A DNA stretch of 41,167 nucleotides, taken from NCBI GenBank assembly GCA_003210285.1, contig QCVS01000014.1, positions 1-41,167 on the forward strand. Direction: 5' to 3'. The stretch is from Prochlorococcus sp. AG-686-J21. Its GTDB lineage: Bacteria; Cyanobacteriota; Cyanobacteriia; PCC-6307; Cyanobiaceae. Below the pieces are notes generated by a model. It did no database searches. It saw only the letters and a list, made by a program, of their open reading frames with translations, and was not told where the DNA came from. Below, piece by piece: positions 1 to 41,167 of the stretch (position 1 is its first letter; the number at the start of each line of letters is the position of its first letter). Position numbers and translations under genes: made by a program.

Positions 1-1774
1 TTAATAATTCATCATATTTTCCGAATGCTGAAATTTCTCCATTTTGAAATTCATAAATACAATCACATTCTCTAATTGTTGAAATTCTGTGAGCTATAAA
101 TATAAAAGTAAAATCTTTATTTAAATTACTTATGGCTTTTATTAAATTAGACTCTGTTTTATTATCTAATGCACTAGTAGCTTCATCCATTACGATTATT
201 TTTGAGCTTCTGTAAAATGCTCTTGCAATGGCAATTCTCTGCCTTTGCCCTCCTGAAAGTCTAATTCCATTTTCACCAACTTTTGTTTTTAATTTTTCGG
301 GAAGACTATTTATTAATTCTTCTATTTGCGCTGCTTTTATTGATTCCCAAACTTTTTTTTCATCTATTTCATTTTCATTTAAACCATAAGCGATATTAGA
401 TAATATATCGACATTAAGTAAATTTATTGATTGTGGAACATATGAACAGAGAGATTGCCAGGCTTGAATCTCCGATGACTTAAGTGGTTTATTATCAATT
501 AGTAAATTGCCAGTAGAGGGCCTTAAAAGACAAAGTATTTGATTAGCTGTAGTTGTTTTACCGCTTCCTGTTTTTCCAATAAAAGCAATTTTTTGGCCAA
601 TTGGTATTTTTATATTTATATTTTTTAAAGCAAACTTATCACTATTTGGGTACTTATAAGAAATATTTTCTAAGGTTATATTGTTTTTTGGCATTTGAAG
701 TATCTTTTCCTTATTTTTACTAATTTGATTAAAATATGCTCTTTTTTCTTCTAATTCAATTATGCTTAATGCCTCTTCTACGTCTGGGATACCTGCTCTT
801 AAATCTGTTAAACCTCTAAAAAGATCTTGCAGAGGGGGTGTTAACTTCAATGATGCAACTGCAATAGTAGCTAAAAATGGAACTATTTCTAATAAGTTTG
901 TAGGGCTGTTTTTTGAAAAAAGTGGGAAAAGTCCAATTGAAAAGATTAAAGTTATACCTAATGGCTCTATTAATGCTCTTGGTAACTCTGGATAGGTCTC
1001 TGCTTTCCAAAGGAATGGAAAGGCAACTGTTCCTGCCTTATTATGCCTTTCCTGAAAAAACTTTTCTGAGCCTGACAAATGAACATCAACTATTGTTCTT
1101 ATTGATTCTGTCATTACTTTGTAAATCTCTGATTCTAAATTTATTCTCTCTGAGGAAGCTTTCCTAATAAAAGGAGTAACTAATAATGATATTGCTAAAT
1201 AACTAATTACAAGACTTAACATTAAATATAAAGCAGTAATTTTTGCAAAACTTATAATTGCTATAAATATAAAAGATACTATGAAAATTCCACTAACTAT
1301 TTGTAGTATTGGTCTAATTAATTTTTCAGAAACTCTAGATATATTAAGTAAAATTTTTGATGATAAATCTTCACTTTTATCTGTTAGAAAAAAATCATAG
1401 TTTTGTGTTAAAACGTTTTTTTGTGCGATACTAGATAGTTCCAAAAAAACAGAAGCCCTTAATTTTTCTTGCTTAGCTCTAAGTAAAATCCTGGAGAAAG
1501 AAGCTATCCAATTTAAAGTTACATAGGCTGAAATAAGCAAAAGAGCTTTTATTAATGGGTCAGTAGTAATTAGATCTGCAAAAGGTATAGAAGGTCTATT
1601 CTCTTGCCCAACGACTGCAGTAAATACTCTTGAAACTAATGCCACTACAAAAAGATCAATTAATCCAGTAATTATTGCAATTGGCAAAAGAGTTAATAAG
1701 GATCTTCTTGTCTTGGAAGAAAGTTTTTTTAGAATCCTCTTAACTAATCTGTAAGTTTTACTCGACATTATCAT
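1..1774 (-). CDS. ABC exporter, fused membrane and ATPase domains (PglK/MsbA-like), 3' end outside window
   Basis: About 590 residues are in frame, and the reading frame is still open at base 1, so the extreme C-terminus is missing. The N-terminal half carries several hydrophobic helices. The C-terminal half is a complete ATPase core: Walker A GKTGSGKTT (bases 551-577), signature LSGGQRQR (236-259), Walker B IIVMDEATSALD and an H-loop AHR. The start is ATG at 1774 or the in-frame ATG two codons later (1768). The gene heads a minus-strand cluster with a phosphoglycosyl transferase, glycosyltransferases and an O-antigen ligase. Inference: it flips or exports a lipid-linked glycan across the inner membrane, as PglK does. 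A general lipid or drug exporter of the MsbA type is the alternative. Family assignment is secure; substrate is not. Confidence 0.88.
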   Translation of the reverse strand, partial: MIMSSKTYRLVKRILKKLSSKTRRSLLTLLPIAIITGLIDLFVVALVSRVFTAVVGQENRPSIPFADLITTDPLIKALLLISAYVTLNWIASFSRILLRAKQEKLRASVFLELSSIAQKNVLTQNYDFFLTDKSEDLSSKILLNISRVSEKLIRPILQIVSGIFIVSFIFIAIISFAKITALYLMLSLVISYLAISLLVTPFIRKASSERINLESEIYKVMTESIRTIVDVHLSGSEKFFQERHNKAGTVAFPFLWKAETYPELPRALIEPLGITLIFSIGLFPLFSKNSPTNLLEIVPFLATIAVASLKLTPPLQDLFRGLTDLRAGIPDVEEALSIIELEEKRAYFNQISKNKEKILQMPKNNITLENISYKYPNSDKFALKNINIKIPIGQKIAFIGKTGSGKTTTANQILCLLRPSTGNLLIDNKPLKSSEIQAWQSLCSYVPQSINLLNVDILSNIAYGLNENEIDEKKVWESIKAAQIEELINSLPEKLKTKVGENGIRLSGGQRQRIAIARAFYRSSKIIVMDEATSALDNKTESNLIKAISNLNKDFTFIFIAHRISTIRECDCIYEFQNGEISAFGKYDELL

Positions 1775-1841
1775 ATGTAATCATAATTAAAAATTTTTTT
1801 ATTCTTTAATGTCCACTTTACATATTGTTCCAAAATAATAT

Positions 1842-2495
1842 TTAGTATGCACCGCGGTCCAATGGAAATAATATAACTCCAAAAGTTCTTATTAAGATTC
1901 TTAAGTCCATAAGTAGATTATAATTTTCAACATAATTTAGGTCTAACATTATTCTTCTTTTGTAGGTTAGGTTATTTCTACCACTAACTTGCCAGAGACC
2001 AGTAATACCTGGTTTTATTGATGAAACTTTTTTAAAATTTTCTTTATACATAATTATCTCATCTTTTACAATGGGTCTTGGTCCAATAATGCTCATTTCA
2101 CCTCTTAGAACATTTATAAATTGTGGCAATTCATCTAGGCTTGTTTTCCTTAGTAATTTGCCAATAGTAGTTATCCTAGGATCATTTTTTATCTTGTGTG
2201 TTTCCTCAAATTCCTTTTTAAAATTATCATCTTTCATTAGAAGATTTTCAAGAATATATTTTGCTTCAGGATACATTGTTCTAAACTTTATACATTTAAA
2301 AGGAATATTATTTTTACCAATTCTTTCTTGTAAATAGAAAATAGGCCCACTAGAACTTAATTTTATAAAAAAAGAAATTAATATAAATAATGGAAGACTA
2401 ATTATTAAAAAAAATAAAGAAAATAATGAGTCGAAAATTTTCTTAAAAAATTTGTAAAAACTAAAAGTTTTTTTTCTGTTTGAATTTTTTATCAT
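1842..2495 (-). CDS. Bacterial sugar transferase (undecaprenyl-phosphate phosphoglycosyl transferase, short PglC-like form)
   Basis: 217 aa, the size of the minimal monotopic catalytic unit and without the N-terminal four-helix bundle of WbaP/WcaJ. A basic N-terminus precedes one hydrophobic re-entrant segment (about residues 22-45). Family motifs follow: ERIG (57-60), KFRTM (70-74), the catalytic Asp-Glu pair in SLDELPQ (D121, E122), RGEMSIIGPRP (131-141) and a C-terminal region rich in Tyr, Asn and Asp. Enzymes of this family transfer a sugar-1-phosphate from a nucleotide sugar to undecaprenyl phosphate, the first committed step of O-antigen or exopolysaccharide units. It fits well beside the flippase-like ABC protein and the GT4 enzyme. 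Which sugar it uses cannot be read from the sequence. Confidence 0.92.
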   Translation of the reverse strand: MIKNSNRKKTFSFYKFFKKIFDSLFSLFFLIISLPLFILISFFIKLSSSGPIFYLQERIGKNNIPFKCIKFRTMYPEAKYILENLLMKDDNFKKEFEETHKIKNDPRITTIGKLLRKTSLDELPQFINVLRGEMSIIGPRPIVKDEIIMYKENFKKVSSIKPGITGLWQVSGRNNLTYKRRIMLDLNYVENYNLLMDLRILIRTFGVILFPLDRGAY

Positions 2496-2531
2496 AATTT
2501 ATAAGCGTGTTTTTTTTATTAAATTTTAATT

Positions 2532-3713
2532 TCATATAAAATTTGCATTAAATTTTTCCCAAGCTTTATTTATTGAAAAATCAATTTTAGAAACAAAGTT
2601 TTCAATACTAAAGTTTTGGGAATATTCATTCAAAGTTTCAGGCTTAAATTTTCTCCATAATTTTTTATCTTCAAACCAACTAATAGTATCAAAAATATCT
2701 TCGTATGTCTGATTCTTAAAAAGTAAACCAGTGGGCACTTTTTCTGTATTTTTTTCATTCAAACAATTAACTGTGTCTAATATTCCTCCTTTTCCAAATG
2801 CAATAACTGGAGCTCCTGATGCCATAGCTTCAACAGGCGCAATTCCAAAATCTTCTATACCTGCATAAACAAATGCTTTGCACCTAGACATATATTTTTC
2901 AACTTCTCTATCAGATATTTTTCTGAGAAATTTAATATTAGAATTAGCAATTTTCTCTAATTTCAATCTTTCGGGTCCATCGCCAATAATTATTAAAGGA
3001 AGATTTAATTTGTTAAATGCCTTAATCAATAAATCAACTCTTTTATTTGGTACCAATCTATTTAAGCTTACATAGAAGTCTTCTCTCGAATCTTTATAAT
3101 TGAATCTTTTAATATCAACAGGGGGATGAATCACTTCAGATACTAAACCCCAGTATTTTTTTATTCTATTTGATGTGAAATTAGAGTTCGAAATTACATA
3201 ATCTAATCTTTGAGAGCTATAGAAATCCCATTCTCTTAATTTGTAAAGAATTAATCTTATTGGAAATTCAAATCCCAATCTTGATAATTTCGATTTCTCT
3301 AAATAAGTGTACATCTGATCCCAGGCATATCGCATAGGTGTATGCACATAACTAATATGTAACTGATCAGGAGAAGTAAGTATCCCTTTGGCAAATGCGT
3401 GACTTGAACTCATTATTAAATCATATTTTCTTAGATCTAATTGTTCTATTGCATAAGGAAGGAAAGGAAGATAGCTTTGAACATTTGTTTTGCCGAATGG
3501 TAATGACTGAATAAAACTTGTCTGAATTTTGTTACCTTGGAAAGATTTTACTTCTGAACTTTCAATGTTTGATGTTAAGGCGAAAATATCAGGAGTGTTA
3601 TAACTTTCTTTCAAGAAATTATTTAAAGTCAATGAAACTTTTTCAGATCCTCCAAATGATTTTTTTAAAAACCAATCATGAACAATAGCTATATTTGAAT
3701 CTTTTATATTCAT
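2532..3713 (-). CDS. Glycosyltransferase family 4 (GT-B fold, retaining)
   Basis: 393 aa. The N-terminal half has a GGSEK loop (residues 21-25) and the motif HTPMRYAWD (124-132), which I associate with mannosyl- or rhamnosyl-transferases of O-antigen clusters. The C-terminal Rossmann domain has NKRVDLLIKAF (223-233), IIIGDGPE and the hallmark E-x7-E (E287 and E295 in IEDFGIAPVEAMASG) that contacts the donor sugar nucleotide. ATG start. It lies 36 bp upstream of the sugar transferase gene on the same strand, so the two probably act in sequence on the lipid carrier in the cytoplasm. The acceptor and sugar are unknown; a WbaZ/MtfB-like mannosyltransferase is one guess. Confidence 0.88.
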   Translation of the reverse strand: MNIKDSNIAIVHDWFLKKSFGGSEKVSLTLNNFLKESYNTPDIFALTSNIESSEVKSFQGNKIQTSFIQSLPFGKTNVQSYLPFLPYAIEQLDLRKYDLIMSSSHAFAKGILTSPDQLHISYVHTPMRYAWDQMYTYLEKSKLSRLGFEFPIRLILYKLREWDFYSSQRLDYVISNSNFTSNRIKKYWGLVSEVIHPPVDIKRFNYKDSREDFYVSLNRLVPNKRVDLLIKAFNKLNLPLIIIGDGPERLKLEKIANSNIKFLRKISDREVEKYMSRCKAFVYAGIEDFGIAPVEAMASGAPVIAFGKGGILDTVNCLNEKNTEKVPTGLLFKNQTYEDIFDTISWFEDKKLWRKFKPETLNEYSQNFSIENFVSKIDFSINKAWEKFNANFI

Positions 3714-3780
3714 TAAAAATTTTTTCTTAATCTAATTCTAAATTATTAATTGCTTGTTGGAAATTGTTTTTAATTTTATC

Positions 3781-6177
3781 TTAAGTAAGAATATTGAATG
3801 CATTTATAAATTTAAATTCTAGTAAATAAGTTAAACCCTCTACGACATTTAGAATTTCAGCACTCTCCTCAGACTTATTATAAATTTTTGCATTATTTAG
3901 AGACAATCTTGCATCTTTTTTATCCAATAAGTAAAGATTTATAATCGATTTAGCAAGTTGAGCATTTCCATTAGAAAAATCCTTTTCTAATATTAGATTT
4001 ATAGTTTTTTCTGCACTTTTAACTTTTCTTTGTAGGATTTTGCATATTAAAACATTGTATAAATCATTCACATTTTGATTATCTTTAAATCTCTGGAGAT
4101 ATATTTTTTCAGCATCTTCAAGATATATTTGTTCAGGATCACTTTGATTAATAACTCCAACTAAATTAAAAAGGTTTTCAAATTCGCCTTTCCTTAAGAA
4201 ATCTCCTAACACTTCAACTTTTGAAATCTTATTAGCCATTTTTATAAGATTCTCATATTCTTTCTTATCATTGATAATAAGACTATTATCAACTAAATTT
4301 AATTTTTTAATTTTGCCTTTTTCATCTAGAATTCTCACTTTAATATTTAATTTGTTTTTACTTTTTTCAGGAAAATTAATTGGGATATCTTGAGTTAACA
4401 AATAGCAACTTTCCTCATCGAAGTTTCTATGAAAAGAACCGTTTGCTAGTGAAATATTTGTGTAAGTTTTATAATCTTCATTAATAAAGTCTATTAAAAG
4501 ACTAGAAGATTTTATTGATTTTCCTTTGCCTATTAATTTCAATCTTAATCCCTCGGGAATTTTTTTTATATCTAAATTTGGTGCACTATATTTGCAATCT
4601 TTCTTTCTTAAATAAGTATTCAATGATTCTCTTCTTAAGAGGGAGACCTTACTTTTGTCTGGTAAGATCCATTCTTTTTGAATTTTAAATGATTGGTTGT
4701 TTAATAAATATTTGTTAAGTAAGTTTTTTGCGTCGTTAGACATGACACCTTGATAACCTGTTTTTAAAAGAAACCAGTCAAAAAATTCTAAATCTTCTTT
4801 ATATGTCTCTTTATTACTAACTACCTGTCTAACTGCAACAAATTCTCCCTGCCTTGAAGCCTCTGCTTCAAGATTAAAAGTATTAATTTCTTTTGTATCA
4901 GGTAATATAGCTAAGGTTGATGTTAGATTTTTACTTTCTTTTTTTATCTCTTTGACAATATCAGCATGAGGCCAGTTATAAGTTGAGAAAGAATTTAAGT
5001 TCTTTGAATAAAGTTTGCTTTTAGTAAAAAACAAAGAACAAAATAATGAAATTATCAGAATTATTTTTTTACTTTTGTTTGAAAAAATTTTGAAGTCTTT
5101 TGCATCTAAAAATAATGCTGGATATATGCATATTAAAGGGAAAATGGGCATAAAAAATCTAATATCTTTTGTAGACATCAAACTTATTATTAGATAACAA
5201 TTTAAAATATAAATTAGGAACCATAAATTCAACTTATTTGAAAATTTAAATTTGAAATTAAATAGGTTTCTTCCTAATCCTTTTTCTATCAAAAATATAA
5301 TTGAAAATATTGAGAAGTTAATTGGACCAAATATTAAGGGCAACTTTGTAAAATAATATATCCAGCTTTTTATTTGATAAAATTCAAGACCATCTTGATA
5401 GTTAACCCCCCAGCTCCAAGCATTAATAGTAGAGGTAATAATAGTTAGCCAATTTCGAGAAAACCATGGAAAAATTATAATAATAAATGAAGTAAGAAAA
5501 ACTACAAATTCACTTAATTTATAACTAAGGCTAGACTTACGTTTAATTGACTTCAGTATAATAAATACAAAAGGAAGAAAAAATATAGTTATTCCAGTGG
5601 GCCTTGTTAAAAAAATTAAACCTAATGAAGCCCCTGAAAATAACGAGTAAAAACTAAATATTTTTTTATCTAAATACCATTTTGTAAGAAATAAAAATCC
5701 AAGCGAACTGAATGATGTAAGTGAAAGGTCTATTAGGTAATCTGAACGTTGATTTAATATTATTGAACTAAAGGTGAATATTAATGCAGCCCAAATACCT
5801 GTAGATTCATTCTTTAATAATTTGCCAAGATTGAATATTGAGATAATACATATAATATTAAAAATTTGATTAGATAAGTAAGCAAATTGATAAGTATTAT
5901 TGAATAACTTCAAAAATAAGGCTGATAAAAAATATGTTAAAGGTCCTCTATAGCTATCAGTTACATTTAATAATTGGCTGGATTTTTCAGAAATATTTAT
6001 GCTTTGGTCTCCTAAAATGTTGTACATCTTAAAAACGTTGCTAAGGTGATAACCTTGATCCCAAGCAGGAGGATTATTAATTTGTAAGATAAATAAGTTA
6101 TCAATTATTAAGCTTAAAAAAATAATAAAAATGATTTTTGAATAATTATTTTTTAAAAAAATATTAATTATTTTCAT
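3781..6177 (-). CDS. Membrane glycosyltransferase, GT39/ArnT-like, with a long C-terminal soluble region
   Basis: 798 aa. An N-terminal TM helix is followed by PPAWDQGYH (about residues 36-44), matching the first periplasmic loop where PMT/ArnT enzymes keep their catalytic acidic residue. About ten further hydrophobic helices run to roughly residue 385. The remaining ~400 residues are hydrophilic; the last ~120 are helix-rich and look like degenerate TPR units, though I cannot prove that by eye. Known family members use polyprenyl-phosphate sugars on the outer side of the membrane. The gene starts 2 bp after the stop of the O-antigen ligase gene upstream, so the pair is probably translationally coupled. 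The tail could bind the peptidoglycan side or a partner. Family moderately sure; substrate unknown. Confidence 0.72.
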   Translation of the reverse strand: MKIINIFLKNNYSKIIFIIFLSLIIDNLFILQINNPPAWDQGYHLSNVFKMYNILGDQSINISEKSSQLLNVTDSYRGPLTYFLSALFLKLFNNTYQFAYLSNQIFNIICIISIFNLGKLLKNESTGIWAALIFTFSSIILNQRSDYLIDLSLTSFSSLGFLFLTKWYLDKKIFSFYSLFSGASLGLIFLTRPTGITIFFLPFVFIILKSIKRKSSLSYKLSEFVVFLTSFIIIIFPWFSRNWLTIITSTINAWSWGVNYQDGLEFYQIKSWIYYFTKLPLIFGPINFSIFSIIFLIEKGLGRNLFNFKFKFSNKLNLWFLIYILNCYLIISLMSTKDIRFFMPIFPLICIYPALFLDAKDFKIFSNKSKKIILIISLFCSLFFTKSKLYSKNLNSFSTYNWPHADIVKEIKKESKNLTSTLAILPDTKEINTFNLEAEASRQGEFVAVRQVVSNKETYKEDLEFFDWFLLKTGYQGVMSNDAKNLLNKYLLNNQSFKIQKEWILPDKSKVSLLRRESLNTYLRKKDCKYSAPNLDIKKIPEGLRLKLIGKGKSIKSSSLLIDFINEDYKTYTNISLANGSFHRNFDEESCYLLTQDIPINFPEKSKNKLNIKVRILDEKGKIKKLNLVDNSLIINDKKEYENLIKMANKISKVEVLGDFLRKGEFENLFNLVGVINQSDPEQIYLEDAEKIYLQRFKDNQNVNDLYNVLICKILQRKVKSAEKTINLILEKDFSNGNAQLAKSIINLYLLDKKDARLSLNNAKIYNKSEESAEILNVVEGLTYLLEFKFINAFNILT

Positions 6178-6179
6178 TA

Positions 6180-7487
6180 TTAAGCTACAGTTTTATAATC
6201 TTTATCCAAAATTATATTTTTAAGACCGGCTATTAAGATCCATGTAATCAAACTTATTTTCCCATCAAAGTATTGAACATCAGCTAGTTGAGATGTAAGA
6301 AAAAAGAATAAAGCGGCCCAAAATGCTCTATCTATATAATTATTATCAATTTTAATTTTGCTGGAAAAGATTTTTTTGCTCGATAAATAAAGAATATTTA
6401 TAGTAGTAATCAAAAAAATAATAGTTGCGGGTAGACCGTAACTAATGGATAATTCAAACAGAAGATTATGTGAATGGCCTTTCCAAAAATTTGTATTTAA
6501 AAGAAATATTTCTGTAAAAGATCCCGCTCCAATACCAAAAAAAGGATTTTCTTTAATAAGTTCAAGTGCACTTTTATAAATTTCCATTCTTGTTACATCT
6601 AGTCCCTCATAACCCTCATTAGAAAATTCTGATAATATTTTTCCAGGTAATAAATTTCTTAAACTATGTTGTAATTCACTGTCGAAGATTGGAGAAAATA
6701 AAAAGAACAAAATTAATATTGATATTGTTGTTAATGGTAAAAAAAATTTAAATCCTTTCTTACCTATAACTATTGGCATTGAAGTGAATAAACCAATCCA
6801 AGCATTTCTAGAAAAAGTTAAAAATGCAGCTAAACCTGTTGATATAAGGAAACTTAAAGTAGCGGTTTTCTTAAACAAATTATTCCCTTTTTCGATAAAT
6901 AATGCTATACAAAATGGCCAAACAAAATTCAGCCAAGAGGCTGCATAGTTTTGGTTGCTAAATAACCCACTTAACCCTCCTGGATTTTCTATGGGTCTTT
7001 GGTACCAAATAATGAGCCCATTAAGAGTTTGAAATGGACCAGTCCAGTTTAAAAAATATTGCCCAAAACCAGTAATTAATACTGGGAAAGTGCCAGCAAT
7101 CAAAATCAATGAAAATGATCTTCTTTTTGACTTCGAATTAATATAGGACTGGGATGCCCAAAAAACCCAAATGAAAGGAATCCAATTAGCTAACCCAATT
7201 AATGATAATTTAGTATCCCAAATTGCATCGTATTTGTTCGTTAAGAGATAATTTTGAGAAATTGCGCTTATTAATATTAATAAGCCGAATATCAAAAAAG
7301 GAAGATTCCAGGAATCTTTGAAAAATGATTTATGGCTTGAAAGACTAGCTATCACAAAAGCTGGTAATAAGAATAGAATACTAATCACGATTGTTGAGGG
7401 CAAAAAAAATATCCCTAAAAGGAAAAAAATATAACCATAATCTTCAAGAGTTTTTTCTTTGGATAAATAAAGTTTTATCTCTCTCAT
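6180..7487 (-). CDS. O-antigen ligase / polymerase family membrane protein (Wzy_C)
   Basis: 435 aa, almost wholly hydrophobic, with about eleven or twelve TM segments. The key signature is in the large periplasmic loop and the helix after it: GIGAGSFTEIF followed by GHSHNLLFELSISYGLP, the His-containing motif of WaaL/Wzy_C proteins, with an upstream SRNAWIG. Enzymes of this family join polyprenyl-pyrophosphate-linked glycan to lipid A core or to protein, or polymerise repeat units. It is the first gene of the polysaccharide run on this strand and sits 24 bp downstream of tRNA-Arg. Whether it is ligase or polymerase cannot be decided from sequence; no second candidate for either role is visible in the window. 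Confidence 0.85.
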   Translation of the reverse strand: MREIKLYLSKEKTLEDYGYIFFLLGIFFLPSTIVISILFLLPAFVIASLSSHKSFFKDSWNLPFLIFGLLILISAISQNYLLTNKYDAIWDTKLSLIGLANWIPFIWVFWASQSYINSKSKRRSFSLILIAGTFPVLITGFGQYFLNWTGPFQTLNGLIIWYQRPIENPGGLSGLFSNQNYAASWLNFVWPFCIALFIEKGNNLFKKTATLSFLISTGLAAFLTFSRNAWIGLFTSMPIVIGKKGFKFFLPLTTISILILFFLFSPIFDSELQHSLRNLLPGKILSEFSNEGYEGLDVTRMEIYKSALELIKENPFFGIGAGSFTEIFLLNTNFWKGHSHNLLFELSISYGLPATIIFLITTINILYLSSKKIFSSKIKIDNNYIDRAFWAALFFFLTSQLADVQYFDGKISLITWILIAGLKNIILDKDYKTVA

Positions 7488-7511
7488 CTATTAATCTTGA
7501 TGCAATAATAA

Positions 7512-7585
<74 letters not shown>

Positions 7586-7593
7586 ACCTTGCT

Positions 7594-7622
7594 ATTATAT
7601 CTGACAAGTATGGCTCAAACAA
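7594..7622 (-). promoter_or_regulatory. Probable sigma70-type promoter of tRNA-Arg
   Basis: On the minus strand a perfect -10 hexamer TATAAT (7594-7599) lies 17 bp downstream of a -35-like TTGTTT (7617-7622). The -10 ends 8 bp before the tRNA 5' end, so transcription would start at or just before the mature 5' nucleotide. The match is direct; use in the cell is inferred. Confidence 0.6.
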
Positions 7623-7664
7623 TAAATAATAATAATTTTCAAGATATTTTATAAGCTAAAGAAA

Positions 7665-7690
7665 ATTAGAAATATGTGTTGTTTTCTAAT
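7665..7690. repeat. Inverted repeat in the tRNA-Arg / HTH-gene intergenic space
   Basis: ATTAGAAA (7665-7672) and its exact complement TTTCTAAT (7683-7690) are separated by 10 nt. It lies 35 bp before the TTG start at 7725. It could be an operator for that HTH-like gene or a leader hairpin. In such AT-rich DNA an 8-bp repeat can arise by chance. Confidence 0.3.
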
Positions 7691-7724
7691 ATATTTAGTT
7701 TAGATATATGAAAATAGTTTTACT

Positions 7725-8369
7725 TTGGCAAAAAGGCTTTCACAAAAACAAAAAGAAGAAATATTAAAACTCTTCACTATTGGGAAAACAATAGAAGAGT
7801 TGTCTATTGAGTTCGATTGTACTAAGTTAACAATTTCAAGGAATTTGAAAAAAAATCTAAGTGAACAAAAATTTAAAGAATTAATTACTAAAGAAAAATT
7901 AAAAAATCAAAATATTAGTAAAGAGAATAAAAATAATATAAATACAGATATTAATAACGAAAAATTTGCTCAAGAAAATAAAATAGAGGAATTTACTTCT
8001 ATGACTCCATTCGTTGAGATAACTCCTTTGGATTTTGAAATAGAAAATGCTCCTCAGAAGGATTTGTCATCAATACCAATATCTGAGATCCAATTCCCTA
8101 AATTAGTTTTCATGATTGTGGATAAAACAATTGAATTAGAAACTAAATATTTAAAGGATTATCCAGATTGGCAGTTCCTTTCTAATGATGAATTAAATAG
8201 AAAAACAATTGAAATTTATGAAGATTTAAAAATTGCAAAAAGATTTTGTAACAAAGAAAGAAAAGTTATTAAGATTCCTAATACTGAAGTATTCAAAATT
8301 GTTGCTCCTATTTTACTTTTAAAAGGAATTTCAAGGATAGTTTGCTCTAATAAATTAATAGCTTTATGA
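7725..8369 (+). CDS. Uncharacterised protein with N-terminal helix-turn-helix-like segment
   Basis: 214 aa from a TTG start; no ATG or GTG lies upstream in this frame (the ATG at 7708 is in another frame). Residues 1-45 look like a resolvase/Hin-type HTH: KQKEEILKLFTIGKTIEEL, then a recognition-helix-like CTKLTISRNLKK. A charged, Asn/Lys-rich linker (about 55-90) follows, then a C-terminal domain (about 105-214) with TPLDFEIENAP, PKLVFMIVDKTIELETKYL and WQFLSNDELNRKTIEIYEDL. I do not know this C-terminal family. Inference: a DNA-binding protein, possibly picocyanobacterium-specific. The gene is alone on the plus strand, convergent with a LapA-like membrane protein. No function is assigned. 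Confidence 0.75.
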   Translation: MAKRLSQKQKEEILKLFTIGKTIEELSIEFDCTKLTISRNLKKNLSEQKFKELITKEKLKNQNISKENKNNINTDINNEKFAQENKIEEFTSMTPFVEITPLDFEIENAPQKDLSSIPISEIQFPKLVFMIVDKTIELETKYLKDYPDWQFLSNDELNRKTIEIYEDLKIAKRFCNKERKVIKIPNTEVFKIVAPILLLKGISRIVCSNKLIAL

Positions 8370-8381
8370 GAGTGTCACTTT

Positions 8382-8597
8382 TTATTCTTCAGAATTTAAA
8401 CCCAAAAGACTTGCTGATATAGATCCACTTATAAAGCTTACTCCAACAATAAAACTTATTGGCAATTTTACCGTTTCAGTTATTAATAAATTAACGTTTC
8501 TTTTTTGAGAACTATTTTGTATAGCAATCATTAAAATTAGAAAAAAAGAAATATTTAATGTGATTGTTAAAAATAATTTTTTTAGTAAAAAAAACAT
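8382..8597 (-). CDS. Small LapA/DUF1049-like two-helix membrane protein
   Basis: 71 aa with two hydrophobic segments (about residues 7-27 and 46-65). Between and around them are the features typical of the LapA (DUF1049) domain: AIQNSSQKRNVNLLITETVKLP after the first helix and a glycine/serine-rich second helix (GVSFISGSISASLLG). In other bacteria LapA-domain proteins act in membrane or LPS assembly; in cyanobacteria the role is not established. It ends 12 bp from the convergent HTH-like gene and starts 22 bp downstream of the rsmI stop, so it may be cotranscribed with rsmI. Family call is moderately sure. Confidence 0.7.
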   Translation of the reverse strand: MFFLLKKLFLTITLNISFFLILMIAIQNSSQKRNVNLLITETVKLPISFIVGVSFISGSISASLLGLNSEE

Positions 8598-8619
8598 ATT
8601 CTTATTTATTTTCCTAATT

Positions 8620-9486
8620 TTAATACATATTATATATAACGCTTTTAGTTAAATTATTCTTTTTAGCTAGATACTTAGATGCCTCCGATAAACTTAAGCC
8701 TGCAGTAATTAACTCATTAAGTTCTTTCTTAAGTTCAAGTTTTGCGAATTTTGATTTTTGATTAGTTTTATTTATTCCATTTATTACAATTGTTATCTCT
8801 CCTAATACTTCTTTCCCTTCAAAATAAGTGATAACTTCTTGAATATTATTGCCGACATGTTCCTCAAATTTTTTTGTTAATTCGCGAGATACTTCAATTG
8901 CTCTCTCTCCACCACAATAATCTTTTAACTCGTTTAATAATTTTTTTAGACGGTGTGGAGATTCATATAAAATTGTAGTTTTATCATTCTTACTAATTTC
9001 TAAAAGAAGTTTTTCCCTCTCACTTTTCTTTTTTGGAAGAAAACCCTCAAATATAAATTTAGAAGATGGCAGACCACTTGAAACAAGTGCTGTCAAAGCT
9101 GCGCAAGGTCCAGGGATGCAAATCACATTTATACTATTTAATCTTGATACTTTGATAAGTTCCTCTCCAGGGTCACATATACTAGGCATCCCAGCATCAC
9201 TTACTAAAGCTATGGATTTCATGTCTTTGAGATCCTTAATTATTTTTGGAATTTTATTAAAAGAATTATACTTATTAAAACTGGTAAGGTTATTTGTAAA
9301 GTCAAATTTACTCATTAATTTTTTTGTTTGTCTAGTGTCTTCGCAGGCTATTAACGTCACATTTTTAAGGATATTTAATGCCCGATAAGAAAGATCATTT
9401 AAGTTTCCAATAGGAGTAGCAACTATATATAAAAAGCCACTTTCAGGTTCTTGATTTTTATGAGAGGATGTAGATTTAATATTCAT
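8620..9486 (-). CDS. rsmI: 16S rRNA (cytidine1402-2'-O)-methyltransferase
   Basis: 288 aa, full length for the family. The tetrapyrrole-methylase fold is evident: GFLYIVATPIGNLNDLSYRAL (about residues 18-38), ACEDTRQTKKLM, VSDAGMPSICDPG, PGPCAALTALVSSGLP, ILYESPHRL and SRELTKKFEE. RsmI uses S-adenosylmethionine to methylate the ribose of C1402 in the ribosomal P site. Its ATG at 9486 lies only 3 bp from the probable GTG of the divergent cysQ, so the two promoters must sit inside each other's coding sequence or just upstream. Assignment is secure. Confidence 0.95.
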   Translation of the reverse strand: MNIKSTSSHKNQEPESGFLYIVATPIGNLNDLSYRALNILKNVTLIACEDTRQTKKLMSKFDFTNNLTSFNKYNSFNKIPKIIKDLKDMKSIALVSDAGMPSICDPGEELIKVSRLNSINVICIPGPCAALTALVSSGLPSSKFIFEGFLPKKKSEREKLLLEISKNDKTTILYESPHRLKKLLNELKDYCGGERAIEVSRELTKKFEEHVGNNIQEVITYFEGKEVLGEITIVINGINKTNQKSKFAKLELKKELNELITAGLSLSEASKYLAKKNNLTKSVIYNMY

Positions 9487-9489
9487 TTA

Positions 9490-10401
9490 GTGATTAAATT
9501 ACCATCAGATTTAGAAGTTAATAGTCTTATTGAAGATTTGAGGATTTTTAGTTGGGAAGCTGCTGATATCCTACTTTACTATTCCAAAGTACTTAAAGAT
9601 TCAAACTATAAAAGCAATATTTTAAAAAATGGTAATATTGAAGATCCTGTGACAATAGCGGATTTAAGAGTCAATGAGTTAATAATTCAAAGAATTAATG
9701 AAAAATATAAGGATGTTAATTGGGAAATATTGAGCGAAGAGAATGTAAAGATAGACTCTGAAAATAAAGACACTAACGCAGATTGGATGTGGGTACTTGA
9801 CCCCCTTGATGGAACAAAAGATTTCATTCAAGGAACAAGTAACTATGCTATGCACTTGGCATTGAATTATAAAAATAAACCATATATTGGAATTGTTTTA
9901 ATACCTGAAAAGGATCAATTATGGATTAGCAATGTTGAGAAAGTTTGGGGAGAGAAAAGAGATGGATCATTAATTAAACTTAATCCACCTAATAATAAAA
10001 ATCTTAAAGAGATGGTTTTAGTAACTAGTAAAAATCATAGAAATGAAACTTTAAAAAATTTGATCCAAAAAATTCACTTTAAAGAAGTAATAATTATGGG
10101 AAGTATTGGATGCAAGATCACGTCTATAGTTAGAGGAGAAAGTGATATTTATATATGTTTAAGTTTACCTGGAAAAACTTCCCCAAAAGATTGGGATTTT
10201 GCTGCACCAGAAGCTATTTTAAAAGCTTCTGGAGGCTCAATTACAAATTTAGATAACAAGGAACTTTCTTACGGTAAATCAAATTTTGAACAGGGAGGTA
10301 TTATAGTTGCATCTAATAATACGATGCATGAAAGCATTTGTTTAGAGATAAAAGAAATAATCAAAAAGTATGATTTATATCCCCTCTCCAATCTCAATTA
10401 A
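9490..10401 (+). CDS. cysQ: 3'(2'),5'-bisphosphate nucleotidase, CysQ/inositol monophosphatase family
   Basis: 303 aa from GTG at 9490. The frame is open further upstream (TTG 9451, ATG 9460), but that would overlap rsmI, and homologues begin close to the KLPSDLEV... [15 protein letters not shown] segment. Metal-site motifs are complete: [27 protein letters not shown] and [12 protein letters not shown]. CysQ removes the 3'-phosphate from PAP/PAPS made during sulfate assimilation, and related enzymes act on inositol phosphates. The Trp-Asp pair before AAPE and the long DPLDGT box favour the PAP phosphatase side. It overlaps the 3' end of convergent pnp by 8 bp. Confidence 0.88.
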
Positions 10402-12568
10402 GTGGGGCTACTGGCGTTGGAGTTGGTTCTGGATAAGACATTCCTCCGTTTTGAGCGACTCCTCTTAAAGTTAGATTGATTCTACCTCTGCTATCAATCT
10501 CACGAACTCTTACGGTTACTTCATCACCCTGCCTTACAACATCCTCCACCCTCTCAACTCTTGCTTCTGATAATTGGGAGATATGAACCATCCCCTCCTT
10601 ACCAGGAAGAATTTCAACAAAAGCTCCTATAGGAATAATTCTTGTCACCACTCCAGAGAAGATTTCACCTTCATGAACTTTTCGAGTTAATCCTTCTATT
10701 ATTTTTTGAGCTTCTTCTGCGGCAGCTCCGTCGTGAGAAGCAATAGTTACAATTCCTCCATCCTCTATATCTATTTTTGTATTAGTTCTTTCAGTAATAC
10801 CTTTAATAGTTCTTCCACCCGGTCCTATTACAGTACCTATAAGTTCTGGGTCAATTCTGAAGCTTAAGAGTCTAGGTGCGTGAGGAGAAAGAGATTCTTG
10901 AGGTTTATCAATTGCTTCTTGCATTTTCTCCAAGATATGCAATCTCGCTGGGCGTGCTTTTTTTATGGCGTCAGAAATCACTGAGACTGGTAATCCTGTA
11001 ATTTTCATATCCATCTGTAAAGCTGTAATACCTTTTTCTGTTCCAGCAACTTTGAAATCCATATCTCCGAGGAAATCCTCAATCCCTTGTATATCCGTAA
11101 GGATTCGCACTTCTTTACCCTCTTTAATTAATCCCATAGCTGTTCCACTAACAGGGGCTTTTAAAGGAACGCCAGCATCTAGTAAAGAGAGCGTGCTTCC
11201 GCAGACTGACCCCATTGAAGTAGAGCCATTTGAGCTTAGAACTTCACTAACAACTCTCAGTACGTATGGGAAGGTCTCTTTACCAGGAAGGACAGGAATT
11301 ATTGCTCTTTCTGCTAATGCTCCATGACCAATTTCTCTCCTCCCTGGTGTTCTCATCGGCCGAGTTTCTCCAACTGAATAAGGAGGGAAATTATAATGAT
11401 GTAGATAAGTTTTTTCGGTGCTTGGATTTAGATCATCCATCTCTTGAGCATCACTAGGTGTGCCAAGTGTTGTAGTGGATAAAACTTGTGTTAAGCCTCT
11501 TTGAAATAATGCTGAGCCATGGACTCTTTTTGGAAGTATTCCAGCAGAAGCAGATATCTTTCTGACTTCATCAAGCTCTCTACCATCAACTCTTTTACCA
11601 TCATTAATGATTTGTGCTCTCATTAATTTTTTGGTTAACTTTTTAAAGTCAGAGTGTATTAGTTTTTCATTCTCTGTAGTAAGAATCTTTAACTGACTAT
11701 CATCTTTAAGAGAATCAATTTTGGTTTGTACTTCAAGTTCTATTTTATCTAATTCAAGATCTCTCTCTTCTTTAGATTGATCAAATTTCTTTAAAATTTG
11801 ATCAATTGATTTCGTGCAGTTTTTTTCTAAATATGTTGCTAATGATTTATCTTCTTCTGGTTCTGAAGGTTTAACCTGTTTTATGCCTAAGTCTTTAAGA
11901 AGATTTTCTTGAGCTTTAATTAGTTCGGTTACAGCCTCATAGCCAAAATCAATAGCTTCAATAGTATCCTGTTCAGAAAGTTGATTAGCACCTGCCTCAA
12001 TCATTACAATTCCTTCTGGAGATCCTGCAATAACAATATCAAGATCACCTTTTTCTATTTCTCTGTAACTTGGATTTAAAATAAAGTCATCACCTATTAG
12101 CCCAACTCTCACAGCAGCCATTGGTCCGTAAAATGGAATTTCTGCCAACAAGGTTGCAATAGAAGCTCCCGTTACTCCTAAAACATCTGCAGGTACTCTC
12201 TCATCAAGGGAAAGGCAAGAAGCAACTATTTGTATCTCATCTCTCATCCATGAAGGGAAAAGAGGTCTCATTGGTCTATCTATTAACCTAGAAATTAATG
12301 TTGCTCTTTCAGGAGGTCTGCCTTCTCTTCTCATGAACCCGCCAGGGATTCTTCCGGCAGCATATAATTTTTCCTCGTAATCACATATTAGAGGCAGAAA
12401 GTCTGCAGGTTGTTTCTTCGTTGTTTTTGTTGCGGTAACTAATAAAGATGTGTCTCCACATTCGATCATTACAGATCCCCCAGCTTGAGGGGCATATAGT
12501 CCAGTAGTTAGTCGTATCTCTCGTCCGTCAAACGTGATCGACGTATTTTTTTCTTCCACTTTTTTCAA
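10394..12568 (-). CDS. pnp: Polynucleotide phosphorylase (polyribonucleotide nucleotidyltransferase)
   Basis: 724 aa, full length. Domains in order: first RNase PH core with the phosphate/RNA loop [22 protein letters not shown]; an all-helical linker; second RNase PH core with [18 protein letters not shown], which supplies the catalytic Asp residues; a KH domain with the GxxG loop [11 protein letters not shown]; and an S1 domain ([18 protein letters not shown] through INLTLRG). The enzyme degrades RNA 3' to 5' with phosphate and can add tails. It is the last gene of the minus-strand housekeeping run and is separated from rpsN by a 182-bp gap holding a 30-bp palindrome. Confidence 0.98.
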
Positions 12569-12713
12569 ATTATAATTCTATACATAATTATTCTTACATC
12601 TAATAGGTACATATTGAGAGAAATATTTAAATAAGGTTTCAAACTGATTGTTATAAAAATATTGATAATGACTTTAATACGCTGGGATGACTAAGTTTTT
12701 TCTCAAATATTAT

Positions 12714-12743
12714 AATTAATGAATTTATATAAATCCATTAATT
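12714..12743. repeat. 30-bp near-perfect palindrome between rpsN and pnp
   Basis: Fourteen of fifteen base pairs match across the dyad (only 12722/12735 mismatch), with effectively no loop. It begins 8 bp after the rpsN stop codon and lies about 146 bp before the pnp start. On the minus strand it would fold into an A/U-rich hairpin at the 3' end of the rpsN transcript, without a clean U-tract. Candidates are a transcript-stabilising 3' hairpin, a weak terminator or a dimeric protein site. Confidence 0.6.
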
Positions 12744-12750
12744 TGATTAA

Positions 12751-13053
12751 TTACCAGCTAGATTTTACTAGACCTGGTAATTCTCCATTATGAGCTCTTA
12801 GTCTTAATTGATTTCTGCATAATCCAAAATCTCTATATACACCTCTTGGTTTACCTGTAGCCCAACATCTATTTCTGACTCGTGTTGGAGCTGAGTTTCT
12901 TGGAAGACCTTGAATTTTTCTATGAATCTCTAATCTTTCCATAGGATCTTTAGCAGCATTAAATTCATCTAGTAGTAATTTCCTCTTAGCTGCATATTTT
13001 TTAACTAGTTTTTTACGTTTTACCTCTCTAGCAATCATTGATTTTTTAGCCAT
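12751..13053 (-). CDS. rpsN: 30S ribosomal protein S14 (zinc-independent form)
   Basis: 100 aa, the long S14 form. The C-terminus has [27 protein letters not shown], aligning with the E. coli-type S14 and lacking the paired CxxC zinc motif of the short form. A basic N-terminus ([19 protein letters not shown]) is typical. It binds 16S rRNA in the small-subunit head. It is a single gene between rseP and pnp rather than in a large ribosomal operon, as is usual in cyanobacteria. Confidence 0.97.
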
Positions 13054-13121
13054 TAAAATTCTTCTACAAAAATATATCTACTATATTAACAGCTTAACTA
13101 TCAAAAATAAAAAATAATAAG

Positions 13122-14201
13122 TTATTGATTAAGCAATCTTTGAACTATGAGTAATTGACTAGTATCTCTAATTATTAATAAAACGCTTAGTCCTACCAAA
13201 AGAAAAAAGCTTGATTGAGTTACGGCTATTTGAATTTTAACTGGGACGGGCTTTCCTCTTAATCCTTCAATAAGAGTAAAAACAAGTTGACCTCCATCAA
13301 GAAGTGGTAGAGGAAGAGAGTTCAGAACAGCCAAATTTATAGATATCAATGCAGCAAATAATAGTATCCCAGTGCCACCTTGCTCAGATAACTGAGCTCC
13401 AATTTCAACAATTTTTACAGGCCCACTTAATTGTTGTGCTGTTGATGAGAAATTTGTAATAAGTCCCTTATAACCTTGGATTGTTTTTATTAAGAGGGAT
13501 GAAAACTCCTTATTAGTGTATTGAAAAAGTTCATTAATATTCTTTGTTTTTTTTGTTTCTTTTTTAATATTTGGTTGCAACTGAGCTCCAATTGTCCCTT
13601 TGCCATCAATGTTTTGAGGAATTAAAGTTAATTTTTGATAAGAGTTATCTCTTTCAATTTCAATTGAAATTGATTCCTCTGATGAACTTTGGATTCTTTT
13701 TACCAGAGATGTTACTGCTTGATCTCCAACACCTAATACATTTTCATCTATTTTTAATATTTTATCCCCTGCTTCTAGACCAGCTTTAAAAGCAGCTTTT
13801 TCTGGTTGAGTTGCTAAAACTAAAATTCCTGGTTCTGGATCATAAGGGATACCAATAGTAGTTACGTTTAAGATTAGAATTGTATAAGCAAGAAGTAAGT
13901 TAGCAAATACTCCAGCAGATATCACAATTACTCTTTGGATTATTGGCCTATTCTTTAGAAGGTTTGGGTCTTCAGGGTCAATGTTGTTGATCTCTTCATC
14001 AGGGAAGGAAACAAATCCTCCTAAAGGAAAAGCTCTAAATGAGTAAGTGATGCCCCTATATTTTTTTTGGATTATTGAAGGGCCAAAGCCAATAGAAAAA
14101 CCGTCAACGTATATTCCTTGGAATATTGCCGCTAGAAAATGACCCATTTCATGAAAGAAAATGAGAAATCCTAAAACTGTTATTGAGGTTAAAACATTCA
14201 T
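13122..14201 (-). CDS. rseP: Site-2-type intramembrane metalloprotease RseP (M50)
   Basis: 359 aa. The zinc-binding HEMGH is at residues 17-21 in the first TM helix. One PDZ domain follows (about residues 115-205, with KAAFKAGLEAGDKILKIDE), and the third catalytic region is NSLPLPLLDGGQL near the C-terminus, followed by a last TM helix. Family members cut transmembrane segments of anti-sigma factors and other substrates; cyanobacterial RIP proteases act in stress signalling. One PDZ rather than two is usual for cyanobacterial forms. It starts 9 bp downstream of serS, implying cotranscription. Confidence 0.95.
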   Translation of the reverse strand: MNVLTSITVLGFLIFFHEMGHFLAAIFQGIYVDGFSIGFGPSIIQKKYRGITYSFRAFPLGGFVSFPDEEINNIDPEDPNLLKNRPIIQRVIVISAGVFANLLLAYTILILNVTTIGIPYDPEPGILVLATQPEKAAFKAGLEAGDKILKIDENVLGVGDQAVTSLVKRIQSSSEESISIEIERDNSYQKLTLIPQNIDGKGTIGAQLQPNIKKETKKTKNINELFQYTNKEFSSLLIKTIQGYKGLITNFSSTAQQLSGPVKIVEIGAQLSEQGGTGILLFAALISINLAVLNSLPLPLLDGGQLVFTLIEGLRGKPVPVKIQIAVTQSSFFLLVGLSVLLIIRDTSQLLIVQRLLNQ

Positions 14202-14210
14202 TATTTTATG

Positions 14211-15488
14211 TTAGGCAGTTTTTATGAAAGATGATCCAAAGTATGGAACTAGAGCATCAGGAATTTTCACACTTCCATCACCTTGCTGACCGTTTTCAAG
14301 AATTGCTGCCATTGTTCTTCCAATAGCTAAACCACTCCCATTTAAAGTGTGGATATATGAATTTTTCTTATCAATTTTTGTTCTTATTGATGATCTACGA
14401 GCCTGAAAGTCTAAGCAATTACTGCAACTGGATATTTCTCTATAACATTTACTGCTAGGCAACCAAACCTCAAGATCAAAAGTTCTGCTAGAAGAGAAGC
14501 CTAAATCTCCAGTGCAAATATCAACTAATCTATATGGCAAATTCAGCTTTTTTAATATACTTTCTGCATCTGCAGTTATTTCTTTGTGAGCTTCTAATGA
14601 TTTATTTGGATCACAAAACCAATATAATTCTACCTTATTAAATTGATGAAGCCTTATTAAACCTTTGGTATCTCTTCCATAACTACCTGCTTCTCTTCTA
14701 AAACATGGACTGTATGCTACATATTTTAAAGGTAAATATTTTGGATCAATAATCTCATTTTTATGAAAAGCAGTCAAGGGTACTTCTGCTGTTGGAGAGA
14801 GCCATAAATCATCATTATCACACTTAAAACTTTCATTTGAAAATTTTGGAAGCTGGCCAGATCCTTGAAGACTTTCTGTATTAACTAATGCTGGAGGCAT
14901 TAATTCTAAGTATCCGTTGTTTGTATGCACATCTAACATGAAATTTACGAGAGCCCTCTCCAGCTTTGCTCCACTACCTGTAAGAGTAATAAAGCGACTT
15001 TTAGCAATTTTGGTTGATTTTATGGAATCAAATAGATTTAAATTTTCACCTATTTCCCAGTGAGATTTTAGATTATCTTTTCTTATAGGATCGCCCCATT
15101 CTTTAATTTGAATATTATTATTTTCATCTGTTCCAAAAGGGGCATCTTTACTTGGGAAATTGGGTAATTTTGATATTTCCTCTTTAAGTTTTTTGTCTAA
15201 TATTCTTTTTTTTTCTTCGAATTCAGAAACTTTTACTCTGTATTGATTCCCCTTCTGCTTAAGGTCATCAAGTTCTTGAGATTTAGTATTGTTAGAATTA
15301 CTTATTTCTTGTCCAATTATTTTGCTTAATTTTTTGCTCTCTGATTGCATACTTGATATCTCTATCTCTATTTCTTTCCTTTCTAATGCTAGCTTATGTA
15401 TAAAATTAATATTATAAACTTTTCCTCTTAGGGATAGATTATCTTCCACAAATGTTGGATTTTCTCTTATTAATTTTTGATCTAACAC
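14211..15488 (-). CDS. serS: Seryl-tRNA synthetase
   Basis: 425 aa from a GTG start (GTG-TTA-GAT). The N-terminal domain is the long antiparallel coiled coil that grips the tRNA-Ser variable arm (residues about 30-105, Lys/Glu-rich). The class II core follows: motif 2 in [30 protein letters not shown] and motif 3 in [18 protein letters not shown]. It charges tRNA-Ser, including the tRNA-Ser(CGA) encoded at 37.0 kb. Assignment is secure. Confidence 0.98.
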
Positions 15489-15618
15489 TCTTTTTAATTT
15501 TTCGTATCCTAATAAGATAGTTTATCTCAAATCATTATCAGAGCTTTTTGATGAAAAATTAATTAAATACATGGATTACTAACTTAATCTATACCTATAT
15601 TTTTAAATTAAAAATCAA

Positions 15619-17085
15619 TTATGAGGCCGAACGAGCTCTACCTGTGGATGACCATTCTTTTAAGAAATCTATTTGCTCCTTAGCTGTACGTGATAATGGC
15701 ACTAATTCAGAAACAGCTTTAATTAAATCTTTTTCCATTAATTCTCTATTTTCAGAAAATGAAAAGTGCATACCCTCTATAACTGCTTGTTCAAGTTCCG
15801 CTCCTGAATATCCATCTGTGCGATCAATTATTGTTGAAAGAGGAAAATTATAGCTAGGTCTCCTTTTCTTAAGGTGCAAATCAAGGATACTCAATCTTTC
15901 TTCAGAATTAGGTAAATCAAGAAAAAATATTTCATCAAATCTACCTTTCCTTAATAATTCTGCTGGGAGCTTATCGATAGCATTAGCGGTAGCAATTACA
16001 AATACTGCTGATTCTTTTTCGGCCATCCAAGTTAGCAAACTAGCTAAAACTCTTTGACTAGTTCCTCCATCACTTCTCGCATCTCCACCAAATCCCTTAT
16101 CAATTTCATCAATCCATAAGATGCAAGGTGACATAGCTTCTGCTCTTGAAATTGTTTCCCTTGTTCTTGCTTCACTTGACCCTACAAGACTTGAAAATAA
16201 TCTTCCAACGTCAAGCCTAAGAAGAGGCATTGACCAACTTTGAGAAATTGATTTGGCAGTTAATGATTTTCCCGTGCCTTGAGGCCCTACTAGTAAAACA
16301 CCTTTAGGAATTGGTAATCCATATTCTTTGGCTTCTTTTGAAAAAGCTCTATATCTTTGCTTAAGCCAAATTTTTAATACTTTTAATCCTCCAATATCAT
16401 TTTGACTTGACTTGCTTTCAAAAAACTCTAATATTTCACTTCTAGCAATAACTTGTTTTTTCTCTTCAAGAATATCCTTGATGTCATATTTACTTATTTT
16501 TCCTCTCTGAGTGAGAGCTTTTGCTGTTACTTGCTTAACTTTTGTTTCGCTTAATCCACTTGAAGCTATTGCAAGCTCGTTTAAGTCTTGTTCTCTTAAA
16601 TCAGAATCAGTATTAACAGCAATTTTTTTAATAAGGGCTGTTAATTCACTTAGATCAGGTAAAGGTAAGTTGATAATTGTAATTAAATCGTCAAGTTCTT
16701 CAGATGATGGCAATATATGTGAACTAAGAATTAGGTTATTGTTTGTTTCTCTAAGTGAAGATGATAATTCTTTTATTGTTCTACTGATAGAAGGATCATC
16801 ATAAAACTTATGAAAGTCTCTTACCAATAAAATTGTTGGTAATTCAGAAGTTTGTTCCTTTAGCCAATTAAGAACTCCTAGCGGATTGTTAGAAAATTTC
16901 CCATTTTCATTTAGTACTCCTTTGATTCCATTGACACAATCCCAGGATACTAATCTCTTAATATTTAATTTCTTGCATGATCGATTAATAATTTTATATA
17001 ATCTCTCTTCTTCTATGGTTCTTATCCAAATTAAAGGAGTTCTAGATTTTATAAGTAATTCGAAATTTATACTCCAAGAATCCAT
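15619..17085 (-). CDS. ycf46: Ycf46-type AAA+ ATPase
   Basis: 488 aa. The N-terminal ~210 residues form a degenerate P-loop-like domain (MDSWSINFELLIKSRTPLIWIRT, ILLVRDFHKF). The C-terminal AAA module has Walker A GPQGTGKS (267-274), Walker B CILWIDEID (321-329), sensor ATAN (365-368) and arginine-finger region LLRKGRFDEIF (378-388). This matches Ycf46, conserved in cyanobacteria and red-algal plastids; a role in regulating photosynthesis or inorganic carbon use has been suggested. It lies 18 bp downstream of yidC on the same strand. Family is sure, function is not. Confidence 0.9.
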   Translation of the reverse strand: MDSWSINFELLIKSRTPLIWIRTIEEERLYKIINRSCKKLNIKRLVSWDCVNGIKGVLNENGKFSNNPLGVLNWLKEQTSELPTILLVRDFHKFYDDPSISRTIKELSSSLRETNNNLILSSHILPSSEELDDLITIINLPLPDLSELTALIKKIAVNTDSDLREQDLNELAIASSGLSETKVKQVTAKALTQRGKISKYDIKDILEEKKQVIARSEILEFFESKSSQNDIGGLKVLKIWLKQRYRAFSKEAKEYGLPIPKGVLLVGPQGTGKSLTAKSISQSWSMPLLRLDVGRLFSSLVGSSEARTRETISRAEAMSPCILWIDEIDKGFGGDARSDGGTSQRVLASLLTWMAEKESAVFVIATANAIDKLPAELLRKGRFDEIFFLDLPNSEERLSILDLHLKKRRPSYNFPLSTIIDRTDGYSGAELEQAVIEGMHFSFSENRELMEKDLIKAVSELVPLSRTAKEQIDFLKEWSSTGRARSAS

Positions 17086-17103
17086 TATCTATTTTAGAAA
17101 AAC

Positions 17104-18243
17104 CTATTTTTTGTTATTAGGTTCAAATGGCAATCTTTTATCTGAAATGTTTGCAGTAGATGGTATTACTTTATTTTTACCTGTTAATTGTTCGTCAAGA
17201 ATTTTTTGTAAGTTTGCGGGTAGAGATTCTTTATTTAAGAGAAATGTCTGAAAAGCCTGGAATATGTTCGCTACAACCATGTAAAGTAATACCCCAGCAG
17301 GTAAAGGAAAAAATAAGAACATACCTGTAATCAAAACTGGAGTAATTTTATTCGCAGTAGATTGTTGGGCGTTTGAGGGCATACCTTGACTAGATAAAAC
17401 TTGAGATAGAAGCAAAGTTAAACCGAAAGCTCCAACTAATGTAGCGATATCCCAGTTGACTGAACCATCTACGTAAAATCCAACCTGTCCAAGTGCTTTA
17501 ATAAACAAAAACCCGCTTTTAGCAGCTAGCCCAGGAATTTTAGCTTCAATTGTTGCATCCCCTGGCTTAATTGCTGTAACTAAACCCTCTTGTGAAACTT
17601 TAATATTTTCTGAACCTTTTGAAACTGTCCAAGTTGGAAGAAATTTTGAACCGTTATCGTATTTGGAAAGTACTTCGGAATAGTTATTACCGTTAGTTGT
17701 CTGTAAATTTATCTTTACTGATTCTTCAGATCCTAATTTAGTACCGTTAGGTAAAGTAGCTACTACAGGGAAGTGGGATTTTTCTGTTACAAAGATTGAA
17801 TGTCTTGGAGACTTGTAGGGCTTTGGATCTATAGCAGCAATTTGATCTTGGGGTAGTACTTTTAAATTGATGTTGTAAGGAACATCTGCAAAGGGTGAAC
17901 CTCTTAAAGTCGCAAATAAAGCAAATAAAACAGGCATCTGAACTATTAGAGGTAAACATCCTGCTAGAGGGCTACCAAATTCATTCATTAATTTTCCTAA
18001 TTCTTCTTGCTGTTTCTTTGGATCAGTTGAAAACTTTGATTTTATCTCTGCTTGTCTTTTTTGCATTACAGGTTGAGCTATTTTCATCCTTCTAGCGCTT
18101 CTAATAGATCCTGCGCTTAAGGGGAATAGTGCTATTCTAATTACGACTGTTAGAGCAACAATTGCTAAGCCATAACTTGGGACTAACCCGTAGAAAAAAT
18201 CTAGAATCGGAATTAATAATTTTTCTGAAATGAATCCGATCAC
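17104..18243 (-). CDS. yidC: Membrane protein insertase YidC/Oxa1 with a Big_2-like domain insert
   Basis: 379 aa from a GTG start. The conserved core has TM1 ([22 protein letters not shown]), with the groove arginine R36, a basic cytoplasmic hairpin (residues 47-90), TM2 ([24 protein letters not shown]), and C-terminal TMs from about 262. Between TM2 and TM3, about 130 residues (120-250) replace the usual short loop. Positions 200-248 read like a bacterial Ig-like Big_2 repeat: [18 protein letters not shown], then [15 protein letters not shown]. YidC inserts proteins into plasma and thylakoid membranes, acting with Sec and SRP. It follows rpmH, rnpA and a PH-domain gene, the usual bacterial order, with the PH gene in place of yidD. 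Confidence 0.95.
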
Positions 18244-18315
18244 GATATTAAAAGAGATTTGACTTTATTTGAAACTTTATCTTACAGGATAAAAACACTT
18301 TTGTAATCAATTTAA

Positions 18316-18729
18316 TCAAGATTTATTAGCAAATCCCTCAACCTCATTAAGATTTAATGTTTGTGATCTTTTAACCATATTTTCCTCTATAAACTTTTGT
18401 TTTTCTCTGAATAAAGGCAAAGATTTCATCTCAACCTTGGAGCCATCGTTAAGTACTAAAACCATATCTCCATAAGCACCGAACCCCCTTGGTATTGATC
18501 TTATCTCTTCAATGTTGCTTAAAGATACTTGAGTTTTATTTTTGCCGAACCATCCCCCATCAATAGTTATTCTTTTATTAGTAATTTTATATCTTAACCA
18601 TAAGGCCCTTACGATCGCAGCGAATGTAAATGGAAGACCAAGAAGAGTAAAACCAGCAAATAGATTGATTATTAAATCACTTTTGGCTGGACCACCCTCA
18701 TAAAAGGACTCTTCATTAATGTTAATCAT
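18316..18729 (-). CDS. Bacterial PH-domain membrane protein
   Basis: 137 aa. One or two hydrophobic stretches near the N-terminus (about residues 19-42) precede a bacterial PH-type domain recognisable by YKITNKRITIDGGWFGKNKTQVSLSNIEEIR, a typical bPH beta-hairpin motif, then LVLNDGSKVEMKSLP. Its ATG overlaps the rnpA stop by 4 bp, so translation is coupled. It sits between rnpA and yidC, where many bacteria have yidD; a role in membrane-protein assembly is a reasonable guess from position only. Family call is good, function unknown. Confidence 0.82.
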   Translation of the reverse strand: MININEESFYEGGPAKSDLIINLFAGFTLLGLPFTFAAIVRALWLRYKITNKRITIDGGWFGKNKTQVSLSNIEEIRSIPRGFGAYGDMVLVLNDGSKVEMKSLPLFREKQKFIEENMVKRSQTLNLNEVEGFANKS

Positions 18730-19112
18730 TTAAATAAACCTGACTTAAAGATAAGATGTTCAAATTCTTCCAATAATTTGATTTTATCATTGTAGAAATT
18801 GTTAGCTTTAAGGTTAACAAGTAACCAATAAGGTTTGTGGTTATTCTCTTGGCGAAAATTTTTTAATAAACCAGCCTGTAATGTTCGCCTTATTTTATTC
18901 CTTTCAACTGCTTTTTTTGATACTTTCTTACTTATAGTTATGGCAATTTTAAAATTATCTAAACTATAAACATTTTTATGAGATACGAGAATTTTGGGAT
19001 TTGATCTTGCTATTTTGAAGGTCATTAATTTTCCGTAATATTTTACAGAATTTTTATGAATATAATCAAAAGTCCTGTGACCTTTCAAACGCATAGCTTT
19101 TGGCAATGCCAT
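18726..19112 (-). CDS. rnpA: Ribonuclease P protein component
   Basis: 128 aa. The basic C5 fold is marked by the signature KAVERNKIRRTL in the central helix (about residues 86-97) and an N-terminal LPKAMRLKGHRTFDYI. It binds RNase P RNA and supports removal of tRNA 5' leaders. It starts 14 bp after the rpmH stop, the near-universal bacterial arrangement, and overlaps the following PH-domain gene by 4 bp. Confidence 0.96.
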   Translation of the reverse strand: MALPKAMRLKGHRTFDYIHKNSVKYYGKLMTFKIARSNPKILVSHKNVYSLDNFKIAITISKKVSKKAVERNKIRRTLQAGLLKNFRQENNHKPYWLLVNLKANNFYNDKIKLLEEFEHLIFKSGLFK

Positions 19113-19126
19113 GATGTCTAATAATG

Positions 19127-19264
19127 TTAAACCGCTATTCTTTCTCTACCTCTTTTTCTTCTGCTTTTAATAACTCTTCTTCCTGTGTGAGAACGCATTC
19201 TTACTCTAAAACCAGATACACGTTTTCTTTTTCTTGAAGTTCCACCGAATGTTCTTTTAGTCAT
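19127..19264 (-). CDS. rpmH: 50S ribosomal protein L34
   Basis: 45 aa, very basic, read directly from the DNA: it begins [19 protein letters not shown] and ends [10 protein letters not shown]. The internal [13 protein letters not shown] segment is the L34 signature. ATG at 19262-19264, TAA at 19127-19129. It forms the rpmH-rnpA pair and is probably the first gene of a transcript running through yidC. Confidence 0.96.
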
Positions 19265-19294
19265 GGTTTTTTATACTCTCTTACAATTTATCAT

Positions 19295-19930
19295 TTAATC
19301 GATCACTATAGTTGAGCTTCCTAAATAACTTGAAACGGGATTTTCTCCAATATATTGACCATATGAATGAAATTGATATAAACCTGACTTTCTTGGGTTA
19401 AATATTTTGAAAACTACTGCATAGCTGTCTTTATCAGCAGTGATTGGGCTATAAGGGAAGATATCTAATGAAGTTTTATCTTCATTTATTTCAATATCGG
19501 CAGGAATATTTTTAATACATTTTGTACGAGTATCAAACCCGCCTATTTTTACTTGGCAAAGAGTAATTTTTTCTTCTTTAAGAGTCGATTTGAAAGTTTT
19601 AGGAATTTTCATATTGATTTTTAAAAGATCCGCTTTCCTGTCAAAAGGTCTTAAAAAGAAAAATATTGTATTTCTTGCACTTTTAGAACTATTTTTTTGA
19701 AACCATCTAAGCTTTTTAAAATTTGGATTGCCATCCCACTGAAATTCTAAACCTGCTTTTCCTTCGTTTGTATTAAAAAAGGAGATTGGAATTAAAAATG
19801 ATGTAAATAATATGAAACTAAGTATTTTTGTATTTTTAAGAATTTTTTTTGGGTTATGAAGCATTGTCTTAATCTGTTTAGCGAAATTTTTAGGACTAAA
19901 GAATAGGAATTTTTTTGATATGTTAAACAC
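19295..19930 (-). CDS. DUF2808 family secreted protein
   Basis: 211 aa from GTG at 19930; an in-frame ATG at 19864 (residue 23) may be the true start because a signal-peptide-like segment (KILSFILFTSFLIPISFF) follows it directly. The mature part has the DUF2808 pattern: GLEFQWDGNPNFKKLRWFQ, then FLRPFDRKADLLKI, KITLCQVKIGGFDTRTKC and a C-terminal YQFHSYGQYIGENPVSSYLG. The family is cyanobacterial and of unknown role, probably periplasmic or outer-membrane associated. It lies 4 bp after the aroH stop, 30 bp before rpmH. Confidence 0.88.
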   Translation of the reverse strand: MFNISKKFLFFSPKNFAKQIKTMLHNPKKILKNTKILSFILFTSFLIPISFFNTNEGKAGLEFQWDGNPNFKKLRWFQKNSSKSARNTIFFFLRPFDRKADLLKINMKIPKTFKSTLKEEKITLCQVKIGGFDTRTKCIKNIPADIEINEDKTSLDIFPYSPITADKDSYAVVFKIFNPRKSGLYQFHSYGQYIGENPVSSYLGSSTIVID

Positions 19931-19934
19931 AAGA

Positions 19935-20318
19935 TTAACATCTATCGGACCTTAAGTTAGAGGCACCACGTAAGTAAGGATGATTTATTGTTGAATTAGT
20001 TGGAAAAATAACTAATGCCAATAATCTAATACAAAAATCAACATCATTAGGAACATACATTTGTTGACAATCTAAAAATGCCACTGAGTCAAGTCCAAAA
20101 CATTTCCTTGCTATTGATGCTGGGAAACATGCGTCTAAGTCTTTAGTAACAGAAAAAGTTATTGATAAAAAATTTTTTGGCTCTAAACAATTTCTTAAAA
20201 TTAATTCATTAATTAATTCAACTACTGAATTCTCAATCTCTTCAAAAGTATTCCCACTAGAAGTTGTTGCTCCTCTTATTGCAGTGATAATTTCACAATC
20301 TAGATGATCCTTAGGCAT
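19935..20318 (-). CDS. aroH: Chorismate mutase, AroH class
   Basis: 127 aa, the size of the trimeric AroH (Bacillus subtilis type) enzyme and not the helical AroQ type. Recognisable parts: AIRGATTSSGNTFEEI, with the active-site Arg in IRGAT; ITFSVTKDLDACFPASIAR; and VAFLDCQQMYVPNDV. It converts chorismate to prephenate in phenylalanine/tyrosine synthesis. It starts 7 bp after the sppA stop and is closely followed by the DUF2808 gene, so the three are probably one transcript. Confidence 0.92.
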   Translation of the reverse strand: MPKDHLDCEIITAIRGATTSSGNTFEEIENSVVELINELILRNCLEPKNFLSITFSVTKDLDACFPASIARKCFGLDSVAFLDCQQMYVPNDVDFCIRLLALVIFPTNSTINHPYLRGASNLRSDRC

Positions 20319-20325
20319 TCTTAAA

Positions 20326-21135
20326 TTAAGGTTTATAAAACCAAAGAATTTTATTTGATGAATTCAATTCAAAAAATATATTTTGAATTATTTTCTCGAT
20401 AATTCTACTTCCTGGTAATAGCCCTAATATTTTCTTTTTCTTCTTACCAAAAGTTACGGGTTGAATTTTTGGATCGATTTTTACCATCTCTGCTGCAAGC
20501 TCTCTTGCAACAAACTCATCTCCAATCTTATCAACTAATCCCAGTTCTCTAGCTTGTGTTCCAGTAAAGATTCTTCCATCAGCAAATTTCTTTACATCTT
20601 CTACTTGTAAATTTCTCCCCTCTGCTACAGCCTCAGTAAATTGTTTGTAACTTTCATCAATTAATCCTTGTAAGAGCAATCTTCCTTCATCACTTAGAGG
20701 TTTATCCGGTGAAAGAATATCTTTATATATACCACTTTTGACTGTCTCAAACTTAATACCTATTTTATTTAAAAGTTCAGACAAATTATTTCCTCTTATT
20801 ATTACGCCTATTGAACCCGTTATAGTTCCTGGATTAGCTACAATTTTGTCTGAAGCTACGCCAATGTAAACACCACCAGAAGCTGAAATGTTTCCAAAAC
20901 TAGCTATGACTTTACAGCCTTTTGTTTTTAATCGTTTAATAGCAGAATATATTTCTTGGCTATCACCAACAGTACCTCCTGGAGAATCAATCCTCAGTAT
21001 TAGTGCCGGGAATTCTCTTTCTTCAATTTGTTTAAGAGATTTGAGGACAGAAACTCTTGTTGAACTTGTGATTGGCTCATCAATTACAATACGAGCCATT
21101 CTTTTTTTTGACTTACGTCTAAAAGGCCAAATCAT
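20326..21135 (-). CDS. sppA: Signal peptide peptidase SppA (short form)
   Basis: 269 aa from ATG at 21135 (MIWPFRRKSKK). An in-frame TTG at 21150 would add five residues; ATG is preferred. The ClpP/crotonase-like core has RIDSPGGTVGDSQEIY, the nucleophile Ser in NISASGGVYIG, TGSIGVI, the general-base Lys in SGIYKDILSP and DGRIFTGTQARELGLVDKIG. SppA degrades cleaved signal peptides in the membrane. No strong N-terminal TM anchor is visible, so this may be a peripheral or soluble form. It is divergent from the EamA gene, 54 bp away. Confidence 0.92.
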   Translation of the reverse strand: MIWPFRRKSKKRMARIVIDEPITSSTRVSVLKSLKQIEEREFPALILRIDSPGGTVGDSQEIYSAIKRLKTKGCKVIASFGNISASGGVYIGVASDKIVANPGTITGSIGVIIRGNNLSELLNKIGIKFETVKSGIYKDILSPDKPLSDEGRLLLQGLIDESYKQFTEAVAEGRNLQVEDVKKFADGRIFTGTQARELGLVDKIGDEFVARELAAEMVKIDPKIQPVTFGKKKKKILGLLPGSRIIEKIIQNIFFELNSSNKILWFYKP

Positions 21136-21188
21136 TCTTTTAAGGTACAAATCATGAATCTACTTTTAAAAGACTATCAGCAGACTCA

Positions 21189-22130
21189 ATGAATTCAATC
21201 CTAAATTGGTTTTTAATGATACTCCCTTTTGCTCTCTGGGGGACTTCAATGGCAGCTATGACCCCTTTAGTATCTAGTGCTGGCCCTGATTTAGTGGCCT
21301 CATTAAGATTGCTCCCTGCAGGAATACTTGTTCTTGTTACAACATATTTATTAAAAAGAGATTTAAAAATTTATAGGTGCGATTTGAAATGGTTCTTAGT
21401 TTTTACAATTGTAGACGCAACTTTTTTTCAATTGTTTTTAACATATGGAATCTCAAAGACAGGGGCAGGACTGGGTTCTGTTCTGATTGATTCTCAACCC
21501 TTGCTAGTAGCACTCTTGGCAAGAGCAATATTTGGTAATTTAATTAATCCAATTGGATGGCTAGGTTTACTTTTTGGCTTAGGTGGGATAATTTTTTTAG
21601 GAGTTCCAAAAGAACTTTTGGAGAGTTGGTGGTTAATGTCTGATAAGAGTATTAGTGATATCGCATTCAATGTTGGAGAATTTTGGATGCTTGGTGCCTC
21701 TCTAGCAATGGCACTGGGAACAATTTTGATTAGATTCACCTGTACTAAAAGTGATCCAGTTGCAGTAACTGGATGGCATATGGTTTTCGGAAGTTTCCCG
21801 CTTATTCTTAAACATTGCTTTCAAACAAAATTTCAATTGATACCGAATTGGTCAATATTTGACTGGGGACTGATGTCATTTTCAAGTATCTTTGGGGGCG
21901 CTCTAGCATATGGATTATTTTTCTATTTTGCAAATGATAAAGAAATAACTGGATTTAGCACTCTTGCTTTTTTAACTCCGATTTTTGCACTCCTTACTGG
22001 TGGTGTTTATCTAAATGAGAGATTAACAATCATTCAATGGATAGGAGTAGTTTTTGTCCTAATGTCAGTTTTCTTTGTTAGCCAGAGAAAATCTTTGTGG
22101 GAACTTTCAAATACTAAGACTAGTATTTAG
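21189..22130 (+). CDS. EamA/DMT-superfamily transporter
   Basis: 313 aa with about ten hydrophobic helices arranged as two EamA repeats (roughly residues 8-140 and 155-300). Typical features are LPFALWGTSMAAMTPL at the start, a GAGLGSVLIDSQPLLVALLA segment closing repeat 1 and FLTPIFALLTGGVYLNERLT closing repeat 2. Family members export amino acids, nucleotides or nucleotide-sugar-like compounds. It is the first of three tightly packed plus-strand genes with a GT4 enzyme and an ArnT-like enzyme, which hints at a substrate linked to sugars. Substrate is not readable from the sequence. Confidence 0.88.
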   Translation: MNSILNWFLMILPFALWGTSMAAMTPLVSSAGPDLVASLRLLPAGILVLVTTYLLKRDLKIYRCDLKWFLVFTIVDATFFQLFLTYGISKTGAGLGSVLIDSQPLLVALLARAIFGNLINPIGWLGLLFGLGGIIFLGVPKELLESWWLMSDKSISDIAFNVGEFWMLGASLAMALGTILIRFTCTKSDPVAVTGWHMVFGSFPLILKHCFQTKFQLIPNWSIFDWGLMSFSSIFGGALAYGLFFYFANDKEITGFSTLAFLTPIFALLTGGVYLNERLTIIQWIGVVFVLMSVFFVSQRKSLWELSNTKTSI

Positions 22131-22157
22131 TAGTTGAATAGGAAATATTTTTTAAGA

Positions 22158-23249
22158 ATGCATATTGTTTTAATTAGTACGCCTATAGGTTTCTTAGGAA
22201 GTGGTAAAGGCGGTGGTGTGGAGCTAACTCTAAATTCTTTATTGACTGGTTTGATTGCAAAAGGTCACACCGTAGATGTAGTGGCCCCAAACAATTCAAA
22301 ATTGGTTGAAGCGAGTAAAAAGGCAAAACTACATTTAGTAGAAGGAGAAGAGCAAAAAAGTTGGCAACATCAAGATTATTATTCTCCGGTAAGTATTCCG
22401 AATAATTCACTTTTATCAGAAATGCTTGAAAAGGCTATAGATATTGGAGAGAAAGCAGATATTATTTTGAATTTTTCTTATGATTGGCTATCGATTTGGA
22501 TGACTCTAAATATAAAGATTCCAATTGCTCATATTATTAGTATGGGCTCCGAAAGTTTTGTGATAAGTAATTTAATTTCAAAAGTTTATTCCAAATTTCC
22601 TAATAACTTTGCTTTTCATTCAAAGATACAAGCTTCCGATTATCCTTTTATTGAAAACCCAATTGTTATTGGTAATGGATTTAATTTAGGGAATTATATA
22701 TTTCAAGATTGTAAAAATGGTCCACTGGGTTGGGTTGGAAGAGTAGCGCCTGAAAAAGGTTTAGAGGATGCAGCCTATGTGGCTAATGCTCTTGGAGAAA
22801 AACTTAATGTTTGGGGAATTGTTCAAGATGAATCGTATGCGTTAAAAATAGAAAATTTGTTTTCTCCTGGGATTTTAGAATGGAAGGGTTTTTTAGAGAC
22901 GGATAAGTTACAGAAAGAACTTGGAACTTGTAGAGCTTTACTTAATACGCCTAAATGGAACGAAGCTTATGGAAATGTAGTAGTTGAAGCCTTGGGGTGT
23001 GGAGTACCAGTTGTTGCATATAAAAGGGGAGGACCAAGTGAAATTATTCAGCATGGCAAAACTGGTTACCTAGTTAAACCTGATGATAAGGAAAGCCTCC
23101 TTAATTACTTAAAGATCATTAATAAGATTGACCGAAAAAATTGTAGAGAGTGGGTAGAAAATAATGCTTCTTCAGATATATTTGCTGGTAAAGTTGTGAG
23201 TTGGCTAAAAACGGTTATCAAAGAATATCAATCTCATAGCTTATCTTAA
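22158..23249 (+). CDS. GT4 glycosyltransferase, resembling UDP-glucose:tetrahydrobiopterin glucosyltransferase (BGluT)
   Basis: 363 aa from ATG at 22158; a TTG at 22134 would add eight residues. The N-terminus MHIVLISTPIGFLGSGKGGG, then VELTLNSL, and the segments LNFSYDWLSIWMT, PIAHIISMGS and GWVGRVAPEKGLEDA agree with what I recall of the Synechococcus BGluT enzyme that glucosylates tetrahydrobiopterin. The donor-site E-x7-E is in KWNEAYGNVVVEALGCG. Known BGluT makes the cyanobacterial pterin glucoside in the cytoplasm. The next gene begins at the base after this stop codon and is ArnT-like, so a lipid or glycan acceptor is a serious alternative. GT4 membership is certain; acceptor moderately unsure. 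Confidence 0.78.
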   Translation: MHIVLISTPIGFLGSGKGGGVELTLNSLLTGLIAKGHTVDVVAPNNSKLVEASKKAKLHLVEGEEQKSWQHQDYYSPVSIPNNSLLSEMLEKAIDIGEKADIILNFSYDWLSIWMTLNIKIPIAHIISMGSESFVISNLISKVYSKFPNNFAFHSKIQASDYPFIENPIVIGNGFNLGNYIFQDCKNGPLGWVGRVAPEKGLEDAAYVANALGEKLNVWGIVQDESYALKIENLFSPGILEWKGFLETDKLQKELGTCRALLNTPKWNEAYGNVVVEALGCGVPVVAYKRGGPSEIIQHGKTGYLVKPDDKESLLNYLKIINKIDRKNCREWVENNASSDIFAGKVVSWLKTVIKEYQSHSLS

Positions 23250-25055
23250 ATGTTACTTATCAAGACTAAAAATAGGTTGCTTACTCTTTTAGTAATTTTA
23301 ATCTTTGGAATAATAATTTTTCTTTTAGGTTTAGGCTCTACTGGATTAGTAGATGAAACACCTCCTCTTTTTGCGGCGGCGGGTAAAGCCATGAGTGAAT
23401 CTGGTGATTGGTTAACCCCAAAAGTAAATGGTATTTTTCGATTTGATAAACCACCCCTCATATATTGGCTAATGGGTTTGTTCTATTCACTGCCTAAAAA
23501 TGAAGTATGGGACAACTTTGGAACAATTTCAGCAAGGCTTCCTTCAGCATTGGCTTCATTATTTTTGTTGCTAGTGATTGGAGATACAGTTTTTTGTTGG
23601 CCTCAAAATGGTGGGAGAAAATTAGCTACTCCGATAGTGGCATCTTTGGGATTTGCTTTGTCTCCCTTAATAATTGTTTGGAGCAGAACTGCCGTAAGTG
23701 ATGCTCTTTTATGTGGGACTTTAGGGATAAGCCTTCTTTTGTTTTGGAGAAGAATGGCTAGTAATAAGAGAAGAAATTGTATATCTCCATGGTTTTTTCT
23801 GGGGCTTGCAATTTTAACCAAAGGACCTGTAGCTTTTGTCCTTGCAGCTTTGACTCTTTCGTCTTTTTTTCTCACTCAAAAGGATTGGAGGATATTGCTT
23901 GACAAAATAAAACCTAAAAGAGGTTTGTTAATTACAGTCTTAATAAGCTTGCCGTGGTATGTCTTAGAGCTAATAAAGGAAGGGAAGCCCTTTTGGGATA
24001 GTTTCTTTGGTTATCACAATTTTCAGAGATATACATCAGTAGTTAATAATCATTCAGAACCTTTTTGGTTTTTTTTATATGTAATGGTTATAGGATCATT
24101 ACCATTTACTCCTTTTTTATTTCATGGAATATTTGAGGCTTGTAAAGACTTAATAACTAGATTTAAAAAAGGTTGCATCCCTGAAGAAAGTTTAATTATT
24201 TATTGTTTATGTTGGTTAGGCTCTGTTTTTATTTTTTTTAGCATTTCTGCTACAAAACTCCCAAGCTACTGGCTACCTGCAATTCCACCGGCAGCAATTC
24301 TGATAAGTAATAGTTTTGAGAAACTTCAAAATCAAAGAAAAGCCTTTTCATCTTTGGTTATTATTAATCTTTTAATTCTTCTTGGATTATCAATAGCATT
24401 CTTTTTATCAAATATTTGGTTGAATACAATAAATGATCCTGAGATGCCAAATCTTGTTTCAAACTTATTGGACAATGGAATAATTCTTAAAGCAAGATTG
24501 TTTTTCTTTGCTTTTACTTTTGTTGGAATTGTTTTGTTTGTCTTTAGATCTCAAAACACTCTTCTTTATCTTCAACTACTACTATTTCTGGGTCAATCAT
24601 TTTTGATGCCACCAATCAGGTCTTTAGGAGACACTTCTAGACAATTACCCTTACGCAATATTTCTAAGCAAATTTTAAATTCTCGTCAGGGAGGAGAGAC
24701 TCTGGCAATGATTGGAATAAGAAAACCATCATTGCATTTTTACACTAAACAGATCGTCTTTTATGAATCTAGTGCTGCAGAAGGAGTACTTAATTTGTTC
24801 GAGAGATTTAACTTGGATAGAAGGATTAATTTTCAAGATAAACCAAATTATGATAATGAATATTTTCTCGTTGTTATAGATAAATATTCATCCAGAGAAG
24901 AACATTGGTCAAATATTAACCATGAGAAATTAGGATCTCATGGAATTTATTATCTATGGAGGATCAAAAAAAGTGATTTACATGCTCAAGCTATAAAGTT
25001 GCTAAATAATGGTTTTAAAGCTAACTGGAGAAATAAACAAGTTGAAAAATTCTAA
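23250..25055 (+). CDS. ArnT-like membrane glycosyltransferase (GT83/GT39 superfamily)
   Basis: 601 aa. After TM1 comes GLVDETPPLFAAAGKAM, with the acidic catalytic pair of ArnT-type enzymes, then SGDWLTPKVNG and FDKPPLIYWLMG, hallmark first-loop motifs. About ten to twelve more TM helices and a ~110-residue C-terminal periplasmic-like domain follow. Enzymes of this type transfer a sugar from undecaprenyl phosphate onto lipid A or other envelope acceptors. The ATG abuts the upstream GT4 stop codon with no gap (TAA-ATG), indicating coupled translation. The 3' end overlaps the convergent RHH-like gene by 4 bp. Family is firm; donor and acceptor are unknown. Confidence 0.88.
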   Translation: MLLIKTKNRLLTLLVILIFGIIIFLLGLGSTGLVDETPPLFAAAGKAMSESGDWLTPKVNGIFRFDKPPLIYWLMGLFYSLPKNEVWDNFGTISARLPSALASLFLLLVIGDTVFCWPQNGGRKLATPIVASLGFALSPLIIVWSRTAVSDALLCGTLGISLLLFWRRMASNKRRNCISPWFFLGLAILTKGPVAFVLAALTLSSFFLTQKDWRILLDKIKPKRGLLITVLISLPWYVLELIKEGKPFWDSFFGYHNFQRYTSVVNNHSEPFWFFLYVMVIGSLPFTPFLFHGIFEACKDLITRFKKGCIPEESLIIYCLCWLGSVFIFFSISATKLPSYWLPAIPPAAILISNSFEKLQNQRKAFSSLVIINLLILLGLSIAFFLSNIWLNTINDPEMPNLVSNLLDNGIILKARLFFFAFTFVGIVLFVFRSQNTLLYLQLLLFLGQSFLMPPIRSLGDTSRQLPLRNISKQILNSRQGGETLAMIGIRKPSLHFYTKQIVFYESSAAEGVLNLFERFNLDRRINFQDKPNYDNEYFLVVIDKYSSREEHWSNINHEKLGSHGIYYLWRIKKSDLHAQAIKLLNNGFKANWRNKQVEKF

Positions 25056-25303
25056 CAAAGCCTTTTTTTAAGCATTTCATTCTTAAGATCATCCAAACTA
25101 CATTTATTTGGGATTTCTACATTATTTAGATTATCTAATAACTCTAGATCTATGACAGAGTCTTCAGCTAAAAAACTGAAAACCTCATTGATACTTATCC
25201 CCATATCGTGAGCCATTTCTGCAATAAGCCTATAGGTATCTCTTCTTACAGATATTTTAAGATCTAGAGGGATATATTCATTTTTAGGATTTACTGACTT
25301 CAT
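25052..25303 (-). CDS. Small protein with ribbon-helix-helix-like fold
   Basis: 83 aa. Residues 14-50 read LKISVRRDTYRLIAEMAHDMG then ISINEVFSFLAEDSV: a strand, a helix, a turn at Gly and a second helix, the CopG/Arc pattern. The C-terminal part (LELLDNLNNVEIP, SLDDLKNEMLKKRLC) is charged and unassigned. RHH proteins are usually dimeric repressors or antitoxins, but no toxin gene is next to it. It is convergent with the ArnT-like gene (4-bp overlap). DNA binding is inferred from the pattern only. Confidence 0.6.
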   Translation of the reverse strand: MKSVNPKNEYIPLDLKISVRRDTYRLIAEMAHDMGISINEVFSFLAEDSVIDLELLDNLNNVEIPNKCSLDDLKNEMLKKRLC

Positions 25304-25414
25304 ACTATAAATCTTAAGACATTATGTATTTATCGGGATATATTATTTACAATAATCAGTAAATATGATCATGGCAATGAATATAACTGCTTATTGAGTG
25401 GGATCATTTTTGAT

Positions 25415-26335
25415 TTATTGAGAAAAATTTATCAAATTCGCCAGAATGGGGATCGTAATAATTGAAATTAATGTTGTTGTAAAAAGAATTGTAGCCGCAA
25501 TCTTTTGATTTGTTTTATAAGCCTCAGCCATCAAGATTGTTGATACAGCTGATGGTGTACCTGCCTGAAGAACCACAGCTGAAGTCTCATTTAAGTTAAA
25601 GCCCAAGATCTTGCTAAATATAAATATAAAAAAAGGGAAAATAAATAATTTTAAAATTATCGAATATTTAATCCCTTTATTCAAATTAAAAAATTTAGTT
25701 TTGTTATTTGTGATTATGCCTAGTCTTGTGCCAACAACAACTATTGCTAAAACTATTACGATTCTTGCTGGAATCCATAGATAATCTCCTAAAACTTTTT
25801 CCAACCCAAAAAGATATGCAATCAAAACACCTAATATTCCTCTTGAGGCAGGGCTATTTACTATTGCTTTTAAAAGTTCTTTGAAATTTAGTTTAGTGTT
25901 GGAGTCTGTCTTTTTTTGTAGAAAGAAGGGCCCAAATATCCAAGCAAATAGTGTTGTTCCCAAATCAAAGCCAATTGTAAAGTTAATAGTACTTGTTGGA
26001 AGAAGGGCTAATGCAATTGGGATGCCAAGGAATGAAGTGTTACCTATTAATCCAGCTAACTGTAAAGAGTAATTAGGTAGTCTTGTCTTAAATATTGGTA
26101 AATAATTAATTAGAACTATAAAAAATCCAATTGAGAGAAAAGCAATTAAAGCAGTTTTAATTAAATCTAAATCTATGCCTTCTTTTAATAAAAGGCCCAT
26201 TACGCTCAGTGGAATTCCGTATTTAATTAGAGGTAAAGCAATAGTTTCTGAAAGTTTTGGTTTCCTTTTGCCAATTAAAAAACCAAAAATTAAGAAAGGG
26301 ATAATATTTATAAAAAGGGCGTAAATAGTATTAAT
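25415..26335 (-). CDS. AEC-family (auxin efflux carrier-like) permease with no canonical start codon
   Basis: The frame is open from the TAA at 26336-26338 to the stop at 25415, giving 306 codons if read from ATT at 26335. The first ATG is only at 26200, which would leave 261 residues and discard TM1 (ALFINIIPFLIFGFLIGKRK). AEC permeases are usually about 300 aa, so translation must start upstream at a non-standard codon (ATT 26335 or a later ATT/ATA), or the start has been lost. About ten TM helices; the C-terminus has VVLQAGTPSAVSTILMAEAYK, a typical AEC motif. Family members move organic anions. The coordinate given as start is inferred. Confidence 0.75.
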   Translation of the reverse strand: MNTIYALFINIIPFLIFGFLIGKRKPKLSETIALPLIKYGIPLSVMGLLLKEGIDLDLIKTALIAFLSIGFFIVLINYLPIFKTRLPNYSLQLAGLIGNTSFLGIPIALALLPTSTINFTIGFDLGTTLFAWIFGPFFLQKKTDSNTKLNFKELLKAIVNSPASRGILGVLIAYLFGLEKVLGDYLWIPARIVIVLAIVVVGTRLGIITNNKTKFFNLNKGIKYSIILKLFIFPFFIFIFSKILGFNLNETSAVVLQAGTPSAVSTILMAEAYKTNQKIAATILFTTTLISIITIPILANLINFSQ

Positions 26336-26406
26336 TTATTTTTATTAAAATAATCCTACCTTTTAAGTAGTTATGTGATGTATTTATATATTTTTTTGAA
26401 TTTAAT

Positions 26407-26631
26407 TTAAATTATTTTCCAAATTGCATTTTCTGGAATTAAGGGAGTTTTTGTTAAATCTTCAGGTTCTTTAGTAAGGACGCGCCAATTTGGGACTCTA
26501 CAGGTTACGTATGAAGGGCTTTCTATTAATATTCCAGGTTTTTCATCAAAGGTGCAACTAAACCCTTCTTTCCAATATCCACCTTCATCGAGACTTCCTT
26601 TAAACCAAACCCAGCATTTCGTAGATTTCAA
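26407..26631 (-). CDS. Conserved-looking small protein of unknown function
   Basis: 74 aa, Trp- and Cys-rich for its size: KCWVWFKGSLDEGGYWKEGF, SCTFDEKPGILIES, YVTCRVPNWRVL and a C-terminal IPENAIWKII. No signal peptide or TM helix. It looks like a compact beta-rich soluble domain. I do not recognise a named family, though I expect relatives in other picocyanobacteria. Separate transcription is likely, with gaps of 71 and 87 bp on either side. Confidence 0.6.
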   Translation of the reverse strand: MKSTKCWVWFKGSLDEGGYWKEGFSCTFDEKPGILIESPSYVTCRVPNWRVLTKEPEDLTKTPLIPENAIWKII

Positions 26632-26718
26632 GACTTAACTCTTACTCTATGTATATTAAGCTTTTATATAAATATTATTAGGGTAAATCAATACTTTTAA
26701 ATTATTTAATTATCTCGA

Positions 26719-26988
26719 TTAAATTTTTTTAGAATAAAATACTTTTGAAATCAAAATAAATAAATTTAGTATCAAAGTAATTATGTTTGCTATTAGGATC
26801 GGTGATGAAGAAATTTTGAATCCATATAAAATCCAAAAACTTACCCCGCAAATAAACATTATTAACGTTAACAAAGAGACATCTTCAGCTTTTTTCGTCT
26901 TTAAAGTTTTAATTAACTGAGGTAGAAAAGCAGCTGTAGTTAAAATTGCTGCAAAATATCCGAAAAACTCAATATTCACAGAATTCAT
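26719..26988 (-). CDS. SemiSWEET-like three-helix transporter (PQ-loop/MtN3 family)
   Basis: 89 aa with three TM helices (about residues 7-25, 39-57 and 63-85). The PQ motif is P23-Q24 in FLPQLIKTLKTKKAEDVSLL, and GVSFWILYG in helix 2 is typical. SemiSWEETs dimerise and let sugars or other small solutes across the membrane. Its ATG overlaps the stop of the upstream redoxin-like gene by 1 base (TAATG), so the two are translationally coupled. Substrate unknown. Confidence 0.85.
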   Translation of the reverse strand: MNSVNIEFFGYFAAILTTAAFLPQLIKTLKTKKAEDVSLLTLIMFICGVSFWILYGFKISSSPILIANIITLILNLFILISKVFYSKKI

Positions 26989-27722
26989 TATTTACAGTTC
27001 TCTGTTAGAAAAGCTAGAGGGTCTTCCATTTTAGAAGAATACCCGAGCACATCATTGGAAAAATACTTATAAATAATTTGGTCTCTATTGTCTAAAAGAA
27101 AAGAAGCACTCCTTTGAGGAAGATACTTATTGTCAAGAATATAGTCACTCCAGTTATGAAGAATTTCTAACATGTTATTTAATCTGTAAGTAGCCAATTC
27201 AAAAGGCCTTAAATAACCTTGACCACAAGTGTATTTGAAAAAAACTCCAGAAAATTTTATTAAATTGAAGAAATTTATTTGATCTTCGTCAGAAAAGATT
27301 TGTTTTGAATTTCTATCACCTGTATAGCCTCTAATAACCTCTTGAATTGTTTTGAATGAGTTGATTCCAGATAACATTATCAACATATTGATCCAACCTC
27401 CTAATCCAATATCAACCCCTTTTGAAATCATAAGTTCTTGATGAATTTTATTATCGAAAACCACTTCTAAATTCTTAGTCGGAAATCCTGTAAATTTGCA
27501 AAATTTGTCTTTACCAATTTTACTACCAATTGCTATTGCAAAAATATCTATATCTTCACTTTGAGTATTGTTTATAAAATTTTTCAAATTGATTGCGTAT
27601 TCAAAACTATCAAAATCACCTAAAAGGCCTAATAAAACAATCAATTTATATTTTTTTGAACCCGAAAATTTAAAATCTTTAATTAGCTTATTGAGATTAG
27701 TTTTTTGATTATTACTGAGCAT
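26988..27722 (-). CDS. Thioredoxin-fold AhpC/TSA-like (peroxiredoxin-like) protein
   Basis: 244 aa. The order KYKLIVLLGLLGDFDSFEYA, then DIDIFAIAIGSKIGKDKFCKFTGFP and LEVVFDNKIHQEL, follows the pattern of cyanobacterial 'AhpC/TSA family' proteins that keep the thioredoxin fold but have no classical peroxidatic Cys motif (PxxxTxxC). One Cys follows IGKDKF. The C-terminal ~110 residues are an extension with CGQGYLRPFELATYRLNNML. A redox role is inferred from the fold only. It is coupled to the downstream SemiSWEET gene and is divergent from isiB across 140 bp. Confidence 0.6.
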   Translation of the reverse strand: MLSNNQKTNLNKLIKDFKFSGSKKYKLIVLLGLLGDFDSFEYAINLKNFINNTQSEDIDIFAIAIGSKIGKDKFCKFTGFPTKNLEVVFDNKIHQELMISKGVDIGLGGWINMLIMLSGINSFKTIQEVIRGYTGDRNSKQIFSDEDQINFFNLIKFSGVFFKYTCGQGYLRPFELATYRLNNMLEILHNWSDYILDNKYLPQRSASFLLDNRDQIIYKYFSNDVLGYSSKMEDPLAFLTENCK

Positions 27723-27776
27723 GATTAGATTCTGATCAAGTTAAATTACTGAGTGGAGATCTTTTTACGTAAATTT

Positions 27777-27818
27777 GTATAAAAATATACATGAAAAAGT
27801 TTTTATAAAAATTAATTT
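27777..27818 (+). promoter_or_regulatory. Candidate NtcA-activated promoter of isiB
   Basis: GTATAAAAATATAC (27777-27790) fits GTA-N8-TAC exactly. Exactly 22 bp later, TAATTT (27813-27818) fits the -10 form TA-N3-T. This is the class II NtcA layout known from cyanobacterial nitrogen-control promoters. The start codon is 44 bp downstream of the -10. GTA-N8-TAC alone is expected by chance about a dozen times in 41 kb of such AT-rich DNA, so the spacing carries most of the weight. Confidence 0.45.
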
Positions 27819-27862
27819 ATCGTATTTTGATTTTATTATTTTAATGTAAACAATTTGATGTT

Positions 27863-28387
27863 ATGACCGTAGGAATTTATTACGCAACTACAACTGGAAA
27901 AACTGAAGACGTCGCTGATCGTCTTCACAACTTTATTTCATCAGCAGAATCACCTAAAGATGTTTCCGATGTTGATGATCTTTCAGAATTTGAAGGACTT
28001 GAAGGAATTATTTGTGGTATTCCTACCTGGAATACAGGCGCAGATGAGGAAAGATCTGGAACTGCATGGGACTCAATTTTAGAAGATATTGGGGAACTAA
28101 GTCTTTCAGGAAAAAAAGTAGCCATTTTTGGTTTAGGAGATTCATCTACTTATACAGAAAACTATTGCGATGCAATGGAAGAATTACATAGTTATTTCAC
28201 AAAAGCAGGTGCCGATATGGTTGGCTATGTTGATAAATCTTCCTATACATTCGATGAGTCAAAAAGTGTAATAGGTGAAAGTTTTTGTGGGTTACCACTT
28301 GACGAAGATAGTGAATCTGATTTAACAGACTCTCGTCTAGAAACATGGGCTTCTCAATTAAAAGGTGAAATTCCTTCATTGGGTTAA
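27863..28387 (+). CDS. isiB: Flavodoxin
   Basis: 174 aa, long-chain flavodoxin. The FMN phosphate loop is YATTTGKTEDVADRL (residues 7-21), the isoalloxazine loops are GIPTWNTGADEERSGTAWDS and GLGDSSTYTENYCDAM. The protein is acidic, as expected for an electron carrier that replaces ferredoxin after photosystem I when iron is scarce. It precedes a Pcb antenna gene by 142 bp on the same strand, recalling the isiAB pairing of other cyanobacteria but in reverse order. An NtcA-like promoter is visible upstream. Confidence 0.96.
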   Translation: MTVGIYYATTTGKTEDVADRLHNFISSAESPKDVSDVDDLSEFEGLEGIICGIPTWNTGADEERSGTAWDSILEDIGELSLSGKKVAIFGLGDSSTYTENYCDAMEELHSYFTKAGADMVGYVDKSSYTFDESKSVIGESFCGLPLDEDSESDLTDSRLETWASQLKGEIPSLG

Positions 28388-28529
28388 TTATTTAGAGATA
28401 TTTTCGTACCCTTGTAACATTTGTTATCTTACATCATGTTTTTTTTACATAAATAATTAAAACCTGTAAAGATCTTGTAAAAATCAGTCGAATTAGCAAT
28501 AAGCTCAATTTGCTGTTTATTTAAATCAA

Positions 28530-29588
28530 GTGTTACAAAACTACGGAAAATCTGATGTTACCTACGACTGGTATGCAGGGAATTCTGGTGTTGTTGGCCG
28601 TTCAGGTAAATTCATAGCTGCTCATGCTGCTCACGCAGGTTTAATGATGTTCTGGGCAGGAGCTTTTGGATTATTTGAATTGGCTCGTTATGACGCCAGT
28701 ATTCCAATGGGTGCTCAGAAAGCAATTGTTTTACCTCACTTAGCAGGTATTGGAATTGGGGGAATTGAAAATGGAGTTATTACAGAACCATATGGAATTG
28801 TTGTAATTTGCACATTGCACTTAATCTTTTCAGCAGTATTAGGCGCTGGAGGATTATTACATTCCAATAAATTTGCAGGTGATCTTGGAGATTATCCTAA
28901 AGATAGTAAGCCTCAAAAATTTGACTTTGAGTGGGATGATCCAGATAAGTTAACTTTTATACTTGGACATCATCTAATTTTCTTAGGCCTTGGTGCAATA
29001 ATGTTTGTTGAATGGGCTCGCATTCATGGTATTTATGATCCTGCTATTGGCTCAACAAGACAAGTCGTTTACAATTTAGATATCGCTGCTATTTGGAATC
29101 ATCAGTTTGATTTCTTAAAAATTGATAGTTTAGAAGATATTATGGGTGGTCACGCTTTCTTAGCCTTCTTAGAAATTATTGGAGGTGTTTTCCATATTTG
29201 TACTAAACAATTTGGAGAATATACCGAATTCAAAGGTAAAGGATTACTTGGAGCTGAAGCGATTCTTTCATATTCAGTAGTTGGAGTTTCTTACATGGCT
29301 TTTGTAGCAGCATTCTGGTGTGCTTCAAATACTACTATTTATCCAGTTGATCTTTATGGGGAACCATTAAAACTTTCATTTGAATTTGCTCCTTATTTTA
29401 CTGACACTGTTGATTTAGGTTCTGGAGCATATAGTTCAAGAGCATGGCTTGCCAATACTCACTTCTATTTAGGATTCTTTTTCTTGCAAGGTCATTTATG
29501 GCATGCTCTTAGAGCAATGGGATTTGACTTCAAGAAAATTGGTCAAGCATTTGATAATATGGAGAATACTAAAATTACACAAAATTAG
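28530..29588 (+). CDS. pcb: Pcb chlorophyll-binding antenna protein (CP43-like, IsiA/iron-stress type by context)
   Basis: 352 aa from a GTG start. It belongs to the six-helix CP43/IsiA/Pcb family: DVTYDWYAGNSGVVGRSGKF at the N-terminus, chlorophyll-ligand His residues in AAHAAHAG, LPHLAG, ILGHHL, IWNHQFDF and HLWHALRAMGFDF, and the conserved LEDIMGGHAFLAF. It differs clearly from the usual PcbA N-terminus I recall (TYGWW...). Pcb proteins bind divinyl chlorophylls and form light-harvesting antennae around photosystems. Its place behind flavodoxin suggests the iron-stress, photosystem I-associated type. A strong terminator follows at 29603. Family is certain; subtype inferred. Confidence 0.95.
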   Translation: MLQNYGKSDVTYDWYAGNSGVVGRSGKFIAAHAAHAGLMMFWAGAFGLFELARYDASIPMGAQKAIVLPHLAGIGIGGIENGVITEPYGIVVICTLHLIFSAVLGAGGLLHSNKFAGDLGDYPKDSKPQKFDFEWDDPDKLTFILGHHLIFLGLGAIMFVEWARIHGIYDPAIGSTRQVVYNLDIAAIWNHQFDFLKIDSLEDIMGGHAFLAFLEIIGGVFHICTKQFGEYTEFKGKGLLGAEAILSYSVVGVSYMAFVAAFWCASNTTIYPVDLYGEPLKLSFEFAPYFTDTVDLGSGAYSSRAWLANTHFYLGFFFLQGHLWHALRAMGFDFKKIGQAFDNMENTKITQN

Positions 29589-29602
29589 TTAAGCTAACCA
29601 AG

Positions 29603-29639
29603 AAAAAATCCTCTCTATTTAGTTAGAGGGGTTTTTTTT
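29603..29639 (+). terminator. Rho-independent terminator of pcb
   Basis: Stem CCTCT (29610-29614) / AGAGG (29625-29629), 10-nt loop, flanked by A6 upstream and T8 downstream (29632-29639). It lies 14 bp after the pcb stop and 30 bp before the next start codon. Confidence 0.88.
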
Positions 29640-29669
29640 GTAAAATTTTATCAACATAATTATTAAAAA

Positions 29670-30320
29670 ATGAATTTAACAGAAATAAACTGCAAAGAAC
29701 TTTTTAAAAAAGCTTATGAAAAAAGATATACCTGGACTAATGACTTTAGTGGTTATGAAGGTAAATGTATTTTTTCTGTAAATAGTGAGGCCTTTGAGGG
29801 GGATTTCGTTTTAGGGAAAGATTTTAAACCTGAAATCCATAATATTGACGATCAAAAAACAGTCAAAAGTATATCTTCGCAATTATTCGAAGTTTCTATT
29901 CATAGGGTAAAAAGAAAATTTGAAGAAATCCATACAAAAAATAATTTTAATTTTATTAAAGATTCAGGAAGTGGAATTGAAATGATAGTTTCTGGTAAAA
30001 ATGAGGGGGATAAATATAGAGTCAAAAATAATTGTATAAATATGGTTTATAGAAAAATTCACGGCATCATCATAGAGATTTTTATTCAAGAATTCTTCGA
30101 TACTGGGAAGGGATTTTTAAGCAAAAAATATACTAGCCAACAAATTGATCCGAATACTCTTAAAGCCAATTCTTTGAAGTTGGAATATGAAGATAGATTT
30201 ATCAATATTGGTAATCGAGACATTTGGTTACTTAACTCAAGATTTATAAAATACTTAAATAAAAATCAAGAAGAAGAAATACAAAAGTTCACTTTTAAGG
30301 ATCTAAGTTTATTGGGCTAA
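29670..30320 (+). CDS. DUF3386 family protein
   Basis: 216 aa, soluble. It matches the DUF3386 pattern as I know it: CKELFKKAYEKRYTWTNDF near the N-terminus, EVSIHRVKRKFEEIH in the middle, MVYRKIHGIIIEIF, FDTGKGFLSKKYTSQQIDPNT and a C-terminal IWLLNSRFIKY. The family is found in cyanobacteria and plastid-bearing organisms; the function is not established. It follows the pcb terminator, so it needs its own promoter, and it is convergent with a small unknown gene 11 bp downstream. Confidence 0.82.
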   Translation: MNLTEINCKELFKKAYEKRYTWTNDFSGYEGKCIFSVNSEAFEGDFVLGKDFKPEIHNIDDQKTVKSISSQLFEVSIHRVKRKFEEIHTKNNFNFIKDSGSGIEMIVSGKNEGDKYRVKNNCINMVYRKIHGIIIEIFIQEFFDTGKGFLSKKYTSQQIDPNTLKANSLKLEYEDRFINIGNRDIWLLNSRFIKYLNKNQEEEIQKFTFKDLSLLG

Positions 30321-30331
30321 TGCACAATTAT

Positions 30332-30577
30332 TTAATCTACTAATTTAAATCCTTTATCAAGTAATTTCTGATAAAGAAGCCTAGCTCTAAAAGCAAGAAT
30401 TTGCTCCTCATTTTCATTACTAATTACATGAAAGTAATTAGTATCTAATTTATTTTTACTAAAACATACGTTTGCCTCGCCTAATCTTAGGGTCCAGTTT
30501 TCTTCTTTTGCTAAATGTTGGTTGGGTCCAAGATCCCATGGACATTTTTCAGGATATTTTTCTCTTTTAGATCCCAT
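30332..30577 (-). CDS. Small protein of unknown function
   Basis: 81 aa: a charged N-terminus KREKYPEKCPWDLGPNQHL, a middle ENWTLRLGEANVCFSKNK and a helical C-terminus ILAFRARLLYQKLLDKGFKLVD. No TM helix or signal peptide. I do not recognise a family with a known function. Clear codon structure and the tight convergent arrangement with the DUF3386 gene support it as real. Confidence 0.6.
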   Translation of the reverse strand: MGSKREKYPEKCPWDLGPNQHLAKEENWTLRLGEANVCFSKNKLDTNYFHVISNENEEQILAFRARLLYQKLLDKGFKLVD

Positions 30578-30676
30578 TGAAAATTTTTTAACTATCCAAT
30601 CTTAAACAATATTTAGAAGTTAGGCTATGAATTCTCTTTTTAACTCTATATATGAGATTGATTTAAATAATCATAT

Positions 30677-31315
30677 TTATTCTTTTGTTGCGATTAAGCA
30701 ATAAAAAGGGTCGTTTTTTAAAAAAGGTAGGAAATTAAAACCTTGATCTGTAAATTTTTTAATTATTTTAGGTTCCTTAAATCCATTTGAAATTAATACT
30801 TTTCTTACATATTTAAGCCTTTCCTCTTCTGTTGAGGATGTCCATATATTTGGGGCTTTATGCCAAAAGGCTCTATTTGAAAAGGAGATTATAATTTTGC
30901 CACAATCACCTAGAATTCTTGAAATCTCTCTCGTGAGGGTTTCAGGGTATTGTAAATATTGCCATGCTGCGACCATCAAACAATAATCAACACTATTACT
31001 ATCTAAGGGGATTTTCTGATTTGAATTAAAATTTTGAATCCAAAAAGAGTTTAAGATTTTGTTTTTTTTGAGTTCATCTTGATTAAGTCCATGTCCAATT
31101 ACTTTTTTGTATTTTCTACTTGGAGGGAGATAACTATCCCAACTAGACATTAAATCAACTATTTTAGAATTTTCTTTGATTTCTTTTTTATAAATAGAGG
31201 ATAAATAATTTCTGAAATTTGCATCTAAATGATAAACAAATTTTGGATTAGAATAAAAATCCTCATCGTTACTTTCATCGAGTTTTTGCCTTTGATAATT
31301 ACTTAAAACTTCCAA
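30677..31315 (-). CDS. Class I SAM-dependent methyltransferase-like protein
   Basis: 212 aa. The SAM-binding strand is SKIVDLMSSWDSYLP (DLMSS in place of the usual glycine-rich loop), followed by KVIGHGLNQDEL, the acidic end of strand 2 being replaced by His-Gly. Then come SVDYCLMVAAWQYLQYP (motif with post-strand-4 tyrosines) and ISRILGDCGKIIISFSNRAFWHKAP (strand 5 region). Substrate unknown. The atypical loop makes catalytic competence uncertain. It is divergent from the small gene at 31465 across 149 bp. Confidence 0.72.
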   Translation of the reverse strand: MEVLSNYQRQKLDESNDEDFYSNPKFVYHLDANFRNYLSSIYKKEIKENSKIVDLMSSWDSYLPPSRKYKKVIGHGLNQDELKKNKILNSFWIQNFNSNQKIPLDSNSVDYCLMVAAWQYLQYPETLTREISRILGDCGKIIISFSNRAFWHKAPNIWTSSTEEERLKYVRKVLISNGFKEPKIIKKFTDQGFNFLPFLKNDPFYCLIATKE

Positions 31316-31464
31316 AATATCTTGTTAATTAATATAAATTTAATTAAATAAAGTCTTTTTCGGGTCTCAAAAACAATTCTTTAGTTTAAAAGTCAAGAAA
31401 ACAAAGAATTAACTGGACATTTGAGTAAAAAAAGTTAAATTGTTGATTAATAATTTAATTAATA

Positions 31465-31635
31465 ATGATTGAATTCAAAAGGAGCAAAAAAAGTAGATCC
31501 AAAAATGCCCTTTTCAATCCATATAAAAACGGAATAAGTGCATACGATATGGCGTATCTTTCATCAAAAAAAGTTTTAAAAAATAAAACTGTTTATCTAC
31601 AAAGTGATTCCCAAAAAGATTATTTAGTTGCATAA
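31465..31635 (+). CDS. Short basic protein of unknown function
   Basis: 56 aa, read directly from the DNA: MIEFKRSKKSRSKNALFNPY, then KNGISAYDMAYLSSKKVL and a C-terminal DSQKDYLVA. Lys/Ser-rich and basic, no membrane segment. The frame is clean with ATG and TAA, and the TAA lies 2 bp before the ATG of the decayed MIF-family gene, which suggests they once formed an operon. No family is recognised. Confidence 0.5.
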   Translation: MIEFKRSKKSRSKNALFNPYKNGISAYDMAYLSSKKVLKNKTVYLQSDSQKDYLVA

Positions 31636-31637
31636 AT

Positions 31638-31962
31638 ATGCCTTATATTAATTTCTACATCAGCAAAAGTAGAGGATAAAAAAATATCTTGAAGAACTTT
31701 CAATATTAATTACATCTTTAACAAATAAATCAAAAAGATTTGTTACGGCAAGATTAGAGGACAATTCCGAAATGTTTTTTGAAGACGAAAGCCCTTGTTG
31801 CTTTTTACAAATTAAGTCAATAGGCTCTTTAAATCCTTTAGAAATGGTAAAGCCAATATCTGATTTTGTATATGAGAAAATGGGAATTCCAAAAGAAAAG
31901 ATTTATATTTCTTTCGAGGATGTGCCTGCTAGAAGGCCTGGAATGGGAAAATCTTTGGTTAA
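31638..31962 (+). pseudogene. MIF/phenylpyruvate-tautomerase family gene broken by three frameshifts
   Basis: Reading across frames recovers a whole MIF-fold protein: MPYINFY (with the catalytic Pro2), TSAKVEDKK, then YLEELSILITSLTNKSKRF, SPCCFLQIKSIGSLNP, MGIPKEKIYISFEDVPARR and AWNGKIFG-stop, the last matching the usual WxWNGxTFG ending. The frame changes three times: within TACATC at 31656-31661 (as if one AC unit were lost), in a seven-A run at 31678-31684 (one extra A) and near 31931-31938 (one G lost). Without correction translation stops after 13 residues. Several independent lesions indicate decay rather than programmed frameshifting; local assembly error is the alternative. DUF1824 follows 26 bp later. 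Confidence 0.8.
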
Positions 31963-31987
31963 GAATTGTTTTTTAGGTATTAATTAA

Positions 31988-32377
31988 ATGGAAATAAATA
32001 AGTTAGTAGATTTAAACAGTCTTAGAACTGCACCTCAATTAAGCGATAGTCAAGTCAAAAAACTATTAGATGAACTAGAAGCAAACATTTTAAATGCCGA
32101 TTGGATTACAATAGGAATAATGGCATCCCATGATTATAAAGCTCTTGAAGCATTACAATCAATTTCTAAAAAATATTCTTCAATTAAATTTGGCGAATAT
32201 AGTTCTTTAAATGCTGAAGGGAGAGTTTTTTTAAAGGGTAACCAAAAAACTGGCAATGTTTATATGAGATCAGAAAATGGTCTTGGCGAAGGTATTCTAA
32301 TAACGTGCCAATATGAAATAGATTCGAAAAACTCTAGTACTTTTGGACCTTTACCATTAGATTTTTTCTCTAATTGA
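31988..32377 (+). CDS. DUF1824 family protein
   Basis: 129 aa, soluble. The pattern SLRTAPQLSDSQVKKLLDEL, ANILNADWITIGIMASHDYKALEALQSI (GI-A-s-D-KA-ALQ) and GNVYMRSENGLGEGILIT fits the cyanobacterial DUF1824 family, function unknown. ATG start. It lies between the MIF pseudogene and glyQ on the same strand. Confidence 0.75.
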   Translation: MEINKLVDLNSLRTAPQLSDSQVKKLLDELEANILNADWITIGIMASHDYKALEALQSISKKYSSIKFGEYSSLNAEGRVFLKGNQKTGNVYMRSENGLGEGILITCQYEIDSKNSSTFGPLPLDFFSN

Positions 32378-32471
32378 ATTTTTTTATTTCTTAGTTAAAA
32401 ATATTCATTTAATCTACCTTTGTTATTATGTTTATTGGTAGTTCTATAAATTTTAAAAGAATTTTAATTCG

Positions 32472-33341
32472 ATGTATTTTCAGGATATAATTCAAAACTT
32501 AAACAAATTCTGGTCTGAAGAAGGATGTTTGATTATGCAGCCTTATGACACAGAAAAAGGTGCAGGAACTATGAATCCTCATACTTTCCTAAGAGCTATC
32601 GGACCAGAACCATGGAGTGTTGCTTATGTTGAACCATGCAGAAGACCTACTGATGGAAGATTTGGTGATAATCCAAATAGGGCTCAACATTATTTTCAAT
32701 TTCAAGTAATTATTAAACCTTCACCAGATGAAATCCAAGAAAAATATTTAGCTTCTTTAAAGTTTCTAGGAATTAACCCTAGGAGCCACGACATAAGATT
32801 TGTTGAAGATAATTGGGAATCACCTACTCTTGGGGCATGGGGAGTAGGCTGGGAAGTTTGGTTAGATGGAATGGAGGTTACTCAATTTACATATTTTCAA
32901 CAGTGTGGAGGTTTGGACTGTAATCCAATCCCAATTGAAATAACTTATGGACTAGAGAGAATAGCTATGTTTTTGCAAGATAAAGAAAGTATTTGGGATT
33001 TGGATTGGAATAAAGATTTTAATTACAGCGACATTTGGCTTCAATTTGAAAAGAATCAATGCTCGTTTAATTTTAGTGAGTCCAATCCTGAAAATATGAG
33101 AAGATTATTTTCTATTTATCAAGAAGAAGCAAAGTCTCTAATTGAAAAAAAGCTTACCTATCCAGCACTAGATTTTGTCCTTAAATGTAGTCACTGTTTT
33201 AATTTACTTGACGCTAGAGGAGTTATTTCAGTAACTGATCGTGCTCAATATATAGAAAAGATTAGAAACCTAGCAAGAGAAGTTGCCTCATCATGGATTG
33301 AAGAAAGAGAATCTTTGAAATTCCCATTACTTAAGAAATAA
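32472..33341 (+). CDS. glyQ: Glycyl-tRNA synthetase alpha subunit
   Basis: 289 aa, usual length. The near-invariant N-terminal block [24 protein letters not shown], then [19 protein letters not shown] and [11 protein letters not shown]-like [20 protein letters not shown], is diagnostic, as are [14 protein letters not shown] and [19 protein letters not shown]. It forms the alpha2-beta2 enzyme that charges tRNA-Gly. The beta-subunit gene glyS is not in the window. Confidence 0.97.
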
Positions 33342-33369
33342 ATAGATAGAAAGACAGAGAATTTAACGA

Positions 33370-33383
33370 GTATCATTTGATAC
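33370..33383. promoter_or_regulatory. GTA-N8-TAC palindrome upstream of the porin
   Basis: GTATCATTTGATAC has 6-bp perfect arms around a 2-nt centre and also fits the NtcA half-site spacing. It lies 92 bp before the porin start. No TA-N3-T -10 is found at the class II distance downstream, so NtcA control is not supported as well as at isiB; a repressor site is another reading. Confidence 0.3.
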
Positions 33384-33436
33384 CTAAGAGTATAGCAATT
33401 TTACCTACTCAGGAAAGTTACAATCGATACAATACG

Positions 33437-33462
33437 AATACCCATGTCGTATGGGCATTTTT
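33437..33462 (+). terminator. Stem-loop with T-tract between glyQ and porin (terminator or 5' UTR structure)
   Basis: CCCAT (33441-33445), 5-nt loop, ATGGG (33451-33455), with weaker outer pairing and a T5 run at 33458-33462. It ends 13 bp before the porin ATG, so it may end glyQ transcripts or be a hairpin in the porin leader, just before the presumed sRNA target. Confidence 0.45.
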
Positions 33463-33463
33463 C

Positions 33464-33471
33464 GTGTGAGG
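33464..33471 (+). promoter_or_regulatory. Predicted Yfr1 sRNA target / ribosome-binding region of the porin
   Basis: GTGTGAGG is the perfect reverse complement of CCUCACAC in the ultraconserved single-stranded Yfr1 motif ACUCCUCACAC. It ends 4 nt before the porin ATG and contains the purine-rich GAGG, so Yfr1 binding would mask ribosome entry. In strain MED4, Yfr1 was reported to repress two outer-membrane porin mRNAs by this kind of pairing (recalled, not checked). Confidence 0.65.
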
Positions 33472-33475
33472 TTAA

Positions 33476-34771
33476 ATGAAACTCTTCCAACAAATGTTGG
33501 TTGCTACAGCTGCTTTGGGCTTAGTTGCTCCAATAGCTGCACAAGCATCTGACGCTATAAATCTTGATGGTATTAATGATTACTCGAGTAGTAAGAAAAC
33601 AGCCAACAGAATTGATAGTCAAACATTCATTAGCGAAACTAATGAAGACATCGCAATACTTAAAGGACGCGTTGATGGCTTAGAAGCTCAGCAGAACAAT
33701 TTTGACGCTGGTGCTTTTTCAAGTACAACAACCATGGATGGTAAAGCCATCATGTGGATTGGCTCTGTAGATGGCGCTAATGAAGTATCTTCAGCTCAAA
33801 CAGAGACTGTCCAAACAGGTTACACATACACAATGAACTTGAATACAAGTTTTACAGGTGATGATAATCTTTATGTTCGTCTTAAATCTGGTGCTCAAGG
33901 AGCAGTATGGCATGATTCAAAACCTTTCTACCATATTGAAACCAAGAGTACCTCTGATGCATTCAAAGTCGACAAAATGTGGTATACATTCCCTATTGGT
34001 GAAAGTATAACTGCAATAGTTGGACCAAGAATTGAGAACTACTACATGTATGTAACTCCTTCTATTTATAGTCCTGGTGCTTTGAAGTCATTTAAGTTAG
34101 GCGGTAATAGCAACTTTGGAGCTAGTACTGATGTTGGTGTTGGTTTAAAATGGGAAACTGAAAGTGGTTTTGCTATAGCTACTAACATAGTTGACAAAAA
34201 CGCTGATAGTACTGGTTTGATGGGTAAAAATAGTGTTAGCAAGTGGGATACACAAATTGCATACACTCAACCTCGCTATCATGCGTCAGTAACTCTTTCA
34301 AATGCACAAAACTGGACATCACAATCATACAACGCTACTAAATTAGCAGCAGCTATGAAAGGATCTGATGGAGATACAACAGGTTATGCATTCAGAGGTT
34401 ACTGGAGACCATTAGAAACCGGTACAGCTACTCCTGAAATATCTGTAGGGTATGACATCAAGAGTGCAGACACTCCTGCTACTGCAGCAGCTAAAGAGGC
34501 TAGTAGCTACATGGTTGGTCTAACATGGAGAGATATGTTCCAATCTGACGATAGAATCGGTCTTGCTGTTACTCAGCCATTAAAAGTTACTGAAATGCAA
34601 GGTGGCGGAGCTACTGGAGAGGTTGATCCTTTTGTTTGGGAAGCTTACTATTCTTTCAAACCTAATGATTCTATGGAAGTTAAGCCAGCCATTTTTGGTG
34701 GTACTGACGTCTACGAGGATTCAGGTGACGACATCTTTGGTGCTGTTGTAACAACAACATTTAAATTCTAA
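33476..34771 (+). CDS. Outer-membrane porin (picocyanobacterial Som-like)
   Basis: 431 aa. A clear Sec signal peptide ends after AAQA (residue 24). Residues 45-70 are polar and helical (ETNEDIAILKGRVDGLEAQQ), a likely periplasmic/trimerising segment, in place of the SLH domain of larger cyanobacterial porins. The rest is a beta-barrel of alternating strands, ending in TTTFKF with the terminal Phe needed for BAM-mediated insertion. Codon use is richer in C/G at third positions than its neighbours, as for a highly expressed gene. It probably passes small solutes and perhaps iron. It has its own leader with a Yfr1-like site and a strong terminator. Confidence 0.9.
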   Translation: MKLFQQMLVATAALGLVAPIAAQASDAINLDGINDYSSSKKTANRIDSQTFISETNEDIAILKGRVDGLEAQQNNFDAGAFSSTTTMDGKAIMWIGSVDGANEVSSAQTETVQTGYTYTMNLNTSFTGDDNLYVRLKSGAQGAVWHDSKPFYHIETKSTSDAFKVDKMWYTFPIGESITAIVGPRIENYYMYVTPSIYSPGALKSFKLGGNSNFGASTDVGVGLKWETESGFAIATNIVDKNADSTGLMGKNSVSKWDTQIAYTQPRYHASVTLSNAQNWTSQSYNATKLAAAMKGSDGDTTGYAFRGYWRPLETGTATPEISVGYDIKSADTPATAAAKEASSYMVGLTWRDMFQSDDRIGLAVTQPLKVTEMQGGGATGEVDPFVWEAYYSFKPNDSMEVKPAIFGGTDVYEDSGDDIFGAVVTTTFKF

Positions 34772-34805
34772 TTTTAAGTATTAATCAATAGATTATTCTT
34801 GCAAT

Positions 34806-34836
34806 AAAAAACACCCCCTCAAGGGTGTTTTTTTTT
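34806..34836. terminator. Bidirectional rho-independent terminator
   Basis: CACCC (34812-34816) / GGGTG (34823-34827) with a 6-nt loop, A6 on the left and T9 on the right. It ends the porin transcript on the plus strand, and its A-tract provides a U-tract for the convergent small secreted-protein gene on the minus strand. Confidence 0.92.
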
Positions 34837-34851
34837 ATTAAATTACAAAAT

Positions 34852-35091
34852 CTACCAGCAATTTTCTCCTTCACCTATCGGGACGCAAATATCAGAAGTT
34901 TTTGCTTTATCTGCAAGTTCTTGTGCTTTGGCATCCAATTTAAAATCAGCATCTATAGGCATATCTGTGTTCCATTCTTTTAATCCGCCTAAATCATTTT
35001 CACCAGCTTTTAAATTTGTGTTTTCCGCAGTTGAAATAGCGAGTGCACTAGTTGCAGCTAAAAATATTGCAATAGAACTTTTTTTTGGCAT
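34852..35091 (-). CDS. Small secreted protein of unknown function
   Basis: 79 aa. A Sec-type signal peptide (KKSSIAIFLAATSALAIS, cleavage near residues 18-22) precedes a short mature part of about 58 residues: LGGLKEWNTDMPIDADFKLD, then AKAQELADKAKTSDICVPIG and GENCW at the C-terminus. C69 and C78 could form a periplasmic disulfide loop. No known family is recognised. It lies convergent to the porin and next to piuC and futA, which makes a role at the cell surface or in low-iron growth worth testing; this is context only. Confidence 0.7.
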   Translation of the reverse strand: MPKKSSIAIFLAATSALAISTAENTNLKAGENDLGGLKEWNTDMPIDADFKLDAKAQELADKAKTSDICVPIGEGENCW

Positions 35092-35167
35092 TTTATTTAA
35101 AAATTTATAATTTTATTTTAATTATCTTTTAAAATATTATCTGTTTGATGTATAAAATGATTCTTGT

Positions 35168-35833
35168 TTAACTTCCTAATAACCTAAGCAGGTTTGAATA
35201 AGATTTAAAAATAAGATCAATTTCATCTGATCTTCCATAGTTAGCTAAAAGCCCTTTCGCCCCTGCATCAAGATCAAATAAATATTCTCTTTCTTCAATA
35301 CTTTTTACATAACTTTCTATCCATCCAACACAAACAAACCTTTCTCCTCTTGTGACTTCTTGAACAGAATGTAGATATGTACTTGGATATATGATAATTT
35401 CCCCTGCATTAAGTTTAAATCTTTCTTCTGAATTAATACACTCAATTGTCAATTCCCCTCCACCATACTTATCTTTATTGTTTAAAAAAATTGTAAAAGA
35501 CAAATCAGCTCTTCCTGATGACATATAAGAATTATCTACATGACGACCATATCCCATTCCTTTAGTAGATTTAGCAAACATTATCCCATGAATTTTTTTT
35601 GGTAAGGCAAAGCTTTTTATTAAATTGTCGTTTAATATTTTTTCTGATATTAATTTTGTATACTTTTTTGAAATATCTGATTCTCTATTTAATTGCAAAT
35701 TATTTTTTACTTTAGCTGCATGTTTACCAGCAGTTCTTTTACCATCTTCCCATTGCAAATTTTTTTTCTCTAAATGTTTTTTTAGTAAATCTAATTCTTC
35801 GAGATTTATTAATTGACGATTTAAATAATTCAT
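35168..35833 (-). CDS. piuC: PiuC/YbiX-type Fe(II)/2-oxoglutarate-dependent dioxygenase
   Basis: 221 aa, full length. The double-stranded beta-helix metal triad is H98-x-D100 (in GYGRHVDNSYM) and H155 (in YPSTYLHSVQEV), with R165 (RGERF) to hold 2-oxoglutarate. PiuC proteins are iron-regulated companions of iron uptake systems in many bacteria; the substrate is unclear. It is divergent from futA, sharing a 102-bp intergenic region, which supports a role in iron acquisition. Confidence 0.9.
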   Translation of the reverse strand: MNYLNRQLINLEELDLLKKHLEKKNLQWEDGKRTAGKHAAKVKNNLQLNRESDISKKYTKLISEKILNDNLIKSFALPKKIHGIMFAKSTKGMGYGRHVDNSYMSSGRADLSFTIFLNNKDKYGGGELTIECINSEERFKLNAGEIIIYPSTYLHSVQEVTRGERFVCVGWIESYVKSIEEREYLFDLDAGAKGLLANYGRSDEIDLIFKSYSNLLRLLGS

Positions 35834-35935
35834 TTTAGATATTAAAAATGATACAACCTTAGGTATAGAAAAAGTATCTTTTAGGACTTGTTATTGAGAT
35901 AGGTATAAAGTAACCATAGATACTATTTTGAATAA

Positions 35936-36958
35936 GTGCAAAAATTTAAAAAATTACTCTATTCTGCAGTAACTTGCGCATTTCTTTTTAATGTAAATAT
36001 ACCTGCTAATTCTACCGAAAGAGAAATTAAAGTTTACTCCGGCAGGCATTACAACACAGATAGGGGCGTATATAAAAAATTTGCAGATGAAACTGGAATA
36101 AAAGTAAGGCTAATTGAAGCTGCAGGCATATCTTTAATAGAGAGATTAAGAAGAGAAGGGAAGAATTCTCAAGCGGATTTAATTTTACTTGTTGATGCGG
36201 CAAGAATAACAAATGCCGCAAAGGCAGATTTGTTGCAACCAATCGAATCATCCAGTTTAGAGAAGGATGTTCCTATTGGATTAAAGGACCCTGATAAAAA
36301 ATGGTATGCATTAACAAGAAGAGTTAGGGTTATGGTCGCCAATCCAAAAGTTGTAGATATAAATAAAATAAATGATTACACAGATTTAGCTAATCCATCC
36401 CTAAAAGGTAAAGTGTGTTTAAGGAATAGAAAAAGTCCTTACAATCAATCTTTGGTAGCTAATCAAATTGTAAATAAAGGACAACAGGCAACTAAAACTT
36501 GGCTAAATGGAATGATTTCAAATGTTTCTCAACCTTTTTTCCCTGGTGATATTTCTATTGTAAGAGCAGTTTCGAAGAGAAAATGTGGTGTAGGAATAGT
36601 TAATCATTATTACGTAGCAAGAATGCTTGCTGGCGTTAATGGAAGAAGAGATACTTTGTATGCGAAAAAGACGTCTGTTATTACACCTAATCCAGCACAT
36701 GTAAACATAAGTGCCGGAGGAGTGGCCAAATATGCAATAAATAAAGCTGAAGCTATTGAACTTCTTGAGTTCCTTGCTTCTCCTGAAGGAAGTAAGGGTT
36801 TAGCCGCTCCTACTTTTGAACATCCTTTAAAGGAAGTTAATCAAAATCAGATAGTTAAAAACTTTGGAGCTTTTACACCAGATAAGGTTACTGTAGATGA
36901 CCTTGGGAGTAACAACTCAATGGCAATAAGGATGATGAAAGATGCTGGTTGGGATTGA
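35936..36958 (+). CDS. futA: Fe(III) ABC transporter substrate-binding protein (IdiA/FutA)
   Basis: 340 aa from a GTG start. A signal peptide (residues 1-25) precedes a type II periplasmic binding fold. Iron ligands line up with those of Synechocystis FutA: H38 and Y39 in SGRHYNTD, Y169 in KSPYNQ, and Y225-Y226 in NHYYVARM; the 56-residue gap between Y169 and Y225 equals that between the corresponding FutA1 tyrosines as I remember them. It delivers ferric iron to the FutB permease and FutC ATPase, which are not in the window. The same protein family also protects photosystem II under iron stress. Confidence 0.94.
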   Translation: MQKFKKLLYSAVTCAFLFNVNIPANSTEREIKVYSGRHYNTDRGVYKKFADETGIKVRLIEAAGISLIERLRREGKNSQADLILLVDAARITNAAKADLLQPIESSSLEKDVPIGLKDPDKKWYALTRRVRVMVANPKVVDINKINDYTDLANPSLKGKVCLRNRKSPYNQSLVANQIVNKGQQATKTWLNGMISNVSQPFFPGDISIVRAVSKRKCGVGIVNHYYVARMLAGVNGRRDTLYAKKTSVITPNPAHVNISAGGVAKYAINKAEAIELLEFLASPEGSKGLAAPTFEHPLKEVNQNQIVKNFGAFTPDKVTVDDLGSNNSMAIRMMKDAGWD

Positions 36959-37016
36959 AGCTTAAGATATAAAACATTAAAAAAAAATATATATATATTT
37001 ATATATTCTTAATTAC

Positions 37017-37101
37017 GGAGAGGTGGCTGAGTGGTCGAAAGCGAACGACTCGAAATCGTTTAACAGGAGACTGTTCGTGGGTTCGAATCCCACCCTCTCC
37101 G
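37017..37101 (+). tRNA. trnS-CGA: tRNA-Ser (anticodon CGA)
   Basis: Class II tRNA with long variable arm. Acceptor GGAGAGG (37017-37023) pairs with CCTCTCC (37094-37100), discriminator G at 37101. Anticodon stem AACGA/TCGTT with loop CTCGAAA, anticodon CGA. T-arm GTGGG-TTCGAAT-CCCAC. CCA is not encoded. Its 3' end is repeated twice in the following 500 bp. The spacer before it holds an A9 run and an (AT)n tract. Confidence 0.97.
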
Positions 37102-37144
37102 TAACGACTTCATTTGCAGACTAAGGTTATGCTGTAATAAGTCC

Positions 37145-37186
37145 TCCAACTAGACTGCAAACACAGGATAGTTGGATATTTTTCTT
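37145..37186 (+). terminator. Possible terminator of tRNA-Ser
   Basis: TCCAACTA (37145-37152) pairs perfectly with TAGTTGGA (37169-37176) across 16 nt, followed by TATTTTTCTT (37177-37186). The loop is longer than usual. A second, overlapping imperfect pairing (37114-37123 with 37151-37160) is possible. Confidence 0.45.
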
Positions 37187-37353
37187 ATGGTAAGATAACT
37201 TTTTGATTTTGAAATATAAGGTATTTCTAGGGAAAATATGGGTAACAAATAAGTGGTACATGTTTTATTTCCATGGGGTATGAAAAGCACCCATGGGGTA
37301 CATAAAAATACCAGTCCGATTTCATGAAAATAGGAGTAAAACCAAAACCCTTA

Positions 37354-37362
37354 CCTCTCCGT
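37354..37362 (+). repeat. Partial copy of the tRNA-Ser 3' end (relic att site 1)
   Basis: CCTCTCCGT matches the last acceptor-stem bases, discriminator and following T of the tRNA (37094-37102). It is short alone, but it is followed by TTTTTTTGCAG, similar to TTTGCAG located 12 bp after the tRNA. Confidence 0.5.
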
Positions 37363-37413
37363 TTTTTTGCAGTTTCTAGAAGTCCCAGATAGGTTCAAAT
37401 AAAGAGTTTTTAA

Positions 37414-37446
37414 AACTATTAGTGAGGTTTTTCTTCCCTAATAGTT
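37414..37446. repeat. Inverted repeat inside the scar region
   Basis: AACTATTAG (37414-37422) and its exact complement CTAATAGTT (37438-37446) flank a 15-nt centre. It may be a hairpin of a vanished transcript or a protein site; no U-tract follows. Confidence 0.45.
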
Positions 37447-37574
37447 ACCACTATTCCACAGTAGACACTAATTCGTTGTGTGGGGTGTAGTTGTAGTGTG
37501 GGGTAAATATGAATTGCTCTCAAAATGCTTCCTGTATGGTTCTATAACTGACTATATGGAATGAGATGTAATAT

Positions 37575-37586
37575 CACCCTCTCCGT
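37575..37586 (+). repeat. Partial copy of the tRNA-Ser 3' end (relic att site 2)
   Basis: CACCCTCTCCGT is identical over 12 bp to tRNA-Ser 37091-37102 (end of T-arm, acceptor 3' strand, discriminator and next base). The distance between the two copies is 484 bp. This is the best candidate for the distal attachment site. Confidence 0.65.
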
Positions 37587-37672
37587 TTCTAATAATTGTA
37601 CTCAAATTGAAAAATTAATCTTCTTACTAGTATTATTAAAAAGTTGATTTATTAAATGCAATAATTTCTTAA

Positions 37673-39496
37673 ATGAGGTTAATATTCTATTTATTTATAT
37701 TTAGTCAATTATTAAATTTCATTAGTGTCTTTGCAGATAAATATAGAATAGAATCCCCTAAATTAAGGCCAATACAATGGGAGAAAATACAAGAAAGTAA
37801 TTCAAATAATTTGGAAAAAATAATCTGGAAATCTTATAAAAATGATGAAAGTTATTTTCAAAATAAAATTGATGAAAGTTCTGTAATAGAAAAACTTAAA
37901 AAATTTGGGGGCGGAAGTAAATATAAATCGCAACGAAAATTCACTCATTCTATGTTTGAAATTTAACCCTATTTGCCACTTAATAATTATCTTGAGTTTA
38001 GAGATTTTCAAATCTCGGTCAGATGGAAATCATCCCTTGATGGTGGCGTATCTGGTGGTATTGGGCAACAAAATCCATCATTAGTTTTTGATTATGGGTT
38101 AACTGACTCTTCCCTTATATCCTTTTATTTTTCTGAAGCTGATGATGATTTATTCAACTTAATTGATGGAAAAAAAAGTAATTATCATTGGCAAAATTAT
38201 GCTTTGTCATTTAAGAAGAAATTATTATCTGAGAATAAATATAATTTTGGACTGTCAATGGTCTCAACTATTGAATATTGGAGGCAAGCTAGTGGATCTG
38301 AAAATACAAAAAGTATATATAATCAACAGAATAATTTATTTGGTAAAGATAAATTTCAAAATATAGTTGGAGCTTTTTCATTACCATTATCGAAAAATTT
38401 AAATGATAACTTTACTTTTTTAATTGTTCCTGGATATACATTCTTACCTGAGAAATTAGGCTCAAGAGGAGTTAGTAAAGATGCATATGGAAATAATTTT
38501 TATTTAGGAAGCGGTTTTATTTTAGATATAGTTGATGATGTTGATCTGCTTTTCTCATATACCACTCCTTTTGGACCTGGAAATAACTATTTTGATAGTG
38601 AACTTAATTACTCTAGAAAATCTTTATATAGTTTAGGTCTTGGTTGGAGTATCAATCCTAAGATTAGATTTGAAAGTAAAATAACCAACTCATACGGATC
38701 AAGTCCAGCCACAGGCTTACTTACTATTCCATCAGATAACAAGCTACTTTATTCGGCTAATATAATTTATAAACCTTATGAAGAAGATACTTATCTTAAA
38801 GCTTTTAATAAAAGGGATAAATTGATTTCCCATGGCGGAATTACAGTTAGTAATGCATTGATACCAAAACATGGAACTTCCCATATCAATTTAAATTATG
38901 ATAGTAAAGGGAATTTGTTTGCATTTTATGGTTATTCTTTATCAAATATATTTCAATTAGAGTTGGTAAATATTGGTACTTTTCAGGATGCAAATTATTT
39001 GGTAAATAAAGATAGAAGTTTATATTCAACTTACTTAAGTGAAAATAATCTTAGTTACAGATTAGGAGGTAAATTATTAATATTTAGTCCTCAAAAAGAT
39101 GATCTTTTTTGGATGACAGTGAGAACATCTGTTGGAAGAAATGATGATACTAATCAAGGTTACCTATTCAGTGAATTGATAAATACTTTTAGATTTAATG
39201 ATAAGGTTGTCTTCAATTTAAGTCCTAAATATTTTTTTAGTGGACTGGAAAGTTTTGGAGGGGTTGGAGTTTCAAGTTATGTAAATTTATTAGATAACTT
39301 GCAGTTTATCCCTGAATTAAATACTACTTTTAAAAGTAATTCAGATTTAAACTATTCATTAGGATTAAGGTATTCTTATCTTTCTGGAAAATCAATTGAT
39401 TTATATTATTCTAATGCAGTCGGTATTCAGGACATCGGACAATTTCTTGAAGATAAAGAATATAGACTTGGTTTCAAATTAAACTTTTTATTTTAA
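37673..39496 (+). pseudogene. Large outer-membrane beta-barrel protein interrupted by one in-frame TAA
   Basis: Codon 98 (37964-37966) is TAA, but the same frame continues for another 509 codons. The joined product would be about 606 aa: a signal peptide (LIFYLFIFSQLLNFISVFA), a short polar region, then after the stop PYLPLNNYLEFRDFQISVRW, SSLDGGVSGGIGQQNPS and FDYGLTDSSLISFYFSEADD, and a long series of aromatic alternating strands ending in KLNFLF with a C-terminal Phe. This is the layout of an unnamed cyanobacterial barrel family. The downstream part has a TTG at 37973 but no signal peptide, so without readthrough it could not be exported. Either a recent nonsense mutation or stop readthrough; otherwise a base-call error. 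Confidence 0.8.
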
Positions 39497-39508
39497 AGAA
39501 TTTATAAC

Positions 39509-39760
39509 TTAATTTTCCCAAAAGGGATCGGTAGTTAAAGAAATTCTTAATGAACAATCGGTGTTACTTTGAATATTGCTTATACAAGCTCTAACAGTTT
39601 CTCCATTAACATCTATTTCACAAGCTCCGCAACTCCCCGTTAAACATCCAGTCGGAATTTCTAAACCTGCTTCTTTAGCAATTGAGAACCAATCATCCCC
39701 TTCTGAGGCATATGTCTCGATTTTATTTGGCCAAATGATTTTAATCTTTGAATTTTTCAA
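39509..39760 (-). CDS. 2Fe-2S plant-type ferredoxin
   Basis: 83 aa from a TTG start (no ATG or GTG is available in the frame). The cluster ligands are C39, C44, C47 (in GCLTGSCGACEID) and C59 (in ETVRACIS), the C-x4-C-x2-C...C pattern of plant-type ferredoxins. At 83 residues it is shorter and less acidic than PetF, so it is probably a specialised electron carrier. The TTG overlaps the TGA of the upstream cobQ (TTGA), implying translational coupling; a role in supplying electrons to cobalamin synthesis is possible but unproven. Confidence 0.9.
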   Translation of the reverse strand: MKNSKIKIIWPNKIETYASEGDDWFSIAKEAGLEIPTGCLTGSCGACEIDVNGETVRACISNIQSNTDCSLRISLTTDPFWEN

Positions 39761-41167
39761 TTTAACAACGATGAAATATTAAAGTGTTTTTTAAATTCAT
39801 TTGCGAGATTATCGATAATGTTTTCTCGTTTTATTTTATAAGATCTTGTTCTCTTGTCTAATAAAGGTAAGTTTTTACCTTTTCTAATTAAGTTTAAATA
39901 GTAATTCCTCCAGTCATCATTTTCAAAGATTCCATGAATGTATGTGCCTGCAATAGTTCCTCCTTCGATATTTTCTTTGTACCACCCAAGATCTAAGTCT
40001 TTAAAAATAGGCTTAATTTTAAAAGTATTTTGACTTTTATCTATTTCAGTTAAACCATTATGGATCTCAAATCCATTAATTTCTGAGAGACAAGGCCAGA
40101 TTGATTGAGAAATTATTTGTCTTGTGATTTTGTTTTTAAGGAAAGTTGTTTTCAGAGGCAGTAGTCCGATACCCCTAGTTAGTTTTTGTGAATTATCTTT
40201 TGATCCCTCTTTTAAAAAAGGATCTTCCAAACTTGTTCCTAACATTTGTAGTCCACCGCAAATCCCAAAAATATTACCATTAGTTTTTGAATACTCTTTT
40301 ATATTTTTTGAGAGTCCTGAAGATTCAAGAAATAGTTGATCTTTAATAGTTTGCTTACTTCCTGGAAGGATGAGAAAGTCAAATTGACTAAGGTTTTGGG
40401 ATTCTTTTATCCATTTAATAAATATTGATTCTTCATTCTCTAGTGGATCAAAATCTGAAAAGTTACTTATTGAGGGTAATTTTATAATCCCAACCCTTAT
40501 TTCTGGATTAATAAAATTGGCTTTTCTTTCTAATAAATCTAAGGAATCTTCTGGAGGAAATTTATCATCCAACCATGGAATTATTCCTAAGACAGGAATT
40601 TGAGTTTTATGTTCAATCCATTTTTTCCCTTCTTCGAATAGTGAAAGGTCACCTCTGAATCTATTTATTATTATCCCTTTAATAAGTTTTTTTTCGTCTG
40701 GTTTCATTAATTCAAGTGTCCCTATTATCTGAGCAAATACGCCTCCTCTCTCAATATCGGTGACTAAAATACAATTTGCTTCTAAGTACTTTGCAACTTT
40801 TAAGTTAGTAAGATCTCTATGAATTAAATTCATCTCAACAGGACTTCCAGCCCCTTCGATAATTAAACGACAATTTGGATGTCGTTCATATATCGAATTC
40901 AAACTCTTTTTTATTACTTCCCAACCAGGAAAAAACCAATCCTTGTAGTAATTTTTTGCCGTTGTAATTCCTGTACTTTTCCCTAGATGAATAACCTCGC
41001 TTATTGAATTACCTTGAGGCTTTAATAAAATGGGATTCATCTCTGAAGAAGGAACTATACCGCAAGCAAAAGCTTGAAGTGCTTGTGAATATGCCATTTC
41101 TCCCCCATTCCAATCAACCCAAGCATTATTACTCATATTTTGGCCTTTAAAAGGTATTGGTTCTTCT
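39757..41167 (-). CDS. cobQ: Cobyric acid synthase, 5' end outside window
   Basis: The frame is open to the right edge. Ten codons upstream of the first ATG in the window (41136) still read EEPIPFKGQN, matching the conserved segment before MSNNAWVDWNGGEMAYSQA, so the P-loop-bearing N-terminus (about 30-40 residues) is missing. Further motifs: NPILLKPQGNSISEVI, LIIEGAGSPVEMNL, the glutamine-amidotransferase nucleophile Cys in FGICGGLQMLG and the His in GTYIHGIFEND. CobQ amidates the side chains of adenosyl-cobyrinic acid diamide with glutamine, a late step of corrin synthesis in the cytoplasm. Confidence 0.97.
   Translation of the reverse strand, partial: EEPIPFKGQNMSNNAWVDWNGGEMAYSQALQAFACGIVPSSEMNPILLKPQGNSISEVIHLGKSTGITTAKNYYKDWFFPGWEVIKKSLNSIYERHPNCRLIIEGAGSPVEMNLIHRDLTNLKVAKYLEANCILVTDIERGGVFAQIIGTLELMKPDEKKLIKGIIINRFRGDLSLFEEGKKWIEHKTQIPVLGIIPWLDDKFPPEDSLDLLERKANFINPEIRVGIIKLPSISNFSDFDPLENEESIFIKWIKESQNLSQFDFLILPGSKQTIKDQLFLESSGLSKNIKEYSKTNGNIFGICGGLQMLGTSLEDPFLKEGSKDNSQKLTRGIGLLPLKTTFLKNKITRQIISQSIWPCLSEINGFEIHNGLTEIDKSQNTFKIKPIFKDLDLGWYKENIEGGTIAGTYIHGIFENDDWRNYYLNLIRKGKNLPLLDKRTRSYKIKRENIIDNLANEFKKHFNISSLLN

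Follow-up and report, generated by a model that had tools for sequence, protein, structure and literature searches.

Why should a gene-free stretch behind a tRNA gene contain further copies of the 3′ end of that tRNA? The question arose from the window, a stretch of 41,167 nucleotides from Prochlorococcus sp. AG-686-J21 (contig QCVS01000014.1), in which a tRNA-Ser(CGA) gene (37016–37102 by ARAGORN; placed by Rfam at 37017–37101) is followed by a 570-bp spacer. A preliminary description had read this spacer as the scar of a tRNA-targeted mobile element, and had proposed that relatives be compared for insertions, and for an integrase gene, between the tRNA and the copies of its end. All features of the window described below lie on the forward strand.

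The tRNA-Ser(CGA) locus in the window and in relatives

The 12-bp sequence CACCCTCTCCGT occurs exactly at 37091–37102, the 3′ end of tRNA-Ser(CGA), and again at 37575–37586. Within the tRNA it comprises the 11-bp att core CACCCTCTCCG (37091–37101) plus one base, and the second occurrence forms the right attachment site of the segment that we call B. Exact 12-mers are expected by chance 2.1–2.8 × 10⁻⁶ times in the 570-bp spacer and 9-mers 2.9–3.5 × 10⁻⁴ times, so the longer of the two copies reported previously is real. It is also the sole copy of the 12-mer with two or fewer mismatches within 3 kb 3′ of the tRNA. No 3′-end copies were found within 3 kb of tRNA-Arg, the second tRNA of the window, and none with two or fewer mismatches in the 14–15 kb behind each of tRNA-Ser(TGA) and tRNA-Ser(GCT) in the same genome. 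The spacer has no open reading frame of at least 80 amino acids, in agreement with its earlier description as gene-free. Structured RNA was considered and rejected as a content of the spacer, because the only Rfam matches in the window at gathering score are the two tRNAs.

The tRNA is preceded on its 5′ side by a solute-binding protein gene (PF13343), and the spacer is followed by a barrel-type gene (37673–39496), which has no Pfam match and takes its label from the sequence-only first reading, and then by a cobQ-type gene (PF07685). The barrel-type gene carries a TAA at codon 98 (37964–37966), at a position occupied by Glu in 13 of 16 aligned relatives, which bears out the nonsense mutation reported for it; in many relatives the gene was not found between the tRNA and cobQ.

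The region was matched in 149 of 151 genomes of the genus (own genome included), and the spacer in 52 of 266 genomes. We took intervals from 60 matching genomes, mostly the better-scoring ones, and picked 17 further loci for their match to the spacer, of which 3 without tRNA-Ser were dropped; the remaining 14 brought the set to 74 loci, or 75 with the window (374,706 bp). Allowing one mismatch, we counted 57 copies of the core in the orientation of the tRNA, 45 of them exact, and none in the opposite orientation. Across 200 permuted cores the mean was 0.485 occurrences; the highest count was 17, from a permutation with a letter order unlike that of the real core, and the next was 4. At least one core match, that in L065, is apparently a chance copy inside the flanking gene. 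Copies are present at 40 of the 75 loci (the window, 30 loci from the initial 60, and 9 of the 14 selected by spacer match). The distance from the tRNA to cobQ ranges from 624 to 17,026 bp (median 4,013) in the 63 complete intervals.

The proposed comparison did not yield the unchanged, insertion-free spacer that would have weakened the scar reading. In relatives this tRNA is an integration hotspot, with DNA inserted exactly between tRNA-Ser(CGA) and repeats of its 3′ end, in segments of 0.06–7.5 kb. In G076 (L045), a 3.5-kb element carrying GIY-YIG and MrcB/NOV_C genes sits precisely at the position of the window's junction between tRNA and spacer; it is followed by a second core, and then by the same sequence that directly trails the tRNA in the window. 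Some types of left end touch the tRNA in certain genomes and trail the core of another element in others, which indicates that the elements stack. Restriction-modification genes were among the cargo examined, and the site may therefore matter for phage defence.

Two remnants and the border between them

The spacer of the window is a mosaic of element ends that are present in the insertions of relatives, as expected of the scar that had been proposed. Its first part, segment A (37103–37353, about 250 bp), matches the left end of what we call A-type elements and has no cargo. It is 96% identical to the copy in G076 (where that copy lies behind another element), 97% to that in G193, 93% to that in G031, and 88% to that in G027; the A-type elements of G076 and G027 carry a polysaccharide-lyase-type gene. 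The A-type repeats GTGGTACA / CATGGGGTA at 37253–37301 (starts at 37253, 37272, and 37292) are putative iterons of this segment, and the A-type element in L045 has the sequence CATGTGGTACA at each of its ends.

Segment B (37363–37586, 224 bp) likewise has no cargo. Its left half corresponds to the left end of the elements in L038 (G012), L064, L047, and L141 (G032 and G096 being among the hosts), and its right half to the right end of those in L038, L047, L083, L141, and L142 (with G012, G096, and G137 among the hosts). Matches to both ends of the L038 element run across an iteron at 37478–37504, whose first base precedes the end of the right core by 107 bp, and they overlap there at GTTGTGTGGGGTGTAG, a sequence present at both L038 ends. 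Because the two halves overlap at a repeat that both ends carry, we read B as a fusion of the two ends, left and right, of a single element; six extra bases are present at the fusion point. A B-like form with a degraded core occurs in G096. In the named genome collection, the B-type right-end pattern was found on seven contigs, all of them labelled Prochlorococcus; a B-type right end is present on a contig of MIT 9107. A search of 15 genomes for TGTTGG-N6-TGTTGG matched in 13, with 10 of these sharing a single site elsewhere, and the pattern read backwards gave four matches in total. The same search pointed to an element at tRNA-Ser(TGA) of G137, which is 7.5 kb long (L133:4934–12560) and has like iterons at both ends.

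Between A and B lies the 9-bp match to the tRNA end that had been reported at 37354–37362, a partial att core (CCTCTCCGT) placed by alignment with G031, L040, L049, and L140 and with the left ends of B-type elements. The match itself stands, but it is not a plain copy of the tRNA end: it marks the A/B border, with either a mixed origin or a decayed core. In G031 the A sequence continues as TTACCTCTTCTC, and the window has TTACCTCTCCGTTTTTTTGCAG; the left part of the match reads like A in G031, and the right part is the left attachment site and the left border of B. The alignments make it most likely that A was joined to the left attachment site of B at the shared letters CCTCT, a reading favored by G031, which shares TTACCTCT with the window yet has no core there. 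Alternatively, the 9 bp may be the decayed right core of an A-type unit, because an intact core occupies the same place in the 257-bp short units of A type found in G074, G118, and G258 (L040, L049, and L140). These units match full A-type elements only over the first 230–243 bp, and we found no full element with a right end that matches the three of them.

The earlier suggestion that one or two nested elements had inserted and been lost was thus close. Two elements are stacked here and their cargo is gone, but their ends remain.

End layout, short forms, and integrases

The ends of the elements at this site share a layout. A lag-12 repeat (identity of at least 9/11) that starts at −114 to −97, counted from the core's end, is present in 23 of 47 non-redundant right ends and at that threshold absent from the other 24, whereas other 9-base windows contain one in 0–5 ends and shuffled sequences give a mean of 0.13 per window; related elements are not independent in these statistics, and the controls leave kinship in. 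Closer to the core, a repeat with a spacing of 10 bp is most pronounced near −56 (mean identity 0.53 versus 0.36). The 12-bp iterons begin about 93 bp before the core at the right end and lie about 110–200 bp behind the core at the left end. For 44 segments 500 bp or longer, the longest string shared by the left and right repeat regions averages 12.8 bp, compared with 7.8 bp in shuffled left/right pairs (sd 0.46, maximum 9.6 of 500), and in 22 of the 44 the two regions share at least 11 bp, kinship again being retained in the controls.

Eleven of 57 segments are only 58–263 bp long and free of cargo, with a longest ATG-initiated open reading frame of 45 amino acids. Seven short forms (those in L051, L056, L061, L078, L084, and L145, and segment B of the window) consist of a left-end half and a right-end half that overlap at a repeat, the overlap in L056 exceeding the length of the repeat. 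The 58-bp form in L085 is fused at the outer repeat, and a 97-bp segment is mostly tandem repeat. Short forms other than that of the window retain both cores.

Element ends are more alike than their hosts. Using about 335 bp upstream of the tRNA, mostly flanking gene, as the measure of host divergence, we found that the element ends of G193 and G076 are 99.6% identical versus 69.7% upstream of the tRNA, those of the window and G193 96.6% versus 70.8%, and the 257-bp units of G074 and G258 97.6% versus 70.7%. Segment A is 96–97% identical to copies in hosts that are only 71–77% identical upstream of the tRNA. Further pairs with alike element ends occur in near-identical hosts. Near-identical ends in diverged hosts point to horizontal movement of the elements, and they suggest, short of proof, that short units may move without cargo.

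Integrase genes are rare at the site. PF00589 searches of 22, 39, and 68 genomes (129 in all), with positions compared by eye with the places of the tRNAs, gave a match in the tRNA-Ser(CGA) interval of a single genome (1/129), a count that can miss integrases because many genomes are incomplete and intervals are broken by contig ends. When four recombinases served as phmmer queries, none of the 75 intervals gave a match. The genome with the PF00589 match, G142 (L173), is the kind of strain that the preliminary description had hoped for: its 5.0-kb element at tRNA-Ser(CGA), with an exact core at +5016, encodes a 413-amino acid integrase that starts 179 bp behind the tRNA and matches PF13356 (arm-binding), PF14659, and PF00589. 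An integrase with an arm-binding domain thus lies between the tRNA and an att copy, the arrangement of a P4-like integrase element. The iterons of this element (ACACATGTAAAA type) and its outer repeats resemble, by eye, those of L084-0, L071-1921, and L151-0 (420–589 bp). A second repeat type links an integrase-bearing element to this site: TGTGTTTGGGA iterons are present at both ends of an element with a 429-amino acid integrase at tRNA-Ser(TGA) of G050, and an 821-bp element at tRNA-Ser(CGA) of G010 carries the same unit. Two integrase-bearing elements at tRNA-Ser(GCT) have a like layout with other repeat units. The elements of G142 and G050 also hold a serine resolvase gene (PF00239; L173:14030–14698, further in) and a serine resolvase/invertase gene (L102:9754–10371), respectively, and these enzymes might act in the formation of short forms.

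At integrase loci elsewhere, the reading covered tRNAs, copies of the core, and repeats at the ends, with part of the loci included in the last step, and no integrase associated with the repeat type of A or of B was found; for B-type repeats, phmmer found none in the 14 usable spacer-matching loci. In viral contigs, two iteron patterns and the left junction of B had no matches each, and relatives of the G142 integrase were represented by one weak match (22% identity). PF00589 matches of about 386–398 amino acids occur in most of the genomes searched. In the genome of the window, a tyrosine recombinase of about 390 amino acids (L094:6507–7685, contig C3) is encoded between ferrochelatase (hemH) and cobO/pyrH/frr; an integrase match of 215 amino acids is present on the contig with tRNA-Pro(TGG) and one of 418 amino acids on a 5.8-kb contig (L099/L100, contigs C16 and C22).

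Origin of the remnants and comparison with known systems

We consider it probable that the spacer consists of two stacked remnants, and that the elements concerned are non-autonomous relatives of tycheposons that are mobilized in trans and shrink to short scars or to a form like that of MITEs. The preliminary description could not see that B is fused, that the match at 37354 is mixed, that the ends share a layout, or that integrases are rare in the resident elements. In the proposed scheme, the 3′ end of tRNA-Ser(CGA) would serve as the chromosomal attachment site for varied small integrative elements of Prochlorococcus, each ending in the core CACCCTCTCCG and many bearing two sets of repeats at either end, one near the core with a spacing of about 10 bp and one of 12-bp iterons deeper in the element. 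The most likely role of these repeats is as arm and accessory sites bound by P4-like tyrosine integrases. Because the resident elements rarely carry an integrase, mobilization in trans is probable, with the integrases of a few autonomous elements performing integration and excision. New elements would enter beside the tRNA, and stacking would follow. In the window, B would have been the first to insert, and recombination of its left with its right iterons would have cut it down to 224 bp; A would then have inserted next to the tRNA, ahead of B, and shed its cargo, the A/B border retaining part of a core. More tentatively, and with somewhat less than an even chance, there may be a MITE-like class of non-coding units of about 210–265 bp, consisting solely of two att ends with arm-site iterons, that spread from cell to cell by means of integrases provided in trans and serve as landing pads or empty vehicles for cargo; the window would hold one or two of these (B, and perhaps A).

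The elements could instead be dead remnants of ordinary integrase-bearing islands, with the integrase lost, the arrays and short forms products of decay, and nothing moved in trans. Integrase-bearing elements of like layout do exist at tRNA-Ser(CGA), tRNA-Ser(TGA), and tRNA-Ser(GCT), and A and B in the window are clearly decayed. However, integrase-less elements with intact cores have ends that are 96–100% identical in distant hosts, which suggests recent movement, and G137 (about 100% complete) has two att-bounded segments of 1.8 kb and 97 bp at this site and of 7.5 kb at tRNA-Ser(TGA), yet its sole PF00589 match is a 389-amino acid gene elsewhere, by its length the chromosomal recombinase. 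We therefore give decay of this kind clearly less than an even chance.

It is also possible, if on balance doubtful, that short forms, among them B and the A-type units of 257 bp, move about as native minimal units and did not arise by deletion in place, A in the window being one with a decayed right core. The 257-bp units are 97–98% identical over their full length in hosts that differ by about 29% upstream of the tRNA and have different neighboring sequences, and the partial core of the window is at the place of their intact core. Against this, B-type forms were found in two genomes only (the window and G096) and are too diverged to show movement of a unit, and the coreless sequence that G031 shares with the window favors a joint. 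A third proposal, that the conserved chromosomal tyrosine recombinase (about 390 amino acids) moves the elements as an integron-like host system, would explain why a match of about 386–398 amino acids is the sole one to PF00589 in some complete genomes, but we hold it to be unlikely because the repeat types vary by element family, two types occur in elements with their own integrase, and the recombinase has no Pfam arm-binding domain. Ordinary intergenic DNA with chance copies of the tRNA end is extremely improbable. The shortness of the copies (12 and 9 bp) speaks for this reading, but some 2 × 10⁻⁶ 12-mers were expected, the core counts by strand were 57 and 0, and both the mosaic homology to element ends and the filled site of G076 contradict it.

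The locus offers a base-level view of the gain and loss of cassettes at one tRNA of a streamlined genome, from insertion through stacking to collapse into a scar. The end layout provides a sequence handle for integrase-less mobile elements that gene-based searches miss, and could pair them with an integrase able to move them.

Islands at tRNA ends, stacking with decayed att-flanked elements, islands with repeated tRNA ends, and tycheposons are already known from the sources quoted here. The last of these were reportedly introduced by Hackl et al. in 2023. In the passages quoted here, tycheposons are elements of Prochlorococcus that border a tRNA (seven tRNAs are used), encode a tyrosine recombinase, carry variable cargo, and measure 4–200 kb (PMC10872708). 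The elements at tRNA-Ser(CGA) resemble them in host, tRNA border, and variable cargo, and the tyrosine recombinase is found here in the rare autonomous form. Insertion at a tRNA gene is evident from the end copies and the filled site, but the spacer of the window has no tyrosine recombinase (PF00589 in the interval of 1/129 genomes), and its remnants, about 0.25 and 0.22 kb long with no open reading frame of at least 80 amino acids, lack cargo and fall far below the quoted 4–200 kb. We file them as remnants related to the tycheposon family and claim no membership for them.

Islands of Methylopumilus, in which tRNA ends are repeated in varying number between accessory genes (PMC10872708), are a clear precedent for stacking in another organism and at another tRNA; the passage that describes them mentions no end layout, iterons, or cargo-free forms. 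The tRNA-Met island of Prochlorococcus MIT9313 contains pseudo-tRNA-Met genes, as well as partial copies of a 53-bp site shared with phage (PMC2784084). According to the part cited, it likewise has tRNA pieces repeated in a hypervariable region, and phage integration was proposed; it involves another tRNA, and relics of insertion sequences are prominent. For CIMEs and tandem accretion, the cited excerpt tells of decayed elements in which attL and attR persist and which accumulate in stacks at a single target gene (PMC5704250). In B the right core is intact and the left one partial, and unlike in the account quoted, loss at this site would run through terminal iterons to a short standard form. 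Among the hitchers quoted from a review, MITEs are served by transposases and CALINs by integron integrases (PMC11389934); the elements studied here are similar in being short non-coding or integrase-less units with an enzyme that probably acts in trans, and differ in ending in att sites of the tRNA type.

The titles, abstracts, and passages of the literature searched held no description of cargo-free tRNA-targeted elements, which does not in itself prove novelty. A recurrent cargo-free form of such elements, arising by fusion at arm-type repeats, may be new. In solo LTRs, the two ends of an element are fused at a common repeat and the interior is lost; segment B, with its ends fused at a shared repeat, is alike in this respect, but it derives from a bacterial integrative element and its repeat is short.
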